Shown here piece after piece: positions 1 to 39,243 of a stretch of 39,243 nt of DNA. The DNA lies in contig DYJK01000020.1 of assembly GCA_020723165.1 (NCBI GenBank), forward strand, positions 1 through 39,243, written 5' to 3'. Under the pieces are notes generated by a model that worked only from the letters and a program-made list of their open reading frames with translations, was not told the DNA's origin and made no database searches. The number at the start of each line of letters is the position of its first letter. The first letter of the stretch is position 1. Source of the DNA: Melioribacter roseus (GTDB taxonomy: Bacteria; Bacteroidota; Ignavibacteria; Ignavibacteriales; Melioribacteraceae). Position numbers and translations under genes: made by a program.

Positions 1-1
1 A

Positions 2-94
2 GTTGCTATAGAACACCGGCAGTTTAGTACAACCGTTACAAACCGGGATTTTACCTTAGAAGAATCAATGGTTTGTCCACCATTTTGTCCGTGA
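2..94 (+). CDS. possible C-terminal end of an upstream gene
   Basis: This is the only forward frame that stays open from the window edge; it ends at a TGA at 92-94. It encodes about 30 residues ending in CPPFCP and has no recognisable domain. The stop overlaps the GAGG that probably serves as ribosome binding site of the next gene, which is compatible with an operon. The fragment is too short to be sure it is coding. Confidence 0.3.
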   Translation, partial: VAIEHRQFSTTVTNRDFTLEESMVCPPFCP

Positions 95-106
95 GGATTG
101 ATTGAT

Positions 107-685
107 ATGAATATACCATTAATAACAGTTGTGACATCTACATTAATTTGGCTTTTGCCACCATTTAGGCAATATAGAACATATTACTTCGGATATTTTT
201 TAATTCTTGCTATATCCGACCCGGTGAAAATTTTCTTTTTGAATTCCTTTTCGATTCCCCCACAAATTTTCTCGTCATTTTTCTCGTTGATGCTTGTTTC
301 AGCTATTATAAAGATGGAAAGAAGGCTTATAATATTCGTGCTATCGTTTTTGCTACTTTTCTTTATACTTGCTTTTAATGTAGAATCAAAATTAGTCCTA
401 GTGATCAATGCTTCGATTCACATTTGGATTTTGATGCTGATAATATCAAAATTGATTGATGCTGTAGTAGAAACAAAAACATTGAATCTGTTTCTTATTC
501 TTCTGGTAATCTATGAATTTATGGCGATTTTAAAAAATCTTGTCGTTGTTTTTGATCTTACGCACGGCACGCTACAATTCTATGTAACAACAATAGTACA
601 AATTATTTTTGGTTTGGTTTTCACTTTTATCAATTACAATAATTCCAAGTTTTTCCCAATTAAGAACTATTTAGTAAGGGAGTAA
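107..685 (+). CDS. small polytopic membrane protein, unknown function
   Basis: A 192-residue, very hydrophobic protein with about six predicted membrane segments and almost no soluble part. I do not recognise a named family. The ATG at 107 is chosen because GAGG at 93-96 sits about ten bases upstream; an in-frame TTG at 98 would be too close to that site. Its stop is 13 bases before the sensor kinase that follows, so the two are probably co-transcribed. By position it could be a membrane input partner for that kinase, which has no membrane segment of its own. That role is inferred from context only. Confidence 0.75.
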   Translation: MNIPLITVVTSTLIWLLPPFRQYRTYYFGYFLILAISDPVKIFFLNSFSIPPQIFSSFFSLMLVSAIIKMERRLIIFVLSFLLLFFILAFNVESKLVLVINASIHIWILMLIISKLIDAVVETKTLNLFLILLVIYEFMAILKNLVVVFDLTHGTLQFYVTTIVQIIFGLVFTFINYNNSKFFPIKNYLVRE

Positions 686-698
686 ATTGTAAAACTGT

Positions 699-2210
699 AT
701 GAAAAACAATATTGTGATGCTGCATCTTGAAGACGATGATAAAGATGCCAATCTTGTTAAGTCTTTAATAGATACTGATAAATTAAATTGTAATATTATC
801 CGTATAAAAGAGAGCAAGGAATTCGTTAGGCAGATAAATAACAATTCTGTTCATTTAATATTATCTGAAATTGCGCTTACTGATTTTGAAGGTCTGCATG
901 CATTACGATTAGTGCGCAGCAAAAACAAACGAATTCCTTTCATCTTCCTTTCCGATATATTCAATCAAAATATTCTTCTCAGTGCTTTTCGTTACGGTGC
1001 TACGGATTATATACTCAAAAACGATATTACAAATATTGCTAAAATAATAAAGAACGCTGTAAAGGATTATTCAAATTACCTTGAAGTTGAAGAACTAAAT
1101 AGACAAGTACGTAAAAGCCAGGAACGGTTCCATGCGGTTCATAAAGCAGTCAACGACGTAATCTGGGAAATTGATCTCCAAAACAAACATGTTATTTGGA
1201 GCGATAACGCAACCGAGATCCTACGTATCAAACAAAAAGATCTTGGCAATTCGCTCAATTGGTTTGTTGAAAGAATCCACCCGGATGAATCGGGTACTGT
1301 CAGTTCCAAACTTGAAGAGATGTTAACCGACCATAAAGAAAAACTTCATCTCGATTTTCATTTTAAGTGCGGCGACGGAAGTTATACATATCTCTATTTC
1401 CGCGCTTATGTTTTTTATGATAGGGACAAACGCCCGGTTAAAATTGTTGGGTCGATGCTCGATTGTTCCGATATCAAAGAAATGAAAGATCAATTAATCG
1501 AGGCTAAAGTAGCTGCGGAGGAATCAGAAAGGATTAAAACAGAATTCCTTGCCCAGATGTCGCACGAAATTCGTACGCCTCTTAATATCATTTTAAACTT
1601 TGCAGAAATATTGAAAGAAGATTTTAATCTTGAGAAGGATGAAGATAAAAGAGAAATCTACAGTATAATGCAGAGCTCTGGTAAGAGACTTATACGTACT
1701 GTTGATTCGGTACTGAATTTATCCCAGTTGAATGCCGGTACATATAAACCAACATTGAAAGCAATGAATTTATATACTGACGTGCTGGAACGTCTTTACA
1801 AAGAATACCGGCAATCAGCACAATCCAAAAAACTGCTGCTTGTTCTAAAGAGAACTACAATTACTGATAAAATTACAACCGATGATTATTGTATTACGCA
1901 GATTTTTTCCAACTTAATTGATAATGCAATTAAGTACACGGAAAAAGGTTTCGTGGAAATTTTATTAGGCAGCGAAATAAACGGACAGTTGTTTGTTGAG
2001 ATAAAAGATACCGGAATTGGAATCTCCGAAGAATTTCTTCCTCATGTTTTTGATTCCTTCCGGCGTGAAGAAATGAATTATACGCAGCGCTATGCCGGCA
2101 GCGGTCTTGGTCTTGCACTTGTTAAAAACTATTGCTCGTTAATAAATGCAGAAATATCAGTTGAAAGTAAAAAAGATGTCGGGACAAAGTTTAAAGTGGT
2201 GTTTAAATAA
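699..2210 (+). CDS. REC-PAS-histidine kinase with degenerate receiver
   Basis: A 503-residue cytoplasmic signalling protein. Residues about 5-120 form a receiver-like domain, about 145-265 a PAS domain, about 279-345 a HisKA domain with the phospho-accepting His289 in SHEIRTP, and about 390-503 a HATPase domain with the N box (NLIDNAIKY), G1 (DTGIGI) and G2 (GSGLGLAL). The receiver keeps the acidic cluster (EDDD) and Lys107, but the phospho-acceptor position is Glu57 (LSEIALTDFEG). The related kinase at 7681 has Asp57 in the equivalent place. The receiver is therefore unlikely to be phosphorylated in the normal way and may mimic the phosphorylated state. The gene follows the membrane protein at 107 closely. 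Kinase assignment is firm; the signal is unknown. Confidence 0.93.
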   Translation: MKNNIVMLHLEDDDKDANLVKSLIDTDKLNCNIIRIKESKEFVRQINNNSVHLILSEIALTDFEGLHALRLVRSKNKRIPFIFLSDIFNQNILLSAFRYGATDYILKNDITNIAKIIKNAVKDYSNYLEVEELNRQVRKSQERFHAVHKAVNDVIWEIDLQNKHVIWSDNATEILRIKQKDLGNSLNWFVERIHPDESGTVSSKLEEMLTDHKEKLHLDFHFKCGDGSYTYLYFRAYVFYDRDKRPVKIVGSMLDCSDIKEMKDQLIEAKVAAEESERIKTEFLAQMSHEIRTPLNIILNFAEILKEDFNLEKDEDKREIYSIMQSSGKRLIRTVDSVLNLSQLNAGTYKPTLKAMNLYTDVLERLYKEYRQSAQSKKLLLVLKRTTITDKITTDDYCITQIFSNLIDNAIKYTEKGFVEILLGSEINGQLFVEIKDTGIGISEEFLPHVFDSFRREEMNYTQRYAGSGLGLALVKNYCSLINAEISVESKKDVGTKFKVVFK

Positions 2211-2356
2211 AATCAATAATGATTAGGGATTGCATGGTAGTAAGTAATTATGCTGATTCAACATCAAAGTTATTAACAACTTTCGTGGTCCAGTGATTTG
2301 TTTGCGGAATTATCTAATAAATATATATATCATTTATTAACAATTTCGAGGGCACT

Positions 2357-2596
2357 ATGAAAATTGTTCGTATGAATAAACTCGTTAGTGGTACCAGGAC
2401 AGCAGCATTCCTTGATGTTCAGACTGATGACGGAATTACTATTAAAGGATTCCGCTTAGTTAATGGAAGCCATGGCATGTTTGTTTCTTCACCGGATCAG
2501 AAATCTAAAGACGGTAAATTTTATGAGATGGTTACTTTACCGCGAGAGATGAAACTGCAGCTTGAAAAAATTGCTATTTCTGAATACAACAAATGA
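2357..2596 (+). CDS. spoVG: SpoVG-family nucleic-acid-binding protein
   Basis: A 79-residue protein matching the SpoVG family (about 80-100 residues). It has the N-terminal beta strand, the central segment with NGSHGMFV followed by a SSPDQKSKDGKFYE stretch that parallels the family's conserved DG-F region, and a short C-terminal helix. SpoVG proteins bind DNA and RNA and act as regulators in Firmicutes and spirochaetes; the role in Gram-negative relatives is not established. The ATG is preceded by GAGGG at 2348-2352, a good ribosome binding site. It stands alone, between a sensor kinase and a 630-bp stretch with structured repeats. Confidence 0.8.
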   Translation: MKIVRMNKLVSGTRTAAFLDVQTDDGITIKGFRLVNGSHGMFVSSPDQKSKDGKFYEMVTLPREMKLQLEKIAISEYNK

Positions 2597-2664
2597 TTAG
2601 ACTGTTATTCGGCAGCCATGAATAAGTTTTAGAAATTATAAAACCTCTCCACACGCCTCTTTTA

Positions 2665-2686
2665 ATCCACAGATAAAACTGTGGAT
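2665..2686. repeat. perfect 8-bp inverted repeat with DnaA-box-like arms
   Basis: ATCCACAG at 2665-2672 and CTGTGGAT at 2679-2686 form a perfect stem with a six-base loop. Extended by two bases, the right arm contains TGTGGATAA (2680-2688), the complement of the consensus DnaA box TTATCCACA. The left arm TAATCCACA (2663-2671) has one mismatch. No T-tract follows, so it is not a standard terminator. A chance occurrence is possible. Confidence 0.45.
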
Positions 2687-2780
2687 AAGATTAGAAGGGG
2701 ACAAAGTTAGTAGTAGTTTTTTTATACGGGGGGTGAGGTTATGATTTGTTGTTTGAAAACGAATTTACTCTATTCCTCTT

Positions 2781-2880
2781 GATGCATAAGAGATGGGTCT
2801 GCATGGCCACTCCCTTTGATGGCAAACGACTCTCCATTTGCTGTTAATTTGCCGTGCAGATCCGTACTCCTATTGGAGGA
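2781..2880 (+). repeat. structured stem-loop element, copy 1
   Basis: The element starts with GATGCATAAGAGA, shared exactly with copy 2. A 13-bp stem (2795-2807 with 2851-2863, two G-T wobbles) encloses a loop holding a smaller GCAAA/TTTGC hairpin. The stem is followed by TACTCCTA, also shared with copy 2, and here by a short CTCC/GGAG hairpin. Stem sequences differ between copies while pairing is kept and the loops differ, which points to selection on structure or to a palindromic mobile element. No known RNA family is recognised. Confidence 0.6.
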
Positions 2881-3037
2881 GTTAAAAGTGTAAAGGAACT
2901 ATCGAAAGCAGCGATTTAATAATTGGAAATTTTATTTTCACTTTAAATACTTACTTTTTACCGATATCTGTAAAAAGTTAAATAGTGAGGTATGTGAAAG
3001 TAGGATGCATTAGGTTATAAAAATTGAGAGTAGCAGC

Positions 3038-3140
3038 GATGCATAAGAGAAAGGGACTGCACGGATTATTGGCACACACACTCGGTAACGCAACGTTACT
3101 GTTTCAATCCGTGCAGCCCTACTCCTAATTACTCATAGGA
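3038..3140 (+). repeat. structured stem-loop element, copy 2
   Basis: This is the second copy of the element at 2781-2880. GATGCATAAGAGA at 3038-3050 is followed by a stem of about 14 bp (3053-3067 with 3106-3119, one bulged A). Inside it is a perfect nested hairpin, GTAACG-CAA-CGTTAC, at 3085-3099, and TACTCCTA follows the stem. It lies about 90 bases upstream of the small gene at 3226 and could form part of its leader, but no promoter places it in that transcript. Confidence 0.6.
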
Positions 3141-3225
3141 ATGATTTTAAAAAGCGAAGCAATATAACAATGCAGCAATTAAACAATACATAAATTCATT
3201 TCCAGATAAAACACAGATTACTGCT

Positions 3226-3501
3226 ATGGAAAAAGAAAAAATCATTTCGGATATCACATTAAAAGTCGGGCCGTCATCGTTCAATTACTGGCGGATCGGA
3301 ATTACCAACGATCCCGGTGCACACAAAAAATATTTGAGCAGAACACTAAACGTAGATACCGCATGCTGGTCCGATTGGGAAACCGGGGCATTATCGGATG
3401 CGCAAGAGATCGAATCATATTTTGTTAACGGCAAAGGGATGAAAGGAGAAAAACGAAGCGAGTTATCTGCAGATAAAAAAGTTTTCGTGTTCGTTTATTG
3501 A
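3226..3501 (+). CDS. small GIY-YIG-like protein, function unknown
   Basis: A 91-residue protein. The N-terminal YWRIGITNDP resembles the first strand and loop of GIY-YIG nuclease-like domains, and the later DAQEIESYF could supply the conserved Glu of that fold. The C-terminus has KGMKGEKR and ends in a VFVFVY strand. I recall similar small proteins annotated only as hypothetical, so nuclease activity is not claimed. No strong ribosome binding site is visible before the ATG. It stands between two repeat-rich intergenic stretches. Confidence 0.65.
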   Translation: MEKEKIISDITLKVGPSSFNYWRIGITNDPGAHKKYLSRTLNVDTACWSDWETGALSDAQEIESYFVNGKGMKGEKRSELSADKKVFVFVY

Positions 3502-4075
3502 AAATACTTTTATGAACTCTCCCCCGCCTCGAACGACGAAGTCGGGCGGGCTAATCCCTCTCCTTGACTTCGACTTTGCTCAGTCTGACGGAGAGGGACT
3601 TCGAAAATGGAGTGGTATCACCCCTTCTCTATTAAAGAGAAGGGGAAGGGGATGAGTTCAAGTATCCAAGCATAATTTTCACACAGTCTTTTAAATAGTA
3701 GGTGAATAGATTAAAAATCAGGATGGAACCGTTTCTACTTTGTTACAGACTACATGTTGAGTGTGGTCTATTGATGAAAAGCTGTGCTGAAAACTTTGAG
3801 TTGTTTTATACGCACACTAAGTATTGTCCGTCTATCACAGATATTGTTTTTTAATGTTAATATATTCAGCTAAGTTATTTAGCATGTTTGCCGATCATTC
3901 TTGTTGAGTTTCATTTAGTCTTAATCATTAGTTGTTAATAAGGGACTATTATTATGAACTTAGAAACAAGATACATTATTCACATACCCTTTATTACAAC
4001 AAATACCTATACATTAAAAATGGAGACCAGCTTTAAAGCCAAAAAATATTATGTACAACTCTAAATGAGTAAAAA
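3502..4075. other. intergenic stretch with a foldback element
   Basis: About 570 bp without a supported gene. The first part is the foldback element at 3513-3660. The rest (3661-4075) is AT-rich and presumably holds the promoter of the sensor kinase at 4076, but I cannot point to a convincing promoter box. Confidence 0.6.
3513..3660. repeat. 148-bp foldback element with three internal hairpins
   Basis: The ends are inverted copies: TGAACTC at 3513-3519 followed by TCCCC, and GGGGAT before GAGTTCA at 3654-3660. Between them lie three hairpins: CCCGCC with GGGCGGG (about 3523-3550), CCCTCTCC with GGAGAGGG (about 3556-3598), and the perfect CCCCTTCTC with GAGAAGGGG (about 3620-3645). It is more GC-rich than its surroundings and has no coding capacity. 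It looks like a non-autonomous palindromic mobile element and could also terminate transcription from the small gene just upstream. Confidence 0.7.
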
Positions 4076-7000
4076 ATGGCAGCATCGGGAATAAAACATA
4101 TATCACCAAAAAATTTGAGTTTGTTTTCCAAATCGGCAAGTATTTTAATCGTATCAATCGGAATTATAGTTCTAACCGGTTGGATTTTAAATATACCGAT
4201 CCTTCAAAGTTTTTTCCCGGGTTTTATCGGTATGAATCCCGGTTCGGCAGCAGCATTTATATTTTCCGGTTTGTCACTTTGGTTTTTGAATTGTGCGGTA
4301 ACTAAGAACTGGCATATCTACGCCTGGCAAGTTTGTGCATTTAGTGTTACTCTGTTTGGTCTATTTGCAATTCTACAATTTCTATTTGAAGTAAATTTTG
4401 GATTTACACGTAGGTTCATCGATGATTCTGCTTTAGCCGGTATGAAAATTTCGGCAATTCTAATGTCGCCGGCATCGGCAGTTAATTTTGTGTTTATAGG
4501 TATCTCGATATTAATGTATTCCCGTAAATTTCTTACTGCTGCACGTGCTTCTATTTCTTTAACGATAATAATTGCCCTCTTTTCATTCATAAATTATTTT
4601 TTTAACAGCCATTCATATCTTCATCCGGGTACTACATATCCCATGACACTTCTTTCAGCGGTTGTATTTACTTTGAACGCCGCCGGTTACTTATCTTTTT
4701 TTGCGGTCAAATGGAAAGGAATAAGTTTGAATTACCCCGAACGGTTTCGATATAAATGGCAGCCGTACCTGGCAGCTTTCTTAATAGTTTTAATTGCCGC
4801 ATCGTTACGTTTGTGGCCTCTTCAGTCACTTGGCTTACGAACTGTTTGGGTTACATTCTACCCGGCTGTGATGTTAACAGCAATTTATGGCGGACTTACC
4901 GCCGGATTAGTAGCTGCATTCCTTTCATGTTTTACAGCGCTTTTCTTGTGGCCTATTTTTGTTGATCAGCCGTTCATCAAAGATTATGGCGATTTAATCA
5001 GTATGACCATCTTCGTAATTACATGTATCATGATATCCGGTGTTGCAGAAGCGATGATACGTGCTCGTGAAAAAGTGAAACAGACTAACATCGATCTCGG
5101 AAAAGAAATTACAGATAGGGAAGCCGCCGAAAATGAAATTAGGAAATTAAATGAGGTTCTTGAAGACCGTGTAAAAGAACGGACTGCCGAATTAATAATG
5201 AGTGAGGAAAAGTACCGCTCATTTTTCAATACATCGAGGGATTGTGTTTTCATTACTTCAACCGATGGAAGATGGATTGAAATGAATGAGACAGCAGTTG
5301 AATTATTTGGTTATGCGAGCAGAGAAGAATTAGTGCAAGTTAAAATTCCTGATCTTTATGCTAATCCGGCAGATAGAATAAATCATATCAATACTATCAA
5401 GGAACATGGCTACACTAAAGATTACCCGGTAGATCTCCGTAAAAAAGACGGAAGAATAATCAATACGTTAATTACATCTACTGTTCGATACGATGCTGAA
5501 GGCAATGTTATCGGTTTTATGGGAACCATAAGGGATATAACCGAGCGCAAACATTCAGAAGAAAAAATCAGGAATGCAAACCGTGTTTATGCAGTTCTAA
5601 GCAATATCAACCAGGCAATTGTTCGTATTAAAGATAAGAAAATACTCTTCGATGAAACTTGCCGGATTGCAGTTGATGATGGTAAGTTCAGAATGGCTTG
5701 GATCGGGATTGTTAATTCAAAGACAAATAAAGTTGAACCGGTTGCATCTGCCGGTATTAAGGGTACTTATTTTGAATCCGTTAATGTTGATCTGGATAAT
5801 GAGAAATTGAACATGATTCCTATTGTTCAAGTTATAAAAACCGGTGTTCATTGTATTAATAATGATGTTGCTAACAGCCCGGTTACAGTTCCATGGCATC
5901 CACATGCTTTAGAACTTGGGTTTAAAGCATCCGCCGCATTCCCGATAAAAGTATTCGGCAAAACTATCGGCGCATTTATACTCTATTCAAGCGAGCAATT
6001 TTTCTTTGATGAAGACGAGGTTAAGTTACTCGATGAGATGGCTTCGGATATTTCTTTTGCAATCGAGTTTCTTGAGAATGAATCCGTACGTAAACATAAT
6101 GAAGTTGAACTCCAAAAAAGTTTGGAACGCTATCGGTCAACTTTGGATAATATGCTTGAAGGATGCCAGATAATCGGGTTTGACTGGCGTTACATTTATA
6201 TCAATAGAGCAGCAGAAAAACATAACCGCAGACCGAAGGAAGAACTGCTCGGCAATAAATATATGGATATGTGGCCCGGGGTCGAACAGACGGAAGTGTT
6301 CAAGATTATTAAACGATGCTTAGAAGAAAGAGCAATTCATTATATGGAAAATGAATTCATTTTTCCGGATGGAACACCCGGATGGTTCGAACTTTCAATT
6401 CAAGCCGTGCCTGAAGGTGCCTTCATCTTATCGCATGATATTACCGAAAGGAAAGCAGCAGAAAATAAAATCTTAAAACTAAACGAAGAACTTGAACAAA
6501 AAGTTATCGAGCGTACTGCACAGCTTGAATCTGTAAACAAAGAACTTGAATCTTTCTCATATTCGGTCTCGCATGATTTGCGGGCGCCGTTAAGGCATAT
6601 AGACGGTTTTATCAGGATGCTTCAAACTTCTGCTAAAGCAAAATTGGATGAAAAATCAATTAGGTATCTCGGCATAATTTCAGGTGCTGCAAAACAGATG
6701 GGTCAGTTGATTGATGATCTTCTCCATTTTTCAAGAATGGGAAGAACAGCGATAAATTATTCAACAATCGATATGAATAATATTGTAACAGATGTTAAAA
6801 ATGAAATTATGGCAACTTTAATGAATGATAAATATGACTGGCAAGTTACCGTTCTTCCAAATGTAATAACCGATTACCCGATGATAAGAATTGTTTGGAT
6901 GAATTTAATTTCTAATGCGGTTAAGTATTCATCAAAGGTTGATCGACCGGTTATCAAAATCGATTCATATCAAGAAAAAAATGAAATTGTATTTTATGTG

Positions 7001-7213
7001 AAAGACAATGGTGCCGGTTTTGATAGCAATTACACACACAAATTATTTGGCGTTTTTCAACGATTGCACACAACTGAAGAATTTGAAGGAACCGGAATCG
7101 GTTTGGCTACTATTCATAGAATTATTACAAGACTTGGCGGAAGAACATGGGCTGAAGGTGAAACCGGCAAGGGTGCGGCTTTTTATTTCTCACTCCCAAC
7201 TAAAATAAATTAA
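4076..7213 (+). CDS. membrane multi-sensor histidine kinase (PAS-GAF-PAS)
   Basis: A 1045-residue kinase. Residues about 12-330 contain many membrane segments, the later part resembling the KdpD-type membrane domain (DUF4118). A coiled coil follows, then PAS at about 378-500, GAF at about 501-665, PAS at about 680-795, a HisKA domain with His833 in SVSHDLRAPLRHIDGF, and a C-terminal HATPase domain with NLISNAVKYSS and GTGIGLATI. The HisKA type is that of phytochrome-like kinases, which usually signal through single-domain regulators of the Rcp1 kind. Such a gene lies 11 bases downstream. The signal sensed is unknown. Confidence 0.93.
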   Translation: MAASGIKHISPKNLSLFSKSASILIVSIGIIVLTGWILNIPILQSFFPGFIGMNPGSAAAFIFSGLSLWFLNCAVTKNWHIYAWQVCAFSVTLFGLFAILQFLFEVNFGFTRRFIDDSALAGMKISAILMSPASAVNFVFIGISILMYSRKFLTAARASISLTIIIALFSFINYFFNSHSYLHPGTTYPMTLLSAVVFTLNAAGYLSFFAVKWKGISLNYPERFRYKWQPYLAAFLIVLIAASLRLWPLQSLGLRTVWVTFYPAVMLTAIYGGLTAGLVAAFLSCFTALFLWPIFVDQPFIKDYGDLISMTIFVITCIMISGVAEAMIRAREKVKQTNIDLGKEITDREAAENEIRKLNEVLEDRVKERTAELIMSEEKYRSFFNTSRDCVFITSTDGRWIEMNETAVELFGYASREELVQVKIPDLYANPADRINHINTIKEHGYTKDYPVDLRKKDGRIINTLITSTVRYDAEGNVIGFMGTIRDITERKHSEEKIRNANRVYAVLSNINQAIVRIKDKKILFDETCRIAVDDGKFRMAWIGIVNSKTNKVEPVASAGIKGTYFESVNVDLDNEKLNMIPIVQVIKTGVHCINNDVANSPVTVPWHPHALELGFKASAAFPIKVFGKTIGAFILYSSEQFFFDEDEVKLLDEMASDISFAIEFLENESVRKHNEVELQKSLERYRSTLDNMLEGCQIIGFDWRYIYINRAAEKHNRRPKEELLGNKYMDMWPGVEQTEVFKIIKRCLEERAIHYMENEFIFPDGTPGWFELSIQAVPEGAFILSHDITERKAAENKILKLNEELEQKVIERTAQLESVNKELESFSYSVSHDLRAPLRHIDGFIRMLQTSAKAKLDEKSIRYLGIISGAAKQMGQLIDDLLHFSRMGRTAINYSTIDMNNIVTDVKNEIMATLMNDKYDWQVTVLPNVITDYPMIRIVWMNLISNAVKYSSKVDRPVIKIDSYQEKNEIVFYVKDNGAGFDSNYTHKLFGVFQRLHTTEEFEGTGIGLATIHRIITRLGGRTWAEGETGKGAAFYFSLPTKIN

Positions 7214-7224
7214 GGAGAAAGTTT

Positions 7225-7659
7225 ATGCGTAAGTATAATCAAATTTTATTGGTAGAAGATAATCCTAACGACCGGGAACTAACTATCGGCGCCCTTACCG
7301 AACATAATCTTGCAAATGATATTGTTAGTACCAGTGATGGTGTAGAGGCATTGGATTATCTTTTCAAAAGGGGGAAATATAAAGACCGCATGAACGGGAA
7401 TCCGGGGGTGATATTGCTTGACATAAAAATGCCGCGTATGGACGGTATAGAAGTTTTGAAAATTATTAAATCCGATCCTAACCTTAAATTAATCCCGGTT
7501 GTTATGCTCACATCATCGCGTGAAGAACAAGACCTGGTAGAATCATATAACCTTGGTGCTAATGCTTACGTTGTTAAGCCGGTTGATTTCCAGGAATTTA
7601 TTGATGCAATAAAAAATGTTGGTCTCTTTTGGGCAATAATCAACGAATCAATTAAATAA
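7225..7659 (+). CDS. single-domain response regulator (Rcp1-like)
   Basis: A 144-residue stand-alone receiver. The acidic pair is in VEDNPNDREL, the phospho-acceptor is Asp66 in LLDIKMPRMDG, the conserved Thr/Ser lies in MLTSS, and the Lys is in VVKPVD. The length and the long insert between strand 2 and the phospho-acceptor fit the Rcp1 family that partners phytochrome-type kinases. AAGGAG just upstream of the ATG is a strong ribosome binding site. The position, 11 bases after the kinase at 4076, makes it the likely phosphotransfer partner. It has no output domain, so signalling probably proceeds by protein interaction or a further phosphorelay step. Confidence 0.95.
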   Translation: MRKYNQILLVEDNPNDRELTIGALTEHNLANDIVSTSDGVEALDYLFKRGKYKDRMNGNPGVILLDIKMPRMDGIEVLKIIKSDPNLKLIPVVMLTSSREEQDLVESYNLGANAYVVKPVDFQEFIDAIKNVGLFWAIINESIK

Positions 7660-7680
7660 AACAATCATAAAGGTACAGCC

Positions 7681-10026
7681 ATGAAGAATAATTTAAAAAT
7701 TCTTCTGCTAGAAGACAGCGATCTCGATGCAGAACTTCTTCAGCATATATTGAGTGAAGAAGGGATCGAATGCAGCATCACGCGTGCAGCAAATCAAAAA
7801 GAATTTTTCTCTGCCATTAACCAATTCGAGTTTGATGTTATCCTTTCCGATAATACGTTGCCAGATTACGATGGATTAAGCGCTCTTAAGTACGCAAGGG
7901 AACACAAACCTCACATCCCGTTTATTTTTGTATCGGGTACGATTGGAGAAGAACGGGCTGTTGAAGCCCTAAGACACGGCGCAAGGGATTATGTTCTTAA
8001 GCAGCATATCAATAAACTGGTACCGGCTTTGCAAAGGGTAACACATGAATCTAAAATTGAGCAAGCAAAAGTAAGAGCCGAAAAAGAATTAAGAGCTAGT
8101 GAAGAAAAATACCGCCGGCTTGTTAATGAAGTTAACGATGGTTTTTACATAACCGATCAGCATGGTAATATTACTTTTGCCAATGTTGCACTTGCTAGAA
8201 TGTTAGGGTACGGCAGAACCGAAGATTTGATAGGCCATAATTTCCTCGAATTTGTGCCGGGTGAAAAAGCATCCCGGTTTGCCGAGAAATATAAAAGTCA
8301 TTTAGAAATGGCAAAGCCGCCTGAGAATTTTGAAGTTGAAGTTTTGAAAATAGATGGTTCAACCGCTTACCTTGATTTGAAACCGGTATTGATAATAGAA
8401 CAAGGAAAAGTTTTTGGTACACGCGGTGTTATAAGAAATATTACAGAACGTAAACTGGCTGAGATCGAGATCATCTCGCAAAAAAATAAGTTTGAACAGC
8501 TCTTTAACAATTCACCTATTGCTACTGCACTATTAGATACCCAGGATAAAGTAGTACTTATCAATGAAGCCTTCACAATTTTGTTCGGTTACTTTCTTGA
8601 TGAAATTAAGGGAAAAAATATTAATGATCTGCTTGTTCCGGCAGAAAGAAAAAATGAAGCACAAAGTTTTTCGAACGAAACACATTTGGGTCACCAGGTA
8701 AATAAAGAAAGTTACCGTAAGAAAAAAGACGGTACATTGGCATTTGTTCAAATTATTGGTGTGCCGGTAATTGTAAATGATAAAACTGCCGGTATATATG
8801 GAATGTACGTTGATCTTTCAGTACGCAAAAAAGCCGAAGAAGAATTGATCAAAGCAAAAATTCAATCCGAAGAGATGAACCGGCTAAAGAGTTGTTTCCT
8901 TTCCAATATGAGCCATGAATTAAGAACGCCGCTTATCTCTGTTCTCGGTTTTGCTGAATTACTTCAGCAAGAAGTGAAAGACCCGGATCACTTAGAATGG
9001 GTCGGTCATATCTTTGATGGCGGTCTTCGTCTTCAGAATACATTGAACACAATCTTAGAATTTTCGCGGCTTGAGACGGAGAGTACTTCCGTAAAAATGG
9101 AGATTTGCAAATTAGCCGAGCAAATTGAAAAGCAGTTAAGAACATTTCAGAATGCCGCACGAATTAAAAATTTGTATCTCCGCTCACTTTTTGTTGACCG
9201 CGATATAAAAGCTAATATAAATATCGATCTATTTAACAAAGCGCTCTTTCACCTTGTAAGCAATGCAATCAAGTTTACAAAAAGGGGCGGGGTAACGGTT
9301 TCGTTAGATATCGAACGCCTCAACGACCGTTTGTTCGCTGTTATTAAAATTTCAGATACCGGTATTGGTATTGAAGAAAATAAAATAAAATCCCTTTTCA
9401 GTGAGTTCAGGCAGATTAGCGAAGGTATGAATAGGGATTACGAAGGTGTGGGTTTGGGTCTTGCTCTTACTAAAAGAATTGTAGAACTGTTAAAAGGCAG
9501 TGTAGAAGTAAAGAGTGAAATCGGTAAGGGCTCGGAATTCTCTATTTATCTGCCGGCTATTCCTTCCGAAAGTGAAATTACAAAAGAGATCGATTTTAGA
9601 AGAACAACACACCATATTGATGTTAGTCCTTTTGTCGACCGGAATAAAGTTTCTATTCTTGTTGTTGAAGATAATTTTTCCAACAGATCATTAATAAAAA
9701 AAATACTTAAGAATTATGAATTAGTAGCTGAAGCAGAGGACGGTATTAGCGGTATTTCTCTTGCTACACAAAGAAAGTTTGATCTGATTCTTATGGATAT
9801 AAATCTTGGCGCCGGTATCGATGGTATAGAAACGATGCACCGTATAAGAAAGATACCCGGTTATTTTAATACGCCGATAATTGCTGTTACTGCTTATGCG
9901 ATGGGTGGCGATAAGGAGCGGTTTAAATCCGAAGGCTTTGATGCATACCTTGCTAAACCGTTCCCTAAAGAAACGTTAATTGAAGTTGTGAACAAATATT
10001 TACGGAAAGCAAAACTAGATGCTTAA
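7681..10026 (+). CDS. hybrid histidine kinase REC-PAS-PAS-HisKA-HATPase-REC
   Basis: A 781-residue cytoplasmic hybrid kinase. The N-terminal receiver (about 5-120) has Asp57 in LSDNTLPDYDG, followed by PAS domains at about 140-260 and 268-390. The HisKA domain carries His412 in SHELRTPL, the HATPase domain has SNAIKFT, DTGIGI and GVGLGLAL, and the C-terminal receiver (about 655-775) has Asp706 in LMDINLG and a conserved Lys in LAKPF. It follows the Rcp1-like regulator by 21 bases, with AAAGG upstream of the ATG, so the three genes 4076-10026 probably form one operon and possibly one phosphorelay. Confidence 0.95.
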   Translation: MKNNLKILLLEDSDLDAELLQHILSEEGIECSITRAANQKEFFSAINQFEFDVILSDNTLPDYDGLSALKYAREHKPHIPFIFVSGTIGEERAVEALRHGARDYVLKQHINKLVPALQRVTHESKIEQAKVRAEKELRASEEKYRRLVNEVNDGFYITDQHGNITFANVALARMLGYGRTEDLIGHNFLEFVPGEKASRFAEKYKSHLEMAKPPENFEVEVLKIDGSTAYLDLKPVLIIEQGKVFGTRGVIRNITERKLAEIEIISQKNKFEQLFNNSPIATALLDTQDKVVLINEAFTILFGYFLDEIKGKNINDLLVPAERKNEAQSFSNETHLGHQVNKESYRKKKDGTLAFVQIIGVPVIVNDKTAGIYGMYVDLSVRKKAEEELIKAKIQSEEMNRLKSCFLSNMSHELRTPLISVLGFAELLQQEVKDPDHLEWVGHIFDGGLRLQNTLNTILEFSRLETESTSVKMEICKLAEQIEKQLRTFQNAARIKNLYLRSLFVDRDIKANINIDLFNKALFHLVSNAIKFTKRGGVTVSLDIERLNDRLFAVIKISDTGIGIEENKIKSLFSEFRQISEGMNRDYEGVGLGLALTKRIVELLKGSVEVKSEIGKGSEFSIYLPAIPSESEITKEIDFRRTTHHIDVSPFVDRNKVSILVVEDNFSNRSLIKKILKNYELVAEAEDGISGISLATQRKFDLILMDINLGAGIDGIETMHRIRKIPGYFNTPIIAVTAYAMGGDKERFKSEGFDAYLAKPFPKETLIEVVNKYLRKAKLDA

Positions 10027-10090
10027 TTTTAATAAGTAGTTTTAATGAAATTAAATAATGTATAAAAAAAAGTTAATGATTTTTATATTT

Positions 10091-11008
10091 ATGAAAAAAA
10101 TAATTTTAATATCACTATTTTTTTCGGTAATACATATGGCACAACAAAATAATACGACCAATAATCGTCCAAATAATTTATCGATTACTGAACAGCTAGC
10201 TTACAGTACTATTAGAATTGAGGTAAGTAATGAAAAAGATAGCGGTGTGGGCACTGGTTTCTTTTTTAGATTTCTTGAAAAGGATTCTCTCAATGTTCCC
10301 GCAATTGTTACTAATAAGCATGTTGTTCATGGAATGACAAAAGGTGCATTTCTTTTTTCTACCATAAATGATGATGGCACTCCAAATAATAAAGTTCATA
10401 TTCCAATTACTTTTGAAAATTTTGACAAAATGTGGATTATGCATCCTGACACAAACGTTGATTTGGCAATAATGCCAATTCAACCTTTACTTAATGAAGC
10501 AGTAAAAAAAGGTTTGAAACCATTTTTTATATCATTAGATAAAAACTTAGTTCCTTCGGATGAACAATTAAATGATTTGTCTGCTGTTGAAGATATTCTA
10601 ATGGTGGGATATCCGATCGGACTCTGGGATGCAATCAACAATTATCCACTTTATAGGAATGGTATAACCTCGAGTCATCCAGCAAATGATTATAATGGTA
10701 AATCTGAATTCATTATTGATGCAGCTTGTTTCCCTGGCTCAAGTGGTTCACCAGTATTTTTAGCCAACATTGGGAATTATGTTGATAAAAAAGGTGGGAC
10801 CAATATTGCTACACGTTTTTATCTACTAGGGATACTTTATGCGGGACCTCAATATACTGCAACTGGTGATATAATTGTCATTGACGTTCCTACAAAAAAA
10901 GATACAATTGTTGCTTCGAATATACCAACAAATTTGGGATATGTAATTAAATCGAAGAGATTACTTGATTTTGATTCTGTTTTAGAAAAACTGATAAATG
11001 GTAAATGA
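10091..11008 (+). CDS. exported trypsin-like serine protease
   Basis: A 305-residue protein, counted from the ATG at 10091, which begins directly with a signal peptide (MKKIILISLFFSV, cleavage near AQQ). An upstream in-frame ATG at 10058 would add 11 residues and has no better ribosome binding site. The chymotrypsin-fold triad is readable: His77 in TNKHVV, Asp124 in NVDLAI and Ser218 in PGSSGSPV. No PDZ domain follows, so it is not DegP/HtrA-like in architecture. The protein presumably acts in the periplasm or at the surface. It opens a block of exported or membrane unknowns, so its substrate may be one of them; that is a guess. Confidence 0.85.
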   Translation: MKKIILISLFFSVIHMAQQNNTTNNRPNNLSITEQLAYSTIRIEVSNEKDSGVGTGFFFRFLEKDSLNVPAIVTNKHVVHGMTKGAFLFSTINDDGTPNNKVHIPITFENFDKMWIMHPDTNVDLAIMPIQPLLNEAVKKGLKPFFISLDKNLVPSDEQLNDLSAVEDILMVGYPIGLWDAINNYPLYRNGITSSHPANDYNGKSEFIIDAACFPGSSGSPVFLANIGNYVDKKGGTNIATRFYLLGILYAGPQYTATGDIIVIDVPTKKDTIVASNIPTNLGYVIKSKRLLDFDSVLEKLINGK

Positions 11009-11065
11009 TACGCGTAACGATAATATGTATGGTGTGTAGTGTATAAAAATAATAATGGAGTTGAT

Positions 11066-11287
11066 ATGAAATTATTATATGAATCAAGAATAAAAGGAGA
11101 TTTTGAAGGTTGGGATAGAGATAAGGTATTTGAGCTAGATAACGGAACGAAGTGGCAACAAAGGAATTATAAATATAAGTATCATTATTGCTATCGGCCG
11201 AAAGCAAAAATTTATCAAAATGGTTCGAGATATTTTTTACATGTTGAATGTGTGAATGATAGAATCGAAGTTATAAGAGTAAATTAA
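11066..11287 (+). CDS. small conserved protein, unknown function
   Basis: A 73-residue protein starting at the ATG at 11066, with GGAG about seven bases upstream; an in-frame GTG at 11039 lacks such a site. The pattern GDFEGWD, FELDNGTKWQQ, Y-Y-Y-YRPKA, a central YQNGSRYFLHVE and a closing IEVIRV matches a small family I have seen in many bacteria, always annotated as hypothetical. It is probably an all-beta, cytoplasmic protein. It lies between the exported protease and another exported protein. Confidence 0.75.
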   Translation: MKLLYESRIKGDFEGWDRDKVFELDNGTKWQQRNYKYKYHYCYRPKAKIYQNGSRYFLHVECVNDRIEVIRVN

Positions 11288-11428
11288 TCAGATATTCCCC
11301 TGACTGTGGAGAATTATTTCGTCAAAATAAATGATAGTTAAATTTTGACTTTATTTTCTTGTAGAAACTTCCCATCATTTATTGGTTGCACGGTATTTCA
11401 GAAAGGCAATTTAATTAGTGAGGTAGAT

Positions 11429-12838
11429 ATGAAAATAAAACTTATTGCGATACTATTATTCTTAATACTTAATTTATTCCAGCACCCTTCTTTATTTGCT
11501 CAATCGCAAAGTATTGAAAGAAACATTGTGAACGGAACAGCCGAGTTTTTAACTGACCGTGCCAATGAAAACTTCTTCTACATATTTGAGAATAAATTAA
11601 AAGGCAATCAATTCTTCAAGTATTTTTTCCTCAACACATACAATATGCTTGAGACAACAAACTTGAAAATCATTTTAACAAATAGAGACGTTTGGCAAAA
11701 CTGTATTAAAAAAGATTTGTCAAAGATTGTAGAGAATTTCCTAAATATTATCGATAACGAAAGAAAAGTGTTGCCGAAGGATGAAATGGAAATTATTAAT
11801 GATTTACTTGAACGAATTCAGGAAGTCAAAATTAAGATTGGCGATAATACTTACCAGTTAAATGCACAACCACTTTTCTTAAATGATGATGAAAAGTCTA
11901 TATACAATAATGTTTACACAAAATTTGAAAATGTAGTTGAAACCGGCAAGAAAATTAAAAACATCTCCTTTAATAACATTAAATCTTTAGTTGAAAATAA
12001 GGATACAATATCACAGCAATTATCAGAAATGATTTTATCGTTTAAAAATGTTAATTCAATTTATAAATTCAAAGAATTTGAATTAGTAGGTGCAGAAGGA
12101 TTACGGAAGTACGTCGACAAAACAGTTTCAATTTTAAATAGCATTAAAGAATTGTATGAATTAGCAAAAATTGTAGCTGATAAAAAAATGGGTAATACTT
12201 ATCGTGTCCTTAATTCATTTAAAATAATTGAATACCTTGTTGAAAAACTACCTGATAGCACATTTAGTTCTGAAGAAATAAAAAGTGAGTATCACAAATA
12301 CTTCAATAACTTTAAATCATACGCACTCTTTTTTGCTCAACTATCTGAAGCACAAAGTAAGGATGAAGTAAAAACAATTCTTGCCTCTGTTACTTTGCCA
12401 CCAGTAAGTTTTGGCACTAAGAGGGATAATTCGAATCATATTTTTATTGCTTCTTATTGGGGATTAGCTTTTGGAATTGAAACAAGAAATAGAGAGCTTA
12501 ATCTAAAGAAACAAAACACTTTTGGTTACTTTGGTTTAACGGCACCAATTGGTATTGAACATAGTTGGGGTCTTGGGAAAAACGGATCGGTAAGTTTATT
12601 TGTTTCTGTTTTTGATTTTGGCCCTGTTGTAAATTCTCAATTATTCGGTAACGATTCCCAAATGTTATTGAAGGACATAATTTCACCTGGATTTTATATT
12701 ATTTATGGGATACCTGAAGTACCTCTTGCATTGTCGTTCGGATATTTTAATTCTAAAGCTGTAAAGTTGGATTCTTCTAGACAGCATCATATTTCCTTAA
12801 ATGTTGTATTCGATATGCCTTTAATGATTTTTTATTGA
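11429..12838 (+). CDS. exported protein with outer-membrane-like C-terminus, unknown
   Basis: A 469-residue protein starting at the ATG at 11429, which has GAGGT upstream and begins a clear signal peptide ending in LFAQ. A longer reading from 11345 would add a leader with no signal features. Residues about 20-330 are helical and charged, and read like a long helical-bundle or coiled region. The last 130 residues alternate hydrophobic and polar residues, are Gly-, Phe- and Tyr-rich, and end in FY, as outer-membrane beta-barrel strands often do. I recognise no family. It may span or attach to the outer membrane. Confidence 0.7.
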   Translation: MKIKLIAILLFLILNLFQHPSLFAQSQSIERNIVNGTAEFLTDRANENFFYIFENKLKGNQFFKYFFLNTYNMLETTNLKIILTNRDVWQNCIKKDLSKIVENFLNIIDNERKVLPKDEMEIINDLLERIQEVKIKIGDNTYQLNAQPLFLNDDEKSIYNNVYTKFENVVETGKKIKNISFNNIKSLVENKDTISQQLSEMILSFKNVNSIYKFKEFELVGAEGLRKYVDKTVSILNSIKELYELAKIVADKKMGNTYRVLNSFKIIEYLVEKLPDSTFSSEEIKSEYHKYFNNFKSYALFFAQLSEAQSKDEVKTILASVTLPPVSFGTKRDNSNHIFIASYWGLAFGIETRNRELNLKKQNTFGYFGLTAPIGIEHSWGLGKNGSVSLFVSVFDFGPVVNSQLFGNDSQMLLKDIISPGFYIIYGIPEVPLALSFGYFNSKAVKLDSSRQHHISLNVVFDMPLMIFY

Positions 12839-12904
12839 TACTACTTTTTCCGTTTTGCTACTCCTGAATAGATAGTTATATAAATAAATCGGAGGATCAA
12901 AAAA

Positions 12905-14002
12905 GTGAAAAAAATATTTTATGTACTTTCGTTTTTGTTGATATCCGCTGCAACTGTCTCCGCACAAGAAACTTCAAGCAAGCCGATGATCATAATGGGT
13001 GATGGTCAGTTGAGATCGCACCCGGTAAAGGTTTTTATTACCAATGTAAATATCACCGATGAAATGCAGCCGGTTCTCTGTCTTGTTGGTATCAACCAGA
13101 AGACAAGGGAGAAATATGAAAACGTTTTATGCAAGGGACCTTCTTTCATACCTTTCCAAACGGCATCGGATCAAACAATCTCGCATGACGTAGCCGGTAC
13201 ACCGATTACGTTTAAAGGGACAATGATGCTGTTCGATTTGAATGAGATCAAAATACCTTTCTATGATGCCGGCGTGCGTGTTCTGCCGGTTGTAACGTGG
13301 ATCTCCGAAAAGATCAGCTTGCCAAATAACGGAATTAAATATGAATATGCAGAGGTTATAAGCGAGGACGAAATTTATATCGGCAACGGGACTGGCGGAA
13401 TATTCTGGACTGCCTTTTTCCTTTTAGTAATGGTCGGAATCGTTTTTGGGTTGGAGTGGACAATGAAAAAACGTCCGCTTGATGTAATTAGAATTTACGA
13501 TGGTAAAATTTCACTCTCGTTAACTCAAATGGCTATGTGGACACTTGCTGTTGGAGGAATGGTTTTCGCTTTTGGCTTGATGCATCTTGATGTACCTGAA
13601 ATACCGGATTCTTTGGTGGTGCTGATGGGACTCTCGGTTGTAACGAGTGCCGCCGGGCATTATCAATCACACATTTTAAAAGATATTAAACAAGAAATAG
13701 GCAGAAAGAATGTTAATGCATCCGAGAAAAAGAAACGATATTTCTCCGGGTTGTCATCAATAATCAATGTTACGGTTGGAGGTAAAGAATTTCCATCGAT
13801 GGCTAAATCGCAATACTTTTTCTGGACGGTTGCAACAATTATTCTGTTCGTTTACAAAAGTTCGGTCGAAGGAAAGTTATGGTCTGTGCCTGAAGAATTA
13901 ATTGTACTGATGGGTATCAGCCAGGGGAGCTACCTCGTAAGAAACCAGATGGAGATAGGTAAAGAGCAAAAGGAACTAACCAAGATCAAAAAAGACAAAT
14001 AG
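12905..14002 (+). CDS. membrane protein with duplicated two-helix module
   Basis: A 365-residue protein with a GTG start, supported by a strong GGAGG about ten bases upstream. It has a signal peptide (cleavage near VSAQ, residue 21), an extracytoplasmic domain to about residue 163, a membrane helix at about 167-185, and then two related modules. Module 1 (203-254) and module 2 (298-348) share the order Ser-x(n)-Gln, Trp-Thr, a hydrophobic helix, Val-Pro-Glu, then VLMG(L/I)S. A basic linker of about 40 residues joins them. I recall similar helix pairs in uncharacterised membrane proteins but no name or function. Confidence 0.75.
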   Translation: MKKIFYVLSFLLISAATVSAQETSSKPMIIMGDGQLRSHPVKVFITNVNITDEMQPVLCLVGINQKTREKYENVLCKGPSFIPFQTASDQTISHDVAGTPITFKGTMMLFDLNEIKIPFYDAGVRVLPVVTWISEKISLPNNGIKYEYAEVISEDEIYIGNGTGGIFWTAFFLLVMVGIVFGLEWTMKKRPLDVIRIYDGKISLSLTQMAMWTLAVGGMVFAFGLMHLDVPEIPDSLVVLMGLSVVTSAAGHYQSHILKDIKQEIGRKNVNASEKKKRYFSGLSSIINVTVGGKEFPSMAKSQYFFWTVATIILFVYKSSVEGKLWSVPEELIVLMGISQGSYLVRNQMEIGKEQKELTKIKKDK

Positions 14003-14060
14003 ATTATTCTGTAATTAAGCTATTAATATTTATTAGTGGTTGCTTTTAAGAAGGTTTATT

Positions 14061-14870
14061 ATGGAATACAAAAATGAACCTAATTGGACTTGCTTTTACC
14101 AAACACTTGCTAAGATTGGTCCGAAAATGCTAAAGGGCGTTCCAAGAGTATTGAAAGAATGGCTTGATGAGGCTGCTGTAGAAACCGATAGGTTATACTC
14201 ATACGGACTACAAACTGGATTTTATTATAACTGGAATGAGAATTCACACGAGAATGCTGTTTTAAGTGCTCTTAGTGATTGGGAGCGAAATGTACATGTT
14301 GCTTTAAATGATGCGGTCGATTACTTTTTTTATGGCGAGTCTCAATCAAAAATTATTTCCTTAAAAAAATCAGTTTCAAATGTTAAACTCATCACCGAGA
14401 AAAAATACATTGATAAACTTATCAACGCAGCATCATCACCAGAGATAACGGAAGAACCATCAGAACCAATCGTCGAAAAATTGTCGTTTGAACTTCTCCC
14501 GGCAGAGATTTGGTTTTCCGACCTGAGTATGAAAAAATATTTTGAGGATATTGGTAAAAGGGAAAAAGGAAAAGGAATAGAAATAGATTGGGAACGAATT
14601 GAAAAAATAAAATCCCTTAACCCGGTAAAATGTTATGTAGGCACAAGCGGTTGGCAAGGTTATATCGTTTTTGAGTTTGATTATACTGAAAAGGTGATCC
14701 TTGAGTGCCCGGTGTTTGGTAGTGCCACTTATATTTTATCAGGTGACTGGCGGAAAATGATCGGTCATTCTCGAAAATATTTACGAACTATGTTTCCGGA
14801 CGATTATGAAAAAATAGTCCATAAAGGAGATTGGCTGCTAAGGATAAAAAATCTAATAACTATTACTTAA
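14061..14870 (+). CDS. protein of unknown function
   Basis: A 269-residue soluble protein. The ATG at 14061 has AAGAAGG upstream at a suitable distance; an in-frame TTG at 14040 does not. The N-terminal 100 residues are rich in aromatic and acidic positions. A Pro/Glu-rich linker at about 133-148 leads to a C-terminal domain with VKCYVGTSGWQGYIVFEF, which looks like a beta-hairpin-rich fold, and ends in a short helical segment. No signal peptide or membrane segment is visible. I recognise no family. It follows the membrane protein at 12905 by 58 bases on the same strand. Confidence 0.65.
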   Translation: MEYKNEPNWTCFYQTLAKIGPKMLKGVPRVLKEWLDEAAVETDRLYSYGLQTGFYYNWNENSHENAVLSALSDWERNVHVALNDAVDYFFYGESQSKIISLKKSVSNVKLITEKKYIDKLINAASSPEITEEPSEPIVEKLSFELLPAEIWFSDLSMKKYFEDIGKREKGKGIEIDWERIEKIKSLNPVKCYVGTSGWQGYIVFEFDYTEKVILECPVFGSATYILSGDWRKMIGHSRKYLRTMFPDDYEKIVHKGDWLLRIKNLITIT

Positions 14871-15074
14871 GTTCTTCAACTACAGTTGAGTGACATTGCA
14901 GCAAGCGGTGTGTAGTTAAGTTGTAAATGTGATGAAATGTAGCGTGGATACTGAATGCAAGATGCTGGATGCTTGTAAAAAATAGCAGTTAATAAACAAT
15001 TAAATTATATGTGCAACATAATTAATTGCTAAAAATTTATTACAGTAAAAAATGACATCCTCCGGTTGTTTGTG

Positions 15075-15082
15075 TATCTTTG
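15075..15082 (+). promoter_or_regulatory. Bacteroidota-type -7 box for the glycosyltransferase gene
   Basis: TATCTTTG matches the TAnnTTTG -7 consensus of the Bacteroidota primary sigma factor. It lies 35 bases before the ATG at 15118. No good -33 TTTG is seen at the usual 19-21 base spacing. Confidence 0.5.
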
Positions 15083-15117
15083 TAAATACTGTGATCATAT
15101 TTTAATAAAACTGTAAG

Positions 15118-16350
15118 ATGGGTTTAAACATTGGTATCGGGTTTGTAACCGGCAGAAAACATTTTCAAAACATACTACGATCGTATATCAATAACTGGTT
15201 AGAACACGGATTAGTTGCTGATGCAGATATACGACTTCACCTTTTCATAGCTTATGATCTGAAATATTACGGCACCCAGGTAAGCGACTATAAAAACATA
15301 CCGCCTGAATTAGCAAAAATGGTTGATTCCATTAATTTTTTTGATGCCGACAAGATTAATAATGAACTTATTTCATTGAAAAATAAAGGTTTAATAAAAG
15401 ATGATGAAGCAAAACTGCTTTTTGGTGAAGGATATGGTAAAAAAAGAAATGTTATTACATACTTTGCTATAAAAAGTAAAATGGATCGGCTAATTTTTAT
15501 CGATGATGATGAATATCCACTTGCAACAATGAAAAACGAAAAAGATCAGCTTGTCTGGATGGGACAGAGTGTTGTTGGCACACATTTGAAATTTATCGAA
15601 GACGCTAACATAACACACGGATATCATTGCGGGTATATTTCGCCAATCCCGTTTATTAAGTTTAATAATGTTCTTACTGAAAATGATTTTAGGCAATTTA
15701 TAGAAGCAATTAGTAATGAAATAGTTTCTTGGGAAAGTATAAAATATATTGTTTCCCATAACAAAGGGGTTACATTTGCAGATCCGGAAATAATAAATAA
15801 CCTAAGTGTTACTGAAGTCAGGGAAGAAAATGGGATGAAATTTATATCGGGAGCGAACCTCTGTCTGAATCTACAAGACACTAAACATTTACCCCCATTT
15901 TATAATCCACCAGGTGCGCGAGGTGAAGATACTTTCATGAGTACGGCACTATCAAAACTTAAAGTTATTAAAGTTCCATGTTATACATTTCACGATGGCT
16001 TTTTGATGTATAACAAGCTTTTAAATGGTGTGCTGCCTTTGAAATTAGAAGCGATAGACAGTGCATCACCTTCTATACTTAAACGCTTTATCAATGCAAC
16101 TATTGGATGGGTGCGTTATAAACCGCTACTCGTTTATATTACCAATAATGCTCAGTTTGAAAACGTTATGGGTGAAATGCAACAAAAATTGGATTTTACC
16201 ATTCCTAAACTTTGCCGTTATTTTAACACAAAAGAATTTGAAAAAATTATTCCGGAATTAACTTACTACCGGAAAAATGTAACCAAGCACTTTAATGATT
16301 TCGAAACTACTAAAACCATTTGGGGTGAATTGTTAGGACAAATGAATTAA
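15118..16350 (+). CDS. GT-A-like glycosyltransferase
   Basis: A 410-residue soluble protein. The opening strand (NIGIGFVTG), the later IFIDDDEYP with a DxD-like metal/nucleotide-sugar motif at about residues 124-129, and GARGEDTFMST, resembling the acceptor-side ED motif, together suggest a GT-A fold glycosyltransferase, GT2-like in layout. The spacing between the DxD and ED motifs is longer than in simple GT2 enzymes. The substrate cannot be told. It has its own promoter-like box and no sugar genes nearby. It could instead be another nucleotide-binding protein. Confidence 0.55.
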   Translation: MGLNIGIGFVTGRKHFQNILRSYINNWLEHGLVADADIRLHLFIAYDLKYYGTQVSDYKNIPPELAKMVDSINFFDADKINNELISLKNKGLIKDDEAKLLFGEGYGKKRNVITYFAIKSKMDRLIFIDDDEYPLATMKNEKDQLVWMGQSVVGTHLKFIEDANITHGYHCGYISPIPFIKFNNVLTENDFRQFIEAISNEIVSWESIKYIVSHNKGVTFADPEIINNLSVTEVREENGMKFISGANLCLNLQDTKHLPPFYNPPGARGEDTFMSTALSKLKVIKVPCYTFHDGFLMYNKLLNGVLPLKLEAIDSASPSILKRFINATIGWVRYKPLLVYITNNAQFENVMGEMQQKLDFTIPKLCRYFNTKEFEKIIPELTYYRKNVTKHFNDFETTKTIWGELLGQMN

Positions 16351-16564
16351 GTAGAAAAGTTAGGAGTGTAGCAAATACTTTGTATTATTTCATATAATCC
16401 TTCAATATTTATAAAGAATTTCGTAATAGGAACATTGTTTTATCCGCTAAAAAAATGCACACTGTAGTAATCATATAATAAGTTGCGTCATTCAAAATGT
16501 GTGGTGGATATTAAGATAACCTGACAGTAGGAATAAATTTTACTACTAATAGCTATCTTAATAG

Positions 16565-16584
16565 CACCGACCTTCAGGTCGGTG
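16565..16584. repeat. perfect 8-bp palindrome
   Basis: CACCGACC-TTCA-GGTCGGTG forms a perfect GC-rich hairpin, followed by an AT-rich but not T-only sequence. It may stop transcription of the gene ending at 16350, or be a REP-like palindrome; both are inferred from shape only. Confidence 0.55.
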
Positions 16585-16618
16585 ACTTAACAGTAAAGAG
16601 GCAGTGTGAAAATTAAAT

Positions 16619-16712
16619 TTGTAGGGCGATTCGCTGAATCGCCCATGCAAATATTCATTGAATTCACAATTGTATTTACCTAAAATGGTCGAAACAGCGT
16701 TTCGACCTACAA
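16619..16712. repeat. foldback element with two internal hairpins
   Basis: The ends are TTGTAGG (16619-16625) and CCTACAA (16706-16712). Inside are two perfect 9-bp hairpins with three-base loops: GGGCGATTC-GCT-GAATCGCCC at 16624-16644 and GGTCGAAAC-AGC-GTTTCGACC at 16687-16707. This modular palindromic layout resembles the other foldbacks in the window. The hairpin at 19116-19142 carries the same GTAGG/CCTAC ends. Confidence 0.6.
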
Positions 16713-16748
16713 TTTTTAACGATTCATTCAAAATAAATCGAGTAACAA

Positions 16749-17123
16749 ATGATCAATCAATTATTATTTTATGTTGGTGGTGCTATAACATTTATCTGGG
16801 GAGTATCGCATCTTTTCCCCACGAGATCGGTCGTAAAAGGATTTGGAGAGATCAGTACAGACAACAAACGCATAATAACAATGGAATGGATAATTGAAGG
16901 GGTTGCGTTAATTTTTATTGGCATAAACGTTATCGGTGTAACGCTTATTGAATCCACTAGTAAAGTTGCTGCATTTATTTACTTTACATCGGTAGTTGAA
17001 TTAATTCTATTAGCTGTTGTCTCTTTGTTCACCGGGTATAAGATAAATTTTTTACCTTTTAAATTATGCCCGTTCTTATTCTCAGCCTCAGCGATTTTAA
17101 TACTATTGGGTTACATACTTTAA
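16749..17123 (+). CDS. small membrane protein, unknown function
   Basis: A 124-residue protein with four predicted membrane helices and a short charged loop after helix 1 (SVVKGFGEISTDNKR). I recognise no named family; similar four-helix proteins are annotated as hypothetical membrane proteins. Upstream of the ATG there is only a weak GAG. It is followed at 26 bases by the acetyltransferase gene on the same strand, so the pair may be co-transcribed. Confidence 0.65.
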   Translation: MINQLLFYVGGAITFIWGVSHLFPTRSVVKGFGEISTDNKRIITMEWIIEGVALIFIGINVIGVTLIESTSKVAAFIYFTSVVELILLAVVSLFTGYKINFLPFKLCPFLFSASAILILLGYIL

Positions 17124-17149
17124 CAGTTACAGAAATGTCTTTAACATAG

Positions 17150-17608
17150 ATGAATATTAGAAAAGTAAATATTTCAGATCGAAATGAATGGGCAAGGATG
17201 AGGAATTCTCTTTGGCCGGGCAGATTGGAGGAACTTTACAAAGAGATAGATGTATTTCTTTCAAATAAATCTAAAATTATAAAAGAAGTTTTTGTGCTAG
17301 ATACCGGCAGCAACAAACTTGGCGGTTTCTTAGAGCTAAATACCAGGAATATGATTGAGATAAGTGATACGGGTGAAGTTCCTTTTGTTGAAGGCTGGTT
17401 TGTTGATGCAGCCTTAAGAGGAAAAGGTTACGGAAAACTATTAATGGACGCGGCAGAAAAATGGTCTTGCGAAAATGGATTTGATAAATTAATCAGCGAT
17501 ACGGAGTTAGACAATATAAATGGAATCTCGGCACATAAAGCGCTCGGTTTTGAAGAGGTAGGCAGAACAGTTTTATTTATTAAAAAACTAAACGGTAAAA
17601 CATATTAA
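17150..17608 (+). CDS. GNAT acetyltransferase, AAC(6')-like
   Basis: A 152-residue GNAT protein. Conserved features are WARMRNSLWP near residue 14, VEGWFVD before the acetyl-CoA loop RGKGYGKLL, SDTEL in the next strand, and the closing HKALGFEE followed by a final strand. These are the signatures of aminoglycoside 6'-N-acetyltransferases and their close relatives, and the length is normal for them. Chromosomal members in environmental bacteria often have unknown natural substrates, so resistance is not implied. The ATG lacks an obvious ribosome binding site. The next gene starts 18 bases after its stop. Confidence 0.85.
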   Translation: MNIRKVNISDRNEWARMRNSLWPGRLEELYKEIDVFLSNKSKIIKEVFVLDTGSNKLGGFLELNTRNMIEISDTGEVPFVEGWFVDAALRGKGYGKLLMDAAEKWSCENGFDKLISDTELDNINGISAHKALGFEEVGRTVLFIKKLNGKTY

Positions 17609-17626
17609 TTGGAGCAATTTAAAAAA

Positions 17627-18070
17627 ATGAGTAAGAAATTTGATCCGATGGATAAGTTTAATTTTTTGCTTGGTACATGGAAAATGAAATATAAAGTACC
17701 AAAGAGCCAGCTAAGTCCCGCAGATAAAGGAACCGGTATAGGCGAATTCAAACGCATGCTGAATGATAAGTATGTCACTTTCGATTACCATGCTAAGTTT
17801 ACAGAAAGTGAGGGAGCGGCACGCGGAATATTCGGATGGGATGAAAAAAGTAATATCTATCGCTACTGGTGGTTCGAAGATTCAGGTGCATTCATGGAAG
17901 CGTCATGTAACTTTACCAACGATGATACACTCAACATGAATTGGCATAACAGCACGCTAGTTCAAACATTTACTAAAATGAAAAATGGTAAAGTAATTTT
18001 GCAAATGAAAACACCGGTTAATAAAGAAGATTTTACGGTGGTATTGGAAGTTATATTTACAAAGATGTAG
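17627..18070 (+). CDS. DUF1579-like small protein
   Basis: A 147-residue protein. FLLGTWKMKY at the N-terminus, then GTGIGEFKR, IFGWDEKSNIYRYWWF and a beta-rich C-terminus match the DUF1579-like, lipocalin-shaped proteins of unknown function. The ATG at 17627 is preferred because GGAG lies about 12 bases upstream; a TTG at 17609 reads through that site. It probably shares a transcript with the acetyltransferase just upstream. Confidence 0.75.
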   Translation: MSKKFDPMDKFNFLLGTWKMKYKVPKSQLSPADKGTGIGEFKRMLNDKYVTFDYHAKFTESEGAARGIFGWDEKSNIYRYWWFEDSGAFMEASCNFTNDDTLNMNWHNSTLVQTFTKMKNGKVILQMKTPVNKEDFTVVLEVIFTKM

Positions 18071-18267
18071 GAAAGAGTAAACATATTCTTTTCAACCTTC
18101 TACCGTAATAACTCATTAACTAAAACTATCTGTGCGAATTAGATTGAGATTCATAAGACTACAATAACTTTTAGGTTTCTTTTATAACATAGTCTTAAAA
18201 GTAATTCTTCAAATAATTATTCCACACAACCGGTTATTTCAAACATTCCTAATTCCTTTCTTCTCTG

Positions 18268-18275
18268 TATATTTG
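18268..18275 (+). promoter_or_regulatory. Bacteroidota-type -7 box for the nuclease gene
   Basis: TATATTTG fits TAnnTTTG and lies 22 bases before the ATG at 18298, which would give a very short leader. The 227-bp gap before it and the lack of an upstream gene in close contact fit an independent promoter. Confidence 0.5.
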
Positions 18276-18297
18276 CTTATGAAAAACGAGTACTAAA

Positions 18298-19119
18298 ATG
18301 AAAAGATTAATGTTAGTCTTGACATATATTCTGCTTGTTTTAACCTTTTCTTTCTGTTCATCTACATCGCAAACAACAGAACAAGAAAGCGATAGCACAT
18401 CGATACCTACTATCCAGAGCATACACGTTTCACTCGGCGTTCCAACCGATAATGATTCCACAGACGATTATTTGATCGTTAGACCTCAATATGTTTTGAG
18501 CTATAATAAAAACAGAAATGTTGCTAACTGGGTTAGCTGGAATCTCGATAGTTCATGGTATGGAACTGTTGAAAGATTTAAAGGTAACTTTATAAGTGAT
18601 ACAACATTGCCTCAAGATTTTTATCGAGTTAAACATTCCGATTACACCAACTCCGGTTACGACCGAGGACATATGGTTCGCAGCGAAGAGAGAACTAAAA
18701 CGGTTGAAGATAATAAATCAACATTCTTTCTCACAAACATTATTCCACAACGCCCGGATCTGAATAGGGGAGTATGGCTTGATCTCGAAAATTATTGTGA
18801 AAGTCTTTGCAAAGATTCAACTAAAGAATTATTTGTTATATCAGGAGGGATATTCCATTCTGAGAATAAAATTAAGGATATAATTTCTGTACCGGATAGC
18901 TGCTTTAAAATAATTGTTATCTTGAATTACGGTGAATCGTTAGAATCTGTTTCCGATACTACACATACGATTGCGGTTGTTATACCAAATGTAAACGGAA
19001 TCAGGAATAACGATTGGAAAAAGTATTCAACAACAATTAGAAGAATTGAAATATCTACCGGTTATGATTTTTTATCGATTGTAAGAAGATCAATTCAAGA
19101 TCTGATTGAGAATAAGTAG
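18298..19119 (+). CDS. lipoprotein DNA/RNA non-specific endonuclease (NucA type)
   Basis: A 273-residue protein with a lipoprotein-type signal ending in TFSFC, so it is probably anchored to the outer membrane. The beta-beta-alpha-metal nuclease core is clear: YDRGHMVRS carries the catalytic His and the downstream FFLTNIIPQ carries the metal-binding Asn, as in the NUC1/Serratia nuclease family. The family cleaves DNA and RNA without sequence preference. The gene is convergent with a secreted-type alkaline phosphatase, which would fit scavenging phosphate or nucleosides from external nucleic acid; that link is an inference. Confidence 0.9.
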   Translation: MKRLMLVLTYILLVLTFSFCSSTSQTTEQESDSTSIPTIQSIHVSLGVPTDNDSTDDYLIVRPQYVLSYNKNRNVANWVSWNLDSSWYGTVERFKGNFISDTTLPQDFYRVKHSDYTNSGYDRGHMVRSEERTKTVEDNKSTFFLTNIIPQRPDLNRGVWLDLENYCESLCKDSTKELFVISGGIFHSENKIKDIISVPDSCFKIIVILNYGESLESVSDTTHTIAVVIPNVNGIRNNDWKKYSTTIRRIEISTGYDFLSIVRRSIQDLIENK

Positions 19120-19142
19120 GGTCAGGGTTATCCTGACCCTAC
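19116..19142. terminator. bidirectional hairpin between convergent genes
   Basis: GTAGGGTCAGG and CCTGACCCTAC form a perfect 11-bp stem with a five-base loop, placed between the stops of the nuclease (19119) and the phosphatase (19145, minus strand). The nuclease stop lies inside the stem. T-runs are weak, so it may be a repeat-derived palindrome acting as terminator; the GTAGG ends match the foldback at 16619. Confidence 0.6.
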
Positions 19143-19144
19143 AA

Positions 19145-20449
19145 CTATTTGATTAGTTTACCAAATAATGTGAGATACATAAATTTATAGATATCGGTAT
19201 TATCAACCGAACCTTTTACGTATTCAGAATTTAATCCTGAAGCGCGAACCAGTACTGAACCGCACACATCATCTGTAGTTGACCATGCAATAACAAACGG
19301 AAAAACTTTTCCTTCTTTATCAGGTTTAGAAACGAAAGGTAAAGTCTCACTCCCTTTAATGCCGTCGTAGGCGGATCCATTAGGTGCATTTTTCGGAACC
19401 GGTTTATCTATCGGTAAATTTTCTGTTGTAAAACCAATAGCTTCCATTCCGCCGGCTTCGCTATCGGAACAAGTAATTAGCAATGTATTCGGATTTTCTT
19501 TTTGGAATTCAAGCACAACACCCAGGGCATCATCCGCATGTTTTAATGCTTCAAAAACACCGCTTGCGTTATTTGCATTTCCAAAATTATCCGTTCCTTC
19601 TTCCTCTACAACAAGAAAAAATTGTTGATGGTTTTTTGATAAAATTTTTATAGCTGCTTTGGTCATCTCTGCAACTGTAGGAGTATTTGCCTTGAAATTT
19701 TCAAGATTCAGCTTTAGCTGCTCTTCTTCGGTTTTATCGTTGAATGTATGTTTCTCTGAAAAAACGCCGAGCACCTTATCCACACTTTCATGTATGTTGA
19801 CCAACTCCTCCTTTGTATAGATAACATTGTAGCCGAGTTTTTTTGCTTCCTCAATCAAGTTAAGTCCGTCTTTTCTTTTTCCATTATCACAATAAACACC
19901 TTTAACACCAGCCGGTAAGAGCCATTCTTCACCGCCGTACATTATAACATCAACACTGGAGAAAATTGTTTGTTTAGCAATCTCGGCATCTTCGGCACGT
20001 TTGTTAACCGAGACAACGAATGCACCGGTTCCCGGTTCAATTATGCTTCCTGAATTTATCAAGCCGGTTTTGATTCCGGCTTTCATAGCTTCTTGCATAA
20101 TGCTCATCTTTTCCCCGGAACGTGCTGTTGGAATTTCATGATTATCATCTAAACCGTATGTTCTTATACCCGTCTTTACGCCATAAGCATGAATAGTACC
20201 GCCGGCGTTCGATGAAGCCGTCAATGCATCAGCTACATGACCGCGGTATACACCAATGTTTGGCAGCAAATCCCAATTGATATTTGAATCGGGACCGGCA
20301 TAGATCATCCTGGCAGCGTTCCAGACTGAGGCAGATGTTCCATCGGGATGAACAAAAACTACATTCCCTTTTATTTTTTCATTTTTCTCTTGTGCTGATA
20401 TTGTTAAACTAAAAAACAGAATGTATATAATTGCTAATTTAAGTTTCAT
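19145..20449 (-). CDS. alkaline phosphatase, PhoA-superfamily variant
   Basis: A 434-residue exported protein (signal peptide ending near TISAQ). The alkaline-phosphatase fold is indicated by HPDGTSASVWNAAR (Asp36, first metal ligand), TASSNAGGT before HAYGVKTG (Ser80 at the nucleophile position), VVEEEGTD (Glu/Asp ligands), and LITCSDSEAGG (Asp329). By hand alignment to E. coli PhoA, three metal-binding histidines appear replaced: Asn291 for His331, Ser330 for His370, and an Asp near 394 for His412. I recall a PhoA-like subfamily with the same S-N-A-G/HAYGVK pattern, so this is probably a lineage feature rather than decay. Metal use and substrate are open. Confidence 0.85.
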   Translation of the reverse strand: MKLKLAIIYILFFSLTISAQEKNEKIKGNVVFVHPDGTSASVWNAARMIYAGPDSNINWDLLPNIGVYRGHVADALTASSNAGGTIHAYGVKTGIRTYGLDDNHEIPTARSGEKMSIMQEAMKAGIKTGLINSGSIIEPGTGAFVVSVNKRAEDAEIAKQTIFSSVDVIMYGGEEWLLPAGVKGVYCDNGKRKDGLNLIEEAKKLGYNVIYTKEELVNIHESVDKVLGVFSEKHTFNDKTEEEQLKLNLENFKANTPTVAEMTKAAIKILSKNHQQFFLVVEEEGTDNFGNANNASGVFEALKHADDALGVVLEFQKENPNTLLITCSDSEAGGMEAIGFTTENLPIDKPVPKNAPNGSAYDGIKGSETLPFVSKPDKEGKVFPFVIAWSTTDDVCGSVLVRASGLNSEYVKGSVDNTDIYKFMYLTLFGKLIK

Positions 20450-20475
20450 TTTGTTCTCGTTGAATTTTGGAAAGC

Positions 20476-20483
20476 CAAAAATA
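20476..20483 (-). promoter_or_regulatory. -7 box for the alkaline phosphatase gene
   Basis: On the minus strand this reads TATTTTTG, matching TAnnTTTG, 27 bases upstream of the ATG. It is set in an A-rich tract, so a chance match is quite possible. Confidence 0.4.
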
Positions 20484-20627
20484 AAAAAAATACTTTGAAG
20501 AAGAGGAGAGGAAATATTAATAATTCGTTAATTGTATCAGCTGTGTGAGTTGATTGGTAAACCATTGTTCGTAAAACTCCTTTGAGGAATCGGTTTTATT
20601 TTCATCATTTTATTCTTTAACCCACAG

Positions 20628-20770
20628 TTTAAAAGCGTGTTGCATAACTTAAATTTTTTTTCTTTGCGGCCTCTGCGCATTCTTGGCGACCTTTGCGTGA
20701 AAATCTTTTTACCGCAGAGCCCGCAGAGAAGTCGCAGAGTGCGCTGAGAGTTTTGCAACACGCTCTTAAA
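20628..20770. repeat. foldback element with terminal inverted repeats
   Basis: The 17-bp ends at 20628-20644 and 20754-20770 are inverted copies with one mismatch; the core AGCGTGTTGCA/TGCAACACGCT is perfect. The interior is a quasi-palindrome of CTTTGCG/CTCTGCG and CGCAGAG units around an AT-rich centre. It has no coding capacity and is a typical small non-autonomous palindromic element. It abuts the dispersed repeat that starts at 20774. Confidence 0.75.
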
Positions 20771-20773
20771 GAA

Positions 20774-20976
20774 GTTGTTACATAACTCAAAAACAAAAAA
20801 CTTATCATCAGTTTTTTCCGAAGGAATGGCTTCGCCAAACTGGCGGAATCCAAAAAAGAAAGTAATATTTTGGCTTTAGCCACATTAGCATTGTGTGGAG
20901 AACCAAAGCCCGTGTTTCTTTTTCTGTCTTTATTCCGTTTGCTAAAGCTGGCGGTTATTAGAATCCAAATTTATTT
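20774..20976 (+). repeat. dispersed repeat of about 200 bp, copy A
   Basis: This copy matches 36608-36808 in the same orientation over its full length. The best-conserved part is a run of about 26 bases containing CCGAAGGAATGGCTTCGCC at 20818-20836, then CAAACT and GGAATCCAAAAAAGA. Conserved blocks include CTTTGGCTTTA-like and GCTAAAGC motifs and a closing ATTTATTT. The short internal GGCTTCGCC hairpin and the GCTTTAGC/GCTAAAGC pair suggest structure. No open frame is conserved between copies. Confidence 0.8.
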
Positions 20977-21018
20977 AACAATGCCGGCTTCATTTATTAC
21001 TGATAAGAGGAATTTTCT

Positions 21019-21026
21019 TATATTTG
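21019..21026 (+). promoter_or_regulatory. Bacteroidota-type -7 box for metG
   Basis: TATATTTG matches TAnnTTTG. Transcription would start near 21033. This box overlaps the TTG at 21024 that would open the longest reading of metG, arguing for the later start at 21057. Confidence 0.5.
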
Positions 21027-21056
21027 CCCACAATTAATAACATTTTCGGACAAATT

Positions 21057-23111
21057 TTGAATCGAGAGAAAGTTCTTGTTACCTCGGCTTTACCTTATGC
21101 AAACGGTAGAATTCACCTCGGGCATTTAAGCGGTGCATATCTTCCGGCTGATATTTATGTACGTTACAAACGCTTAAAAGGTGATGATATAATTTATATC
21201 TGTGGCTCCGATGAACACGGTGTACCGATAACTATAACGGCTGATAAAGAAAAAGTCTCGCCTAAAGTGATAATTGATCGCTACCACGAATTAAACAAAT
21301 CTGCTTTCGAAAAATTTGGGATGAGTTTTGATATCTATTCCCGAACAAGTTTACCGATACATCACAAAACAGCGCAAGAGTTTTTCAAATGTTATTATGA
21401 CCAGGAATTATTGGTAGAAAAAAAATCGATGCAGTTCTACGATGAAAAAGTTAAGATGTTTTTACCGGATCGATATGTAGAAGGAACATGCCCAAGATGC
21501 GGATACGAAGAAGCACGAAGCGATGAATGTGAAAAATGCGGTTCACTCTATGAACCATCTGAACTTATAAATCCTAAAAGTAAAATTTCCGGGGAAACAC
21601 CGGTATTGAAAGAAACATCGCATTGGTACTTTCCGCTTGGTAAATACCAGGAGCGATTAGAAAAATATATTGCCGGGATGAGCGAAAAGTATGGATGGAA
21701 AGATAATGTTCTTCAATATTGCCGTAGCTGGTTTAAAGATGGTTTAAAAGACCGCGCTTACACACGCGATCTCGATTGGGGAGTGAAAGTTCCTATTGAT
21801 GGTGCCGAGGGAAAAGTTCTATACGTTTGGTTTGAAGCAGTGCTTGGTTATATCTCTGCAACAAAAGAACTTTCCGAAATAAGAAATAATTCTGGTTTAT
21901 GGAAAAAGTATTGGCAAGATACCGGGACAAAATATATCGCGTTCATCGGGAAAGACAATATTGTTTTTCATACAATAATTTTTCCAGCTATGCTGATGGC
22001 ATGGAATGATGTGAGTGAAGAAAAATATTTACTTCCGCAGAATGTTCCGGCAAATGAATTTTTAAATTTTGAAGGAAAGAAATTTTCAAAATCGCGCGGA
22101 TGGGGAGTGGACGTACTGGAATTCCTCGAAATATTCCCGTCTGATCCGCTCCGTTACACACTCGCTGCTAACTTGCCCGAAAATAAGGATACTGATTTTT
22201 ACTGGAAAGAATTCCAGGGAAGAAACAACGGTGAACTTGCCGATATCCTCGGTAATTTCATAAACAGAACTTTCACATTTGCGTTCAAACATTTCGACGG
22301 AAAGGTACCGGCAGCTGATAATCTTGATAAGATTGATTTAGAAATGATTGAACTGATGAAGAGTTATCCCGGGAAAGTAGGCAGCTTAATAGAAAGATAT
22401 AAAATTAAAGACGCAGTCTTCGAGATGATGAACCTTGCGCGTGCCGGTAATAAATATTTCAATGATTCGGAACCGTGGGTATCTGTTAAGAAGAATAAAG
22501 AAAAATGTGCCGCAACAATTAATATTTGTTTGAATGCAATTTACACGCTCGGTGAGTTATTTGAACCGGTAGTACCTTTTTCTTCCGAGAAAATTTTCAA
22601 GATGCTGAATACACAAAAATGTGAATGGGAAAAGTGCGGCGAATTAAATCTTAAAGCCGGTCACAAGCTAAATCAACCGGAAATACTTTTTACAAAGATC
22701 GAGGACAACGTGATTGAAGAACAGATAAACAAACTTGGTGTTGTTGAAGGTGAAGCACCTAAAAGCGAAACCACTAAAGATGAAGAGATTACTATTGAAG
22801 ATTTCAAGCGTGTAAAATTGAAAGTTGCAAAAATAATTTCGGCGGAAAGAGTTAAGAAGAGCGAAAAACTTTTAAAACTTCAGATTGATCTTGGCACAGA
22901 ACAACGGCAAGTTGTAGCCGGCATAGCAAAAAGTTATGAACCCGAAGAGTTGATCGGGAAAAAAATTATGGTTGTTGCTAATCTTAAACCGGCAAAACTA
23001 TTTGGACTCGATTCGCAAGGAATGATTCTCGCACTGGATACAGCAGAAAACGGCAAAGTAAAATTGATTGAAGCAGATGCAAGCATAGAACCCGGTACAA
23101 CTGCAAAATAA
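21057..23111 (+). CDS. metG: methionyl-tRNA synthetase
   Basis: Charges tRNA-Met with methionine in the cytoplasm. The protein shows the class I signature (ALPYANGRIHLGHLSG), a zinc-binding insert with two CxxC-type pairs (CPRCG and CEKCG), the KFSKS loop that binds ATP, and a C-terminal tRNA-binding domain of about 110 residues (from IEDFKRVKLKVAKI) as in long bacterial MetG. No ATG lies upstream of the catalytic core in frame. A TTG at 21057 gives LNREKVLVTSALPY and a normal-length N-terminus (684 residues). The alternative TTG at 21024 lies within a promoter-like -7 box. Function is certain; the start is not. Confidence 0.95.
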   Translation: MNREKVLVTSALPYANGRIHLGHLSGAYLPADIYVRYKRLKGDDIIYICGSDEHGVPITITADKEKVSPKVIIDRYHELNKSAFEKFGMSFDIYSRTSLPIHHKTAQEFFKCYYDQELLVEKKSMQFYDEKVKMFLPDRYVEGTCPRCGYEEARSDECEKCGSLYEPSELINPKSKISGETPVLKETSHWYFPLGKYQERLEKYIAGMSEKYGWKDNVLQYCRSWFKDGLKDRAYTRDLDWGVKVPIDGAEGKVLYVWFEAVLGYISATKELSEIRNNSGLWKKYWQDTGTKYIAFIGKDNIVFHTIIFPAMLMAWNDVSEEKYLLPQNVPANEFLNFEGKKFSKSRGWGVDVLEFLEIFPSDPLRYTLAANLPENKDTDFYWKEFQGRNNGELADILGNFINRTFTFAFKHFDGKVPAADNLDKIDLEMIELMKSYPGKVGSLIERYKIKDAVFEMMNLARAGNKYFNDSEPWVSVKKNKEKCAATINICLNAIYTLGELFEPVVPFSSEKIFKMLNTQKCEWEKCGELNLKAGHKLNQPEILFTKIEDNVIEEQINKLGVVEGEAPKSETTKDEEITIEDFKRVKLKVAKIISAERVKKSEKLLKLQIDLGTEQRQVVAGIAKSYEPEELIGKKIMVVANLKPAKLFGLDSQGMILALDTAENGKVKLIEADASIEPGTTAK

Positions 23112-23136
23112 TCTAAATTGAGCTGCACTAATTGAA

Positions 23137-24084
23137 ATGAAAAAAAAATCGCCGCTTAACAGATCGGTAACAATATCCAAAGGTGAAATAAAAAAATATT
23201 CCAGCCGATTAATTAAACTAAATAATAAAACTGCTATCCTTAATTTGATAAATAAAACCATAAACCAGGACCTATCAGAAGCCATCGACTTTCTTCCCGA
23301 AAAGTTTGTTGACCTTATGATTATTGATCCGCCGTACAATCTCACCAAAAATTTTAGATCTGTAACATTTAAGGAACGTACAATTGAGAATTATTCCGAT
23401 TGGATTGAAAGTTTTATTGTGAAGCTGAAAAGAATTCTAAAAAACGATGCATCGCTCTATTTTTGCAGTGATTGGTTTACGTCAATTTCCATAGCAAACG
23501 TTTTGAATAAACATTTCAATATTAGGAACCGGATTACGTGGGAACGCGAGAAAGGCAGAGGTTCAAAGATAAATTGGAAAAATAGTTCCGAGGATATTTG
23601 GTTTTGTACGCTATCGAATAAATATAAATTTCATCCCGATGCTATAAAACTTAATCGTAAAGTGATAGCTCCTTACAAAGATAAAGGCGGCAGACCAAAA
23701 GATTGGGTGAGCAATGGCAATGGAAAGTTCAGGTTGACATATCCATCGAATATATGGACAGATATTTCGGTACCGTTTTGGTCGATGCCGGAAAATACCG
23801 AGCACCCAACACAAAAACCTGAAAAACTGATTGCCAAATTAATACTGGCAAGTACCAATGAAGGCGATATTGTTTTTGATCCGTTCCTTGGCAGCGGCAC
23901 AACATCTGTCGTAGCTAAAAAATTAAATCGTAAATATCTGGGGATAGAAATAGACAAAACATACGCATCTATTACAGAAAAAAGATTGGAGATTGCTGAA
24001 AGTGACAAGAGAATTCAAGGTTATGATGACGGTATTTTTTGGGAAAGAAATAGTTTTATATACCAATCCCAGCTTAATAGGTGA
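23137..24084 (+). CDS. DNA adenine methyltransferase, beta-class, apparently solitary
   Basis: A 315-residue enzyme with the catalytic DPPY at residues 64-67 and the AdoMet-binding DPFLGSGTT at about 248-256. The order (DPPY first) is that of beta-class amino-methyltransferases, most of them N6-adenine enzymes. NTEHPTQKPEKL before the AdoMet loop is also typical. The recognition sequence cannot be read. It starts 25 bases after metG and no restriction gene adjoins it, so it may be an orphan with a regulatory or anti-restriction role, or the remnant of a restriction-modification system. Confidence 0.9.
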   Translation: MKKKSPLNRSVTISKGEIKKYSSRLIKLNNKTAILNLINKTINQDLSEAIDFLPEKFVDLMIIDPPYNLTKNFRSVTFKERTIENYSDWIESFIVKLKRILKNDASLYFCSDWFTSISIANVLNKHFNIRNRITWEREKGRGSKINWKNSSEDIWFCTLSNKYKFHPDAIKLNRKVIAPYKDKGGRPKDWVSNGNGKFRLTYPSNIWTDISVPFWSMPENTEHPTQKPEKLIAKLILASTNEGDIVFDPFLGSGTTSVVAKKLNRKYLGIEIDKTYASITEKRLEIAESDKRIQGYDDGIFWERNSFIYQSQLNR

Positions 24085-24160
24085 AAGTAAGTTCCTTGAT
24101 TTTTCAAACTGCATTGGATAAAATAGCAGTTCAAAAATTTCATAAAAGGAGGATTTATTA

Positions 24161-26143
24161 ATGCTTTATAAGAGAATGGTTTTACTGATTGTACCGCTTT
24201 TATTAATTATCGTTTCATGCACACCGGAACAATCTAAAATAGTAGCTGAATACGGGGATTATAAAATCTACCTTGATGAATTTGAAAAAGCGTATGTAAA
24301 AAATGCCGGCGGACTTGAGAAAGCTAAAAAGGATTCGATAGATGCTTACGAAAAATTCCTCGATCTGTTTGTTAATTACAAGATGAAACTTCGTGATGCT
24401 ATGATACGTGGTTATAAAGTCAATCCCGAAATGCAGAGTGAGTTGCTGCAATACAAAATAAATATCGGGACTACATTGTTTTTAGAAAATGCACTTATAG
24501 AACCCGGGATAAAAGAATTGTATGAAAGGAGAAAAACGGAAATTCTTGCTGCTCATATAAGTCTTGCACCTGATTCAGCGATGAACGAAACCCAGGTAAT
24601 AGAATTGGGGAACAAATTGATAGAAAGAATAAACAAGGGCGAAGACTTTGCGGCATTAGCCAAACAATATTCAAAAGATCCTAACACAAGGGACCGCAGC
24701 GGTGTTGTCGGGTGGATAACTGCCGGCCAGGTTTTAATCAAAGAGATTGAAGATGCATTATATAATACCGAACCGGGTAAAATTTATCCTAAACTGCTTA
24801 AGTCAAATGTAAATTATCATATCATCAAAGTTTTAGAGAAAGGCGCCCGCAAACATGCTTTAGTTGCAAGCCACATTTTAGCTGCATTTAGAGATACAAC
24901 CGGTAATGTTGATACATCGAGAGCTTATACAAAAATACTTGATATTAAAAAACATCTTGATGCCGGTGAAGATTTCGGTGAAGTTGCCCAAAAATATTCG
25001 GACGATAAGTGGAGTGCAAAGAATAAAGGTGAACTCGGTTCATTTACACGCGGCAGAATGGTACCGGAATTTGAAGAAGCTGCATGGAAACTAAAACCGG
25101 GTGAAGTTTCTCCTATTGTTAAATCTCAATTTGGTTACCACATTATAAAATTGAAATCAATTGAATCGAACCCTGAATTCCAGCAAGCTCGTGATGAGTT
25201 GAAAGAAACTTATAAACGTGTTAAATATAAATTTGAATATGACCAGTTGATTGAGAAATTGAAAAGTGAAAAAAATTACAAGGCAAACGGAGAAGTTATT
25301 GGTAAATTACACGGTAGGGTTGATACAATTCAAGTCGGTCCTTCGTACGCTAATAGTCTTGTACAAAATGAATTAGGTAAAGAAATTTTATTCAGTACAA
25401 ACACCAATAAGTATATTGTAGACTCATTGTTCTCCTATTTATATAAGAAAGGTCTATACATCCAATCGAAAATGAATAATAAAAATTTAGAAGACGCAAT
25501 TAAACAATACACTTCCGACATGCTTGTCCAGGAGAAAGCTTTAGAATATGATAAAGAGAATAGTGCGTTTGCAGATATAATGAAAGATTATGAAGATGGT
25601 ATTTATTTATTCAAAATTTTAGAAGACGAAGTATGGACCAAAGTAAAAGTCGATAGCCAGTCGATAGCAAATTACTATCAAGAAGTAAAACAGAATTATT
25701 GGTGGAAAGAGCGGGTTGAATTCAAAGAAATATTTATCAGGAAAGATTCTTTGATGGTAGCGGTATTCAATAGGGCGATGGAAGGCGAGAATTTTGATTC
25801 TCTGATTGCAAAATATTCGGTAAGGAAAGGATATGAAAACACTCCCGGTTATTTCGGTTTAGTTGAAATAGATGCTAATGATCTTGCAAAGAATGCTGCC
25901 AAGATTGAAAAAATCGGCGGAATTGCCAGACCGTTTAAGCACCAGGATGGCTATTCGATCGTGAAATTAGTACAAAGAGTTCCGCCTTCACAAAAAACAT
26001 TTGAGGAAGTACAAGCTGAACTTTCTAGTATATTGCAAGAAAAAGAAACAAAGAAAATGGAAGATGAATATTTGGATAGATTGAAAAAATTGTACAAGCC
26101 AAAATATTATTATGAAGAATTAATCAATGCTTTCAAGCAGTAA
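24161..26143 (+). CDS. lipoprotein peptidyl-prolyl isomerase with parvulin repeats
   Basis: A 660-residue protein with a lipoprotein signal (cysteine in IIVSCTPE), so it is envelope-anchored. It has a SurA-like N-terminal region, then two clear parvulin domains at about 126-226 and 230-345 (each with an AxHI strand, a Gly-rich GxxGW/GELGSF loop and a YHIIK end), and a more divergent third parvulin-like region at about 515-620. AAGGAGG upstream of the ATG is a strong ribosome binding site. The next two genes encode related proteins and overlap or follow immediately, forming one operon for outer-membrane protein folding. Confidence 0.9.
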   Translation: MLYKRMVLLIVPLLLIIVSCTPEQSKIVAEYGDYKIYLDEFEKAYVKNAGGLEKAKKDSIDAYEKFLDLFVNYKMKLRDAMIRGYKVNPEMQSELLQYKINIGTTLFLENALIEPGIKELYERRKTEILAAHISLAPDSAMNETQVIELGNKLIERINKGEDFAALAKQYSKDPNTRDRSGVVGWITAGQVLIKEIEDALYNTEPGKIYPKLLKSNVNYHIIKVLEKGARKHALVASHILAAFRDTTGNVDTSRAYTKILDIKKHLDAGEDFGEVAQKYSDDKWSAKNKGELGSFTRGRMVPEFEEAAWKLKPGEVSPIVKSQFGYHIIKLKSIESNPEFQQARDELKETYKRVKYKFEYDQLIEKLKSEKNYKANGEVIGKLHGRVDTIQVGPSYANSLVQNELGKEILFSTNTNKYIVDSLFSYLYKKGLYIQSKMNNKNLEDAIKQYTSDMLVQEKALEYDKENSAFADIMKDYEDGIYLFKILEDEVWTKVKVDSQSIANYYQEVKQNYWWKERVEFKEIFIRKDSLMVAVFNRAMEGENFDSLIAKYSVRKGYENTPGYFGLVEIDANDLAKNAAKIEKIGGIARPFKHQDGYSIVKLVQRVPPSQKTFEEVQAELSSILQEKETKKMEDEYLDRLKKLYKPKYYYEELINAFKQ

Positions 26144-26939
26144 AAAAATTTTCATATTGCTTCTTCTGTTATTGTTTGCTTGTTCCAAGGAAGAAAAAAA
26201 ATCCAGGGAACTGGTACGGATTAATGACGCGGTACTAACAGAAGATGAATTACGGATTGCTCTTTCGGATTCACGTAACTATGGTAAAAATCGTGAAGAG
26301 TATATTAATGATTGGATAGAACAGCAGATACTTTATCAGCAAGCGGTTGACGAGGGCATTGTTAACGGGAGCGAGTATAATTTAATCTTTGAAACAACCA
26401 GGAAGAAACTTGCCTCTTCGATGCTGTTAGAAAAATTGATAGAAGAAAATAAGTTCGAGCCAGGTAGCGAAGAGCTTGAAAATTATTTTGAAGAATACAA
26501 AAACGATTTTAGATTCGATAATGATGAGTACCGTTTGAATATTGCATATTTTAATAACCAGGAAAAAGCTGCTCAGTTCCGCACTTTATTGATTGAAAGT
26601 GATTGGGATAAAGCATTGAACGCTTACCGTTTGGAAACAAGTCTGACTGCAACAGTCTCATCAGAGATTTATTCCGATTATAGACTTCAGCCGGTGAATT
26701 TGCAGCGAGCAGTCCAGGTACTTATGCCCGGTGAAGTTAGTATAGTTCTAGAAACGGAACCGATGAAATTTGTGGTTGTTCAACTCCTTGAAAAGTTGTA
26801 CGAAGGAGACATTCCGAAATTTGAAACAGTGTTAAACGAGGTGAAAGCCAGGTACATAATTGTTAAGAATAAGGATTTCGTTAAACAGTACATCAACAAA
26901 TTAATCGAAGATCATAACATTGAAATTAAAAGGTACTAA
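26127..26939 (+). CDS. SurA/PpiC-like chaperone lipoprotein lacking a parvulin core
   Basis: A 270-residue protein with a lipoprotein signal (cysteine in LLFACSKE). The N-terminal part (RINDAVLTEDELRIAL, then helices) is like the chaperone arm of SurA/PpiC proteins. The C-terminal part keeps only weak parvulin-like strands (MPGEVSIVLETEPMKFVVVQL) without the usual glycine loop and catalytic residues, so it is probably a chaperone rather than an isomerase. It overlaps the preceding gene by 17 bases and ends just before surA, which implies translational coupling. Confidence 0.8.
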   Translation: MLSSSKKIFILLLLLLFACSKEEKKSRELVRINDAVLTEDELRIALSDSRNYGKNREEYINDWIEQQILYQQAVDEGIVNGSEYNLIFETTRKKLASSMLLEKLIEENKFEPGSEELENYFEEYKNDFRFDNDEYRLNIAYFNNQEKAAQFRTLLIESDWDKALNAYRLETSLTATVSSEIYSDYRLQPVNLQRAVQVLMPGEVSIVLETEPMKFVVVQLLEKLYEGDIPKFETVLNEVKARYIIVKNKDFVKQYINKLIEDHNIEIKRY

Positions 26940-26941
26940 GA

Positions 26942-28207
26942 ATGAGATATATTCTTGTTGTTATTTTTTTGAGCACAGTATTATTTGGACAGCAGACTGC
27001 CGATAGAATTGTAGCTGTTGTTGATAATGAAATAATCCTGAAATCCGAACTCGATTTTCGTGTTAATATGGAAGCCGCACAAAAGAATTTAGACCCCGCC
27101 AACGAACTCTTGCAACAGCAAATTCTCAATCAATTGATCGAAGAAAAACTTCTTTATGCTCAAGCTGAACTTGATTCAATAACAGTTAAGGACGAGCAAG
27201 TAACCGAAGTGCTCGAGAATCAGATCAATTATTTTATACAGCAGTACGGCTCAAAAGAACGGCTTGAACAGTTGTACGGTATGCCGGTCGAAAAAATTAA
27301 ACGGACTTTGCGGGAAGACACGCGTAAAAGTTTAATGGCACAGATGATGCAGCAGAAAAAATTTAGTGAAATGCAAGTTACCCGTAAAGAAGTAATTGAA
27401 TTCTACGATCAATTTAAAGATTCACTTAGCATTGTCCCCGATAAGTATCAACTCTCGCATATTTTCCAAAATCCCCAAACCGGTGATAGAATTAAAAGGA
27501 AAGCAAAAGATCTTGCGGTTAAACTATTGGATTCATTAAAAAAGGGAGGTGACTTTGCAGAGTTGGCAAAGAAATTTTCCGATGATCCCGGAAGTGCATC
27601 GCAAGGCGGTGACCTTGGTTTTGTTAAACGCGGTGTCTTTTACCCTGAATTCGAATCTGTGGCATTCTCGCTCGCACCTAACCAGTTATCGGGTATTGTT
27701 GAGTCGCCAGTCGGTTATCATATAATTCAGCTTCTCGAAAGAAGGGGCGAAGCTATTCATTCAAGACATATCCTGGTTAAATTAAAATCTGATGATGAAG
27801 CAGATCTGAAGGCAATTGAATTCTTAACTGAAATTCGTGATAGTATAATGAAAGGGAATAATGCTTTTGATTATTATGCAAAGAAATACAGCGACGATAA
27901 AGAAACCGGTAAATTTGGAGGCGATCTCGGCACCTTTGAAGTTTCCCAGCTTGATAAAACATTGACGGATGTTATCTATAAATTGAAAGAGGGAGAAATT
28001 AGTTTCCCGAAACGTTTGGAGATCGACCGGAATATTTATGGTTATCATATTGTCAAATTGATAAAGAGAATTCCTGAACACAAACCTGACCTCGATATTG
28101 ATTATAACGATATTAAACGGATAGCGGAATATTATAAGAGACAAAAACTTTACACAAAATGGATCGAAGAAATTAAAGAAAAAATTTATTGGGAAATTCG
28201 TATTTAA
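26942..28207 (+). CDS. surA: SurA-type periplasmic chaperone/isomerase
   Basis: A 421-residue periplasmic protein with a signal peptide ending near LFGQQ. The SurA order is kept: an N-terminal chaperone domain starting DRIVAVVDNEIILKSELD, a first parvulin domain at about 175-265 (LSHI, GSASQGGDLG, GYHII) and a second at about 275-385 (SRHIL, KFGGDLG, YHIVKL). The length is like E. coli SurA. It escorts outer-membrane proteins across the periplasm. It starts two bases after the previous stop and closes the three-gene operon from 24161. Confidence 0.93.
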   Translation: MRYILVVIFLSTVLFGQQTADRIVAVVDNEIILKSELDFRVNMEAAQKNLDPANELLQQQILNQLIEEKLLYAQAELDSITVKDEQVTEVLENQINYFIQQYGSKERLEQLYGMPVEKIKRTLREDTRKSLMAQMMQQKKFSEMQVTRKEVIEFYDQFKDSLSIVPDKYQLSHIFQNPQTGDRIKRKAKDLAVKLLDSLKKGGDFAELAKKFSDDPGSASQGGDLGFVKRGVFYPEFESVAFSLAPNQLSGIVESPVGYHIIQLLERRGEAIHSRHILVKLKSDDEADLKAIEFLTEIRDSIMKGNNAFDYYAKKYSDDKETGKFGGDLGTFEVSQLDKTLTDVIYKLKEGEISFPKRLEIDRNIYGYHIVKLIKRIPEHKPDLDIDYNDIKRIAEYYKRQKLYTKWIEEIKEKIYWEIRI

Positions 28208-28250
28208 TTATTAACGTAAACCGGGAGTTTCAAAATTAGAGGAGTAATTA

Positions 28251-29243
28251 GTGTCCGATTCCAAGATCAATGACGTTGAAGCTGTAGAAAAACTCTCGAG
28301 TTCAATAGCACTCATCAAAAAAGAAATTTCGAAAGTTATAATCGGGCAAGATCAAATAATCAATGATCTGCTTGTAAGTTTATTATCACGCGGACATTGT
28401 TTATTGGTCGGCGTACCGGGATTAGCAAAAACACTTCTCATAAAAACTCTTGCCGAGGTTGTTGATCTAAAATTCAGCCGGATTCAATTTACCCCGGACC
28501 TTATGCCAGGCGATATTACCGGTACAGAAATTATTGATGAGGACCCTTCGTCCAATCAAAGAAAATTCAGGTTTATTAAAGGCCCCGTTTTTGCAAATAT
28601 AATTTTGGCAGATGAAATAAATCGTACACCGCCCAAAACACAAGCCGCTCTGCTTGAAGCTATGCAAGAACATAAAGTTACAGCAGCCGGTGTTACACAC
28701 ATTCTTGATGAACCGTTCTTTGTACTTGCAACACAAAATCCGATAGAGCAAGAAGGAACTTACCCTCTCCCTGAAGCTCAGTTAGACCGGTTCATGTTCA
28801 ACCTTTGGCTTGATTACCCTAACTTTAAAGAAGAAATTGAAATTATAAAAACAACAACCAGTGATTATAAACCCGATCTAAAAAAAATTCTTGATGCTGA
28901 AGAATTAATTTCTTTTCAAGATTTAGTCAAACGCGTCCCGGTTGCGGATAATGTAATCGAGTTCACCGTTAACTTTGTTGGTAAAACCCGTCCCACAAAC
29001 GGTACCTCTGAAAAATTTGTGAAGGATTGGGTTAACTGGGGCGCCGGTCCGCGAGCATCGCAATACCTTATACTTGCTGCAAAAACCAAAGCCGTAATGG
29101 AAGGGCGATTTACTCCGTCGATAGATGATGTAAAATCATTTTTTATTCCGGTTCTCCGGCACAGAATCATTCCAAATTTTTCTGCTGAAGCAGATGGGAT
29201 TGGCTCTGTAGAGATTATTAGCAAACTTATTCACTTAAGTTGA
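28251..29243 (+). CDS. MoxR-family AAA+ ATPase
   Basis: A 330-residue ATPase with Walker A in GVPGLAKT, Walker B in ILADEINR, sensor residues in LATQNP and the C-terminal lid (AAA_lid_2). The GTG start is chosen for the GAGGAG about seven bases upstream. MoxR ATPases act as chaperones that insert cofactors or mature complexes. They are usually followed by a DUF58 protein and von Willebrand factor A-domain (VWA) proteins, but here a methyltransferase-restriction pair comes next, so the usual partners are missing or displaced. Confidence 0.95.
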   Translation: MSDSKINDVEAVEKLSSSIALIKKEISKVIIGQDQIINDLLVSLLSRGHCLLVGVPGLAKTLLIKTLAEVVDLKFSRIQFTPDLMPGDITGTEIIDEDPSSNQRKFRFIKGPVFANIILADEINRTPPKTQAALLEAMQEHKVTAAGVTHILDEPFFVLATQNPIEQEGTYPLPEAQLDRFMFNLWLDYPNFKEEIEIIKTTTSDYKPDLKKILDAEELISFQDLVKRVPVADNVIEFTVNFVGKTRPTNGTSEKFVKDWVNWGAGPRASQYLILAAKTKAVMEGRFTPSIDDVKSFFIPVLRHRIIPNFSAEADGIGSVEIISKLIHLS

Positions 29244-29328
29244 ATATACTATTTACTTCATAACTTTATTTTCTTAGTTTTTTATAACGACATTATAGAC
29301 ATGGATACTTATTAAAGAAAACAATATC

Positions 29329-30252
29329 ATGCAATTATTTGGCAATAAATATCACAAGATTATTCATGGTGAGGCAATCGAAGCTCTTACAAGTGAAGTT
29401 AAAGACGCTTCTATTGATTTGATATTTATTGACCCTCCGTATAATATTGGTAAGAACTTTAATGGACATAAAGACAGATGGGAAAATGATTCTGATTATT
29501 TAGATTGGTCTTACACCTGGTTGAAGTTGTGTATAAAAAAACTTAAACCAAACGGAAGTTTGTATGTAATGACTTCAACACAGTTCATGCCGTACTTTGA
29601 CCTTTTTTTAAGAGATAAAATTAATGTTCTTTCACGTTTAGTTTGGTACTATGATAGTTCGGGTGTTCAAGCTAAAAATTATTATGGTTCTCTTTATGAA
29701 CCGATCTTATTTTGTGTAAAAGACAAAAACAACTATACATTTAATGCTGATGATGTCTCTGTTGATGCTAGAACCGGTGCAGAGCGCAAATTAATTGATT
29801 ATCGTAAAAACCCTCCACAAATTTATAACTCAAAGAAAGTCCCGGGTAATGTATGGGAATTTCCACGTGTAAGATATAGAATGGACGAGTACGAGAATCA
29901 TCCGACACAAAAACCAATCGCTTTGCTTGAAAGAATAATTAAAGCAAGCTCAAATCCAGGTGATACTGTTCTGGATCCATTTTCTGGGAGTTTTACTACC
30001 GCTTTTGTTGCTCAACAACTCCAGCGTAAATCAATTTCTATAGAACTCCAAGAAGATTATATTAAAATTGGATTAAGAAGATTAAACATTGCAGATGAAT
30101 ATAAAGGTGAAAAGTTAGTTAAAGAATTAAAAACTTACGAAGAACTTAAAATAAATAAAGAACAACTCATTTTATTCGAAAAAAATGATGAACCATATCT
30201 TCACAGAAAGAATAAAAAAAGTACTCGGAAGAAACTTCCCCAAGCGAAGTGA
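29329..30252 (+). CDS. YhdJ-like N6-adenine DNA methyltransferase
   Basis: A 307-residue beta-class methyltransferase closely resembling E. coli YhdJ. It has DPPYNIGKNF (Asp35 start of the catalytic motif), WYYDSSGVQAKNYYGS, DYRKNPPQ, KVPGNVWEFPRVRY, NHPTQKP and DPFSGSFTT (from Asp216). YhdJ methylates ATGCAT, so that target is the best guess here, by family. The C-terminal 40 residues are Lys-rich and extend past the YhdJ end. Its last 68 bases overlap the next gene, a probable restriction enzyme. Together they form a type II restriction-modification pair. No clear ribosome binding site is seen. Confidence 0.93.
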   Translation: MQLFGNKYHKIIHGEAIEALTSEVKDASIDLIFIDPPYNIGKNFNGHKDRWENDSDYLDWSYTWLKLCIKKLKPNGSLYVMTSTQFMPYFDLFLRDKINVLSRLVWYYDSSGVQAKNYYGSLYEPILFCVKDKNNYTFNADDVSVDARTGAERKLIDYRKNPPQIYNSKKVPGNVWEFPRVRYRMDEYENHPTQKPIALLERIIKASSNPGDTVLDPFSGSFTTAFVAQQLQRKSISIELQEDYIKIGLRRLNIADEYKGEKLVKELKTYEELKINKEQLILFEKNDEPYLHRKNKKSTRKKLPQAK

Positions 30253-31294
30253 AGAAGTATTTAACCGAAGTGAACTTCTTCAGTATATTAACTTTAAGAC
30301 TAAATCTGCTAACAGAGGTTCTAAGGCAAGGTCAAGTTTCGCAAATTTATATGCTATTTATGTTCTCATTGAAGATTATGTTGAAAATGGATTTGATCGA
30401 AAGTCAGGCTACTCAAATTACAAGGGAGCGGAGTATTCAAAACTTTTTTCAAGACAACGTGAGTTACCCTTTGGGAGAAAACTTCAAAACCACGCATTAA
30501 ATAATCGAATGAATTCGGAATTTCAAAAATATTTTCCAAATTCTGATTACATACCCATACTACGCAACCTTGAAACAAATCGCTATTGGATCAATGAAAA
30601 TTTAATGAAGATTAAAATCAATGGCACTAAATACAATATTGCAAAGCCAGTATTAGAAATAATAGAAGATTACATGCTGGCAAAAAAAGAATCTTTTAAT
30701 AGATTCATAAAAGACTGTATAAAAATTCAAAAAATTGAAAAAGCAAACACATCAAAAGCAATCCAATTTGTTAAAGAATTAATTCAACCCAATGTTGATG
30801 CAAGGCTATTTGAGATTGTCAGTTTTTCTATATTGAAAAGTTATTATAAAAATCAAAAAATTTACTGGGGTTTTGAAAAGACAAAAATCAATGAAGATCG
30901 TTTACTTTTATTCAAGACTGGAAGAACAAATGCTAATGATGGAGGCATTGATTTTGTCATGAAACCGTTAGGAAGATTTTTCCAGGTTACTGAAACACTT
31001 GATGTTAAGAAGTATTTTTTAGATATCGACAAAATAGAGCGCTATCCTATAACGTTTGTTATTAAGTCTGAACTCCCGGAGAATGAAATACGTACCCAAT
31101 TAAAAATAAACGCGTTAAAAAAATTCTCAGTTAAGTCAGTAGTTGATAAGTATATGAATTCTATTGAAGAAATAATTAATGTAACAAAGTTGCTAGAGAG
31201 ATTTACACAAGCTGTAAAAACGGGACTGCTATCAGAAATACTTCAAGAAATAATAAAACATAGTAAAGTAGAATTTAATTATACGAAAGGATGA
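30185..31294 (+). CDS. putative type II restriction endonuclease
   Basis: A 369-residue protein overlapping the methyltransferase gene by 68 bases and starting ATGATG. Its position and size fit a cognate restriction enzyme. A PD-(D/E)xK-like core may be at NDGGIDF (Asp256) followed by RFFQVTE (Gln267). In the usual Asp...(Glu/Gln)-x-Lys pattern a Lys would stand where Thr269 is, so the active site is either variant or not this segment. A downstream DVKKYF offers other lysines. AT-rich and unrelated in style to its neighbours, the pair was probably acquired. Activity and specificity (ATGCAT by association) are unproven. Confidence 0.65.
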   Translation: MMNHIFTERIKKVLGRNFPKRSEEVFNRSELLQYINFKTKSANRGSKARSSFANLYAIYVLIEDYVENGFDRKSGYSNYKGAEYSKLFSRQRELPFGRKLQNHALNNRMNSEFQKYFPNSDYIPILRNLETNRYWINENLMKIKINGTKYNIAKPVLEIIEDYMLAKKESFNRFIKDCIKIQKIEKANTSKAIQFVKELIQPNVDARLFEIVSFSILKSYYKNQKIYWGFEKTKINEDRLLLFKTGRTNANDGGIDFVMKPLGRFFQVTETLDVKKYFLDIDKIERYPITFVIKSELPENEIRTQLKINALKKFSVKSVVDKYMNSIEEIINVTKLLERFTQAVKTGLLSEILQEIIKHSKVEFNYTKG

Positions 31295-31296
31295 TC

Positions 31297-31671
31297 ATGA
31301 GCCGAATTATACATTTTGAAATTGCTGCCAGCAATCCAGAAAAGGTGATCTCATTTTACAAATCTGTCTTTGGGTGGAATGTTCAACAATGGGGTAATGA
31401 AGAATACTGGCTTGCATTTACCGGTGATAAAAGTGAACCGGGTATTGATGGTGCCTTTTTCAAACCGAAAGGTGCTATGCCCGGTAATGGATTTGTGAAT
31501 ACGATTCAAGTTGAAAATTTAGATGCCACTATTGAGAAAGTTAAAACATCCGGGGGTGAATTAGTAGTTGATAAAATGGCATTACCCGGTATCGGTTATT
31601 TATGTTATGGCAAAGATGTTGAAGGAACAATTTTCGGTATGATGCAAGAGGATGTAAATGCCGGAAAGTAA
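31297..31671 (+). CDS. VOC-superfamily (glyoxalase-like) protein
   Basis: A 124-residue protein of the vicinal-oxygen-chelate fold: IIHFEIAASNPEKVISFYKSVFGW in the first repeat, with the later NTIQVENLDATIEKV and GTIFGMMQ in the second. These are typical of small glyoxalase/bleomycin-resistance-like proteins with unknown substrates. The ATG at 31297 follows GAAAGG at good spacing; an ATG at 31291 overlaps the upstream stop and would add two residues. It overlaps the next gene by 14 bases. Confidence 0.88.
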   Translation: MSRIIHFEIAASNPEKVISFYKSVFGWNVQQWGNEEYWLAFTGDKSEPGIDGAFFKPKGAMPGNGFVNTIQVENLDATIEKVKTSGGELVVDKMALPGIGYLCYGKDVEGTIFGMMQEDVNAGK

Positions 31672-32869
31672 CAAAGTAAGCATTCTGCTCGTTATTTCTG
31701 TTGCCTTGTTACTTTGTAACTGCACAAAAAAAGAAACTCCCCAAGTACAAAATCCTATTCCAAATTCATTCGGTTTGTATGTTGATTCTCTCATCGAAGT
31801 TCACGGAAACATTAACAAAGGAGAAACGCTTGGTGATTTACTAATTCCGCATGGTCTAACCGATAGTCAAATTCATATATTATCACAAAAAGCTAAAGAA
31901 GTTTTCCCGGTTAAGAATTTAAAAGCCGGAAGCGAATATTATCTTTATGCAAAATGGGATACGGTCGAAACTGTAAAATACTTTGTGTATGTACAAAACC
32001 CGGTTGAGTATGTAATATTTGATCTCACTGATTCAATGAATATTTATCAAGGGAAAAAAGATGTTGTAATTAAAGAGCGGACTGTAGCAAAAACGATAAA
32101 AAATTCATTGTGGCAGACACTTGAATCAAATAATATTGATCCGGAAGTAGCTGTTAAGCTTTCTGAAATTTATGCCTGGCAGATAGACTTTTTTAGAATT
32201 CAAGCGGCTGATTCTTTTAAAGTTGTTTACGAAGAATTATATGTTGACAACCAGCCCACCGGTGTTGGGAAAATTTTAACAGCAGCTTTCCATCATAGGG
32301 ATGAGGATTTTTATGCATTCAGATTCGAAAAGGGAGACGATTATGGTTATTATGATGAAAAAGGTTTAAGTCTCCGCAAAGCTTTTCTGAAAGCACCGCT
32401 AAAGTTTAGTAGAATTTCATCACGGTATTCAATGAGAAGATTTCATCCGATACTTGGCAGAGTGAAATCACATCTTGGTACCGATTATGCGGCGCCATAT
32501 GGAACACCAATTATGAGCGTTGGCGATGGCATTGTAACCGATGCCAGTTACACAAGCGGTAATGGTAATTATGTTAAGATCAGGCATAATTCAACTTACA
32601 CCACACAATATTTGCATATGTCAAAATTTGCTAAAGGTATTAAACGCGGAACAACAGTTAAACAAGGGCAAATTATTGGCTATGTAGGCAGTACCGGTTT
32701 GGCAACCGGTCCGCACGTGTGCTACCGGTTCTGGAAAAATAACAAACAAGTTGATCCGCTTCGTGAAAAAGTGCCGAGTACGGAACCGATCAATAAAAAT
32801 CTTCGTGCCGAATATGAAATTATAAAAGATTCGCTGATTGAAAAATTGATAGCACCCGTTGCACAATAA
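31658..32869 (+). CDS. M23 family cell-wall peptidase, lipoprotein
   Basis: A 403-residue protein with a lipoprotein signal (cysteine in LLCNCTKKE). The middle part resembles the N-terminal regulatory domains of Csd3/MepM-type endopeptidases, and the C-terminal LytM domain has HLGTDYAAPYGTPI (HxxxD ligand pair), QYLHMS, and GPHVCYRFW. In most M23 enzymes the last motif is HxH, with the second His binding zinc; here that position is Cys. I recall the same GPHVCYRF form in other Bacteroidota, so it may be a functional zinc Cys. It probably cuts peptidoglycan cross-links during growth. A GAGG precedes the ATG. Confidence 0.9.
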   Translation: MPESNKVSILLVISVALLLCNCTKKETPQVQNPIPNSFGLYVDSLIEVHGNINKGETLGDLLIPHGLTDSQIHILSQKAKEVFPVKNLKAGSEYYLYAKWDTVETVKYFVYVQNPVEYVIFDLTDSMNIYQGKKDVVIKERTVAKTIKNSLWQTLESNNIDPEVAVKLSEIYAWQIDFFRIQAADSFKVVYEELYVDNQPTGVGKILTAAFHHRDEDFYAFRFEKGDDYGYYDEKGLSLRKAFLKAPLKFSRISSRYSMRRFHPILGRVKSHLGTDYAAPYGTPIMSVGDGIVTDASYTSGNGNYVKIRHNSTYTTQYLHMSKFAKGIKRGTTVKQGQIIGYVGSTGLATGPHVCYRFWKNNKQVDPLREKVPSTEPINKNLRAEYEIIKDSLIEKLIAPVAQ

Positions 32870-32875
32870 TTTTAT

Positions 32876-35800
32876 TTATTCAAAAGCCTTCTTAATTATT
32901 TCTTGTTGTGAAATTGTAAACAATTTTGATGAACCGCTTGCCGGGCTTGGGCTTTCAGGTCTTCCTACATAATTAAGTTTTTGTTTCCCGGATTTTAATT
33001 CATTCAGCTTAGGTGATAAGAAGTTCCAAGCACCCATGTTGCGTGGTTCCTCTTGAACCCAAATTAAAGATTTGAAATTTTTATACTCATCCAAATATTT
33101 TTTCAATAGCTCACTTTTGAATGGGTAATATTGTTCAATTCTGATTATTGCCGCATCTTTAATATTATTTATTTCTCTATGATTATTCAGCTCGTAATAA
33201 ATTTTGCCGCTTGTTAAAATTACTTTTTGTACACCGTCTTTATTTTTCACGGTGTCGTCGTTTATAATTTCCCGGAATGATTGATCGGTGAAATCATTTA
33301 TTGGAGATCGTGCAGCCGGCAAACGGAGTAAGCTTTTAGGTGTAAATATCACCAAAGGTTTTTCATCGTTTTGAATTGCTTGTCTTCTTAATAGATGGAA
33401 ATACTGTGCCGGGGTTGTTGGATTACACACATACATATTTTCTTCTGCACATAAAATCAAAAATCTTTCAATTCTTGCACTGCTGTGTTCTGGCCCCTGG
33501 CCTTCATGTCCGTGGGGAAGAAGTAGAACAAGTCCGTTCGGTAATTGCCATTTTGTTTTTGATGCTGCAATAAAATTATCGATTATAACTTGCGCACTAT
33601 TTGCAAAGTCACCGAATTGTGCTTCCCATAAAACCAATGCAAGCGGATCAGCAATGCTGTATCCAAATTCAAAACCGAGAACCGCAGCTTCTGAAAGCAA
33701 ACTATCCAATGCTTCGATCTTTGCCTGGTTTTCCTGAATAAAATTGTGTGGAAGAATTTCAGTCTCATCGTTCATGTCTGTAAAAATTAAATGCCGCTGT
33801 GAAAATGTTCCGCGTGCACTGTCTTGTCCGCTTAAACGAATTGGTCGCCCGTCAATCAAGAGTGTACCAAATGCAAGTGATTCAGCAAATGCCCAGTCTA
33901 TTCTTGCATTCCCGGTGAGGAATTCTTTTCTCTTTGAAATATGCTTTTGAAGTTTTGAGTTCAACGTGAAGTTATCCGGGAATCGTGTAATTCCTTTAAC
34001 AACAGTTGAAAGTTTTTCTAAAGTAACTTTTAGATCGATACTTCTTTTAGATTGTTCATAAAATTCTGTAGAGTATGCGAGGGGACGATCGGGTCTAAAT
34101 TTATCGGTTTTCTTCTTTGTGTTTTTCAGCGCATTATCTAATCTTGTATTTATTTCATTATCAAGTTTATCAACTTCAACCCCGGTTAATACTTTTGATT
34201 TTATCAATTGATCCTGGTAAATCTGTTTTACTGGGGGATGTGTTTTAATTTTCTTATACATCAGCGGTTGAGTATAAACCGGGTCGTCACCTTCATTATG
34301 CCCGTGTCTGCGGTAACCGAGAAGATCGATAACAACATCTTTTTTAAATTTTTGGCGGTACTCGTATGCAAGTTGAGTCACCCAAACAGATGCGTCGGGA
34401 TCGTCACCATTTACATGGAAGATAGGCGATTGGACCATTTTAGCAACATCGGTTGCATAAGGTGATGAACGGGCATCTTCAGGGTTGGTTGTGAATCCTA
34501 TCTGGTTATTTACAATTATGTGTACAGTGCCGCCGGTACTATATCCTTTTAATTGTGAGAGGTTCAATGTCTCGGCGACAATACCTTGTCCGGCAAATGC
34601 TGCATCTCCATGAATTAAAACCGGCAAGTATTTATTTTTTTCTGTATCGTTGTTCCGTGTTTGTTTAGCACGTGCTATTCCTTCAACTACCGGGTTTACC
34701 CACTCTAAATGGCTTGGATTAGAGGCGACTGAAACTTTTATTTCTTTTCCGTTTTGTGTTTTAAAGTAACCGGAAGCACCAAGATGATATTTAACATCAC
34801 CGGTTCCCTGGGGTGAATCAGGGTCTATATCTTCTTCGAATTCTGAAAATATTTTTTCGTAACTCTTGCCGATAATATTTGAAAGAACATTTAATCTACC
34901 TCTGTGCGCCATACCAAGTAATATTTCTTTTACATTGTCTTCAACTGCGAGACTGAGCAACCGGTCTAAAACCGGGATTAATGTTTCCGATCCTTCCAAA
35001 GAAAATCTTTTATGCCCTACAAATCTTGTATGAAGAAAATGTTCGAATGCTTCGGCAACTACAAGCATGTTCATAATCCGCTTTCTCTGATCAACAGAAA
35101 ATTCCGGTTTATTCCGGATTGGTTCCATCTTCTTTTGCAGCCAAAGTTTTTCTCCCGGGTTTTGGATATGCATATATTCAATACCTATCTTTTCACAATA
35201 AGTCTCATGCAGCAAGTTTAAAATTTCGCGTAGTGTGCCGGTCTGCATTCCTTGTAAGTTGCCGGTGATAAATAATCGGTCGTAATCCCAGATAGTGAAC
35301 CCGTGATTTGCCGGGTCTAATTCCTGGTTATATGTTTTGGGCGGACTAAGCGGGTTCAAATCTGCAATTAAATGTCCACGAACCCGGAACATATTAATCA
35401 ACAAAACAATTCTGGCTTGCTTCTCTATTTCCTCTATGTTTTCAATTTTTGCAAACCGTTTTGATAATGTATCAAGATCCCAACCGACAGCTTTTTGTGA
35501 AATCTGTAGATCGTCAAAAATCGAATCGTAAAAATTTTTTTCTCCAAGTAGAAGTCGATCCACGTGAGCTAAAAATTCTCCCGACTCTGCACCTTGAATG
35601 ATTCTATGATCGTAAGTGCTTGTTATGTTCATAACTTTACCAATACCAAAAGACGCAAGTGCAGATTCATGCATTGCTTTGAATTCCGCCGGGTAGTCGA
35701 TTGATCCGATTGCGATAATACATCCTTGCCCGGTCATTAAACGAGGGGTAGACGAGACTGTCCCTAATCCGCCCGGGTTGGTGAGCGTTACAGTTGTTCC

Positions 35801-36505
35801 TTGAAAATCTGACGGTTCAAGTTTTCCGCTTCTCGATTTTTCGATTAACAAATTATAAGCATCTAAAAATTCCTGGAAGTTCATCAAGCCGGCACGCTTA
35901 ATATTCGGAACAATCAAAGAGCGCGATCCGTCTTTCCGTTCAATATCCACAGCAATTCCGAGATTCACGTACGGCTTTTTAATTAAACTAGGTTTGTTGT
36001 TCACAATACCAAAGGAATTATTGATGTTGGGAAAATTTTTTACAGCTTTAACTATTGCGTATGCAACAATATGAGTAAAGGAGATTTTTCCGTTGCCGGT
36101 TCTTTTTAAATGCTGGTTGATAATTCTTCGATTTTCTTCAAGCAGTTTCACAGAAATCGTTCTCAGTGAAGTAGCAGTAGGAATTGAGAGACTGTTGGTC
36201 ATGTTCTCAATAATTTTTGCACCTACTCCGGCTATGGTAATAACTTCATCGGAAAATGATATATCAAATGTATTTGATAGAACAGTTTTTTTATCAATAC
36301 TTTTTGAAGGGGATGATTTATCGGTCTCGTGTTTCTTTGTACCATTGTTCTTAGAAGTTAAATTATCAAAATAGTTTTTCCAGTAATCCGATACTGAATT
36401 CCGGTCTTCGAAATACTTATCGAGTAGATCGGAAACAAAACCAAAATTATATCCAAAATGATTGAATAACTCTTTATGGTATTTATTAATTGTTTTGTTT
36501 TCCAT
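32876..36505 (-). CDS. kgd: fused 2-oxoglutarate dehydrogenase E2/E1 (KGD-like)
   Basis: A 1209-residue protein. After a short N-terminal segment like the OdhA/KGD N-terminus, residues about 100-330 form an E2 acyltransferase catalytic domain with the STYDHRIIQGAESGEF active-site motif, and no lipoyl domain is seen. The rest is a full 2-oxoglutarate dehydrogenase E1: LLGMAHRGRLNVL, HGDAAFAGQG, GDDPDASV for thiamine diphosphate, and the C-terminal transketolase-like pyrimidine-binding part. This E2-E1 order is that of mycobacterial KGD/corynebacterial OdhA. It oxidises or decarboxylates 2-oxoglutarate in the TCA cycle. Its stop is six bases from the convergent M23 gene. Confidence 0.93.
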   Translation of the reverse strand: MENKTINKYHKELFNHFGYNFGFVSDLLDKYFEDRNSVSDYWKNYFDNLTSKNNGTKKHETDKSSPSKSIDKKTVLSNTFDISFSDEVITIAGVGAKIIENMTNSLSIPTATSLRTISVKLLEENRRIINQHLKRTGNGKISFTHIVAYAIVKAVKNFPNINNSFGIVNNKPSLIKKPYVNLGIAVDIERKDGSRSLIVPNIKRAGLMNFQEFLDAYNLLIEKSRSGKLEPSDFQGTTVTLTNPGGLGTVSSTPRLMTGQGCIIAIGSIDYPAEFKAMHESALASFGIGKVMNITSTYDHRIIQGAESGEFLAHVDRLLLGEKNFYDSIFDDLQISQKAVGWDLDTLSKRFAKIENIEEIEKQARIVLLINMFRVRGHLIADLNPLSPPKTYNQELDPANHGFTIWDYDRLFITGNLQGMQTGTLREILNLLHETYCEKIGIEYMHIQNPGEKLWLQKKMEPIRNKPEFSVDQRKRIMNMLVVAEAFEHFLHTRFVGHKRFSLEGSETLIPVLDRLLSLAVEDNVKEILLGMAHRGRLNVLSNIIGKSYEKIFSEFEEDIDPDSPQGTGDVKYHLGASGYFKTQNGKEIKVSVASNPSHLEWVNPVVEGIARAKQTRNNDTEKNKYLPVLIHGDAAFAGQGIVAETLNLSQLKGYSTGGTVHIIVNNQIGFTTNPEDARSSPYATDVAKMVQSPIFHVNGDDPDASVWVTQLAYEYRQKFKKDVVIDLLGYRRHGHNEGDDPVYTQPLMYKKIKTHPPVKQIYQDQLIKSKVLTGVEVDKLDNEINTRLDNALKNTKKKTDKFRPDRPLAYSTEFYEQSKRSIDLKVTLEKLSTVVKGITRFPDNFTLNSKLQKHISKRKEFLTGNARIDWAFAESLAFGTLLIDGRPIRLSGQDSARGTFSQRHLIFTDMNDETEILPHNFIQENQAKIEALDSLLSEAAVLGFEFGYSIADPLALVLWEAQFGDFANSAQVIIDNFIAASKTKWQLPNGLVLLLPHGHEGQGPEHSSARIERFLILCAEENMYVCNPTTPAQYFHLLRRQAIQNDEKPLVIFTPKSLLRLPAARSPINDFTDQSFREIINDDTVKNKDGVQKVILTSGKIYYELNNHREINNIKDAAIIRIEQYYPFKSELLKKYLDEYKNFKSLIWVQEEPRNMGAWNFLSPKLNELKSGKQKLNYVGRPESPSPASGSSKLFTISQQEIIKKAFE

Positions 36506-36559
36506 TCATTTATACTTTCTTTAATATGCTAACATTAAAATAGGACAAAATGTTCTATA

Positions 36560-36567
36560 CAAAAGTA
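36560..36567 (-). promoter_or_regulatory. -7 box for kgd
   Basis: On the minus strand this reads TACTTTTG, a TAnnTTTG match, 55 bases upstream of the ATG at 36505. No convincing -33 element is seen. Confidence 0.4.
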
Positions 36568-36607
36568 TCAACTTGATGGTAAAAATAAAAAACCACTAGC
36601 AGTAGAG

Positions 36608-36808
36608 GTTATTGTATAACTCAAAAACAAAAAAATACCGTCAGTTATTTCCGAAGGAATGGCTTCGCCAAACTAACGGAATCCAAAAAAGAACGATAAT
36701 ACTTTGGCTTTAACTACATTAGCTTGCGTGGTGATGCTAAAGTCCATGTTTCCTTTTCTTTCTCTATTCCATCTGCTAAAGCAGAGGTTATTAATATTCA
36801 AATTTATT
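36608..36808 (+). repeat. dispersed repeat of about 200 bp, copy B
   Basis: This copy matches 20774-20976 in the same orientation. It keeps the ACTCAAAAACAAAAAA start, the core with CCGAAGGAATGGCTTCGCC, the GGAATCCAAAAAAGA segment, GCTAAAG motifs and the ATTTATTT end. Here TCTGC-TAAA-GCAGA forms a perfect small hairpin near 36772. The differences are scattered substitutions and small indels, with no preserved reading frame, so the repeat is non-coding. Confidence 0.8.
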
Positions 36809-37020
36809 TTTTGCAATAATACTTTGCTTATGCAGCACGCCCGCAATAGCTTTTATATCGAGAACAGTAATGTTACGGGCGATTGGATTGTTATTGTTTG
36901 GTGTAAACACTTCCGTATATATGATAGAAAAATGGAAGGTTATGGTAATGATGTAGTATGCATAATTATGAATAATTATACAAAATTAAAAAAATGATTT
37001 GTTTTAATTTTCAAACTTAA

Positions 37021-37051
37021 TTGCAAACGCACTATAATTTATTTATTTTCG
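37021..37051 (+). promoter_or_regulatory. promoter of the lysW operon
   Basis: TTG at 37021-37023 and TATTTTCG at 37044-37051 resemble the -33 TTTG and -7 TAnnTTTG boxes of Bacteroidota promoters. The spacer is 20 bases, within the usual range. Transcription would start near 37058, giving a leader of about 24 bases with GGAG before the lysW ATG. Confidence 0.6.
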
Positions 37052-37081
37052 CACAAAAAATTATTTGATGATGGAGAATAA

Positions 37082-37249
37082 ATGAAAGCTGAATGCCCCG
37101 TATGCGGTGCATCAATAGATCTTCCGGAAGGGACAGTAGCCGGAGAATTATTAGAATGTCCCGATTGCGGAACCGAATTAGAAGTTACCTCGCTTGAACC
37201 GCCTACTTTGTCCGAGGCTCCTCAAGAAGAAGAAGATTGGGGACAGTAA
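37082..37249 (+). CDS. lysW: LysW amino-group carrier protein, ends in Gln
   Basis: A 55-residue protein. A zinc ribbon is formed by Cys5, Cys8, Cys26 and Cys29 (CPVCG and CPDCG). The acidic tail ends EEEDWGQ. LysW carries the intermediates of lysine synthesis from alpha-aminoadipate: in Thermus and Sulfolobus the amino group is joined by LysX to the side-chain carboxyl of the C-terminal Glu of EDWGE. Here the last residue is encoded by CAG (Gln), which lacks that carboxyl. GGAG precedes the ATG. The homocitrate synthase gene starts one base after the stop, and lysX follows, so the identity as LysW is strong. Confidence 0.92.
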   Translation: MKAECPVCGASIDLPEGTVAGELLECPDCGTELEVTSLEPPTLSEAPQEEEDWGQ

Positions 37250-37250
37250 A

Positions 37251-38408
37251 TTGGTCTGGGTATTAGATTCAACATTACGAGAGGGAGAGCAGACACCCGG
37301 CGTATATTTTGACAAACACATTAAACTCGCTATTGCAAATCTTCTTAACGAAGTCGGTATTGATATTATCGAAGCCGGTCACCCGATGGTTACTCAAGAA
37401 ATCCACTCAGCAGTAAAATCTATTGCGCAGAAAGATTTCAAATCGATAGTTGGTGCCCACTCACGCTCTCTTAAATCCGATGTCGATCTGGCATTGGAGT
37501 GCAGTGTTGGATTCCTTGGAATTTTTTATTGTGTTTCTGAAGAGAGATTAAACACAGTATTTAAAAAAGATCTTGATGCTGCTATTCAACAGATAACCGA
37601 TGTAATTAAGTATGCAAAATCACAAAACCCGAAATTGCTTATTCGTTACACACCTGAAGATACGGTACGCTCACAATTTGAAAATGTTGTTAAAGCTGCA
37701 GTAGCCGCGGTAGAAGCCGGGGCAGATATTATCAGCGTTGCCGATACAACCGGTTATATGGTAACCGGCACCCAGCGTAATATGTATGATTATATCTCAC
37801 GTCTTAAATCTGAATTTGATAAAAGAAATTTAAAACCAAAAATTGCTGTACATTGTCATAATGATAGGGGCTTGGCTTTAGCAAACGCACTCGACGCATA
37901 CCGCGGTGGTGCAGAGATTATCGATGCAACTGTACTTGGTTTAGGCGAGCGGGCCGGGATTGTTGATTTAGCAGAATTGCTTGTTGTTCTTACTGTTGAT
38001 TATGGAATTCAAAAATGGAATTTGCAGAAACTTACCGAGCTTTATGAATTAGTAAGTAAACATTCAGGGATACCGATCCCAGCTAATTACCCGGTAACCG
38101 GTAAAAATGCATTTACACATTGTGCCGGCGTACATACTCATGCAGCATCAATAAACCCGATGCACTACGAAAGTTTAAATCCTGAAATTTTAGGGCGCGA
38201 AAGAAATTTTGCACTCGATCATATGTCGGGTATCGCATCACTACGTTATGCATTAAAGCTAATTAATGAAGAAGACCTTGATGAAGATATTCAGCAAGAT
38301 GTTTTAAAAGAAGTTAAAGCTGTTGGACAGCGCGGTAGAACTGTTGACCTTGCCGAACTTAAACATATCGTTGATGCTGTGAAGCATCACCAGACATACA
38401 CTAAGTGA
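37251..38408 (+). CDS. homocitrate synthase (lysine pathway)
   Basis: A 385-residue DRE-TIM metallolyase. DSTLREGEQTPGV at the N-terminus, VADTTGYM, HCHNDRG with the metal-binding histidines and GLGERAG are those of homocitrate synthase/isopropylmalate synthase, without the C-terminal regulatory domain of LeuA. Next to lysW and lysX it should condense acetyl-CoA with 2-oxoglutarate to homocitrate, the first step of the alpha-aminoadipate route. The start is taken as TTG at 37251, directly after the lysW stop, because the reading frame upstream overlaps lysW and has no family match. That arrangement suggests translational coupling. Confidence 0.92.
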   Translation: MVWVLDSTLREGEQTPGVYFDKHIKLAIANLLNEVGIDIIEAGHPMVTQEIHSAVKSIAQKDFKSIVGAHSRSLKSDVDLALECSVGFLGIFYCVSEERLNTVFKKDLDAAIQQITDVIKYAKSQNPKLLIRYTPEDTVRSQFENVVKAAVAAVEAGADIISVADTTGYMVTGTQRNMYDYISRLKSEFDKRNLKPKIAVHCHNDRGLALANALDAYRGGAEIIDATVLGLGERAGIVDLAELLVVLTVDYGIQKWNLQKLTELYELVSKHSGIPIPANYPVTGKNAFTHCAGVHTHAASINPMHYESLNPEILGRERNFALDHMSGIASLRYALKLINEEDLDEDIQQDVLKEVKAVGQRGRTVDLAELKHIVDAVKHHQTYTK

Positions 38409-38428
38409 GTTTTACTCACTGCCTTTTT
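38404..38428 (+). terminator. terminator-like hairpin between homocitrate synthase and lysX
   Basis: AGTGAGT and ACTCACT form a perfect 7-bp stem with a TTT loop, followed by GCC and five T. The homocitrate synthase stop codon is within the stem. Being inside an operon, it could act as a partial terminator that sets the lysX level. Confidence 0.55.
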
Positions 38429-38456
38429 AAATATTAAATCACCGGAGAATTATAAA

Positions 38457-39243
38457 ATGAAAATAGGTTTGCTTCATTCTTTGATAAGAAAAGATGAAAA
38501 ATTGTTAATTGATGAATTCTATAAAATTAAAGGTGTTGATCTGGTCATGGTTGATGACCGTGAAATCACGTTCAGTTTAGGTAAAGATAAATTTGAACTT
38601 GATGTTGTTGTTGAAAGATGTATCAACCATTCCAGGGCACTGCATGGATTGAAATTATTTGAGTCTGCCGGTGTGAAATGTGTTAATACCTATAGTGTAG
38701 CAACTATATGCGGCGATAAATTATTGACATCTGTTGCATTAGCAGAGAACAAAGTTCCGCAGCCGGAAGTTAGGGTTGCATTTACAGAAGAGAGTGCGCT
38801 CAAAGCAATTGAAGAGATGGGATACCCGGTCGTACTGAAACCGGCTGTCGGTTCATGGGGCAGACTGCTTTCAAAAATTAACGATCGTGATGCTGCCGAA
38901 GCAATTCTTGAACATAAAACTGTTCTCGGTTCTTATCATCATTCAATTTTTTATATACAAAAATATGTTGAAAAAAGCGGAAGAGATATCCGCTCATTTG
39001 TTGTTGGCGATAAATGTATTGCTGCTATTTATAGAACTTCTCCCCACTGGATAACTAACACAGCACGCGGCGGAATGGCAACAAACTGCCCGATAACCGA
39101 TGAACTTAACGAGATATCAGTTGATGCTGCACGAGCTGTGGGCGGCGGAATAGTTGCGATAGATGTGTTTGAAACTGAAAAAGGTTTGATGGTTAACGAA
39201 GTTAACTATACAATGGAATATAAAAACAGTGTTACAACTACCG
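38457..39243 (+). CDS. lysX: LysX, LysW-aminoadipate ligase (partial, runs off the window)
   Basis: At least 262 residues of an ATP-grasp ligase of the RimK/LysX type; full members have about 280, so only the last residues are missing. Visible features are [16 protein letters not shown] (ATP-grasp glycine/Lys segment), [13 protein letters not shown], a nucleotide-binding TARGGMATN, and the C-terminal [15 protein letters not shown], which is the LysX-type specificity region. It joins alpha-aminoadipate to LysW. GGAG sits about ten bases before the ATG. With lysW and homocitrate synthase it forms the start of a lysine operon. Confidence 0.93.

Follow-up and report, generated by a model that had tools for sequence, protein, structure and literature searches.

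In lysine synthesis on the carrier protein LysW, the release of lysine is attributed to the hydrolase LysK. The amino group of aminoadipate is linked to the gamma-carboxyl group of the C-terminal Glu of LysW, and LysK is homologous to ArgE (as stated in passages of PMC10433800). In Caldithrix abyssi, LysWXZYJ and Hcs are encoded in one locus and the other steps are scattered (from a section of PMC5317091). EgtC cleaves glutamic acid off an intermediate of ergothioneine synthesis (a passage in PMC11993508). In some actinobacteria, the small protein Pup is encoded with a C-terminal Gln, which Dop deamidates to Glu, and PafA performs the ligation; Dop also removes Pup from proteins by cleaving the isopeptide bond (both in excerpts of PMC8599861). 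Among the open-access papers listed by the searches, none dealt with a Gln-ending LysW or with LysW operons containing a class II amidohydrolase; none of seven papers from one search mentioned LysW and 'glutamine amidotransferase' together, and passages of PMC7311316 do not address the question.

The window, i.e., the whole stretch of 39,243 nucleotides analysed here, is one entire contig that ends within lysX. On its forward strand lies lysW (37082-37249), encoding an amino-group carrier protein of 55 aa which scored 74.2 bits against TIGR01206 (cut-off 53.2), 66.9 bits against Pfam PF21344 (gathering 27), and 67.5 bits against the archaeal LysW/ArgW family NF041070, below its cut-off of 75. 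The protein has two CxxC pairs, CPVC and CPDC, predicted to be zinc ligands. Its tail reads EEEDWGQ: the last codon, CAG (37244-37246), which is followed by the stop TAA (37247-37249), encodes Gln where known LysW proteins have Glu, so that the C-terminal Glu which bears the substrate on its gamma-carboxyl group is absent as encoded. Translation and profiles thus agree with an earlier sequence-only reading, which had reported an EDWGQ end with a clean stop and lysX in place. No second LysW, e.g., one with Glu, was found in the genome at E<=10. When compared to the LysW/ArgW carriers of Thermus, Sulfolobus, Thermococcus and haloarchaea, the locus shares the profile, the four cysteines, the EDWG tail and the partners lysX, lysY, lysZ and lysJ, but differs in the last residue and in bearing, instead of lysK, another hydrolase gene described below.

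The gene next to lysW (37251-38408, forward strand) is homocitrate-synthase-like and was assigned to lysS by its best match to TIGR02146 (351.2 bits, below the cut-off of 413.55), by matches to PF00682 and PF22617, and by conserved gene order. It likely starts with a TTG one base past the lysW stop, ATG being absent nearby; the sequence TTGGTCTGGGT directly after the stop (window region 37249-37251) is common to several relatives. The first 262 codons of lysX occupy 38457-39243 (forward strand, up to the window end) and scored 332.3 bits against TIGR02144 (cut-off 275.6); a profile search places LysX among the RimK-like ATP-grasp ligases. Contig C183 of the same genome shares 55 bases with the window end, thereby giving a joined LysX of 282 aa, and supplies the rest of lysX followed by lysY, a gene of 214 codons, lysZ and lysJ. 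There is no lysK in this operon (window plus C183). The 214-aa product encoded between lysY and lysZ resembles EgtC-like class II amidohydrolases (N-terminal Cys); we denote it GAT, which serves as a label only. Upstream of lysW, the reverse strand bears an ORF of 1209 residues (32876-36505) in which a 2-oxoacid dehydrogenase acyltransferase (E2) domain is fused to 2-oxoglutarate dehydrogenase E1, an arrangement known from the actinobacterial enzyme KGD/OdhA. Farther upstream, two overlapping forward ORFs (29329-31294), the first with a DPPY motif, resemble by eye a DNA methyltransferase and a partner nuclease.

To see how the Gln tail is distributed, we used a set of 97 related genomes, including that of the window (G000). 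LysW was found in 34 of them: eight tails end in EDWGQ (G000, G004, G010, G013, G026, G032, G037, G046), 23 in EDWGE, and three are altered (EDWDE in G019, EDWDD in G033, decayed in G053). Only Glu and Gln occur as the last residue in genomes that have the operon. A tree of 30 operons requires at least five changes between the two residues (a quick search, with 6 of the 27 inner branches open), and both tails occur within one genus in two cases (G000/G001 and G013/G051). G077 stands outside the tree; an all-frame search showed its full operon with Glu. The three LysW-like sequences with altered tails (L062, L063, L064) look like relics of pathway loss: GAT is absent from their genomes, and an all-frame search of 12-19 kb around each revealed no lysS or lysX; all that remains is lysJ in G019 and, in G053, lysJ with a fragment of lysZ, while G033 retains nothing. 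G042, of the same genus as G019 and G053, keeps a full operon.

When 84,980 species were scanned, EEDWGQ followed by a stop was found in 86 stretches, 80 of which were listed. Among these 80 matches, 70 are LysW-Q loci (LysW ending in Gln), six of them from the set of relatives, and they belong to about ten phylum-level groups: 32 Gammaproteobacteria, 11 Bacteroidetes/Ignavibacteria, 9 Acidobacteria, 5 CPR bacteria, 3 Calditrichota, 3 Gemmatimonadetes, 3 Chloroflexi, 2 KSB1, 1 Desulfosarcina and 1 Sumerlaeia. The tally was made by hand from record names, which can be wrong for metagenome-assembled genomes; L130, for instance, is named Bacteroidetes and has a LysW nearly the same as that of KSB1 L089. 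Ten of the 80 listed stretches were not counted (four TGG read-throughs, four short frames, the 7-residue contig-edge fragment L144, and L098, which has no cysteines), while L084, L101, L138 and L150, each lacking a cysteine or truncated at the edge of a contig, were counted by their flanking sequence. Gln is encoded by CAG in 43 and by CAA in 27 of the 70 listed loci. Within one gammaproteobacterial order, 21 of 41 genomes matched EEDWG-any-stop, and all 21 have CAG (20 were confirmed as LysW by two CxxC; L194 starts at a contig edge); at least eight of them are also among the 70 scan loci, and the remaining 20 genomes gave no pattern match, so other tails are possible there. Gln seems to be fixed in at least one gammaproteobacterial order. 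No lysS was seen beside the gammaproteobacterial LysW-Q operons. In L127 and L129 (Chloroflexi, Thermoflexus), the LysW-Q/LysX pair is not followed by lysY, lysZ or lysJ; in L127, genes resembling by eye a glycosyltransferase and a membrane protein come next, and LysW is possibly used outside lysine synthesis in these two.

The Gln tail is therefore real and recurrent. The sequence-only reading had left room for a wrong base; the recurrence of Gln in 8 of the 34 LysW-bearing genomes of the set, in 70 of the 80 listed scan stretches and in every one of the 21 matching genomes from a single order rules out a sequencing error, and the alignment of relatives which that reading called for shows that by no means all end in Glu. 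The Gln-ending variant of LysW is also widespread and not peculiar to this organism. Selection at the DNA level for the next gene was considered as a source of the C for G exchange and rejected on inspection: GGGGA precedes the changed base in the last codon of lysW, and in the gammaproteobacterial loci the GTG start of lysX overlaps CAG-TGA; GTG would overlap GAG-TGA equally, so that neither feature explains the change.

The GAT of the window genome starts with MCRLLY. It scored 30.8 bits against Pfam PF13230 (GATase_4, gathering 23) and only 52.1 bits against the EgtC equivalog TIGR03442 (cut-off 218.65), and its ortholog in G013, which is 67% identical, gave 35.7 and 54.7 bits, respectively; with a TIGR03442 score so far below the cut-off, family membership does not reveal the substrate. 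An AlphaFold2 model (pLDDT 94.9) has EgtC as its best PDB match (TM 0.81; Z 26.1, 1.8 Å over 201 residues), and Z values for the EgtC, GlmS and PurF domains range from 21 to 26 for this predicted model. GAT is thus predicted to have an EgtC-type class II/Ntn hydrolase fold. All 19 GAT sequences compared, which come from many phyla, have C2, R3, H73, R75, S76, N101 and G102, and we take these to be the class II catalytic residues (Cys2, Arg, the Asn-Gly oxyanion site). With EgtC (PDB 4zfj, 4zfk, 4zfl), GAT shares the predicted fold, Cys2, Arg-Ser and Asn-Gly; unlike EgtC, it is encoded in a lysine operon, and the identity over the structural alignment is 17%. In a weak sequence alignment with EgtC, the Asp of the EgtC motif TVDSAIL faces Gly116, invariant in 19 of 19 GAT (the EgtC row alone was used, the GlmS alignment being unreliable at the Asp helix). 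Class II enzymes hold the free alpha-amino group of the substrate with that Asp. Its replacement by Gly may hint at a substrate that is the C-terminal residue of a protein, which has no free alpha-amino group.

Among the relatives, the order lysW-lysS-lysX-lysY-GAT-lysZ-lysJ is the same in genomes with Gln and with Glu wherever readable. The six Gln loci read through have no extra gene from lysW to lysJ, and neither has the window's genome; the only one within an operon was found in G049, a Glu genome. An amidase gene beyond the window, as the sequence-only reading had proposed to look for, does exist in the form of this class II amidohydrolase, but it is shared with the Glu relatives and is not special to the Gln genomes. 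GAT is present in 31 of the 97 genomes, 30 of which are among the 34 with LysW and one among the 63 others. In this last genome, G038, a contig begins some 2.3 kb from GAT, and its lysW may therefore be cut off. LysW without GAT occurs in G055 (80% complete, with lysW near a contig end) and in the three altered-tail genomes. None of the 97 genomes has a LysK over the TIGR01902 cut-off, weaker M20 matches being common. A LysK elsewhere in the window's genome was also considered and rejected: the best M20 match reaches 101.2 bits (cut-off 163.1) at a different locus, on contig C95, with no lysine genes adjoining, and its neighbours by eye resemble what we take to be a ygeW/ygeY-type cluster.

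Genome-wide searches of 50 LysW-Q genomes revealed GAT in 46 and LysK over the cut-off in three. Two of the four genomes without GAT have LysK (G117 and G120), and in the other two (G105 and G107) neither enzyme reaches the cut-off; in G120, LysW-Q adjoins lysS, lysX, lysY and lysZ. G116 is the sole genome among those tested for both enzymes that has both. The contig bearing its GAT shows no lysine genes over the 9 kb that were read, and the genes after its LysW-Q/LysX pair match none of LysY, LysZ and LysJ, so this LysW-Q may serve another purpose. The four GAT-less genomes and G116 show that the link between Gln and GAT is not absolute. Of the 20 LysW-Q loci outside these genome-wide searches, 16 have GAT in the fetched locus, and the last four match relatives (G032, G026, G046, G004), all with GAT, which brings the total to 66 of the 70 LysW-Q loci listed. 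One locus with both LysW-Q and GAT, L113, belongs to a named strain, Stygiobacter electus.

As a contrast, 400 Chloroflexota genomes were searched, of which 113 match EEDWG[E/Q]-stop: 112 with Glu, and the centre of the set, G116, with Gln. LysW was confirmed by two CxxC in the 30 of these 113 with a fetched locus; the rest were accepted on the DNA pattern. In the first 80 of the 112 Glu genomes (G116 being left out), LysK exceeded the cut-off in 79, and in the remaining one it is split between two contigs; there was no real GAT in these 80, only one 27-bit match. Consecutive EEDWGE-stop matches, mostly 190-250 bases apart, were observed in several Chloroflexota genomes (two in G384, G264, G352, G280, G420 and G232, three in G198, and two, 55 bases apart, in G200), which suggests tandem lysW copies. 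Taken together, the results show that, in nearly all genomes tested, GAT occurs together with LysW and to the exclusion of LysK, and that Gln tails are almost wholly on the GAT side, being rare without it (4 of 50). GAT and LysK thus seem to be two alternative enzymes for the release step. The choice between them is a lineage-level trait, so because of shared ancestry the genome counts are not independent, and the combination of a Glu tail with GAT was seen only in the Ignavibacteria group, the sole one where it was looked for.

These data led us to the following model. LysW would be made with a C-terminal Gln, whose side-chain amide would be hydrolysed to Glu, most likely by the GAT of the same operon; LysX would then charge the matured carrier as usual, with aminoadipate on the gamma-carboxyl group. 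At the end of the pathway, GAT would act in place of the metallo-hydrolase LysK and cleave the gamma-glutamyl amide of LysW-lysine. A C-terminal Gln is itself a gamma-glutamyl amide, the simplest of all, so that this enzyme could also prime LysW-Q; if it acts on both amides, Glu and Gln should be able to replace one another as the last residue of LysW in any genome with GAT, which is what we observed. A single enzyme also predicts no extra gene in Gln operons, an unchanged LysX motif, switching between Glu and Gln, and rarity of Gln with LysK. We infer both chemical steps, and consider it probable that GAT matures LysW-Q and replaces LysK.

Several other explanations have to be weighed. That the last residue matters follows from the argW E54A mutant of Natrinema gari, which was unable to make arginine (a passage in PMC10433800), and one might on this ground regard a Gln-ending carrier as dead, or the base as wrong. 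At least 70 listed loci, 21 of 21 matching genomes in one order and an intact operon speak against this, as do the three lost or reduced operons, where the tails decay to residues other than Gln; we give this explanation practically no weight. Attachment of the substrate to the alpha-carboxyl of the terminal Gln, one of the options of the sequence-only reading, or use of Gln as it is, would suit the membership of LysX in the RimK-like ATP-grasp ligases, but is not supported by the LysX sequences. The GSWGR motif, which recognises EDWGE, is invariant in 29 of 29 LysX, eight of them from Gln genomes. When the columns of six operon proteins were compared between Gln and Glu genomes against 60 label shuffles, the best columns tracking the residue in LysS, LysX, LysZ and LysJ were within the shuffle range. 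LysY column 206 (p 4.7e-4 vs. a shuffle minimum of 1.4e-3) and GAT column 28 (p 2.6e-4 vs. 3.7e-4) were slightly beyond it; neither fully separates the two groups, and because the shuffles scored only the commonest residue per column, while the real labels scored every residue and follow the tree, we make nothing of them. Repeated switching between Glu and Gln would, moreover, require repeated changes of chemistry, and GAT resembles a hydrolase of gamma-glutamyl amides. Attachment to the alpha-carboxyl, or use of Gln as it is, thus appears very improbable.

The remaining alternatives concern the role of GAT itself. Class II enzymes form a gamma-glutamyl thioester, for which Gln would be a ready donor, and GAT might, via its Cys2, swap the Gln amide for the amino group of aminoadipate by transpeptidation, without LysX and ATP. 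We find this improbable, because lysX is kept in the Gln operons of all eight Gln relatives with GSWGR intact, and Glu and Gln genomes have the same operon genes. A more serious objection is that GAT is only a LysK substitute, releasing lysine or ornithine, and that Gln is deamidated by a side activity of LysX, by an unlinked amidase or spontaneously. In its favour, Glu genomes also have GAT, whose main role can therefore not be priming, and 4 of 50 Gln genomes lack GAT, two of them having LysK; the rarity of Gln without GAT and the absence of any further gene from the lysW-lysJ interval compared in six Gln loci count against it, and we regard it as unlikely. Deamidation of Gln after synthesis, also named by the sequence-only reading, is the best supported of its options and would most probably be the work of GAT.

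Maturation of LysW-Q by GAT resembles the PupQ/Dop system in that a small protein is encoded with a C-terminal Gln and the linkage is made to the gamma-carboxylate, and the deamidating and de-conjugating activities which Dop unites in one enzyme (according to passages of PMC8599861) are here proposed for GAT. The enzymes are nevertheless unrelated: Dop is glutamine-synthetase-like and uses ATP, forming an active-site phosphate (same source), whereas GAT looks like an Ntn hydrolase, showing no likeness to glutamine synthetase but matching a class II amidotransferase profile and the EgtC, GlmS and PurF structures. In addition, Pup becomes attached to proteins, whereas LysW carries a metabolite. 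With the LysK/ArgE-type M20 metallo-hydrolases (TIGR01902), GAT would have in common the release of lysine from LysW, although the families are unrelated. On balance, we favour a second, unrelated system of the Pup/Dop kind, in which LysW-Q, nearly always found with an Ntn hydrolase of the EgtC kind, would be acted upon twice by this enzyme, Glu and Gln being freely exchanged.

If this is true, the missing last step of LysW-type lysine/ornithine synthesis would be filled where no LysK is present, i.e., in Ignavibacteria, Calditrichota, many Gammaproteobacteria, Acidobacteria and CPR bacteria, by an enzyme family with no earlier link to LysW-type synthesis in the open-access papers searched. 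A C-terminal Glu could no longer be regarded as obligatory for LysW, and the use of an encoded C-terminal Gln would represent a convergent parallel to PupQ/Dop that has arisen from a different fold.
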